This document shows, piece by piece, positions 1 through 33,399 of a stretch of DNA of 33,399 nt. The number at the start of each line of letters is the position of its first letter. Position 1 is the stretch's first letter. This DNA is from Acidimicrobiaceae bacterium (GTDB lineage Bacteria; Actinomycetota; Acidimicrobiia; Acidimicrobiales; RAAP-2): positions 1-33,399 of the forward strand of contig PKXA01000065.1 in NCBI GenBank assembly GCA_003133325.1. The letters are read 5' to 3'. The translations under genes and the position numbers were made by a program. The notes below the pieces were generated by a model that saw nothing but the letters and a program-made list of their open reading frames with translations, was not told the DNA's origin and did not search any database.

Positions 1-409
1 TGCGGGCCGGGGCCTTCTTTGCGGTGGGCCGGCGGTCGTTGGTGGCCACCGGCTCCTTGCGTTCCTCGGCTTGCTTGGCCAAGAGGTCCGACGAGGTAGG
101 CCAGACGCCTCGAGCGAGGCGGGGAGCCGTCGATGGTGTCATCACGGTGTCACGGAACGCCTTCATCGCCGTGGCCTTCGCCACCGTCTTGGCCTTGATC
201 TTGACGGGCTCGCCCGTTTGGGGATTGCGACCGATGCGAGCGGCCCGGTTGATCTTGGTGAACTTGGCGAATCCCTGGATGATGACGGGCTCGCCCTTGG
301 AGACGACAGCGGTGACGACGTCGGTCAGGCCGGCGAGAACCGACTCGACGTCTTTCACGTCCTGAGCGGCCTGGGCGGCGACGGCGCGAATCAGTTCTCG
401 ACGATTCAT
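1..409 (-). CDS. HU-family DNA-binding protein with C-terminal extension (3' end outside the window)
   Basis: Histone-like HU protein that bends and compacts DNA as a dimer. The minus-strand frame starts at ATG 409 behind a good ribosome site (GAAAGGAAAC, about 411-422) and runs off the left edge after 136 codons. It opens MNRRELIRAVA and keeps the HU core: a helical N-terminal half, then the beta-arm segment with a GRNPQTGEPVKI motif matching the GRNP-TGE signature of the family. A normal HU ends near residue 90; this one continues into a tail rich in Lys, Arg, Pro and Ala, as in the two-part HupB proteins of Actinobacteria. The family call is firm from the arm motif. Whether it is chromosomal or element-borne cannot be decided. 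It is separated from the next gene by about 390 bases. Confidence 0.88.
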   Translation of the reverse strand, partial: MNRRELIRAVAAQAAQDVKDVESVLAGLTDVVTAVVSKGEPVIIQGFAKFTKINRAARIGRNPQTGEPVKIKAKTVAKATAMKAFRDTVMTPSTAPRLARGVWPTSSDLLAKQAEERKEPVATNDRRPTAKKAPAR

Positions 410-799
410 CAGTTTCCTTTCGGTGCACGTGTGATGGAATGGGAACCATACCCGGGTATCAGGCGAACCCGAAACCATCGACTCCAGTACGGCCGAGCCA
501 ACCTGAGGAGCTGGCAGAGGGCTACCCGTAGCTGATCGCTCCCCTCGGCTCGACACTCGCCTCGCTCCGTGTCCCCGGGACCGGTTGATGATGATGGCAG
601 CATCTCGAACCCCCCTTTGACGATCCTCCTGTCGCTTGCGAAGTGCCTTCGGCGCGTCCCGATAGACGATCGGCTTGAGACTCGGACAATTGGTGCGGGC
701 CTTTGGACACAGGCGATCACTTGCCGATACATTCGGAAACACCCTGACGTTTCGCCCGCGAGGTCGCGGTGTTCCTTTGGCATGGATGGTGCAGTTCAG
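410..799. other. Intergenic region upstream of the HU gene, with a 12-bp palindrome
   Basis: No convincing gene is seen in these 390 bases. The reading frames that cross it have poor codon use and no ribosome sites. A perfect palindrome ATACCCGGGTAT lies at 448-459, about 40 bases upstream of the HU start, where a repressor or autoregulatory site would be expected; this placement is the only support for a regulatory role. No clear terminator for the SEFIR gene was recognised. Confidence 0.4.
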
Positions 800-1999
800 C
801 TAGAGCGGATGCTCGCGAGAGAGGTCTTGAAGCACAAAGGATAAGAGTCCTGCATATAGTGCCCCTAACGGTTCGTCTCGGTCGACATCAAAGATGTCTG
901 GATGGACGCTGTCAACCGCTAGAAACCCAAGCATGTTCATGATTTCCGGATCGCGATGAGAGCGCCGTACGATCGGCCACACCATTGCAGCCGCGTAGGC
1001 GGGCTCCATCGGGGCGAAATATGGGTTGGAATAGGTTCCCTCCTTTAGGTTGTTGTTCACGTACACGGTGAGCCGGCGTAGAAACACTTCGTTGAGGTCT
1101 CTTACGCGAAAGAGTCTTTCGCTCTTCGGGGCCCGAGGATCGTTAGGGGCACTCGTGGCTATGGGCCTCACAGTTAGGCACGCTTCCTCCACAGGCACGA
1201 TATCAGCGCTTCCATTGGACGCCTCGAGGCCATAGATCGTTACTCGGCAACGGGCCCCCACTCGAAGAGACAGTCCGGAAGCGAACGCCTGAAGGGACTC
1301 CCTCAGATGTAGCAGGGCCTCGTCTAGCGGCGAACCTGCCTGCACAGCCTCACTTGCGCGAATCGCAGCATCGGCCGCAAATGAAAGTTTCGATCCAAAA
1401 TCTGCGCTCTTGATCGCGTTGCTCACACCAAGCTGTCGCATCTCGCGAATGCCCTCAAAGTTCGCTTTGAGAGCCGGCGCCAATGGGAACGCCGGCCGCA
1501 CTCCCAATGGCGCCGGTGAGACCTCTGGTTCATCGAGGATGTGGCGCAGAAGGGGCTCCAGCCCTCTTCGGCTCTCAACGTCGATGCTGTAATGGGTCGT
1601 TGACCGAAGGAAGTATGGGATGTGACTCTGGTCCTTCGGATCCAACACAACCGGAACAAATCTTCTAGTGTCTTCCTCGTAGGATTGCTGGGTGATAATT
1701 GCGCCCTCCCATCGGACCCCTAATCCGCTTCCAGGCGATTCTCGCCCGAGGAGGCGACGTTCGTACGCCTCGCTGCAAACGACAAGGACGAAGTCGGCAG
1801 CATCAATCTCATCGTGCATCCACGCTGGCCATGAAGTCGGGGGCGGAACCTCGGAATAGCGGTCAATCCTTGCGTCAACTCCGAAGCTGCGTAGGGTCTC
1901 TGCGAGCTCGAGAACTCGGTCACGGTGGTGCTCACTCTCATGGGTGTAGCTAACGAACACTCGAGGACTTGGTACTCCCTCAAGGACATTGTCGGCCAT
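800..1999 (-). CDS. SEFIR (TIR-like) domain protein with a C-terminal GAF-like region
   Basis: Probable stress or anti-phage effector. The N-terminus carries a SEFIR domain, the bacterial relative of TIR and IL-17-receptor domains: RVFVSYTHESEHH, then a long helix, ARIDRYSEVPP, WPAWMHDEIDAADFVLVVCS and VRWEGAIITQQSY, the usual order of family motifs. The second half (roughly residues 240-395) ends in a pattern resembling a GAF sensor fold, with AAMVWPIVRR and MNMLGFLAVDSVHPDIFD. SEFIR proteins are known as single-gene abortive-infection systems and related TIR domains hydrolyse NAD, but activity here is inferred. ATG 1999 is chosen because AAGGG stands 12 bases upstream and the domain starts a dozen residues later; the frame is open to an in-frame ATG at 2062. 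It stands alone next to an IS110 element. Confidence 0.82.
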   Translation of the reverse strand: MADNVLEGVPSPRVFVSYTHESEHHRDRVLELAETLRSFGVDARIDRYSEVPPPTSWPAWMHDEIDAADFVLVVCSEAYERRLLGRESPGSGLGVRWEGAIITQQSYEEDTRRFVPVVLDPKDQSHIPYFLRSTTHYSIDVESRRGLEPLLRHILDEPEVSPAPLGVRPAFPLAPALKANFEGIREMRQLGVSNAIKSADFGSKLSFAADAAIRASEAVQAGSPLDEALLHLRESLQAFASGLSLRVGARCRVTIYGLEASNGSADIVPVEEACLTVRPIATSAPNDPRAPKSERLFRVRDLNEVFLRRLTVYVNNNLKEGTYSNPYFAPMEPAYAAAMVWPIVRRSHRDPEIMNMLGFLAVDSVHPDIFDVDRDEPLGALYAGLLSFVLQDLSREHPL

Positions 2000-2062
2000 G
2001 CGTACATAATGCCCTTTTGGAGACTGCGCCGTATCTATCGGGCAATCCACCTCTCTGAACAT

Positions 2063-2641
2063 CGCCGCGCGCTGAACGCGTCCCGCAAGACGAACCCCCT
2101 CCGACCAACATTCCAGCTCGAGCCCACGCCAGCCCGGTGAGCGTGACTGCCGTTCCCGTAAGACCCGCCCGCAGACGATTTTCGCAGCGGGGCGTCATAC
2201 GGGGCAGGGTCATGCTGAGACGTGGCCCGCTTCTGAAGGGCTGCCCTTCGAATCCACGTAGCAGTCGTGTTTACATGAGCTGGCATTCATCGGGAGTCAC
2301 GCCCAGACACCGGGCGCCGCTCTCGCCCGCACAGATCATTCCACCTGGCGCGCCGGCACCGGCGAGTTTGACAGTGGCTATCGAGTACAAATCGACGGTT
2401 CCCGCAACGCTCGCTCCGTCTCTGGACCCGCGCCGACAGCGTCCCCGGCGCACATAACGCGCGCACCAAACGTTCCCGACTGCTTACTCACTCGCAGAGA
2501 CGCATAATGACTCCATCCACGGCCCACGAGCTGGCTCTCCACGCACTCCGAACCGGCAGGGAGTATGGAGATGACGATGATCGCACAGAGATCCACCAGT
2601 TCATCGGTGGGGGAAAGTACGGTCGATGTCACCTGGTTTCC
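2063..2641. other. Region without a recognised gene between the SEFIR gene and the IS110 region
   Basis: Short overlapping frames exist on both strands but none has a ribosome site or a recognisable product. A plus-strand frame starting at 2507 has plausible composition for about 65 codons and then runs into the IS110 left end, so it may be a remnant of an interrupted gene; this is weak. A sequence like a tRNA T-loop (TTCGAATCC, about 2247-2255) has no matching acceptor or anticodon arms. Confidence 0.35.
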
Positions 2642-2700
2642 GGCCTGACTCACGAATCGGCTGACGGTCAGCCTGTCCTCATAACGATCTGTCGGCCGCT
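2642..2700 (+). repeat. Left copy of a ~60-base imperfect direct repeat flanking the IS110 transposase
   Basis: Matches 3886-3945 over its whole length with about three quarters of positions identical. Shared blocks are GGCCTG, CGGCTGACG and ACGATCTG, followed by C-CG-CC-CT, in the same order and spacing apart from one single-base gap. Both copies end in CT. It could be the leftover right end of a second, related IS110 copy lying directly upstream, or a duplicated target region. Confidence 0.6.
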
Positions 2701-2826
2701 ACCAGGCTTCAGTGGCACAAGCCGAACTTCGGGTGCGGCGGATCGCCCTGCACCAACAGGGAGATCGCACCGGCGTCGCACACCTGGTGCGCCGCGTGCC
2801 ACCCCTTGACCAAAGCGAAGGAAGGG
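2701..2826 (+). ncRNA. Candidate bridge RNA region of the IS110 element
   Basis: IS110-group elements encode a structured guide (bridge) RNA in the untranslated stretch ahead of the transposase, with internal loops pairing to donor and target DNA. This stretch is unusually long for a leader and can fold. CCCTG (2746-2750) pairs with CAGGG (2757-2761) around loop CACCAA, and GATC (2741-2744) with GATC (2763-2766) extends the stem across one mismatch. Just upstream GGCTGAC (2659-2665) and GTCAGCC (2667-2673) form another hairpin-capable repeat. The RNA is inferred from family knowledge and foldability; its ends are guesses. Confidence 0.42.
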
Positions 2827-2832
2827 ATGACC

Positions 2833-3870
2833 ATGACCACTGTAGATCTCGCGCGCCCCATCACGGGCGGTGTGGATACCCACCTCGATTCGAACGTGGC
2901 AGCAGCACTCGATCCGATCGGTGGCCTGCTCGGTGTGGCGGAGTTCGGAACCACCCGGGCCGGCCACGCCGAGCTGCTCGGCTTCCTCAATGGGTTCGGC
3001 CCGGTGACCCGTGTCGGGGTGGAGGGCACGAGTTCCTATGGCACAGGTCTCGCCCGGTTCTTGCGCACCTCGGGTATCGAGGTGGTCGAGGTCGACCGAC
3101 CCAATCGTCAGGCACGCCGCAGAACGGGCAAGTCCGACCCCGTCGATGCGATCGAGGCAGCTCGTGCCGCTCTGTCGGGCCGGGCCCAAGGGGCAGGCAA
3201 GACCAAAGACGGCAACGTCGAGGCGATCAGGGCGCTGATGGTCGCCAAGCGCTCCGCCCGCTCCACCAAGATCATGACCCTCAACCAGATCCGCCATCTG
3301 GGCTTCACCGCTCCAGAGGAGCTCAGAGAGCGTCTGAAAGGCGTTTCACGCCAGCACCTGGCGACAACCGCTGCCGGGCTCCGGCCCCGGGTGGGATCCG
3401 ATCCGGTCCTCTTTGCCACCAAGACCGCCCTCTCGATGCTCGGTCGACGGGTGCTCGACTTGGACGAGGAGAAAGAGCGCCTCGATCGTCTGCTCGCTGA
3501 CCTGGTCAAGGCGACTGCACCATCGCTCCTCGAGGTGTTCGGCGTCGGCATCGACGTGGCGGCCACACTGCTCACCACCGTCGGGGACAACGCGGGCCGG
3601 ATCCGTTCGGAGGCAGCCTTTGCCCATCTCTGCGGGGTGGCTCCCATCCCTGCCTCGTCGGGCAAAGTGAACCGGGTCCGGTTGAACCGAGGGGGCGACC
3701 GCCAGGCCAACTCGGCTCTTTGGACAGTGGTGATCACCCGGGTGGGCAACGACCCACGCACCCAGGCCTACGTCGAGCGACGTTTGAAAGAAGGCCGATC
3801 GAAGGGCGAGATCATCCGCGTCCTCAAGCGCTACGTCGCCCGTGAGGTCTATCGCCACCTGCCGCTCTAG
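2833..3870 (+). CDS. IS110-family transposase (DEDD recombinase)
   Basis: RNA-guided recombinase that moves the IS. The N-terminal RuvC-like DEDD domain shows GVDTHLDS (Asp15), VGVEGTSSYG (Glu64) and KSDPVDA (Asp102 and Asp105). The C-terminal Transposase_20 domain shows LLEVFGVGIDVAATLL and then CGVAPIPASSGKVNRVRLNR with the conserved serine region, followed by GGDRQANSALW. At 345 residues it is of normal family length and has no internal stop, so it may be active. ATG 2833 is preferred because GGAAGG lies 7 bases upstream; ATG 2827 and 2806 are in frame. The gene ends only a few bases before an inverted repeat. Confidence 0.93.
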   Translation: MTTVDLARPITGGVDTHLDSNVAAALDPIGGLLGVAEFGTTRAGHAELLGFLNGFGPVTRVGVEGTSSYGTGLARFLRTSGIEVVEVDRPNRQARRRTGKSDPVDAIEAARAALSGRAQGAGKTKDGNVEAIRALMVAKRSARSTKIMTLNQIRHLGFTAPEELRERLKGVSRQHLATTAAGLRPRVGSDPVLFATKTALSMLGRRVLDLDEEKERLDRLLADLVKATAPSLLEVFGVGIDVAATLLTTVGDNAGRIRSEAAFAHLCGVAPIPASSGKVNRVRLNRGGDRQANSALWTVVITRVGNDPRTQAYVERRLKEGRSKGEIIRVLKRYVAREVYRHLPL

Positions 3871-3885
3871 CTCATGTGGGACAGA

Positions 3886-3945
3886 GGCCTGGCCCGAGAA
3901 CCGGCTGACGCCATGAGCTGTCTTCAGAACGATCTGCCGACCTCT
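3886..3945 (+). repeat. Right copy of the ~60-base direct repeat flanking the IS110 transposase
   Basis: Partner of 2642-2700. It starts 15 bases after the transposase stop and overlaps the inverted repeat GTGGGACAGAGG (3876-3887) / CCTCTGTCCCAC (3941-3952), whose arms are perfect and 53 bases apart. The inverted repeat could make a long hairpin at the 3' end of the transposase message or mark the right end of the element. Confidence 0.6.
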
Positions 3946-4073
3946 GTCCCACCCCATCTCCATCGTCGCTCTGCGGCCAGGTCTGTGGCCTTGTAAGAGC
4001 TTGCCCTCCCAAGTGGCTCATCCCTGTCCTGCCTTGTCCCAGCCGCCGGCGGCAATCACCACCAAAGGACACC

Positions 4074-4292
4074 ATGACTATCCATCTGCTGGCTCGTGTC
4101 GCCATCAACACCATCGACGCCATGGAGATCACCGAAGTCCTCGAATACGCCCTCGAACGTCTGGAAATCGTCGTCGGCCATGGCTTCACCATGCTCGTCT
4201 TCGAGCAACCTGATGTCTACGGGATCGACGATCTCCGAGCCGATGTCAATCGCCTCATCTCGAATCTCAACGAGGCCAAATTTGCCTCTTGA
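4074..4292 (+). CDS. Small protein of unknown function (72 residues)
   Basis: Not recognised. Translation is supported by AAAGGA six bases ahead of ATG 4074 and by regular codon use with C or G in third positions. The protein is acidic and mostly helical in appearance: MTIHLLARVAINTIDAMEI, then a helix with EVLEYALERLEIVV and a C-terminal DDLRADVNRLISNLNEAKF that looks like a short amphipathic helix. No Cys or membrane segment. It stands alone between the IS110 element and the end of the conjugation operon. It could be the surviving start of a longer gene, since the roughly 400 bases after it are featureless. Confidence 0.55.
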   Translation: MTIHLLARVAINTIDAMEITEVLEYALERLEIVVGHGFTMLVFEQPDVYGIDDLRADVNRLISNLNEAKFAS

Positions 4293-4702
4293 CAAACGTA
4301 GGAGCATCGTTCTGCGAGATCGCTTGCGCTGCCACCGATTCGTTCATCTGGTCCATATCGACGGTCACGCGGGCAAGGGCCGAGCCCTGGCTGACTTTTC
4401 GTCGACCTCTAACCGAGAGGAACGTCTGGTGGGATGCCGGTCTGGGTGGCGAACAAGCGAGGGGCTGGCAGAGTCGCGCCCACCACAGCGGTGCACCAGA
4501 GCGAGCCCGACATGAGGGTCCCCCGCGTGGCCACCGCATCAATCGTAATGTTCCGTGCGAGCGAACTGCGGATCAGCTATCTCTCGATCGTCACCAATAG
4601 CCGGGACGACGCGAGATGCATGCGCGTGGCATGTAGCCCGTTGGCTCCGGCTCATGCGGACCAGCGCTTCATTTGCTGTTCGACCAACGGTATGGATCCG
4701 GG
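4293..4702. other. Intergenic region downstream of the conjugation operon
   Basis: No frame in these 410 bases has a ribosome site together with convincing codon use, and nothing recognisable is encoded on either strand. It holds the convergent 3' ends of the small gene at 4074 and the long minus-strand operon. A transcription terminator would be expected but no strong stem followed by a T-run was seen. Confidence 0.4.
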
Positions 4703-4835
4703 CTACCGGCCGAGATCGGACGGAGACAGGGACGCCGCTCGCCCGTGGTGCCGTGTCAACGAGACGTCGGTAGCCCGCGCCGTGACAAGGGCATCCCCGA
4801 TTGAAGTCGGAAACGCAGTGACCATCGAGTTAGCT
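4703..4835 (-). repeat. Shared 3'-terminal gene segment, copy 1 (TAFPTSI...DLGR tail of the giant protein)
   Basis: The last roughly 40 codons run from TAFPTSIGDAL to DLGR-stop and match the end of the coiled-coil gene at 10291 (TAFPTSIDEAL to ELGR-stop). In the TAFPTSI block most differing bases are at third codon positions, so conservation looks protein-driven. The final bases (CTCGG, one variable base, then CGGTAG) are nearly identical in DNA as well. Confidence 0.65.
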
Positions 4836-7800
4836 ACCTCATGGTCACTACAGTCGGGTCCTTCGGCTCGGCTTTCTTCCTCGGAATCTGAAACCTTCGT
4901 CGACCCTGCGTCCGTCTCCGGAGCCGGCTTGGGTGTCAAGGCTTCGGTGATCTCGGCTTGCCGGTTCCGCAGGGCAGCGAGTCGGGGCATCTGGTCGAAC
5001 GGCCGGCCGATCATCGCGCTGGCCTGCTCGGCGTTTGCTATGGCGGAGCCAAGTTCCCGTGCGTCGCCGGTCAACCGCTCTTCAAGATCCCCGAGCCGGT
5101 TGGTGAGCCTGCTCACGAGACCCACGGGATGTTCGCGCTCGATATCCGCAGCGGCGATCACAGTCGGGTGGAGCGGGGCATCGGGGAAGCAGAGATGCAG
5201 TTCGTCCTCCCCGATTTCGCCCCGAACGGTGATCGCGAGGTCGAGCCCGGCTAGGTTCCCGATGCCGATGGTCTCCCCGTGCCGATATCGGGCATCGACG
5301 AGTGCGGCTTTGATGCGGTCGCCGGCATCGGTGCGCTTCTCACAAGTAACACCCGTGATGGTGGCTCGGAAGGCGTCGCCGGAGATGTCCGTTCGGAGCG
5401 CCAGTGCTCGTTCGATCTTGGCCATATCGCGTTCGAGGCGGTTGATGGTGGGACCGGAACTGGCGATGGTCTTGGACAGGCGGCGCTGTTCGCCTGCGTG
5501 GGCCGATGCCATGCGTTCGAGCTTCGCCACCTCGGAATCCACACCTGCCTTCTCCATAATGAGCGGATTGCCGGTGGCAAGCGCCTTTACCTCGCCGTAG
5601 CTAAGTGACTGCTCGCCGACGTCGTCCAGCTGGCGGGCAAGGGTTGCGTCTCCCCGGGTGACCTGGGCGATGAAGCCGGCCTTGCGCTCGACGGTGCCCC
5701 ACATGAAGACGTCGAAGCTGGACTCGGTGACGTAGCGGAGGACTTCTACGTCTCGGTTGAGGTTCCCCTGGCGGAGGATGCGACCTTCCCGTTGCTCGAT
5801 GTCGGCCGGCCTCCAGGGGCAGTCCACATGGTGGAGGGCGACTGCACGGGCCTGCACGTTGGTTCCCACACCCATCTTCTCTGTCGATCCGATCAATACC
5901 CCAACCAATCCCGATCGACATTGCGCGAACAGTTCGGCCTTCTCCCGGTCGTTCTTCGCGTCGTGCATGAATCGGACGGCCTCGGCCGACACGCCGCGGT
6001 CGATGAGTTGGGACTTCAGCTCGTCGTAGACGTTCCACTCCCGTCGGGGGGTGCCGATGTCGCAGAACACCAACTGGAGTGCCCCGCGGCGCGTACCCTG
6101 CTCTGGGTACTGACGGTCTTTGTTGTCGACCCAGATGCGACTGATCCGTTCCGCCGCCGCGCCGATCTTCCCGCCGTTGGGGTCAGGGTGTAGCCCGACG
6201 AGGCGGAGGTCGAGGGCGGCCTTTCGACCGTCGCCGGTCACTTTCAACATGTTGTCCTCTTCCGGCCGTACGGCACCGCGGGAGACGGCTTCCGACCGAG
6301 CGACCAGGCTCTCCACATAGGTGATGAGGCGATCGGAGGGTGGAACCACCACCACCTCGGCACGGCCGCCAAGGAGATTCGGCGTCGGAAGGGCGAGCTG
6401 CTCGGCAGTCCTGATGTCGGCCACCTCGGAGAACATCGAGACCAGTTCGGGGACGTTGGCGAACCGGGCGAAGCGGTCCTTCATCCGGTAGCTGCCACCG
6501 TCAGGGGCAAGCTCCAGATTGGTCACCGTCCTCCCGAAGTTCGCAGCCCAGGCATCGAAGGTGGCAATACCGGCTGCTGCCAGGGCATCGGGCTGCAGGT
6601 AGCGCTGCATGACATAGAGCTCGGAGATGGAGTTGGCTACGAACGTGGCCGTGGCGAATGTGGCAACCCGGTCACCGTGACGCTCCCGTAGAACCCGCAG
6701 CTTGAGTTCGATGTCCATGGCACGCTTCGATCCTGAGCCGCCCACGCCCTGGATGCGGGTGGGGAAGGCCAGGTTCTTCGCCACATGGGCCTCGTCCAAG
6801 AAGATGTAGTCGACCCCGGTCTCCTCGAATGTCACCCCGTCGAGTCGCCGTCCGTCCTCTCGGGACTCCTTGATCCGCTCCTCCATCCGGATGATGGCGG
6901 CTTCCAGCTTCTTCACGCTGAGTCCGTGTTCCGCAGTCGACTGGGCCTGGGCAGTCCGGTAGGCGGCGACCTGGGAGTCGAGATAGTCCGTTTCGGCCTC
7001 CTTGGAGACAGGGATCCGCACGAAGGCGTCGTGGGTGATGACGACGGCGTCCCAGTCTCCGGTGGCACATCTGGCCACGAACTCTTTTCGGGCATCGGCG
7101 GCGGTGGCGTCCCTCGTCGCCACCAGGACGTTTGCCAACGGGTAGGCCTGGATGAACTCGGCGCTGAACTGTTCGAGCATGTGGTTCGGGACGACATAGG
7201 CGGGCTTGGAGACGAGCCCGAGGCGCTTCATCTCCATTCCGGCGATCGCCATGGTGGCGGTCTTGCCTGCACCGACCGCATGTCCCAGCAGCACGGCCGG
7301 CTCCTGCACCGATCGCCACGCCGCATCCAGCTGGTGTTGGTGCGGCCGGAACGCGGACGACAAACCGGGCAGCGACTGATGGCTACCGTCCCAGGTGGGG
7401 AGGACAACCGAGTTGAACAGCTCGTTGTACCGGCCGGCCAACCGTTCGGCCCGGTGTTCGTCCTCCCAGATCCATGCAGCGAAGCGGTCGGAGAGGACCT
7501 GTTGCTTCTCCCTGGCCAGGAGCGTCGCCTCCGGATTGAACACCCGTCCGCCGTCCCCGTCGGGGTCGTAGACGACGGCCGAGGTCTGATTGAGCGATTT
7601 GGTGAGCAGGTTCACGGCATCGAGCCGGTCGGTACCCCAGGCGGACGTCATGGTCACGCTCTGCTTCTGCCAGGTCGGCACGGCGATGGTCCAAGTCGCC
7701 GTGACTTCGATGTGCTCGACGGCTACCTGGCTGGCACCAAGGGCCTCGCGGACGAACGCGGCCACGTCGGTGGGCTCGACCCAGGTGGCTCCGGGCCGGG

Positions 7801-9718
7801 CGTCGATCTCTTCGGGCAGCAGGTCGTCGGGGAGGACTGCTTGGAGTGCGGCCACGTTGGGCACGAACCGGGTGTCATCGGCGAGGGCTGCCTCTGCCTC
7901 GCGGAGCTTCACTCGCACGTTGCCCGAGAGGTACCGGGCGCCAGGGACGAGTTGCTCGATCAATGGGTCGTCGAAGACCAGGGTCCCGAGACGCCTCCGG
8001 GCATCGACAGCTTCAATGCCGAGCAGGGCAGCCACCCGATCCAAGGTGACCGATCCCGTTTCGTCGAGGCAGATGGTGACCGCCTCTTCGGGGCTGTCGG
8101 CTCGTCCCCTCACCTCCCGCGGACCGACTACCCGTTCGGAGAAGATCGCTGCTTTGCTTGCCGACTTGGTCTCGGAGTCGAACACTTCGAGGGCGAGGAG
8201 GGACGGGAAGTCCGGGTCGGTGCGGAACCCACCGAGCTTCGGGTTCCGCCGGCCGAAGATCGCCTCACCGGACTCTGCGTCGATTCTTCCCGTCTCGTAG
8301 CTGGTGAAGCGACTGATGGGCTCGTAGCGGGTGACGTAGTCGTCGTAGCGCTCGTTCAACTGTTCCTGTGCGTTCCAGAACACGTCATCATCGGTACTCC
8401 CGGCTTGGAGGGTGAGCACCTCGGCCAGGGTGTCACGCAGCCCGCACAGCGCGCGCAATTCCTTCCTCTGGCCCTTCGGTGTGGCCTGGAACGGCTCCAA
8501 CTCACCGTTCCGCACCCGGGCGAAGGTCGCTATGCCGGTGGCGACGATGGAGCCCTCCTTGTGCACCGGGAACGCTTCGAGCGTGAGGTCCGACATGCCG
8601 GTGGCTGGACTTGGGATCCATGTGGGCTCGGACCGTGGCTGGTAGGTGAGGCCGGTGTCTCGTGCCCGGGTAACGATGGCGGCCATTGCCGGTGCAATGG
8701 TCTTTTCCGGGTCAGCGATCACGTCCAGGTCGTCCGCCCCGTACTGGCCGTTCACCCGGCGGAGTTCCCCGAGGATCATCTCGGGATGGGCGGCGAAGTA
8801 TTCGTTGACGGCGACCTCGCCGTCGACAGTGGTCACCGGACTGAGGGAGAGCCAACGCTCGCCGGAAGGCGCGGCGTCGGGCATGCGCTTTCGGAGGAGC
8901 ACGATGTCGGTGACGACATCGGTACCCGACGTGGCCCGGAAGGTCCCGGCTGGGAGCCGGATTGCCCCAAGCAGGTCGGCCCGCTCGGCCATCTCCTGGC
9001 GGGCCGCGTCGGCCTGGGCGTCAAGGGTGAATCGGCTGGTGACGACGGCCAGAAGCCCGCCGGGCCGTGTCAGATTGAGGCTCTTGATGATGAAGTGGTT
9101 GTGGATCGAATGGCGACCGGCATTGTGATTGGGATCGTGCAGCGTGATCTTGCCGAACGGGACGTTCCCGATGACCAGGTCCAGGTCGCCATCCGGCAGG
9201 GCAGTATCCGCGAAGCTCTCTGCTCGGATGGCGGCCGACGGGTAGAGCGCGGCGGCGATGCCGGCCGTGGCCGGGTCGAGCTCCACCCCGGTGATCGAAC
9301 ACCCCGGTGGTGCGAAGCCGATGAAGTTGCCCGACCCACAGCCGGGCTCCAGGACCTTGCCGCCGGCGAAGCCGAGGTCGGCGACGGTGGACCAGACGGC
9401 CTGGACCACCTCGGCTGAGGTGTAGTGCGCGTTGATCGTTGTCCGCCGTGCCGCCGCCCACTCCGTGTCAGACAGGAGCGTGTGCAGCTCGGCCCGGGTT
9501 GCGGCAAAGCGTGGATTGGACTCGTCGAACACTTCGGGGACCGCTCCCCAGCTCGCCCACCGGGCCAGGGTGGCCTGTTCCGACTGGGTTGCCGATCGCC
9601 CATCTGATTGCAGTTGGTGGAGGACCCGGAGGGCCGCCAGGTTCGCTGCGGTTTTGGCTACCGCTCCTGGCGGAGCAAGGTCGCGCTGTCCGGCTGGTCT
9701 GAATCCATCGCCGCCCAC
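4703..9718 (-). CDS. Giant DNA methyltransferase-helicase fusion of mobile elements (N12-class/SNF2-like)
   Basis: About 1671 residues. The N-terminal part is a class I adenine methyltransferase: HYTSAEVVQAVW, motif I KVLEPGCGSGNFIG (residues 122-133) and an NVPF catalytic motif (about 185-188) in place of NPPY. An SF2/SNF2 helicase follows: Walker A LLGHAVGAGKTA (near 819), DEAH in IFLDEAHVAKNL (near 974), then KMGVGTNVQARA and QREGRILRQGN (about 1280-1315) of helicase motifs V and VI. The tail has coiled-coil regions. Such fusions are typical of conjugative plasmids and ICEs and are thought to protect or remodel the transferred DNA; the role here is inferred. The frame is open to 10111, but third-position GC is low before about 9660 and the next gene occupies that stretch, so GTG 9718 is chosen. 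It ends in a tail shared with the protein at 10291. Confidence 0.85.
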   Translation of the reverse strand: MGGDGFRPAGQRDLAPPGAVAKTAANLAALRVLHQLQSDGRSATQSEQATLARWASWGAVPEVFDESNPRFAATRAELHTLLSDTEWAAARRTTINAHYTSAEVVQAVWSTVADLGFAGGKVLEPGCGSGNFIGFAPPGCSITGVELDPATAGIAAALYPSAAIRAESFADTALPDGDLDLVIGNVPFGKITLHDPNHNAGRHSIHNHFIIKSLNLTRPGGLLAVVTSRFTLDAQADAARQEMAERADLLGAIRLPAGTFRATSGTDVVTDIVLLRKRMPDAAPSGERWLSLSPVTTVDGEVAVNEYFAAHPEMILGELRRVNGQYGADDLDVIADPEKTIAPAMAAIVTRARDTGLTYQPRSEPTWIPSPATGMSDLTLEAFPVHKEGSIVATGIATFARVRNGELEPFQATPKGQRKELRALCGLRDTLAEVLTLQAGSTDDDVFWNAQEQLNERYDDYVTRYEPISRFTSYETGRIDAESGEAIFGRRNPKLGGFRTDPDFPSLLALEVFDSETKSASKAAIFSERVVGPREVRGRADSPEEAVTICLDETGSVTLDRVAALLGIEAVDARRRLGTLVFDDPLIEQLVPGARYLSGNVRVKLREAEAALADDTRFVPNVAALQAVLPDDLLPEEIDARPGATWVEPTDVAAFVREALGASQVAVEHIEVTATWTIAVPTWQKQSVTMTSAWGTDRLDAVNLLTKSLNQTSAVVYDPDGDGGRVFNPEATLLAREKQQVLSDRFAAWIWEDEHRAERLAGRYNELFNSVVLPTWDGSHQSLPGLSSAFRPHQHQLDAAWRSVQEPAVLLGHAVGAGKTATMAIAGMEMKRLGLVSKPAYVVPNHMLEQFSAEFIQAYPLANVLVATRDATAADARKEFVARCATGDWDAVVITHDAFVRIPVSKEAETDYLDSQVAAYRTAQAQSTAEHGLSVKKLEAAIIRMEERIKESREDGRRLDGVTFEETGVDYIFLDEAHVAKNLAFPTRIQGVGGSGSKRAMDIELKLRVLRERHGDRVATFATATFVANSISELYVMQRYLQPDALAAAGIATFDAWAANFGRTVTNLELAPDGGSYRMKDRFARFANVPELVSMFSEVADIRTAEQLALPTPNLLGGRAEVVVVPPSDRLITYVESLVARSEAVSRGAVRPEEDNMLKVTGDGRKAALDLRLVGLHPDPNGGKIGAAAERISRIWVDNKDRQYPEQGTRRGALQLVFCDIGTPRREWNVYDELKSQLIDRGVSAEAVRFMHDAKNDREKAELFAQCRSGLVGVLIGSTEKMGVGTNVQARAVALHHVDCPWRPADIEQREGRILRQGNLNRDVEVLRYVTESSFDVFMWGTVERKAGFIAQVTRGDATLARQLDDVGEQSLSYGEVKALATGNPLIMEKAGVDSEVAKLERMASAHAGEQRRLSKTIASSGPTINRLERDMAKIERALALRTDISGDAFRATITGVTCEKRTDAGDRIKAALVDARYRHGETIGIGNLAGLDLAITVRGEIGEDELHLCFPDAPLHPTVIAAADIEREHPVGLVSRLTNRLGDLEERLTGDARELGSAIANAEQASAMIGRPFDQMPRLAALRNRQAEITEALTPKPAPETDAGSTKVSDSEEESRAEGPDCSDHEVANSMVTAFPTSIGDALVTARATDVSLTRHHGRAASLSPSDLGR

Positions 9719-10017
9719 AGGTCCTGTTGCACCTGGATACTGAAGGCCGTCACCGAGTCCGGGTCCATTGGCTCCTCTGGCTGCTCCGGTGATGTCGGGT
9801 AGATCAGCTCTTGGACCAACTCCTCGGCCATCATCCTGGCTGCCAAGTCCTTCTCCCCGAGTTCCGGTTTCGAGAGCCGCAAGTAAGTCGAGGAGACTTG
9901 GCGTTCGGCCTCCTCCCCGATCTCGGTGAAGTACGCCTCCGGATCCTCGATCGCGCCGTACTGGTCTGGGAAGTGTTGGAGCAGGTGCTGCTTCGCCTTC
10001 AGGTCGTAGTGGTTCAC
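9658..10017 (-). CDS. Conserved small acidic protein of the conjugation operon (119 residues)
   Basis: Not assigned to a known family. It begins MNHYDLKAKQHLLQHFPDQY, continues with IEDPEAYFTEIGEEAERQ and a helical stretch LAARMMAEELVQELIYP, and is rich in Glu, Asp and Gln. Third codon positions are strongly GC, unlike the long overlapping frame of the next gene, so this is the translated frame. GTG 10017 is chosen because AAAGGTGG ends six bases upstream; GTG 10026 is in frame just before. Its 3' end overlaps the proposed start of the giant methyltransferase-helicase by 61 bases, suggesting coupled translation. It is probably an accessory partner of the giant enzyme. Confidence 0.8.
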   Translation of the reverse strand: MNHYDLKAKQHLLQHFPDQYGAIEDPEAYFTEIGEEAERQVSSTYLRLSKPELGEKDLAARMMAEELVQELIYPTSPEQPEEPMDPDSVTAFSIQVQQDLWAAMDSDQPDSATLLRQER

Positions 10018-10290
10018 CGTTGCCACCTTTCAATAGTTGGTCGAAATCGAGTTGGGCCGTATCTCCGAGTTGCTCTGTTCCGCTGTCTCGTCGGACTCCC
10101 CGGCGCCTCACGCCGACCTCCTGTCACCGTAATTGGTGGATGCGACAGGTCGAGCGGGTGCTGGGGAGCGGGGGAGATTGTCGGGAGTTGGGCACGGCCT
10201 TCTTGGCCACCGCCGCAGGCGGCCACCTGGATGGCCGAGGACGAGGGTGTCCCCATGTGGTTGGAAGTTGTCGGGCATGGAAGGTGTGGC
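10018..10290. other. Gap inside the conjugation operon with only doubtful short frames
   Basis: These 273 bases break the otherwise overlapping gene string. A minus-strand frame ending at 10014 overlaps the next GTG as GTGA and could give 80 residues from ATG 10256, but it has no ribosome site and an unstructured Pro/Arg-rich product. A strong AGGAGGT lies just upstream of GTG 10111, which opens the long but poorly coding extension of the giant gene's frame. One may encode a short leader peptide; neither is annotated as a gene. Confidence 0.35.
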
Positions 10291-10425
10291 CTACCGTCCG
10301 AGTTCGGCTGGTTGTCTCGACGTGCCCCGATCCCGCTCATGGCAGGTCTTGGCCGTGCTGTCTGCCTGACGTCCCTGGATGCCGGCCAAGGCCTCGTCAA
10401 TCGACGTCGGGAATGCCGTCGACGC
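10291..10425 (-). repeat. Shared 3'-terminal gene segment, copy 2 (TAFPTSI...ELGR tail of the coiled-coil protein)
   Basis: Counterpart of 4703-4835 on the same strand, about 5.6 kb away. Between the two copies lie the 119-residue gene and most of the giant gene, so recombination between them would delete both. Confidence 0.6.
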
Positions 10426-10746
10426 GTGTTCGCCACCGTTCTCGACAGTGGCCCTATCAGCGTCCCGAGCACCGGCATCGGCGTCTCGACGGGCGTCGGC
10501 TGCGCGCTCTTGTTCCTGGCGGGTGATGGCTTGCTGGGCTACCAGCGCACTGGCTTCGCGCTCGGCCCGCTTTCGTTCGTCGAGCTGTCGGGCAGCCTCG
10601 GTAGCCAATCGCCGTTCGGTCTCGGCCTCGTGCTGGCGACGGCGGGCGCGTTGCTCGGTCATCTGGAGCCCACCCGACATCGAGGTGCGGAGCATCTGGG
10701 TCAGATGCCCGTGAAGCTCCTGGGCGATGTTCTCCTCTTCGCTCAT
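10291..10746 (-). CDS. Coiled-coil protein of the conjugation operon
   Basis: Predicted soluble protein of 151 residues. Residues about 25-100 form a highly charged helix rich in Arg, Glu and Ala (QMTEQRARRRQHEAETERRL and onward), typical of a long coiled coil. The C-terminal 50 residues are different: they carry TAFPTSIDEALAG and end in ELGR, related to the C-terminus of the giant methyltransferase-helicase. ATG 10746 overlaps the stop of the DUF4913 gene (ATGA), so translation is probably coupled. Similar short coiled-coil proteins sit beside DUF4913 genes in actinobacterial conjugative elements; a structural or adaptor role near the coupling protein is an inference. Confidence 0.75.
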   Translation of the reverse strand: MSEEENIAQELHGHLTQMLRTSMSGGLQMTEQRARRRQHEAETERRLATEAARQLDERKRAEREASALVAQQAITRQEQERAADARRDADAGARDADRATVENGGEHASTAFPTSIDEALAGIQGRQADSTAKTCHERDRGTSRQPAELGR

Positions 10747-11183
10747 GCCTTCTCCTCACGGTTCGTCGCGACCGCTGCTGGGGACGGGTTCGCCGTTGGT
10801 CCCGGCCTGAGCGGCCAGTCGTCCGGCGGGTCGAGTGCGAGGAGAGGTGTGATGTCACGACCGTGCGTCGTGTGGCAGTGGCCGAACGGGCCAATGTCGG
10901 GGTTGCACAGTTGGGCCAGCTGGGGATCGGCATGGTCCACCCACCACGTGTTCATCCCCGTCCCTCCGTCGAGACGGAGGGACTCCCAGGCGCGCCACAG
11001 CGCCTCGATTCGCTGGACGGCCTCTGGGTGGTCCCACCATGACGGGCACCACTCAAACGTGCGTTTGATCTCGCGCTCGAGGTTCGGGCACAGCCACTGG
11101 GCCACCCACGTCGCGCTGTCGGGGAAGCCGGGCTTCCGTCGCGGACCCAACTCGCCTTCTTGGCCTTCTTCAGTGATGCTCAC
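10743..11183 (-). CDS. DUF4913 family protein
   Basis: Small soluble protein of 146 residues in a family restricted largely to actinobacterial mobile elements. The signature is clear: WVAQWLCPNLEREI, then FEWCPSWWDHPEAVQRIEAL, WRAWESLRLD, MNTWWVDHADPQLAQL and a closing GPFGHC. The Trp-rich WCPSWWDH core with Cys and His residues is the family hallmark. Its biochemical role is unknown. It lies directly after the VirD4 coupling protein, overlapping it by 14 bases, and overlaps the coiled-coil gene by ATGA, the usual arrangement in these operons, which suggests an accessory role in transfer. Confidence 0.9.
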   Translation of the reverse strand: MSITEEGQEGELGPRRKPGFPDSATWVAQWLCPNLEREIKRTFEWCPSWWDHPEAVQRIEALWRAWESLRLDGGTGMNTWWVDHADPQLAQLCNPDIGPFGHCHTTHGRDITPLLALDPPDDWPLRPGPTANPSPAAVATNREEKA

Positions 11184-12924
11184 GTTCAGTCTCCCTTGTC
11201 TTCGGTCCGATTTGGTTCGGCCCCGCTGCGGCCAGCGAGGCCCGGACCTCTTTGGCGTAGGGGCCGTCGAGCACGCTTTCGGTGCGGATCAGCACCGGGT
11301 CGATGCCCGAAGCCATGAGGACAGCCCGGCCCCGGGGGAGGGCGGCCAGCGTGGCTACGTCGAAGATCGGCTCCCGTCGCGTTGCATACGACCGGCTGTG
11401 GCCCTGGCGGCCGCCGTTGTAGGACGTGGTGAGCTGGCGGGTATCCATCTCTCCGCAGACCGAGGAGATGTCGTCCAAGAACCCCTGCTCGTTCGACCCG
11501 CCGCCGTAGAGGCGGATGTTGGCTGCACCCCAGAGCTTCCGCATGCCCTGCTCGCCCCACACATCGACCCCTTGGGACCATGACTGGAGGAACGACATCA
11601 GGATGATCCCCCGAGACCCGTAGTGGGAATAGAGGTCGGGGAGCTCGCGCCAGCGGCACACGTTCGCCACCTCGTCGAGGGGACAGACCATGGGGACCGC
11701 CAGCCGACCGCCGGCGGAGCGGGCGGCCAACCGCTCGGCGGAGAGCACCACCGCGGCGGTGAGGGCAGCCGTGAGCGGCCCGGCCGAACCGGGCCCTTCC
11801 TTGGACAGGGAGTACAGCGTGCCGGACGACGCGGCGAAAGCATCGGTGTCGAACCGGGGCCGACCGTCATGACGGTCGGTGATCCAGTCACCGAGATTGG
11901 GGTCGGCCAGGAACGAGACGTTCTTCCGGGCAGTGCCGAACACCCCGGCTCGCTGCTTGTCCGGTTGGTTCATGACGTCGAGCAGCGCCTGGGCGGCCAG
12001 TTCGTGGCCACCGGCGGCCAGCCGGGAGACCACCCGGTCGTTCCGACCCGTCGACAGCCATTGGTAGACGGTGGTGAGGGGCTGGTCGGACAGCCGAGCG
12101 GCCAGCGACAGGATCGCCAGCAGTTCCTCCCCCTCGGGGTCGAAGTAGGCATCCCGTTGGGCGCCGGGTGGGCGCGAGGCAGCGGCGAAGAGCCCGGCCA
12201 GGGTGCGGGCGCCGGCCAGGTCGCCGGCCATGTCGAGTGGGTTCCACCACCACTCCGGTTCCCCGCCGGCAATACCCTGGGGATCGAAGATCCACACCGT
12301 GGCGGCATTCCCCTTGTCGTCGCGCACCGCTCGGCGGGCCTCGGCCGTGAGGTCCACCACGTCGCGCTTGTTCGAACAGGTGTAGACCGCCCCGGGGGCG
12401 GCGAGTATCGCTGGGGCCACTTGGGTGGTGGTCTTGCCGGTCCGGGCACCGGCGATCATGGCGGCCACGTCCTCCCAGGACTGGCGCAGGACCTTCCCGC
12501 TTACCACGTCGCGGCCGAGAGCGAGGCCCATCCCGGGGCCGGGGATGGGCGCATGGGATGGGTCGACGTAGCGGGCCAGGGCCTTGGTGTTGCGAGGGAG
12601 GCGTTTGGCCAGCCGGTCGACCAGCTCGGACTTGGTGCGATAGTGCGCCACGATCACCGCTATGGCGGTGGCCAGGATGACGAGCGTGGCGAGCTCCTCG
12701 GCCAGTACGTAGGTGGCTGCCGGTGGCCATGGAGTCCTTCTTCGCACCAGGTCGACCGCGGCGACGACGGGATTCTTGGCCACCGCGATGTGGTCGATGG
12801 CCGCACCAAGGTGCACGGCCAGCCAGGCCAGGGTGGCAAGGACCGCCACCGCCCCGATGGCAATTGTCGCAGCTACCTGCTCGCCCATCGTGTTCTGGGC
12901 GATGCGATTGCGGGCCCTGTTCAT
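11170..12924 (-). CDS. VirD4/TraG-type coupling protein (T4SS ATPase)
   Basis: Inner-membrane ATPase that brings the DNA substrate to the type IV secretion channel. About 584 residues: two N-terminal membrane helices (near 17-38 and 72-95), then a RecA-like domain with Walker A AGARTGKTT (158-166), TCSNKRDVVD, IFDPQG, and Walker B VCPLDEV (413-419), then RGIILMSFLQSWSQG with the conserved glutamine and a C-terminal sensor region. ATG 12924 gives the family N-terminus and an ATGA overlap with the upstream ATPase gene; the longer open frame upstream is antisense to coding sense of that gene. Followed by DUF4913, as in related elements. Confidence 0.93.
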   Translation of the reverse strand: MNRARNRIAQNTMGEQVAATIAIGAVAVLATLAWLAVHLGAAIDHIAVAKNPVVAAVDLVRRRTPWPPAATYVLAEELATLVILATAIAVIVAHYRTKSELVDRLAKRLPRNTKALARYVDPSHAPIPGPGMGLALGRDVVSGKVLRQSWEDVAAMIAGARTGKTTTQVAPAILAAPGAVYTCSNKRDVVDLTAEARRAVRDDKGNAATVWIFDPQGIAGGEPEWWWNPLDMAGDLAGARTLAGLFAAASRPPGAQRDAYFDPEGEELLAILSLAARLSDQPLTTVYQWLSTGRNDRVVSRLAAGGHELAAQALLDVMNQPDKQRAGVFGTARKNVSFLADPNLGDWITDRHDGRPRFDTDAFAASSGTLYSLSKEGPGSAGPLTAALTAAVVLSAERLAARSAGGRLAVPMVCPLDEVANVCRWRELPDLYSHYGSRGIILMSFLQSWSQGVDVWGEQGMRKLWGAANIRLYGGGSNEQGFLDDISSVCGEMDTRQLTTSYNGGRQGHSRSYATRREPIFDVATLAALPRGRAVLMASGIDPVLIRTESVLDGPYAKEVRASLAAAGPNQIGPKTRETEREHH

Positions 12925-14408
12925 CGCTGCCTCCATTGTTTGTTGGTGTCGTGGACGGCTCGCTCCGCGCCGGTCAACACCACCTCGACGGGGATCCCCG
13001 GGCGGCCGCCGACTTTGATCAGGAACTTGCCCCGACCCGGTGGCGGTGCCTCCCGCTCTTCGACCACATCCCAGCTCGGGGGAGAGGACCACGAGCAAAT
13101 GAGGTCGCGCTCGGGCTGGGAGAGGGCGACCACCTTTTCGACCGCCGGCAGCTGGTCTGCAGCCAGGCCCGCCATCGCGATGAAACCTGCTCGCTCGGCA
13201 AACCCTTGGGCCTTCATGCGGTCTGCCTCGTTCGGCAACGCCAGCAGGTCGGCCATGGTGTGAGTGATGAGTGCCATTCCCACTCCCTTTTGCCGGTTGA
13301 GCCGGGTGAGGGCGTCCACCCGGTCCACCAGGCCGTCACCGGCCCGTAACACCCGCCACAGCTCGTCGAGCACGATGAAGAAGTTCCGTTGTGGCTCAAG
13401 CCCGGCATCGGCCAGGGCCTGGGCGGCGGCAATGGCCCCGAACCCCTCTCCCCAACACGCCAGCAGCACCGCGGCCTGTAGCTTCTCGTCGGTCTCGGCG
13501 ATCCCCGAGATGTCGATACAGAGTGGAGCGGCGAGGGAGACCGGCGTCGAGGTGCGTCTGGCGAAGGTCGAGCCGAGTGCCCCGTCGATGAGGGCCACGA
13601 TGGAGGCTTGCAGACCATCAGTGGCCGCCCGGTATCGCTCGTCATTGTCGCGGGCGAGGGTCACCCGCCGCAGTGTCTCGGGTCCCTCCTCGAGGACGGC
13701 GGCCAGCTCCACCAGAGTTGCCTCACCGGGTTGGTGGTGCTCGTCGAGCACACCGAGGGCGGCTGCGATGATCGCCTCTTCGATGTCGGTCACCCGTCCC
13801 CTGCGGTTCAGGCCGACCAGGGCTGCCACCATGGTGAGCCGGCGGCCGAGGGCGTCCTCGGAGAGTTTGCGTCGGGCGTCTCCGACAAGACGGAGGGCTG
13901 CGGCCGTGGCGGCCCCAGGGTCGAGCACATTGAGCGAACCCTGGCCACGACCGAGGCACACCACGTTGCCTCCCAGGGCACCGATGAGGTCGACGTAGTC
14001 GGGTTTCAGGTCGCCGAAAATGAGCGGTTGGACCCCATATCCACACAGCCCGATGGCCATTCTCCTGATCAGGCTCGATTTCCCCAAACCCGGCTTGCCC
14101 AGCACGAACATGGACGGGTTGGCGATCAACCCCGCCCGGGCGAACCAACTGATGGGGTCACAACAGACCGTGGCGGCAGAGCGCAGGTCTCGCCCAATGG
14201 GCACCCCGACCATCGGAGTGCCGGATCCGGCAATGAACGGCCACAGCCCACAGACTTGGCGGGTGGTGGCCCGCCACTCCGGGGCGGCCTCGACATAGGA
14301 CGCCCTGCCTCCTCCTCTGCCGGGGAGGCCCCGGGCGGGGACCCGGGCAACGGTTGTCTTTTCGTTGGCGGCCGGAGGCGACGCCTGTGTGCCAGCGCTC
14401 AGCTTCAC
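12921..14408 (-). CDS. VirB4-type conjugation ATPase
   Basis: Cytoplasmic motor ATPase for assembly of and transport through the T4SS. It has 495 residues, with a short basic N-terminus, Walker A LGKPGLGKSSL (104-112), FGDLKPDY after it, and Walker B FFIVLDEL (343-350), followed by LNRQKGVGMALITH, the VirB4/TraC sensor region. It lacks the N-terminal membrane-associated half of classical VirB4; that part is supplied by the separate SCO6880-type gene just upstream, the split arrangement usual in Actinobacteria. ATG 14408 overlaps the previous stop (ATGA). Confidence 0.9.
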   Translation of the reverse strand: MKLSAGTQASPPAANEKTTVARVPARGLPGRGGGRASYVEAAPEWRATTRQVCGLWPFIAGSGTPMVGVPIGRDLRSAATVCCDPISWFARAGLIANPSMFVLGKPGLGKSSLIRRMAIGLCGYGVQPLIFGDLKPDYVDLIGALGGNVVCLGRGQGSLNVLDPGAATAAALRLVGDARRKLSEDALGRRLTMVAALVGLNRRGRVTDIEEAIIAAALGVLDEHHQPGEATLVELAAVLEEGPETLRRVTLARDNDERYRAATDGLQASIVALIDGALGSTFARRTSTPVSLAAPLCIDISGIAETDEKLQAAVLLACWGEGFGAIAAAQALADAGLEPQRNFFIVLDELWRVLRAGDGLVDRVDALTRLNRQKGVGMALITHTMADLLALPNEADRMKAQGFAERAGFIAMAGLAADQLPAVEKVVALSQPERDLICSWSSPPSWDVVEEREAPPPGRGKFLIKVGGRPGIPVEVVLTGAERAVHDTNKQWRQR

Positions 14409-14650
14409 GACGTCGGCCCGACGTAGTGACCGTAGGCAGCCACCCGGTTGGTGACAATCTGTGCCGGGGCTTGGCGAACATCGGGCCCCGGGATTGGAAA
14501 TGCGGGGAGGTGAACCGGCACGTGCAGGGCCGGGGCCGGGCCGCTGGTCGGGTGGTCAATCCACCGGGCGGCATTGTGGGCGAAAGCCCACACCGCCGGT
14601 GCCCCGAAGACCAGGGGTGCCAGGACCACGAGGACGAAGATTCTTCTCAC
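14405..14650 (-). CDS. Small secreted or membrane protein of the conjugation operon (81 residues)
   Basis: GTG 14650 lies inside the stop of the SCO6880 gene (GTGA overlap) and the gene ends inside the start of the VirB4 gene. The protein is MRRIFVLVVLAPLVFGAPAV, a signal peptide or single membrane helix, followed by a short Pro-rich exported part (PALHVPVHLPAFPIPGPD) without Cys. It is not recognised by family. Its position between the two halves of the VirB4 machinery suggests a small structural component. A longer frame upstream is a shadow of the SCO6880 gene. Confidence 0.72.
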   Translation of the reverse strand: MRRIFVLVVLAPLVFGAPAVWAFAHNAARWIDHPTSGPAPALHVPVHLPAFPIPGPDVRQAPAQIVTNRVAAYGHYVGPTS

Positions 14651-16155
14651 AACATCTCCCGGATGGCTTGGGGCACCCGAAGGTGGCTGGGTAGGACGAG
14701 GCCGAGGGGGAGCGTGGCCGCGAATGCAGAGGCTTGGCACCCATAGGCCGGACGAAGAGTGATCCTCGATGCGGAGGCCATGTTCTCCATGGCCACTCCT
14801 GCCAACTCGAGGTCTGAGGTTGCCAGCACCGTGGCGGTGGCGATCAGACCGAAACGAACCAACCCGGCCCCCTGGGCCTCTTCTTCTGCCGACTTGTCGG
14901 CCGAAGACTTGGAGATGGCGTCTCGAGCCCGGCCAAACTTCTTGCCGGATGCGGCGAACTGGGCGTCGAGCCGGTCGCGCTCCACCGTCTTTGCCGCAGA
15001 CCCCGGGTCGTGCGGCCGGTAGACCAAGGTGACCCGTTTGCGGGCGATGTCGGGGTGAGGACTGAGCAGCTGGGTCAACGTGTTCGAGAACACGTGGCCG
15101 GCGGGGGCGGCTCCCATGAACCAGCTCGATGACACTCCCGAGTCGTGGCGGTAGTGGTCCCATGCCTCGTGGGCCCCGGCCGGCCCGGCGTCTTCCCACC
15201 CGATGCCCGATTGCGCCGGCGACGTCGTCTCGATAGCCGCATTCGAGGCGGGGTCGTAGGCGACCCGACAGCACGAGGCCAGCTCGGCGGTTGCCATCGG
15301 GCGGGCTGCACCCGCTCCGGTTGCTCCGAGTGAGCGGGTGAACCCAGGGAGGCGGTGACCGATGTGGACGGCCATCTCTTCGAGGCTGCGCCGCTTGCCT
15401 GTGGCGGTTCTAGGGGCCGTCGACCAGGTGAGCGTGATGTAACAGGCCATGGCGGCAGAGCCGGCCGGATACGACTCCACGATCGCCGACAGCACGTCTT
15501 GAGCCAGGGCGGGGGAGTCCTCGTCGATATTGTGCTCCACCTCGCACTTGAGGCGGGTGCCCATGTCGGGAGCCGATTCGATGGTCACCGAAGCCGCGAT
15601 GAGGCCCGGCTCGTGGCCGAGGTCGGCCAGCCACGCCCCCCAATGGGCCACCCGGTTATCGACCTCGTCGTTGTCGACCAGGGCGGCGCCATCGGATGCG
15701 GCCGCGATCACTGCGGTGACCTGTCCGAGGTGAGGGTGGGATAAGAGGGCAAAGGGCCGCCCCCACCCGTCGAGCGCGTCGAGTGCCTCGATGCCGGCCG
15801 CGATCCCGGGCAGTCGGCACTTCCCTTGGGCTACCCGGCTGAGCGGGCCCGACCGGTAGAGATCACTGCCGAGACGGACTGCACGTCTGTTGGCCAAGCG
15901 GGAGAGGATCACCTGGAACCCGTTTCGCCGGTGGCGATCATGGACCGAGAGGGGTACCAGTAGCGCGATGGTGAAGAACACCACCACGATCGCCAATGGC
16001 CAGAACACCATCGAGGTAATCACGGCTGTGACCGTGCCGCCGAGCAGAACCAATGTGGCCAGCAGACCGAGGCTCCCGATGCCCGGGGACGTGGGCTGTC
16101 GCCAGTTCCCGTAGGTCCTGAGCGCAGGGGTGGTGGTCGCTACAGAGGTACTCAA
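14647..16155 (-). CDS. SCO6880-family conjugation protein
   Basis: Membrane-anchored component combining a PrgI-like N-terminus with a VirB4 N-terminal-like domain; it works with the separate VirB4 ATPase. 502 residues. It opens with the family signature YGNWRQPTSPGIGSLGLL, then two close membrane helices (about 28-70), DRHRRNGFQVILSRLANRRA and LYRSGPLSRVAQGKCRLPG, which are characteristic. The rest is soluble, with MATAELASCCRVAYDP, WFMGAAPAGHVFSNTLTQLL and VTLVYRPHDPGSAAKTVERD. No P-loop is present, as expected. ATG 16155 overlaps the VirB6-like gene by ATGA. Confidence 0.93.
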   Translation of the reverse strand: MSTSVATTTPALRTYGNWRQPTSPGIGSLGLLATLVLLGGTVTAVITSMVFWPLAIVVVFFTIALLVPLSVHDRHRRNGFQVILSRLANRRAVRLGSDLYRSGPLSRVAQGKCRLPGIAAGIEALDALDGWGRPFALLSHPHLGQVTAVIAAASDGAALVDNDEVDNRVAHWGAWLADLGHEPGLIAASVTIESAPDMGTRLKCEVEHNIDEDSPALAQDVLSAIVESYPAGSAAMACYITLTWSTAPRTATGKRRSLEEMAVHIGHRLPGFTRSLGATGAGAARPMATAELASCCRVAYDPASNAAIETTSPAQSGIGWEDAGPAGAHEAWDHYRHDSGVSSSWFMGAAPAGHVFSNTLTQLLSPHPDIARKRVTLVYRPHDPGSAAKTVERDRLDAQFAASGKKFGRARDAISKSSADKSAEEEAQGAGLVRFGLIATATVLATSDLELAGVAMENMASASRITLRPAYGCQASAFAATLPLGLVLPSHLRVPQAIREML

Positions 16156-17438
16156 GGCGCACCCGACCCCGAAGTGGTGTCTTCCTCGACCACGTGACTT
16201 GCCCCGCCACCACTTCGCAGTGAACCGACCAGTTGCGAGGTGGCCACACCACGAGAGAGTTGAGATCCGGATGGCCCGCCTCCCGGCGAGGATCCTCCCG
16301 AGGGAGGGCCGGCCCCGGTCGACGGTCCCTCGGGAGGATCTCCACCAGCCCCGGAACCGCTGTCTGGCGAGGCGCTGCCAGAACCTCCGCTCGATGGCGC
16401 CGCACCTCCTGTGCCACCACCAGCTCCACCTGCGGCTCCACCAGCAGCTCCACCAGCGGCTCCGCCTGCCATGGCGGCTCCGCCTGCCGCCGCGGCGCCG
16501 ATACCAGCCGTGCCGATGACCATGGCCGCCCCGGTGGCAGCCGCTATGCCCGCGCCGACGACCTCGCCGGCTCCCATCGAGCCGACAGCGGAGACTGCGG
16601 GCACGATGAACTTCATCAGCGCGGGCAGGGTCAACGAGGCGAGGATGATGAGGATCACCCCTTCAATGCTCCCCAGTGCGCCCGTCGAGCTCACGGTCAT
16701 CTTGATCGCCGCGGCGTAGACGATGGCCGCGGCCGGCTTGAACAACAAGAAGGCGATGATCCACGCGGTGATCTTCTTGAACCACTGGCGGCCCATCTCG
16801 GTCATGGAGGCAGAAGCGGCGAGAGGCCATATGCCGACCAGGACGACGAGCAGCGCGGAGCGGATCAAGATCATCGCCAACTGCACCAGCATCCCGACAA
16901 TGGCGATGATTGCCAGCACGATGATCAAACCGGGCCCGGCGGCAGCGAGCCCGGCGAAGCTGCCGAGTTGGCTCAGAGCACTGGCCGCCGTCCCGCCATT
17001 GGCCGCTTGGCCGATGATCCATGACGAGAAGGCATCGCCGGCGGACGACAGCAAGGAGATGGTGGCAACCCCGGCACCGATCGTCAGCAGCGTGGTCAAC
17101 ATCCCCGTCGCTGCCTCTTTGGCCGCGTCGGGCTTCCGTTCAATGGCGAGGCGGCCGGCGGCCACCAGCAACCCGAGGACGGCGGCAGCAGCCACATACC
17201 AACTGAGGCTGGATTGTAAGAAGCCGACTGTCCCCGTGGAGGAAGAAAGCTGTGGCGTCGGGATGTTCACCCATGCCGACATGAGGAACTTCAGTGTCTC
17301 GCCCTCGGCCTTGGAAAACGCACTGGAGATCGTGCCCAAGATGCTCCCGCCCGCCGCACCAGCCGCGGCTGACGCCGCCTTGCCGGCCAGACAGGACGGA
17401 GCAGTGGCAATGCACCCGGCCACGGAACCTATGGGCAT
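16152..17438 (-). CDS. VirB6/TrbL-like polytopic channel protein
   Basis: Inner-membrane pore component of the T4SS. 428 residues with a signal-like start (MPIGSVAGCIATAPSCLAG) and about six hydrophobic segments, including WYVAAAAVLGLLVAAGRLAI, GLIIVLAIIAIVGMLVQLAM and GVILIILASLTLPALMKFIV. The C-terminal 120 residues are low-complexity: Gly-Ala repeats (AGGAAGGAAGG) and then Gly-Ser-Pro, typical of cytoplasmic tails of actinobacterial TrbL proteins. ATG 17438 is chosen because it overlaps the upstream stop (TGATG). The repetitive tail DNA (about 16420-16520) is prone to slippage. Confidence 0.88.
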   Translation of the reverse strand: MPIGSVAGCIATAPSCLAGKAASAAAGAAGGSILGTISSAFSKAEGETLKFLMSAWVNIPTPQLSSSTGTVGFLQSSLSWYVAAAAVLGLLVAAGRLAIERKPDAAKEAATGMLTTLLTIGAGVATISLLSSAGDAFSSWIIGQAANGGTAASALSQLGSFAGLAAAGPGLIIVLAIIAIVGMLVQLAMILIRSALLVVLVGIWPLAASASMTEMGRQWFKKITAWIIAFLLFKPAAAIVYAAAIKMTVSSTGALGSIEGVILIILASLTLPALMKFIVPAVSAVGSMGAGEVVGAGIAAATGAAMVIGTAGIGAAAAGGAAMAGGAAGGAAGGAAGGAGGGTGGAAPSSGGSGSASPDSGSGAGGDPPEGPSTGAGPPSGGSSPGGGPSGSQLSRGVATSQLVGSLRSGGGASHVVEEDTTSGSGAP

Positions 17439-18193
17439 CAGACGCCTCCCCAGATAACGAAGCCGACCGGCGACGAGACAACCTGTTGGTTCGGCGACAC
17501 CGTGCCGGCGGGACCGAACACGAGTTGCCAATCGGTGCCGTCCCAGGCGACCGTCAGGGTGCTCACCTCATACGAACTGTCGGGGAGGCCAGACAGCAGT
17601 TGGATCACTGCCGTGGTCGGCGTGTAGCTCACGAACTGGAACCCAGCCAACTGGGCATAGGTGCCCGGTGATGGGTCTGGCGGGTTCCCGACACCCCCTG
17701 CGGCAACCAGTTGGGCGAACGTGGCCTTGCCGGCAGTGTTGGCAACGTCAGTCTCGGTGACGGCCATGAAATTCGGCTGGACACCGATCCGGCTCACGAT
17801 CTGGGCCATGGCGATCAGTGCTCCTGTCGGAGTGTGAGCGAAACCCGACGGGATTCCTCCCACCACGCTCGCCGGACCAGCTGTAGTGGAGAAGGGGATC
17901 GCCAGTGTGTCGACGATCTGCCAGGTGACCCCGGGCGGTGGGGAATCGGGCACGCTCTGGTCCAGGGTGGAGACGTTGACGCTTCGCGGTGTGGGGGCGG
18001 CGGTGGACCCTGTGCGAGTCGTGTGGCCAACATGGGGCGGGACAACGCTGTGTCCGGCCCCAGTCGGGCTTATCACCACGTAGGCCACCAGCATGAGCAG
18101 GAACCCACTACCGCATACAGGCAGGAGTCGCCGGGGGCGACTTTCTGGCCGCTCCCCGAAGCCCTGTCCGAGAGACGGCGAAGTGAGTCTCAA
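17438..18193 (-). CDS. VirB8-like bitopic conjugation protein (candidate)
   Basis: Probably the NTF2-fold assembly factor of the channel. One membrane helix (LLPVCGSGFLLMLVAYVVIS, about residues 25-45), a Pro/Thr-rich linker, then an extracytoplasmic domain ending in SSYEVSTLTVAWDGTDWQLV and VGFVIWGG, the strand pattern of VirB8/TcpC-like domains. TTG 18193 is chosen because it overlaps the preceding stop as TTGA, the same device seen at 19620, and yields 251 residues with the helix near the N-terminus. The frame is open further upstream inside another gene. Family assignment is from topology and context more than from exact motifs. Confidence 0.72.
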   Translation of the reverse strand: MRLTSPSLGQGFGERPESRPRRLLPVCGSGFLLMLVAYVVISPTGAGHSVVPPHVGHTTRTGSTAAPTPRSVNVSTLDQSVPDSPPPGVTWQIVDTLAIPFSTTAGPASVVGGIPSGFAHTPTGALIAMAQIVSRIGVQPNFMAVTETDVANTAGKATFAQLVAAGGVGNPPDPSPGTYAQLAGFQFVSYTPTTAVIQLLSGLPDSSYEVSTLTVAWDGTDWQLVFGPAGTVSPNQQVVSSPVGFVIWGGV

Positions 18194-18474
18194 ACCAGTG
18201 CCCCAACTACTCCAGAGCTGGCGGCGACCAGGACGCAGGCACCAAGAACCCAGGCGAGGCCGGACATGTGCTCGCCACCGATGCCCTGGCGGTGATGGAC
18301 CGCCATCCGACCGGCTACGAGGAAGACACCGGCGACACAGAGAAAGCACACAGTCCAGGCCACATAACCCAACGCGGTGACGAGGCCCTGGGTCCCAGGG
18401 GGCTGGACTCCGGTGCCCGGGTTGACCACGGCGGCGAAGGTGAACTTTCCGGCGAGTAGAGCAAGGCTATTCAT
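18190..18474 (-). CDS. Pilin-like small membrane protein (TrbC/VirB2-type candidate)
   Basis: 94 residues from ATG 18474, supported by AAAGGAG five bases upstream. It has an N-terminal hydrophobic start (MNSLALLAGKFTFAAVV), a membrane helix GYVAWTVCFLCVAGVFLVAG, a short basic cytoplasmic loop (RMAVHHRQ) and a second helix WVLGACVLVAASSGVVGALV reaching the C-terminus. Two helices joined by a small charged loop and a leading segment is the layout of VirB2/TrbC pilins. It precedes the VirB8- and VirB6-like genes, as expected. Confidence 0.8.
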   Translation of the reverse strand: MNSLALLAGKFTFAAVVNPGTGVQPPGTQGLVTALGYVAWTVCFLCVAGVFLVAGRMAVHHRQGIGGEHMSGLAWVLGACVLVAASSGVVGALV

Positions 18475-19018
18475 GGGTGCTCCTTTGGTGAGTGGGTGGA
18501 TGGAACAGGTTGAGAACACCAGGGCTCGACCACAGCCCGGCGGCGGGTGACGACACTGTCCGCCAGGACTCCATCCAGGGGATGGGCCACCAGGCCGGGT
18601 AACCGCCGGTGATGAGGGCGGTCAGCTCCGCCACTGGCTTTGTCACTTGGGAGGGGCTAGCGGCGACGACCACCAGTCCAAGACAGGTCCACATCGGGGT
18701 GCCGGCTAGCTCGTTGGCCGCCAGCCGTTGAGCGGCGATCAGGCCAGTTTCCGAGGATCGACAGACGACGAGGACCGGGAGGGCCATGGTGGCGGCCCCG
18801 GTGGCGGCTATCCCCACATCGGCGCCACCGAGCTCTCGGGCCAGCGTGGTGACTCCCGCCCCGGGGTGTGCACCTCGCCAGGCCCACCGGGGCGGGTGCT
18901 GGCCGACCATCGGCATCGAAGTTCGAAACGACCCGAGCCCGGTCGACAGCGCAGACTCCGAGTGGGCCGAAAAGAACGAAGCCTGTGCAGAGGTGCCCTC
19001 GGCCGCCCTGGCTTTCAT
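18467..19018 (-). CDS. DUF6668 family protein
   Basis: 183 residues, a family found in actinobacterial conjugation operons. A degenerate P-loop-like segment WRGAHPGAGVTTLAREL is followed by GGADVG, a strand LPVLVVCRSSETGLIAAQRL and LGLVVVAASPSQVTKP, and the close YPAWWPIPWMESWR, which together match the family pattern and resemble a MinD/VirC1-like P-loop fold. Whether nucleotide is hydrolysed is unclear because the Walker A lysine is replaced (GAGVTT). ATG 19018 overlaps the upstream stop (ATGA), and the end overlaps the pilin-like gene by 8 bases. Confidence 0.8.
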   Translation of the reverse strand: MKARAAEGTSAQASFFSAHSESALSTGLGSFRTSMPMVGQHPPRWAWRGAHPGAGVTTLARELGGADVGIAATGAATMALPVLVVCRSSETGLIAAQRLAANELAGTPMWTCLGLVVVAASPSQVTKPVAELTALITGGYPAWWPIPWMESWRTVSSPAAGLWSSPGVLNLFHPPTHQRSTHE

Positions 19019-19620
19019 CGGGTGGTCTCCGTCGTGGAAACCTGCCAGGGTGCGCCCTGTGCACTGCGGGTGAGGACGACAAAGGTCGCCCATACCTCCG
19101 GCGGCTCTGTCCACCCGCCGGTGCCATGGGGGGTCACTGTGGCCAGGACCTTGCGGTAGGCGGAGGATGTGGTGTCGATCGGCCCGCCAGGGTCGTCTTC
19201 GGTCGTGGTCGTCACCACCGCCGCCGCTTGGTGTGTCGCCCACGTCAACCACGTCGCACCGGGACCACTCGCCGGGGGGTTCTGACGGATCGAGGTGGCG
19301 TAGCTCTTTGTCATATAGGCCGTTGCTCTCAGCTCGGCCGCGTACCAACTGGTGTCGACAGTGGTGTCGACGGTCCAGGTCGCGGTCACCTCAGCGTCGG
19401 CAACCGCGGTGGCCGAGTGGAGATCGACTCCAGGAGCAGGAGAAGGGATTGGCGTCGATGCTGGTGACGGTGTGGCGGCTGACCTGGTGTGTACTCCCTG
19501 ATGGGGGGTGCTGTTGGTTTGGTGCGTTTCCGCTCGATGAACCGAACCCTGAGCTTTGAGCCCACACCCGGACTCAACGACGGCGAGGCCACAGAGCGCG
19601 ATCACGGCCAGGCGTCTCAA
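19015..19620 (-). CDS. Lipoprotein of the conjugation operon
   Basis: Secreted lipoprotein of 201 residues: basic start MRRLAVIALCGLAVV, lipobox-like ESGC with Cys19, then a Ser/Pro/Thr-rich linker to about residue 65 and a folded domain with TWTVDTTVDTSWYAAELRA and VWATFVVLTRS. The start is TTG 19620, which overlaps the stop of the wall hydrolase gene as TTGA. No family name is assigned; placement suggests a surface or channel accessory. Confidence 0.75.
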   Translation of the reverse strand: MRRLAVIALCGLAVVESGCGLKAQGSVHRAETHQTNSTPHQGVHTRSAATPSPASTPIPSPAPGVDLHSATAVADAEVTATWTVDTTVDTSWYAAELRATAYMTKSYATSIRQNPPASGPGATWLTWATHQAAAVVTTTTEDDPGGPIDTTSSAYRKVLATVTPHGTGGWTEPPEVWATFVVLTRSAQGAPWQVSTTETTR

Positions 19621-20621
19621 CCGAAGCTCCGGATGGCCAACGGCACGCTCTGCCAGTAGGAGTTGAGGGTGTCGACCCGGACGTCGACCCCGGTGTACGG
19701 CGCGTCGATCATTTCGTCGTTACCGATGTAAATGCCGATGTGATCGAAGTCCGTCGGGTCTGGGCCAAGGGCAAAGGCGATCACGTTGCCGGGTTGGATG
19801 TCAGCTATCGCCACCGGCGTACCCATGGCTGCCTGGAGCTCCGACGAGTGCGGCAGGCCGATCTGCCCGAGAGAGGCTTGCGCAACTGCGTAGAGCACAA
19901 GGCCCGAGCAGTCGAACCCGATCGTGCCCGCACCAGATGCAAAACCGAACGTTGCGCCTGAGGGGGTCCCCCCACCCCAGGAGTAGGGGACGCCTAGCTG
20001 CGCGGTGACCGCTGTCACCACCGCCTGGCCGAACGAGGTTGCACCTGCGCTCTGTGCCAACGCGACGGAGTAGGTGGACACCAGGGCCTCCACCTTGGCC
20101 ACGTAGGCCTCAGTCTCCGGATACGGCGGCACCCCGTTGTACCGCAGGACGGCACCGGCGCCGGCGTTGTAGCCGGCGAGCATGAGCGACACCGGTTGGC
20201 CGCCGATACCCGAGACATCGGCGAGGAGCGCGCAGTCATAGCGACCCATGGCCATCACTGCATCGACAGAGTTGAAGGGCGACATACTTCCCGTGCCGGC
20301 GTCATCTTGTGCGTAGGCCGCAAACGTCGCCGGCATGAACTGGGCGATTCCCTCCGCACCAGCAGAAGACACCGCCGACGGGTTCCACCCCGACTCGGCG
20401 TCGATCTGGGCGGCCAGCAGGGGTGCAGAGATCCCCGGGCACAGAGAGCCCGCCTGGTCCAGCACCGAGACCAGGCCGGCAATCGGGACCGCCGACGTGG
20501 CCAGCACCGGGGAGCTTGCGGTGCTGGACGCGGATCCGGCCACGACCACCACCAGTCCCACGATCCCGAAGACGAGGGCCAACACTGCCGTGGCGATGGC
20601 GGTCAGCGTGCTCGTCGACAC
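19617..20621 (-). CDS. Cell-wall hydrolase: lytic transglycosylase plus NlpC/P60 endopeptidase
   Basis: Opens peptidoglycan for the conjugation channel (VirB1-like role). 334 residues: N-terminal membrane anchor (TAIATAVLALVFGIVGLVV), an SLT domain with catalytic Glu76 in AAQIDAESGWNPSAVSSAG and EGIAQFMPATF, then an NlpC/P60 domain with VPYSWGGG, catalytic Cys238 in IGFDCSGLVLY and His294 in DFDHIGIYIG. GTG 20621 is chosen for AGAGGG six bases upstream and because the anchor begins at once. It is the first gene of the operon; its promoter should lie in 20622-20745. Confidence 0.93.
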   Translation of the reverse strand: MSTSTLTAIATAVLALVFGIVGLVVVVAGSASSTASSPVLATSAVPIAGLVSVLDQAGSLCPGISAPLLAAQIDAESGWNPSAVSSAGAEGIAQFMPATFAAYAQDDAGTGSMSPFNSVDAVMAMGRYDCALLADVSGIGGQPVSLMLAGYNAGAGAVLRYNGVPPYPETEAYVAKVEALVSTYSVALAQSAGATSFGQAVVTAVTAQLGVPYSWGGGTPSGATFGFASGAGTIGFDCSGLVLYAVAQASLGQIGLPHSSELQAAMGTPVAIADIQPGNVIAFALGPDPTDFDHIGIYIGNDEMIDAPYTGVDVRVDTLNSYWQSVPLAIRSFG

Positions 20622-20745
20622 GTGGTTCCCTCTGGAGATTTCCTCACAACAAGAACTGGGTCGCAAAACAGCACCTTGCAAAAAGAATTCCGAGAAAGTT
20701 CCAAAACTTTCCCCGAAAGGGTTCCCGTCCGACCCAGTTCTCTAT
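20622..20745. promoter_or_regulatory. Divergent regulatory region rich in inverted repeats (candidate operator or oriT)
   Basis: This AT-richer gap separates the conjugation operon from three small plus-strand genes. AACTGGGTCG (20654-20663) and CGACCCAGTT (20730-20739) are perfect 10-bp inverted arms with the second ending six bases before ATG 20746. Inside them GAAAGTT (20694-20700) pairs with AACTTTC (20705-20711) around CCAA, and the overlapping CTTTC (20707-20711) with GAAAG (20715-20719) makes an alternative hairpin. Placement at the head of a T4SS operon fits either a repressor site controlling transfer or a transfer origin. No relaxase is visible to settle it. Confidence 0.55.
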
Positions 20746-21129
20746 ATGAGCCCCCCGCGAAGCCATCCTGTTGTCCGTAGGGCGAAGGTCACGCCGATCA
20801 ACTCGGTGACGGCGGCGTGCCGGCCGATGGCTGACTACCTCTTCGCGGAGATCTTGGGGATGTCACCCAGCGATGTCGACCTCCGGGCGGCCAAGACCGC
20901 TCTCATGCCACTCCGTGGCCACAGCGGCCGGCTCGGTTGGGCAGTCACCGTCTTGCTCGAAGGGAGCGAGCGACGGGTGGACTATGACGAGGCCACCACG
21001 ATCTTGTTGGACACCGCCCGTGGTGGTAATGCCAATAGCCACATCGATGGCAGGGAGTCTGCTTCGTTGATCTCCCTGCGGCCGAAGCTCTCGGGGGGTC
21101 AGCTCACCTTCCCGGGGTTGGAAGACTGA
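20746..21129 (+). CDS. Conserved hypothetical protein, divergent from the conjugation operon (127 residues)
   Basis: No family recognised. After a basic N-terminus it has MADYLFAEILGMSPSDVDLR and a helical stretch, then VDYDEATTILLDTARGG and a C-terminal LRPKLSGGQLTFPGLED. Third-position GC becomes high within ten codons of ATG 20746, so that start is taken although no ribosome site is seen; initiation may be leaderless because the inverted-repeat region ends just before it. ATG 20827 is an alternative. It heads a three-gene set. Confidence 0.6.
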   Translation: MSPPRSHPVVRRAKVTPINSVTAACRPMADYLFAEILGMSPSDVDLRAAKTALMPLRGHSGRLGWAVTVLLEGSERRVDYDEATTILLDTARGGNANSHIDGRESASLISLRPKLSGGQLTFPGLED

Positions 21130-21139
21130 GGCCGGGCCC

Positions 21140-21340
21140 ATGGCGACCTATGTCGATATCGACACTCTTCCGGCGGCCACACTGCGACACCTCGCTGCGC
21201 TTCGTGACGACAGGGACCAGGCCCGCTACATCGATTACGAGGTGTCGGCCAGGGAACTGGCGGAGATGCTCTCTGACGGTCGTACACCCACCATCGGGTG
21301 GTATCGGCGCCGCCTGCGCTCGCCCGAACCTGGCCGGTGA
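21140..21340 (+). CDS. Small hypothetical protein (66 residues)
   Basis: Starts 10 bases after the previous stop and opens MATYVDIDTLPAATLRHLAAL; ends in a basic YRRRLRSPEPGR. DYEVSARELAEMLSDG is followed by TIGWYRRRLR, a helix-turn-helix-like spacing, so a small DNA-binding role is possible but unproved. Its stop overlaps the next start (GTGA). Confidence 0.55.
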   Translation: MATYVDIDTLPAATLRHLAALRDDRDQARYIDYEVSARELAEMLSDGRTPTIGWYRRRLRSPEPGR

Positions 21341-21522
21341 ACACCGAGGACATGGCCAACCACCTCCCCATCCTCCATTGCGCCCAGGTCGAGCCCCGAA
21401 ATGGCTGCTTCGAGCAACCACGCATTGAGGACGATGTAGACCAAACCATCGACGGGCTGGCGGTCTTGGGCGTCGATCGAGATCTGATAACCCAAACGAT
21501 GTCGTCGGTGGCGGCCGGCTAA
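21337..21522 (+). CDS. Small hypothetical protein overlapping the previous gene (61 residues)
   Basis: GTG 21337 overlaps the stop of the 66-residue gene as GTGA, the same coupling used in the conjugation operon. The product opens with NTEDMANHLPILHCAQVEPR, then acidic IEDDVDQTIDGLAVLGVDRD. Codons have mostly C or G at the third position. No family recognised. The opposite strand is also open here but lacks a coupled start. Confidence 0.45.
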   Translation: MNTEDMANHLPILHCAQVEPRNGCFEQPRIEDDVDQTIDGLAVLGVDRDLITQTMSSVAAG

Positions 21523-21597
21523 CCGTAGCCAGTGTCTGGCGTTCTCAGGAAAACCGGCTTCGGCCACCGCCGGCCTGGGCGGACGGAGCACTCATCG

Positions 21598-22983
21598 TCA
21601 CCCTTGCAGCGGATGGCTGGCAAGCCAGGCGACAAGATCCGGATTGTTCGTCAGCAGCGGAGCGGCGTAGACATCGGACGACGCTTTCTCCAGATCATCG
21701 TTGACGAGCTTCACCAACGCCTCAGACGGTGCCGCCCGCCTCGCTCCGCCGTCCATCTCGTCGACGATGAAGGCCGCGTGGTCGCGTTGCGCGTGCATCG
21801 CGTCCGCGGTCACCACCGTGCCGGCCAACGACTCCCTGCCTTCGAACGGCGGCCGCATCGCCTTGATCTCGTTGGTCTTCGAGTCGACCTCGGTCTGGGC
21901 GATGACCGCGCCGTTCTGATGGAGCATGCCGGCGAAGAGGAACGTGCGCTTGTCGTCTGGCTGTCGGGCATCACGCAGTGCCTTGCCGTCGACGGCGATG
22001 CCGACGAGAGAGGCGGTCCTCGTCGTCGACTGGTCGTAGAGCCAGGAACCGACCACCTGGTCGAGCACGCGTGCGCTGATCGCCTGGAGGTGGCGACGGA
22101 TCGTCGGCTCCGACGGGGTGACGTAGCGCTCATGGACAGGATGGAACTTCGCCCCGAGCCGTGCCAGCACTTCTTGGGGCAACTCCGCTGCGACCTCGCC
22201 GATCGAGACGAAGCTCCGCGCACCCGACAGCACCGCTACGACCGCTATTGCGATGACCGACGCGGTCGAATGGCGGATGCCCCTCGCCATCCGGTGCTCG
22301 GGGATGGCCTCGAGGCGGGCGAGCAGCCCGCTCTTCGAGTCGAAGTCCAGCGTGTTGCAGTCGATGACGGAAGTCCTCCTCGGGTTGATAGCGATGATCG
22401 GATGGTCGAAGACACCGGAAAGGACCCGTGGCGCACCTCTGCGCAGCGGGCGCACCCAGACTCGCTTGATCTGCCCGTGGTGGACGAAGCTTCCGCGACT
22501 GCGCCTCCAGCCAGAGGTCTCGCCGACCATCTCGAAGTTCGTGGCCCGGTAGCAGGTGCCGGCGTGGAGGGCCGGATCGGTGAACGTCTCGACGAGCACC
22601 ACCGGGTGGCCCCAGGCCATCTCCCAGTCCGAGGCGAGACGGCGGAGCGAGGCGGACAGCACCGCGGAGGCGACATTGTCGTAGCGGCCGGCGGGCAGGA
22701 TGCAGAACCGTTGGTTGTTCGCGACGAAGCGCAGCCGCCGGTAACGGACGGAGGGCGCCCAGCCGATCCAACGGTCCCGTGCGGAACAGGTGAGCGCGGG
22801 CGATCCGTAGCCGACGAGACCGACCCATTCGTCGTCGATCACCGCCACGTGGCGCAACGTCTCGCCGACCAGGCCGCTGACCAACCAGTGATGCTCGTCG
22901 AGCAGCGCATCGAAGCGGCCGATCTCGGAGGCGACAACCGGCCGGACGACGAGGTTCTGAGATCTCTCGAAGCGCATCGGCAC
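21598..22983 (-). pseudogene. DUF4338 (DruA-like) domain fused to a truncated ISAs1 transposase
   Basis: Residues about 1-170 are DUF4338: HHWLVSGLVGETLRHVAV, then WIGWAPSVRYRRLRFVANNQ, RFCILPAGRYDNVASAVL and GTCYRATNFEMVGETSGW. From about 225 an ISAs1 transposase begins: PEHRMARGIRHSTASVIAI, SEPTIRRHLQAI, GIAVDGKALRDA with the first Asp, DSKTNEIKAM and TVVTADAMHAQRDHA with the second. The part that should follow (the conserved LAVKGNQ segment and last acidic residue) is missing; instead about 50 unrelated residues end the frame (NNPDLVAWLASHPLQG). The transposase is therefore probably inactive. GTG 22983 or ATG 22977 are possible starts; no ribosome site is seen. DUF4338 is the domain of the Druantia protein DruA, but such proteins also accompany transposases. 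Confidence 0.75.
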
Positions 22984-23241
22984 GCTGCAGAGCTACCACG
23001 CCGGGTGTTCGACGCGTCAATCGAGGGGCGAACTACCTGGTCAGGCTGTCAGAGTGCTGACTTTGACGTGGTCCTGAAAGGTGAGCGCCCGTGAGAGGCG
23101 ATTACCTTCTGTCAGTAGATCTTGCTTGACTTCCTTAAGTGTTTAAGACACTATGGCGCAGGCCGTCGCGATTTCCAACTTGGGTTGATCAATCCAAATC
23201 ATAGCGAGTCGCCGTTGAAAGCGACTCATGGAGGGGGGGCG
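22984..23241. other. Intergenic region ahead of the secreted-protein pair
   Basis: AT-richer than the sequence to its left, with the composition change starting near 23100. It holds a candidate promoter and palindrome (annotated separately) and the leader of the DUF4232 gene. The frame from 23122 to the chosen start looks non-coding. Confidence 0.4.
23126..23154 (+). promoter_or_regulatory. Candidate promoter overlapping a palindrome
   Basis: TTGACT (23126-23131) and CACTAT (23149-23154) are separated by 17 bases, a plausible -35/-10 pair with a good -35 and a weak -10. The spacer overlaps AGTGT-TTAAG-ACACT (23138-23152), a perfect 5-bp inverted repeat placed where a repressor would block polymerase. 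It would drive the secreted-protein genes. Confidence 0.42.
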
Positions 23242-23979
23242 ATGCGAACACGAAGCTGGCGATCCGGGATAGTTGGAGCCGTTGTGCTGGCGATTGGAAT
23301 CGCCGTCGCAATAGTTGCACTTGTTCAGCCCGGTCACGCTACTGGTCAAAGTCCGGGGGGTTTGAGCCTTGCGAATCCGCCTTCAACCACACCAATCGCC
23401 GTGCCTTCGAATTCTAGCTACGGCGTTCCGACGCCGACCACTCCGCAACCAATACCTCAATCGCAGGAACCTGCAGCACAAGCTGGGCCTGCGGCCCCAT
23501 TGGTGAATCCGCCCCTGAACCCTCTCACACACTCAGCTGCTCCGCAGGTGGCAATCCCAAATGCGCTATGTAATGACAGCGATTTATCGGCTTCCCTGAC
23601 ATCAAACGGACCGTACCAAGGGATGGGAACCGTTCAATACATCATTACGGTCAGTTCGAGCGTTGCCTGTCAGCTAAGTGGCTACCCGACCCTACACTTC
23701 GATGGCGCCACCAGCTCAATTCAAGATGGCGGGACAGTCGGATCAGCGAATCCGCCCTCTGCCGTTGCTGCTGGCCCCGGCAACGCGGTGTCCTTTCTCA
23801 TCGAATTCTTTACACACGGTACTTGTAACAATGCCGCTGGCCTTGCCTTTGGTCTCTCAACTGAGGCGCCCACTGTCCCCGTCGCACTCAATAGCAAGGT
23901 TGTCAACTCTTGGATTGCATGTGCGACCACCAAAGTTTCGCCCTTCGAGCAAGGGAACGCAATAGGCCAATATGCGTAG
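23242..23979 (+). CDS. Secreted DUF4232-domain protein
   Basis: ATG 23242 follows a strong GGAGGGGGG site. The 245-residue protein has a basic start, a membrane helix or signal (IVGAVVLAIGIAVAIVALV), a long Pro/Ser/Thr-rich linker (to about residue 105) and a beta domain starting NALCNDSDLSASL, with YIITVSSSVACQLSGYPTLHF, the DUF4232 signature in which paired cysteines and a GYP motif recur. The domain is frequent in exported actinobacterial lipoproteins and surface proteins; function unknown. Its lower GC content compared with both flanks suggests separate acquisition. Confidence 0.8.
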   Translation: MRTRSWRSGIVGAVVLAIGIAVAIVALVQPGHATGQSPGGLSLANPPSTTPIAVPSNSSYGVPTPTTPQPIPQSQEPAAQAGPAAPLVNPPLNPLTHSAAPQVAIPNALCNDSDLSASLTSNGPYQGMGTVQYIITVSSSVACQLSGYPTLHFDGATSSIQDGGTVGSANPPSAVAAGPGNAVSFLIEFFTHGTCNNAAGLAFGLSTEAPTVPVALNSKVVNSWIACATTKVSPFEQGNAIGQYA

Positions 23980-24027
23980 CATCTAATGCTAACGAGACCA
24001 CCTCTGTTTGAAGGGAGTAGTTAAGCT

Positions 24028-24903
24028 GTGAATCGCTATTTGAAGTATTGCGGAGTATTCGTCTTTGCTTCAGGGGTTTCTGCGGCAGTAGCGGGCAATG
24101 GAAGTGCACAAGCCGTCGATCTCACAACCGGTGGGGGGGACGGCACTGGTGTGGGACCTGCTGGCGGCGGAACGTACACGGTACCGAACTGCCCGAGCCT
24201 CAACTACGACGGCTATTTTGGCCAGGTTGGGGTTGACCGCTCAAGTGGATTTGCTGGGTTCCTCTATCACGCGCCAGCTACGACCGGTTTTGACCGTTCA
24301 GACTATACCAGTGCAGCCTATTCCAATCACGTAAACGGCCACGGAGCGGGCGCGGGCGCATATTATTTCATGGGAGGTCCTAATTATTTGCAGGTTCCTT
24401 ATTCGGCTTATGGGTGGGGACAAGAAGAGGCGATAGCTGCAACCAACGACTACAACGCTGCCGCCGCCACAAATGGCAACGAATTCACCTTTGGTTATAT
24501 TATGGCCGATGTCGAGGCACCGGCCAGCTCATACGGATGGCAATCGGGCTCGTCGGGCGTTTACAACAATCAACAGCTTTGGGACGGCTTCTACCAATAT
24601 TTACAATCCGCCGGCACCAATGTCGGGGTCTACTCAGACGTGAATGATTGGTCCAACATCATGGGTGGACAGCCTGTTGCTCAGATCGAATGGACCTATC
24701 AACAGGATTTTGGGCCGGTTACGCCTTGTCCCGGTCCCTCCGGTCCCTTCTCAGGCGGTCCAGGCGGCACCGTCGCGCAATTCTTTTACTCCACAAATTC
24801 AGCTTATGACCTCACATGGCAGTGGTCCCAATCGGGCGGAGACTACAATTCATTTGATTTGACTCGCTGGGACAACTTATTTGGGCTTAATTACAAGCCT
24901 TAG
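24028..24903 (+). CDS. Secreted glycoside-hydrolase-like protein (DUF1906/GH25-like)
   Basis: Exported protein of 291 residues with signal peptide MNRYLKYCGVFVFASGVSA ending at AQA (near residue 29). The mature part resembles the TIM-barrel fold of Rv2525c-like and GH25 proteins: GYFGQVGVDRSSGFAGFLY, an AYYFMGGPN strand, FGYIMADVEAPASSYGW with an acidic pair, LWDGFYQYLQSAGTNVGVYS, and QIEWTYQQDF. Cell-wall remodelling is plausible, but catalytic residues cannot be fixed by eye. GTG 24028 has AAGGGAG about 11 bases upstream. Codon use is AT-richer than in neighbouring genes, like the DUF4232 gene. Confidence 0.72.
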   Translation: MNRYLKYCGVFVFASGVSAAVAGNGSAQAVDLTTGGGDGTGVGPAGGGTYTVPNCPSLNYDGYFGQVGVDRSSGFAGFLYHAPATTGFDRSDYTSAAYSNHVNGHGAGAGAYYFMGGPNYLQVPYSAYGWGQEEAIAATNDYNAAAATNGNEFTFGYIMADVEAPASSYGWQSGSSGVYNNQQLWDGFYQYLQSAGTNVGVYSDVNDWSNIMGGQPVAQIEWTYQQDFGPVTPCPGPSGPFSGGPGGTVAQFFYSTNSAYDLTWQWSQSGGDYNSFDLTRWDNLFGLNYKP

Positions 24904-25099
24904 AGCGCGCGCCAATAGGTCCGTCGTTTGGGGCATCTCGCCGCCGCCTCGCTCAGGCTGTGGCCACCTCCAGACCCGAGGGTGTTCACGGCTGTTGAAC
25001 AAGCAGATCGCAGGGGGCGGACACCGGTACACGCGAGCACGACAGCGCCTGATGTCGAGGACGACTGCGACACCACCGACACCGACGGTGGTGGTGGTG

Positions 25100-25412
25100 T
25101 CGGGGCAGACCTCGTTGGCATAGCGGTCGATGGCAAGACGGTGAGAGGTGCGAAGCGAACAGATGGTACCCAGGTCCAGCTGCTGGCAGCGTTTCGTCAC
25201 GACACCGGAATGGTGATCGGTCAACGCAACGTCGAGAACGAGAAGACGAATGAGATTCTTGCTTTCGCTCCGCTGCTCGCACCCGTTGCCCTTTCGGGCA
25301 GGGTCGTCATTGCAGACGCGATGCACACCCAGAGAAAGGCCGCGGAGGTCGTCATCGGACGCTGCGGGCACTACATCTTCGGCGTAAAGGGGCACTTCGG
25401 ATTTGAGCGGGG
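25100..25412 (+). pseudogene. ISAs1-family transposase remnant
   Basis: Only the middle of a transposase survives: LVGIAVDGKTVRGAKRTDG (first Asp), VIGQRNVENEKTNEILAF, LSGRVVIADAMHTQRKAAEV (second Asp) and HYIFGVKGHF, after which similarity stops close to the ISL3 left end. The upstream residues in frame (from 24928) do not resemble an ISAs1 N-terminus. It is related to, but clearly diverged from, the copy at 21598 and lies in the opposite orientation. ISL3 insertion may have removed its end. Confidence 0.8.
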
Positions 25413-25487
25413 TGTAGGGGTCCCTGACGCGTAGCGGGGGCTCTGCCAATCTGACGGTTCTCGATACCTTCAGACTGGAGAACCCCC

Positions 25488-26655
25488 GTGGAATCAGACC
25501 CTACGCGCATGTGCGAGCTTCTTGTTGGTTTGCCTGATGTGAATGTGCTGGGAATCGACGACGTGGTCGGTCAGCCGTTGCAAGTTCACGTCGAGCTGCG
25601 AGGTTCGCGAACAGGGTGTGAGGCCTGCGGCGTGTTCGCGTGGGTCAAGGACCGACCGGTCGTCGACCTGGTCGACTTGCCGTGTTTCGGGCGCCCGACC
25701 CATGTGTTGTGGCACAAGCGCCGCCTGTGGTGTCCGGAACCGTCATGTGCGCGTGGGTCGTGGACGGAGGACGAGCTGGGGATCGCAGCGCCTCGCATGG
25801 GAATGACCGACCGCTCCGGCCGGTGGATCACCGAGCAGGTCGGCCGCTATGCCCGAAGCGTGAACGAGGTGGCGGTCGAACTCGGCACCGACTGGCACAC
25901 CATCAACGACACGTTGATCGCCTATGGCACCGCATTGGTCGATGACGACCCGGACCGGTTCGGTGTCGTTGAGGCCCTCGGACTCGATGAGGTGCTGTTC
26001 TGTCGCATCGGACCCTGGCGCAGACAGGAGTTCTCCACCCAGATCGTCGACGTCGGTCGTGGTCAACTCCTCGACGTCGTCCCTGGTCGCAGCAGCGCAG
26101 GTCCCATGGCTTGGCTGGCCGAACAAGGGAAGCCATGGCGGGACCAGGTCCGCTACGCCACCTTGGACCTCTCGGGCCCCTACCGGGCCGTCTTCGATGC
26201 CATGGTCCCCGATGCCACTCAGGTGGCCGACCCATTCCACGTGGTCAAATTGGCCAACACCAAGCTCGACGAATGCCGACGCCGGGTACAGAACGAGACC
26301 ATGGGCCACCGAGGCCACAAGGCCGATCCGCTCTACCGGTGCCGGAGGCTCCTCACCAAGGCCGACGAACGTCTCGACGACCACGGCCGGGAGAAGCTGC
26401 TCGGACTACTGCGGGCCGGAGACCCCAAGGGCGACGTGACGACCATGTGGCACGCGAAGGAAGCGGTTCGTGCGCTGTATTCCCATGAGGACTCCGAGCT
26501 TGCACTCGAATGGGTCGAGCGCCTCGCCGCCGATCTCAACGACACGGACTACCCGATCGAGGCTCGATCGCTCAGTCGCACGCTGATCCGCTGGAAGCAC
26601 CAGATCGCCGCCTGGCACGAGGCCCACGTCAGCAATGGACCTACCGAGGCGGTCA
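25488..26655 (+). pseudogene. ISL3-family transposase, 5' part (split by insertion)
   Basis: DDE transposase with an N-terminal zinc ribbon: GCEACGVFAW and LWCPEPSCARGSW, then an HTH region and catalytic core LGLDEVLFCRIG, DLSGPYRAVFDAMVPDATQV, ADPFHVVKLAN. It breaks off at SNGPTEAV, the conserved site where family members continue NNLIKRVKR. From 26656 the frame runs into foreign sequence and stops at 26771. The missing end is at 30306-30433. GTG 25488 has GGAGA a few bases upstream; ATG 25509 is the alternative. Confidence 0.92.
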
Positions 26656-26734
26656 TTCTCTGGAGGGTCAGATCGAGTGTCTTTGACGTCGCCGACAGGG
26701 CCAGTTTCTCCCGTCGACGACACATTCTCTGGAG
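26654..26734 (+). repeat. Direct repeat CATTCTCTGGAG at the left end of the Tn554-type unit
   Basis: Two perfect 12-base copies at 26654-26665 and 26723-26734. The first sits at the crossover boundary and the second 69 bases inward. Together with the inverted CTCCAGATAA at the right end (30290-30299), they look like core and arm binding sites of the encoded recombinases. Confidence 0.6.
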
Positions 26735-26828
26735 CGCGTCGCTGACATCCACAGTCTTGGCGCCTGCGTGAATTAGACAGGCGTTCCTCACGGGCCCGCA
26801 GTTCGCCGGTCGTGCGAAAGGCAGACCA

Positions 26829-27914
26829 GTGCGAGTGCAGCGCGTCATCATGCCGGTCAGCGGCGCCGAGTCTTGGACGGTGGTCGACGACAAGGCCTGC
26901 GTCGTCGAACCGGCGGAGCGATATCTTGCTCACTTGGCGGCCATCGAGCGGTCTCCCAACACCGTGAAGGCTTACGCCCACGGCCTTCGGTTGTGGTTCG
27001 AGTTCTTGGAAGCGAAGGCACGTAATTGGGAAGGAGTTGGCGCCGAGGACCTCTCCCGGTTCGTTGGCTGGCTGCGGGCGCCGGCGGACAACGTGATCCT
27101 CTTGAACGACCGGTCTGGATTACGGAGCGAGGCGACGGTCAATCGGCACCTGGCTGCGGTGTTCGGACTCTACGACTTTCATATGCGATCCGGTCTGCAA
27201 GTGGCGGCAGACCTCGTCTCTTGGCGACGGGTGTCCCGGGGTTCTTTCAAGCCCTTCCTCCACCACGTGACCGCTGGGCGACCGGTGAGGACCCGTCCCA
27301 TCAAGCTCCGGGTCACCCGCCGCTTTCCGAGGACACTCGATCGTGCCGAGATCACCGCCATCTTGGCCGCCTGCGACCATTTGCGGGACCGCTTCCTCTT
27401 CGCGTTGTTGGCCGAGACTGGCATGCGCGTCGGCCAGGCGCTCGGGCTGCGCCACGAGGACTTCGTCAGCCGGGAGTGCAGAGTCGTGATCGTCCCGAGA
27501 GATGACAACGCAAATGGTGCCCGGGCCAAGTGTTCTGAGCTTGTCGAACTTCCGATCACCGCTTCCTTGGTCAGGCTCTACAGCGAGTACCTGCACACCG
27601 AATACGGCTCGATCGATTCGGACTACGTGTTCGTGAATCTTTGGTCGGCACCGATCGGGAGGCCGCTTCGTTACGACGCCGTGGCCAAACTGGTGGCACG
27701 GTTGCGGGCCCGCACCGGCATCGCATTCAGCCCCCATACCTTCCGCCACTCCAGGGCAACCGAGCTCGTCCGGTCAGGAACGCCGATCGAAGTGGTCTCG
27801 AAGATGCTCACCCACCGGTCGGTCACGACGACCAGTTCCGCCTATGTCCACCTCGGCGCTGAGGATCTGAGAGCCGAACTCGTGCGAGCAGGCGCTTGGG
27901 AGATGCCCCAATGA
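26829..27914 (+). CDS. Tyrosine recombinase, TnpA-like of Tn554 family
   Basis: Site-specific integrase of 361 residues. N-terminal SAM-like DNA-binding domain (SPNTVKAYAHGLRLWFEF), then the catalytic domain with Arg200 in AETGMRVGQALGLRHEDF, His303-x-x-Arg306 in SPHTFRHSRATELV, His329 in LTHRS, and the nucleophile Tyr339 in SSAYVHL. All key residues are present, so it may be active. GTG 26829 has AAAGG eight bases upstream; ATG 26850 is a later option. Its stop overlaps the next start by ATGA. Confidence 0.92.
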   Translation: MRVQRVIMPVSGAESWTVVDDKACVVEPAERYLAHLAAIERSPNTVKAYAHGLRLWFEFLEAKARNWEGVGAEDLSRFVGWLRAPADNVILLNDRSGLRSEATVNRHLAAVFGLYDFHMRSGLQVAADLVSWRRVSRGSFKPFLHHVTAGRPVRTRPIKLRVTRRFPRTLDRAEITAILAACDHLRDRFLFALLAETGMRVGQALGLRHEDFVSRECRVVIVPRDDNANGARAKCSELVELPITASLVRLYSEYLHTEYGSIDSDYVFVNLWSAPIGRPLRYDAVAKLVARLRARTGIAFSPHTFRHSRATELVRSGTPIEVVSKMLTHRSVTTTSSAYVHLGAEDLRAELVRAGAWEMPQ

Positions 27915-29857
27915 GCGCACTTGTCCAGTCCAACGAAGACAACGGCTATCTCGAGGCGCTGTTTCATGCCCTTCGACCAGAGTTCCGCGGCGAGATCGTG
28001 CGCATGGACCCTGACAGCCCGGTCTTCGGTCGTGGACGCTGCGAGGTGGCCGGTTGCGAGCGGAGCGGATGGACTCGCCGGCTGTGCGTCGCCCACTACC
28101 AGCGCTGGCAAAAGGGCGGGAAGGGAGACCTTGACCAGTTTCGGGCCACAACCGGCCCGGCCAACGACCGTCCCGGATCATCGATGATCGACGCCTTCGA
28201 CCTGTCGGGTCTGGCGCCTCTGCTCCGATTCGAGGTCGCCTACTTGCTGCAACGTCGCCACGACGAACGTGGCGTGATCGTGCTTCACTCGGTCATCCGC
28301 CACGTTGTGGCCTTGGTGGTTGCCAGTGGTGTGCACTCATTGTTCGACCGGCCGCTCGATGACTGGGTCGATGACGTCAGGAAGGCTGGGTGGGGCGCCG
28401 ACCGCACCATCGCCACCTTCCGCTTTGCCTACCGGGAGCTCGCCGACATCCATGGGATCGACATCGAAGCCGAGTACGCATCCGACACCTGGGTGGCGAC
28501 TCGTCTCGGGATCGTTCAGAAACGCCAGCCCTATCGGATCAGCTTCGACCAAATTGGTCAGCCCTGGTTGCGCACCGCCGTCAAGCGGTGGCTTCGGCAC
28601 CGGCTCGGATCGGGCATCACGTTCGGAAGCGTGTGTGTCGACCTGCGATCGATGATCTGGTTCAGCAGGTTCCTCAATGAGCGACTGCCTGGGTCGGCCG
28701 ATGAGCGAATGATCGAGCGCCGACACCTCGAGGACTACCTCTCCTGGCTCGTCGCCTCGGAGCTGGCCCCCCACACCAAGAGCACCTACATCGTCTGTCT
28801 GCGCACCTTCCTCGAAGCCTGCAGACGTCACGTGATGCTCACGGGCCTCGGTGCCGACGTGGCCATCTACAGCGATGACCTCCCCAGCCGACCCCGGCCG
28901 TTGCCTCGCTACATCCCCGAGGCCGTCATGGCTCAGCTTGAATCTCCGGAACACCTCGACCAACTCCCCGACCATACGACCCGGGCCCTGGTGGTGGTGC
29001 TCATCGAAACCGGCCTGAGAGCAAACGATGCATGCCAACTTGCCTTCGATGCGCTCGTTCCGGACAGTGGTGGTGGTCCATGTCTCCGCTTCTTGAACGC
29101 AAAGATGGGCGCCGAGCAGTTGGTGCCGTTGAGTGCCAAAGCTGCCGTCGCGGTGCGGGACCAGCAGGACCACCTCCGCCTTCGATGGCCGGACGGCCCA
29201 GCGTTCCTGTTCCCCGCACCGCAATCCAACCCCGACGGGCTCCGCCCTTTCGCATATGGAACCCTCCGAATGCGGCTCACCCGCTGGCAAAGCGACATCG
29301 ACCTGCGTGACGAGACCGGACGTCCGTTCCGGTTCAGCGCCCATCGCTTCCGCCACACCCTGGGGACCCGCCTGATTAACCAAGGCGTTCCCCAGCATGT
29401 GGTCCAACGAATTCTTGGACACGCCAGCCCGCAGATGACTGCCCGCTATGCCACCCTTCACGACACCACCGTCCGACGCGCCTTCGATGCGTACTGGAAC
29501 GACCGGGTCTCCATTCTGGGCGAGCGCATCGCCTTCGATCCTGCCGGCCCAACTGCCGACGCCGAGTGGACCAAGCACAATCTCGCTCGCGTTCAGGCGA
29601 GCCTGCCCAATGGCTATTGCGGACGACCTCCTCAACAGGACTGTCCCCATCCGAATGCCTGCCTGACATGTCCAGACTTCCAGACGACACCGGAGTTCCT
29701 CGACGTCCATCGTCGTCAACGTGACGACACCCACAAGCTCATTGCCACCGCCCACGCAGACGGGCGATTCCGGATGGCCGACAACCATCGCAAGGTACTC
29801 GACAACCTCGTCCATGTCATCGCTTCACTCGAATCACTGGAGGATCCCACACCATGA
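27911..29857 (+). CDS. Tyrosine recombinase, TnpB-like of Tn554 family
   Basis: Large integrase of 648 residues acting with TnpA. Its N-terminus has a Cys/His cluster (Cys44 and Cys49 in GRCEVAGCE, Cys59 and His62 in RLCVAHYQRW) resembling a zinc finger. The catalytic domain includes IETGLRANDACQLAF, AHRFRHTLGTRL, ILGHASPQMTARYATLHD with the presumed Tyr nucleophile in ARYAT. A second Cys-rich segment, YCGRPPQQDCPHPNACLTC, lies near the C-terminus, as is usual in this family. ATG 27911 overlaps the TnpA stop. Confidence 0.92.
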   Translation: MSALVQSNEDNGYLEALFHALRPEFRGEIVRMDPDSPVFGRGRCEVAGCERSGWTRRLCVAHYQRWQKGGKGDLDQFRATTGPANDRPGSSMIDAFDLSGLAPLLRFEVAYLLQRRHDERGVIVLHSVIRHVVALVVASGVHSLFDRPLDDWVDDVRKAGWGADRTIATFRFAYRELADIHGIDIEAEYASDTWVATRLGIVQKRQPYRISFDQIGQPWLRTAVKRWLRHRLGSGITFGSVCVDLRSMIWFSRFLNERLPGSADERMIERRHLEDYLSWLVASELAPHTKSTYIVCLRTFLEACRRHVMLTGLGADVAIYSDDLPSRPRPLPRYIPEAVMAQLESPEHLDQLPDHTTRALVVVLIETGLRANDACQLAFDALVPDSGGGPCLRFLNAKMGAEQLVPLSAKAAVAVRDQQDHLRLRWPDGPAFLFPAPQSNPDGLRPFAYGTLRMRLTRWQSDIDLRDETGRPFRFSAHRFRHTLGTRLINQGVPQHVVQRILGHASPQMTARYATLHDTTVRRAFDAYWNDRVSILGERIAFDPAGPTADAEWTKHNLARVQASLPNGYCGRPPQQDCPHPNACLTCPDFQTTPEFLDVHRRQRDDTHKLIATAHADGRFRMADNHRKVLDNLVHVIASLESLEDPTP

Positions 29858-30228
29858 CCGATCAAGATCCCACCCCGCTCGACCTGGCCACTCAGGAACG
29901 TTGTCGGGAAGTCCGCAGAAGGGCCGAGGGGGCGATCCGCCAACTGGACGAGCGAGGGATGCCGATCAACTTCGCCTCGGTGGCCTCCGCAGCTACGGTG
30001 TCCCGGTCATGGCTCTATCGGGACGCCAACATCCGCGCCTCCATCGAACGGCTTCGGACCGTGCGGCGGAGCCAGCCAATCCCCGCCACCCAGCGGGCTT
30101 CAGCCGACTCCATACGGCGTCAGCGAGAGGCCCTGCTCGACGAAATCGCTCGCCTCACGCACGAGAACAAACAACTGCGGGCCGAAGTCGCGAAAGTGTT
30201 CGGTGATCGACGGAGCGCACGCACATGA
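29854..30228 (+). CDS. DUF6262 family protein (TnpC-like)
   Basis: Small accessory protein of 124 residues encoded third in Tn554-type units; TnpC affects transposition efficiency and orientation in Tn554. Features: an HTH-like stretch INFASVASAATVSRSWLYRD and a C-terminal coiled coil RQREALLDEIARLTHENKQL. ATG 29854 overlaps the TnpB stop (ATGA). The function is inferred from position and family. Confidence 0.85.
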   Translation: MTDQDPTPLDLATQERCREVRRRAEGAIRQLDERGMPINFASVASAATVSRSWLYRDANIRASIERLRTVRRSQPIPATQRASADSIRRQREALLDEIARLTHENKQLRAEVAKVFGDRRSART

Positions 30229-30305
30229 TCCCGTCAACTACATGTCGCCCGCTCGTCAGCGCAGGTAGATGATCAATTCCGACGAACCACTCCAGATAAC
30301 GGTCA

Positions 30306-30433
30306 ATAATTTGATCAAACGTGTAAAACGCGCCGCATTCGGGTTCACGTCGTTCCGGAACTATCGGATCCGGTCACTGCTCTACGCCGGCAAGCCCAAC
30401 TGGGACCTGCTCGCCACCATCAGACCCCGTTGA
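30306..30433 (+). pseudogene. ISL3-family transposase, 3' part
   Basis: Continuation of the gene broken at 26655. Reading GTC-AAT-AAT across the joined hexamer gives VNNLIKRVKRAAFGF, then FRNYRIRSLLYAGKPNW and DLLATIRPR with stop TGA at 30431-30433. These are the conserved last residues of ISL3 transposases. It has no start of its own and is not expressed as such. Confidence 0.92.
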
Positions 30434-30448
30434 AATCCGAAGAGTCAG

Positions 30449-30484
30449 TAAAGGAGTAATGCCGAATTCGGCATTACTCCTTTA
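30449..30484. repeat. 36-bp perfect palindrome at the end of the RIT element
   Basis: Left arm TAAAGGAGTAATGCCGAA (30449-30466) and its exact reverse complement (30467-30484) meet without a spacer. It starts two bases beyond the ISL3 right end. Each arm contains TAATGCCG, which recurs nearby, so this is more likely a recombinase binding site than a terminator; it also has no T-run. Confidence 0.85.
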
Positions 30485-30568
30485 ATGCCGCACAGCGGAT
30501 AATGCCGCATCAAGGCGAAATGTGGTGCTGTCAGGCGGAAGAGCTCGCGTAGCCATTCGGCATAATTA
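30484..30568. repeat. AATGCCG box array next to the recombinase trio
   Basis: AATGCCGCA is found at 30484-30492 and 30501-30509, 17 bases apart, and TTCGGCATAATTA (30556-30568), the inverted form, overlaps the stop codon of the last recombinase gene. With the two arms of the palindrome this makes five related boxes in 120 bases, in both orientations. The rest of the stretch 30229-30299 and 30510-30555 shows no gene. Confidence 0.7.
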
Positions 30569-31555
30569 GAGGCTGTCCAAGAAGGTGAGGAGTTTGTCGG
30601 AGGCGCGGAAACGCCCGGGCTTGGAGTTGAGGGGTGCCGTGCGAGCGAGTGCTCGCTCTTTGAGCGTCATGTCGGCGTGGAGGTAGATGCCGGTCGAGTC
30701 GAGGCTCTCGTGTCCCAGCCAGAGCGCGATCGTCGCGATGTCGGTCCCGGACAGCAGGAGGGTCATCGCCCGTGTGTGCCGGAGGGTATGAGGGGTCACG
30801 GTCTTCGCTCGTAGTGACGGGCAGTTCTCGGATGCGGCAGAAGTGTGCTTGGTAACGAGGTATCCAATCGCGTCACGACTGAGTGCTCCGCCGGCGCGGC
30901 TCGGAAAGACGGGATCGCCGGGCTCACCATGACATTCCTTCATCCAGGCGGTGAGCACCGCAGCCGTCGACTTGCCGATGGGGACGCAGCGCTGCTTGCG
31001 ACCCTTTCCGTGGCACCACAGGTGGGCGCCAGAACCGAGCTTCACATCCTCGCACCTGAGCCGTCGCAACTCCGAGACCCGAAAGCCAGTCCCGAAGCCC
31101 ACCACGAGCAGACAATGGTCGCGCCGGCCGATCCACGTGGAGAGATCCGGGGCGCGAACGAGCGCGTCGACTTCTGCCTCGTCGAGATAGGAAACGATCG
31201 TGCGTTCCGAGCGCTTTGGCGGAATGGCGAGGACACGGCTGATCAGGTTGGCGTGCTCGGGGCACGACAACGCCGCGTAGGAGAAGAAGGACCGCAACGC
31301 CGCGAGCCGGATGTTTCGCGTCGCGACGCTGCTGCCCCGGTTCCGCTCGAGGTGATCGAGGAAGGCCCCGATCACCGATGCATCGAGGTCGCCGAGTTCG
31401 AGCTTCGAGGGAGCCTTGCCTGTCTTTTCGTTGACGAATCGGAGGAGGAGGCAGAAGGCGTCTCGGTAGGAGGCGATGGTGTGCGGGCTCGCATCTCTTT
31501 GGCGGGTCAGACGGTCGGTGAAGTAGGCCTCGAGCAGTGGGGCGAACTGGGTCAT
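30566..31555 (-). CDS. Tyrosine recombinase, third gene of the RIT trio (RitC-type)
   Basis: 329 residues with an N-terminal core-binding domain (SPHTIASYRDAFCLLLRFVN) and a full catalytic set: Arg159 in GTGFRVSELRRL, His256-x-x-Arg259 in TPHTLRHTRAMTLL, His282 in LGHES and Tyr291 in TGIYLHAD. ATG 31555 overlaps the stop of the second recombinase gene by ATGA. The gene ends inside a TTCGGCATAATTA box. Confidence 0.92.
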   Translation of the reverse strand: MTQFAPLLEAYFTDRLTRQRDASPHTIASYRDAFCLLLRFVNEKTGKAPSKLELGDLDASVIGAFLDHLERNRGSSVATRNIRLAALRSFFSYAALSCPEHANLISRVLAIPPKRSERTIVSYLDEAEVDALVRAPDLSTWIGRRDHCLLVVGFGTGFRVSELRRLRCEDVKLGSGAHLWCHGKGRKQRCVPIGKSTAAVLTAWMKECHGEPGDPVFPSRAGGALSRDAIGYLVTKHTSAASENCPSLRAKTVTPHTLRHTRAMTLLLSGTDIATIALWLGHESLDSTGIYLHADMTLKERALARTAPLNSKPGRFRASDKLLTFLDSL

Positions 31556-32484
31556 CGTAGAATCTCCAATGTCTTCTCGGCCTGACTCGCGGCGAAGGCC
31601 AGCAGCTCGGGCACGGCTTCCAAGTACCAGTAGGTGGAGCCCGGGTCGACGTGGCCGAGCACGGTCGACAGCAACGGAAGGAGCGCAGCGACGTCAGCTC
31701 CCGAGCGATTCCACTCGAGCAACTGGTGCACCGCGAAGCCGTGGCGGAAGTCATGCAAACGGGGCCGACACCGGTCCGACCGAGGCTCGAGGCCAGCCTG
31801 CTTGGCCAGCCGGGCGAACACCGGCTGAACCGACTTGTAGGTGAGCCTCCCCCCTGCCGTAGAGATGAACAGGTTCGTCGTCGCTGTGGGGAAGAGCTGA
31901 TCTCGGCGCCGGAGATAAGCGACGAGCGCCTCCAGCGTGCTCTGGTGCAGTGGGACTTCTCGGGACTTTCCGAACTTCGAGTCCGAGATGACAAGCACGC
32001 GGTGCTCGGGATCGACGTCGTCTCTGCGGCATCTGAGCAGTTCGCCGATCCGGCAGCCCGTCACCACCAAGAGACCGATCAAGGTCTCGTAGGTGACAGC
32101 CTTCAACGGACGGAGCCCCCGCCGGGCTGCCGCCATCAGCGCTTCGACGTCCTGGTCGGAGTACAAATACGGCTCGGCCCGGTAGTTGCTGTGCGGGCGG
32201 GCCACGACGAGCCCCTTGGGCGGCACCTCGGTCTGTGGATCGAGGGTCGCCAGATACTTGGCGAACCCACGCACGATCGTGAGGCGGTTCTTCCACACGA
32301 TCGGATCGGCATCCGCCGACTGTGTGGCCCACGCCAGTGAGAGCTCGTTGGTGACCGAGGTCACCCCTTGGTCAGCGAGAAAGGCGACAAAGCGGGGAAG
32401 CAACTTGGCGTGCTTCTCGAGCTTGAAGCCGAACGCGCGACGGATGGAGAGGTAGTCGGCAACTGCCTGATCGAGTTCGTTCAT
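31552..32484 (-). CDS. Tyrosine recombinase, second gene of the RIT trio (RitB-type)
   Basis: 310 residues from ATG 32484 (MNELDQAVADYLSIRRAFGF, the usual start in this branch). Catalytic residues: Arg145 in TGCRIGELLRC, His244-x-x-Arg247 in LHDFRHGFAV, His278 in LGHVDPG and Tyr287 in STYWYLEAVPEL, the WYL form typical of the RIT second recombinase. ATG 32484 overlaps TGA 32483-32481, the stop that the first recombinase would use if its frameshift were repaired. A short upstream extension to 32502 is not needed. Confidence 0.92.
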   Translation of the reverse strand: MNELDQAVADYLSIRRAFGFKLEKHAKLLPRFVAFLADQGVTSVTNELSLAWATQSADADPIVWKNRLTIVRGFAKYLATLDPQTEVPPKGLVVARPHSNYRAEPYLYSDQDVEALMAAARRGLRPLKAVTYETLIGLLVVTGCRIGELLRCRRDDVDPEHRVLVISDSKFGKSREVPLHQSTLEALVAYLRRRDQLFPTATTNLFISTAGGRLTYKSVQPVFARLAKQAGLEPRSDRCRPRLHDFRHGFAVHQLLEWNRSGADVAALLPLLSTVLGHVDPGSTYWYLEAVPELLAFAASQAEKTLEILR

Positions 32485-33399
32485 GGCCGGAGTCCTGGCC
32501 ACGGCCGGGCAAGCTCTTGGAGGCGATCTCTATCAACTTTCGCGTAGATCGAGTCGTCGCCGGGTGCACGTGCCGAAGTACCTGACCGATCTCGGAGAGC
32601 GGCGCACCATGAGCGAGCATGTTGGTGGCCATCGAATGACGGATCAGGTGCGCTCCGACCTGAGGCAGCCCGGCCCGGTCACACGCGGCGCGCACCACCA
32701 TCCCGATCGCATCGCTGCTCAAGCCTTCAACAGGTGCTCTCGCCCGCAGGAACAATCGTCGGCACTCAGAACGAGGACGGCCCATCTTGAGGTAGGAGGT
32801 GATGGCCTGCCCGACATCGCGGGGAATGGGGAGGCGGTCACGGCGACTTCCCTTGCCGTGGACGACGATCTCTCCTGCCCTCCAGTCCATGTCGTCGAGG
32901 CCGAGCAGCGCCACCTCCCCACTTCTGAGCCCAAGGCGAGCGAGCAGCGTCAGGATCGAGAAATCTCGTCTCCCGATGGGCGTCGCCTGATCGCAGCTCC
33001 CCAACAGGAGGGCCACCTGTCCGGGGTTGAGTGCACGCGGCAACGATCTGAGACGCCAGGCCGCGACCGACGGGACCGCCGAGGTCAGGTCGAGAGGCGT
33101 GCGCCCCTCTGCGTGGAGGAACCGCAACAGCGACCGAAGCGACGTCGCCAGAGTGCTGAGCGTCTTCGCCGTCCCGGGTGGCGCCACTTCACGTCGCCGG
33201 CTGGCTTGGAGCACGAAGCCCGACACGGTGCACGACGAAAGGTGTTCGAGATCGAGGCTCGCGGGTCCGGAGAGCTCGTCCAAGAAGAGGGCAGCGTCAG
33301 CCACGTAGGTGCAAACCGTCGAGGGCGCCAACGCTCGCTCGCGCCCGAGGTAGCTCGCGTACTCATCCAACAGCTGCTCCGTCGGCGTAGTCGGGGCCC
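32372..33399 (-). pseudogene. Tyrosine recombinase, first gene of the RIT trio (RitA-type), frameshifted and cut by the window edge
   Basis: The frame is open through the right edge (residues APTTPTEQLLDEYASYLGRE), so the start is outside. It keeps Arg in LGLRSGEVALLGLDD and His-x-x-Arg in VGAHLIRHSMATNM, then VLRHVHPATT. There the frame should continue SIYAKVDRDRLQELARPWPG with the nucleophile Tyr nine residues after the His, and stop at TGA 32481-32483 overlapping the next ATG. That sequence is present but one base out of frame (near 32549-32556); the actual frame reads RSTRKLIEIA and ends at 32372 inside the next gene. The product lacks the catalytic Tyr. Causes: real mutation, programmed slippage or a sequencing error. 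Confidence 0.88.

Follow-up and report, generated by a model that had tools for sequence, protein, structure and literature searches.

In the 33,399-bp stretch of actinobacterial DNA that we analyzed (the window), a Tn554-type unit of 3,650 bp carrying tnpA, tnpB and tnpC splits the transposase gene of an ISL3 element between GPTEAV and NNLIK. The 5′ part of the gene (25488–26654, + strand) comprises 389 codons, the last of them in the core; it opens with GTG at 25488 and matches both PF01610 (E = 1.4e-39), as far as profile position 216 of 240, and NF033550 (E = 1.5e-70), with a score of 238 bits against a cut-off of 180. The family match ends after the GTC codon finishing at 26654, and VNNLIKRVKRAAFGFTSFRNYRIRSLLYAGKPNWDLLATIRPR resumes at the GTC codon at 30302, where the 3′ part begins (30302–30433, + strand; 43 codons plus the stop at 30433), matching the tails of intact ISL3s. 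The same 6-bp core, CGGTCA, is found at both joints, on the left at the tnpA side (26650–26655, + strand) and on the right 3,650 bp away (30300–30305, + strand), and by codon arithmetic the joined transposase has 388 + 43 = 431 residues. The original prediction was therefore correct as to the unit's location within an ISL3 transposase, the 3,650-base gap, the length of the joined protein and the left break; the resumption it placed at 30303 belongs at 30302, where the codon starts. By eye, the interrupted element extends approximately from 25391 to 30446 (+ strand) and has imperfect terminal repeats, GGCACTTCGGATTTGAGCGGGGT and GACTCTTCGGATTTCAACGGGGT. Its flanks, CGTAAAGG and AGTAAAGG, are alike by eye in 7 of 8 letters and are probably the target duplication of the ISL3.

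The two ends of the unit form an inverted repeat, with TTCTCTGGAG at the left (26656–26665, + strand), where relatives are similar, and at the right a repeat on the − strand (30290–30299) that reads CTCCAGATAA on the + strand. A subterminal direct copy of TTCTCTGGAG (26725–26734, + strand) lies 69 bp inside the left end, and the same spacing occurs in the related loci L016, L017, L018, L031 and L085. The three genes share one direction, with tnpC last. The first, tnpA (26829–27914, + strand), encodes a tyrosine recombinase of 361 residues (PF00589, E = 5e-29; PF02899, E = 4e-12), followed by tnpB (27896–29857, + strand), which encodes a long tyrosine recombinase of 653 residues (PF00589, E = 1.6e-21), and tnpC (29854–30228, + strand), which encodes a DUF6262 protein of 124 residues (PF19776, E = 1.8e-12). 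Residues R375, H483, R486, H509 and Y518 of TnpB are the same in all 11 relatives aligned and, taken from the motif, are the putative catalytic R-H-x-x-R-H-Y set; the recombinase residues of TnpA were judged only through the Pfam match. We found no cargo genes in the unit. A RIT-like trio adjoins it at 30566–33370.

The tnpA-tnpB-tnpC order and 6-bp junction sequences are described for Tn554, Tn558, Tn559, Tn5406 and Tn6188 of Firmicutes (PMC3788773), and Tn554-like insertion is directed there to one conserved gene site even where target proteins are just 45–60% alike. The window unit has all three features in common with these elements. Whereas Tn554 and its Firmicutes relatives use the host gene radC, however, the window unit uses the transposase of another mobile element, and it lacks cargo where Tn6188 carries qacH and a regulator. 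It thus falls outside Tn554 proper, its target being the ISL3 transposase gene and not radC, and is related to Tn554 by its gene order, its recombinase motif (for TnpA by Pfam only), the 6-bp core rule seen in its relatives and its single-gene site. With two recombinases and a DUF6262 protein it differs from RIT elements, which have three adjacent tyrosine recombinases of 300–400 residues, and the three recombination genes between its cores differ from the four core genes, including tfp, of the strand-biased circularizing integrative elements (SEs). SEs, with four proteins including Tfp, belong to Gammaproteobacteria and are not presented as transposase-gene specialists in the available parts of their description; one has been reported inserted into insJ of IS3. 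Actinobacterial Tn554-related elements, sometimes in several copies per genome, appear in Van Houdt et al. 2012 (PMC3414803), where those of Mycobacterium, Rhodococcus, Arthrobacter and others combine a long and a short tyrosine recombinase with TnpC, as the window unit does. The Tn554 section of that paper guesses at several identical attB sites and names no target, and we found no named target for such units in the literature searched. Targets inside multi-copy elements would explain several copies per genome.

The TnpB clade of the window comprises 12 tree rows plus L020, and 12 of these 13 units lie at the same ISL3 codon, bearing out the expectation that ISL3 elements serve as landing sites in many genomes and that related TnpA/B/C units interrupt other ISL3 transposases at this codon. 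The junction was read on both sides in six units (the window, L016, L017, L018, L031 and L073) and on one side in six more (L019, L020, L074, L085, L146 and L147); the thirteenth, L034, is truncated at a contig end and its junction is unreadable. For L074 and L147 the flanks are short and gave no family hit, and the ISL3 call comes from the core and pairwise matches, as that of L146 comes from the core and a by-eye reading beside L147. Both L146 and L147 came from a search made later; they belong to the ISL3 clade and lie in ISL3. The PF01610 match breaks at position 215 in L073 and at 216 in L085 and the window. The host elements are 57% (L016), 67% (L017), 64% (L031) and 38% (L019) identical to the ISL3 of the window, and their divergence reaches 38% identity and beyond. 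Because the same codon and the same end motifs recur at other loci, the comparison rules out chance as the reason for the position of the unit.

Intact ISL3s reading through the joint, also foreseen in the original prediction, account for 22 of the 30 ISL3 loci inspected (47 places were listed); a further 3 are contiguous but frameshifted, 3 are interrupted and 2 match partially. In DNA conservation across 20 intact ISL3 genes, the 30-nt site takes 11th place among 1,066 sequence windows, and nine different cores occur at the ISL3 site, its surroundings being conserved and the core freer. A group near the ISL3 clade has another site, with core CGGCAC. Weak relatives occur in the window's own genome (L039–L044 and L047), and the 19 plasmid records matched in a search for a near DNA copy of the unit include none covering 80%. 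The window is a single contig from a draft genome of 133 contigs, and contig C64 begins within the core of another ISL3 3′ end, 3 nt in. A chimeric contig could be suspected on these grounds, but separate assemblies have this structure too, as do complete plasmid records in the case of other clades, and we give an assembly artefact almost no credence.

A single ancient insertion into ISL3, with the composite inherited or transposed whole ever since, is a different reading of the shared codon. An IS may also move as a whole with the unit inside it: the sequences of L083 and L084 agree completely across both IS3 ends and lie in different surroundings, their genome contains no other match to that IS3 transposase at E <= 1e-60, and the ISL3 around L018 has, by eye, ends that match each other and an 8-bp flanking repeat. 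Unit and host nevertheless disagree. The TnpA and TnpB of L019 are ~70% identical to those of the window, against 38% for its ISL3. In L053 and L083, the unit is 100.00% identical over 3,919 bp, against 88.9% and 91.3% for the IS3 flanks, and the cores are exchanged (CATTGG..CGTTGG in the one, CGTTGG..CATTGG in the other). These identical copies in IS3s 89–91% alike, with their cores exchanged, indicate by comparison that the unit moves without its host IS. The units of L049 and L061 are likewise 99.95% identical over 3,990 bp with flanks only 47% and 49% alike, at one codon of two recombinase genes. Within the window's clade, the units of L017 and L018 are 99.95% identical over 3,645 positions with 6 gap columns, and their ISL3 flanks 99.1% over 1,199 and 97.1% over 140; the two ISL3s group with an intact ISL3 (support 98/93). 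Interrupted ISL3 copies scatter, with 5 changes on a tree in which many deep forks are open. Inheritance of one composite is already contradicted for IS3, for the tyrosine recombinases and for L017/L018, and we consider it very improbable overall.

Since both cores of the window are alike, the 6-bp core rule is invisible there and has to be read from relatives. In L061 the left core, TGCAAC, is that of the intact relative and the right core, TCCAGC, differs, and in L050 the left core is closer to the native sequence (4 of 6 letters versus 2 of 6 for the right). In SEs, the 6 bp of the target are kept on one side and those of the donor on the other, which is said, in the parts of the source available, to hold for Tn554-related elements as well. 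The cores of many loci, for example L019, L020, L031, L035, L050 and L062, were set from flank sequences.

Distant clades keep the same unit ends but are found at fixed positions in other genes, among them those of IS256, IS3, IS21 istB, Tn3, TniB, ISAzo13, IS1380, tyrosine recombinases and serine recombinases. Among 61 units, the junction lies in a transposase or recombinase gene in 33, beside one in 2 and elsewhere in 5, with 21 unreadable; as known transposase genes are easier to recognize than unknown targets, the real proportion is lower than the 33 of 38 read. In a later set of 19 units, 4 of the 7 read lie in such genes, 1 lies beside a recombinase gene and 11 are unread. L070 adjoins a Tn3 transposase (DUF4158) and is outside the 33 because its junction was not located; L072 is filed under IS3 by eye and from a 92.8% DNA match over 5,043 bp to L066. 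Environmental carriers include Pseudarthrobacter defluvii E5 and Mycobacterium dioxanotrophicus PH-06. The rows L083/L084, L017/L018, L049/L061/L063 and L053 are not independent. Of the first 28 plasmid matches, 20 were taken, with H4–H6, H9, H10, H17, H18 and H21 skipped as likely near-duplicates; L021 and L022 were dropped (39–43 residues matched, E = 3e-5 and 1e-4), and four distant plasmid relatives (L090–L093) served as outgroup only. The first TnpB tree leaves out L020, and the later one L020, L038, L090–L093 and L161 (apparently L020 again). A search of viral contigs with the TnpB alignment found no relatives, and phage matches to TnpB are distant (4 records, at most 70% coverage, 22–30% identity).

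An element of broad specificity in DNA rich in mobile elements might strike transposase genes simply because they are common there, and plasmids are indeed the source of 20 of the 42 units in set 1. Five units moreover lie outside transposase and recombinase genes, in an apiosidase gene (L069) and an SSB gene (L152) by Pfam and in others by eye (L067, L150 and L153); by this comparison, not every lineage of these units targets mobile elements. Insertions are, however, confined to one profile position per family and are not spread along the genes (PF00872, 338/337/338/338; PF00589, 151/151/151; PF01695, 210/210, with the matches of L049 and L068 below Pfam's cut-off). In the TnpB trees, targets track TnpB clades, and the window's clade, whose units all come from draft-genome contigs, uses only ISL3 where readable. 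We consider broad specificity very unlikely. L068 and L088 have the same 3′ half of the target on both flanks, a pattern that, as read from the sequences, simple insertion does not explain. The ISL3-specific attachment of the original prediction holds for the window's clade and fails for distant clades, whose units sit at unrelated sequences without ISL3, many again in transposase or recombinase genes and some elsewhere. Its idea of an IS as the attachment site of a recombinase transposon likewise stands for the window's clade and is too narrow in scope, ISL3 being one of about ten target families of this kind.

We are strongly convinced that the unit is a Tn554-related transposon with the ISL3 transposase gene as its attachment site, within an actinobacterial family that has clade-specific conserved target codons, some clades using other genes. 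Transposition of Tn554-related elements requires TnpA, TnpB and TnpC. In the window unit, TnpA and TnpB, as tyrosine recombinases, would with TnpC recognize conserved arms around E-x-x-N codons, exchange strands across the 6-bp core and insert the element always in the same orientation. Of the two cores, the tnpA-side one would be the target's own and the tnpC-side one brought from the previous site. In many clades the target would be a single conserved codon, in a transposase or recombinase gene that differs from clade to clade, and some clades would use other genes. In ecological terms the unit would be a transposon that inhabits another, and the transposase of the host element should lose its function with each insertion. 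The exact codon, orientation, empty sites, independent mobility and core behavior are read from comparison, and we infer catalysis by TnpA, TnpB and TnpC, a circular or copied intermediate and the loss of transposase activity. Helper-embedded PICIs (PMC10111431) offer a parallel, with an integrase clade placed repeatedly in the genes of another mobile element and subclades that match target sites; they differ in being phage satellites whose primary integrase is of the tyrosine type and whose targets are prophage late genes.

Tn554-type transposons have been noted for using a single safe site in the host, and the related family described here extends over at least ten transposition and recombination gene families, plus a small number of other genes, each with its own recombinase clade. 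These natural sets with known sites allow study of how the specificity of a tyrosine-recombinase pair changes, and the family supplies recombinases whose natural target sites differ. Annotators also gain a simple rule for unit ends, core6-TTATC ... GATAA-core6 around tnpABC. It becomes testable, too, whether insertion sequences are held in check by hyperparasitic transposons and at what frequency actinobacterial IS copies are split at one codon. We lean slightly towards a broader view, in which this is a radiating transposon family with other transposons as its habitat. The recombinases of many clades would be adapted to conserved sequence in a single transposase or recombinase family, in some cases next to the catalytic glutamate, with repeated shifts between gene families, and the units would act as hyperparasites that also restrain insertion sequences in Actinomycetota. 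If that is true, insertions would destroy the host transposase while the unit could ride on copies moved in trans.

The window is contig C63 of a draft genome that, to judge by its nearest named relatives, apparently belongs to Acidimicrobiia. Its ISL3 transposase gene begins at a GTG at 25488 and follows the family profile as far as position 216 of 240 before diverging; the missing 43 codons resume from 30302. As the original prediction had it, a Tn554-type unit splits this gene. The 3,650 bp between the junctions encode TnpA (361 aa), TnpB (653 aa) and TnpC (124 aa, DUF6262) in a common direction, and we saw no cargo gene among them. The anticipated core, CGGTCA, is present at both junctions, at 26650–26655 on the left (tnpA) side and at 30300–30305 on the right (tnpC) side. 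At its tips the unit carries an inverted repeat, TTCTCTGGAG / CTCCAGATAA, with a further copy of the left terminal repeat 69 bp inward.

A DDE_Tnp_1 transposase fragment at 24928–25434 is apparently cut near 25391 by the ISL3 left end, so the locus looks nested, with the Tn554-like unit inside ISL3 and ISL3 inside another IS. Just past the ISL3 right end, on the minus strand at 30566–33370, lie three adjacent, RIT-like tyrosine recombinases of 329, 316 and 332 aa; the stretch in between contains a palindrome, TAATGCCGAATTCGGCATTA. In the same genome, contig C64 (L002 / L045, position 1) begins three bases inside the core and carries a second ISL3 3' end, whose protein is 97.6% identical over 42 residues; a second unit copy in another ISL3 may precede the contig break.

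Close ISL3 relatives occur in 32 of 395 class genomes, at 47 listed places, of which we inspected 30. Intact ISL3 genes that read through the proposed joint do exist: 22 of the 30 loci run uninterrupted from E-A/S/G-x codons into NNL; two, L096 and L114, have a stop codon further downstream. The others comprise three interrupted copies (the window and two already known), three that are contiguous yet out of frame, and two partial matches. Across 20 of the 22 intact genes, the 30-nt stretch at the junction is 11th among 1,066 windows in DNA conservation; positions flanking the core are mostly 85–100% conserved and core positions fall to 50–70%, with nine different cores. Conserved flanks around a freer core are what recombinase arms around an overlap would look like.

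Related units occupy the same codon of other ISL3 transposases, as had been suggested. A TnpB scan of genome contigs gave seven loci, five of them true relatives. Among 395 class genomes, 8 contained a strong match, the window's own among them. Junctions were read on both sides at L016, L017, L018 and L031, on the left only at L019 and on the right only at L020, with the consensus GA[A/G]G[core]TT[A/C]TC[T/A]GGAG on the left and CTCCAGATAA[core]ACAA on the right. Over the matched part, the ISL3 proteins are 57% (L016), 67% (L017 and L018), 38% (L019) and 64% (L031) identical to that of the window. Three later finds, L073, L085 and L074, lie in quite different ISL3 lineages with the codon phase unchanged (GLIEST/NTKIR, LSEAT/ and /VNNRVRLITRR). 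L073 is assigned by PF01610 (E 3e-14) and L085 by the same family below the cut-off (E 0.002); the L074 flank has no family match and is assigned from its core and a weak pairwise match.

We built TnpB trees of 45 and 59 rows, both by a quick method. The window's clade holds 12 rows with a support of 99; the target is ISL3 in 11, and the truncated L034 is unreadable. L146 and L147, found only in the later of our two unit sets, fall inside this clade, and in both the core is followed by an ISL3 tail, which is what the hypothesis predicts; over 36 residues the L147 tail shares 69% identity with that of the window. The neighbouring group uses a different site, with the core CGGCAC common to L035, L036, L150 and L154. 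The left flank of L150 resembles a peptidoglycan-binding repeat (LGYWLGARNGT) without Pfam support, and the target of this group may therefore be a host-type gene. On the ISL3 tree, whose deep forks are poorly resolved, the interrupted copies are scattered rather than forming one group (5 changes).

For distant relatives on plasmids and chromosomes, ends were read as core, TTATC... / ...GATAA, core, and each flank was translated separately before a family search. Set 1 comprises 42 units: 29 with a junction in a transposase or recombinase gene, one beside such a gene (L070), two elsewhere and 10 unread. Set 2, from a later search of 397 order genomes with matches in 20, several already known, adds 19 units or fragments (4, one beside [L143], 3 and 11, respectively); a 20th region, L161, appears from its junction to be L020 again and is left outside. 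Of all 61, 33 are in such genes, 2 beside, 5 elsewhere and 21 unread, mostly at contig ends or with unrecognisable ends; the share in such genes is too high, since these are easily recognised and some rows are related, and set 2 is less favourable (4 of 7 read vs 29 of 31 in set 1).

The 33 comprise ISL3 (12), IS256 (5: L050, L055, L062 and L089 at profile positions 338, 337, 338 and 338, and L159, 78% identical to L089 over 50 residues), IS3 (5: L083 by Pfam, L066 by NCBIfam, and L084, L053 and L072 by DNA match), tyrosine recombinases (4: L048, L049 and L061 all at position 151, L049 below the cut-off, and L063 by motif) and IS21 istB (2: L037 and L068, both at position 210, L068 below the cut-off). 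One each lies in a Tn3 transposase (L065, by its right flank, the 37-residue left flank having no match), TniB (L064), a serine recombinase (L051, N-terminal side by Pfam, the other side without match), IS1380 (L088) and ISAzo13 (L128, left flank to profile position 230, right flank from 229). The ISL3 and IS256 insertion sites probably adjoin the catalytic glutamate. L070 lies beside a Tn3 transposase, its junction position not located, and L143 after a recombinase gene, at an apparent RIT end, by eye. Elsewhere are an apiosidase (L069) and SSB (L152), both by Pfam, and L067, L150 and L153, by eye.

On a Rhodococcus pyridinivorans plasmid, the L064 unit sits inside a TniB/TnsC-like ATPase gene that has TnsA-like and TniQ genes nearby. 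At L068 and L088, the unit has the same 3' half of its target on each side, both facing outwards, possibly through recombination between two units or the use of two half-sites. The flanks of L143 and L156 resemble RIT element ends, with TTATGCCGAC / CTCGGCAT repeats; immediately before L143 a recombinase reading frame ends in GRYRPSDPLLAFLEAL, comparable to the window's RIT gene, which ends in GRFRASDKLLTFLDSL.

On the 45-row TnpB tree, 10 target labels require 9 changes. Target families with several members cluster on the TnpB trees except for the two units labelled Tn3, which lie apart, and L159, which adjoins the IS256 clade from outside on a long branch.

Three pairwise comparisons indicate that the unit is separable from its host element. 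L053 and L083 share a unit identical over 3,919 bp in IS3 flanks that are 88.9% and 91.3% identical, with the cores exchanged. The L049 and L061 units are 99.95% identical over 3,990 bp in unalike flanks; each sits in a tyrosine-recombinase gene, at a shared codon. L017 and L018, two copies of the window's clade in one genome, are 99.95% identical over 3,645 bp, with 6 gap columns, in ISL3 flanks of 99.1% and 97.1%. Between L083 and L084 the identity extends through the ends of the IS3, and a composite may therefore also be copied in one piece. We compared cores with intact relatives of two targets: at L061 the core on the tnpA side matches all six letters of the intact gene and the opposite core does not, and at L050 the tnpA-side core is the nearer (4/6 vs 2/6 letters). 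This behaviour agrees with the 6-bp rule that has been described for SEs and for elements related to Tn554 (PMC10214605); the two window cores are alike, so the rule is not visible there.

Van Houdt et al. 2012, who defined actinobacterial Tn554-related elements, reported that some genomes carry several of them and proposed that a number of similar attB sites exist, and their Tn554 section names no target (PMC3414803). Tn6188 and relatives keep a single radC site across 45–60% identical proteins (PMC3788773), and HE-PICIs offer a precedent for an integrase clade repeatedly targeting another element's genes (PMC10111431). In the literature searched, with partial coverage of subscription journals, we found among the matches listed no description of Tn554-related units targeting transposition or recombination genes.

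The most likely mechanism is that of Tn554: TnpA and TnpB, aided by TnpC, recombine the ends of the unit with the ISL3 site across the 6-bp core. Comparison of loci shows how the junctions are built, which way the unit is oriented, how the cores behave and that the unit moves; we infer the catalysis, the kind of intermediate and the consequence for ISL3 activity. The proposal that ISL3 serves as the attachment site holds for the window's clade, and the wider family also uses other transposition and recombination genes. The Tn554-related family has a marked, though not exclusive, habit of inserting in the transposition and recombination genes of other elements.
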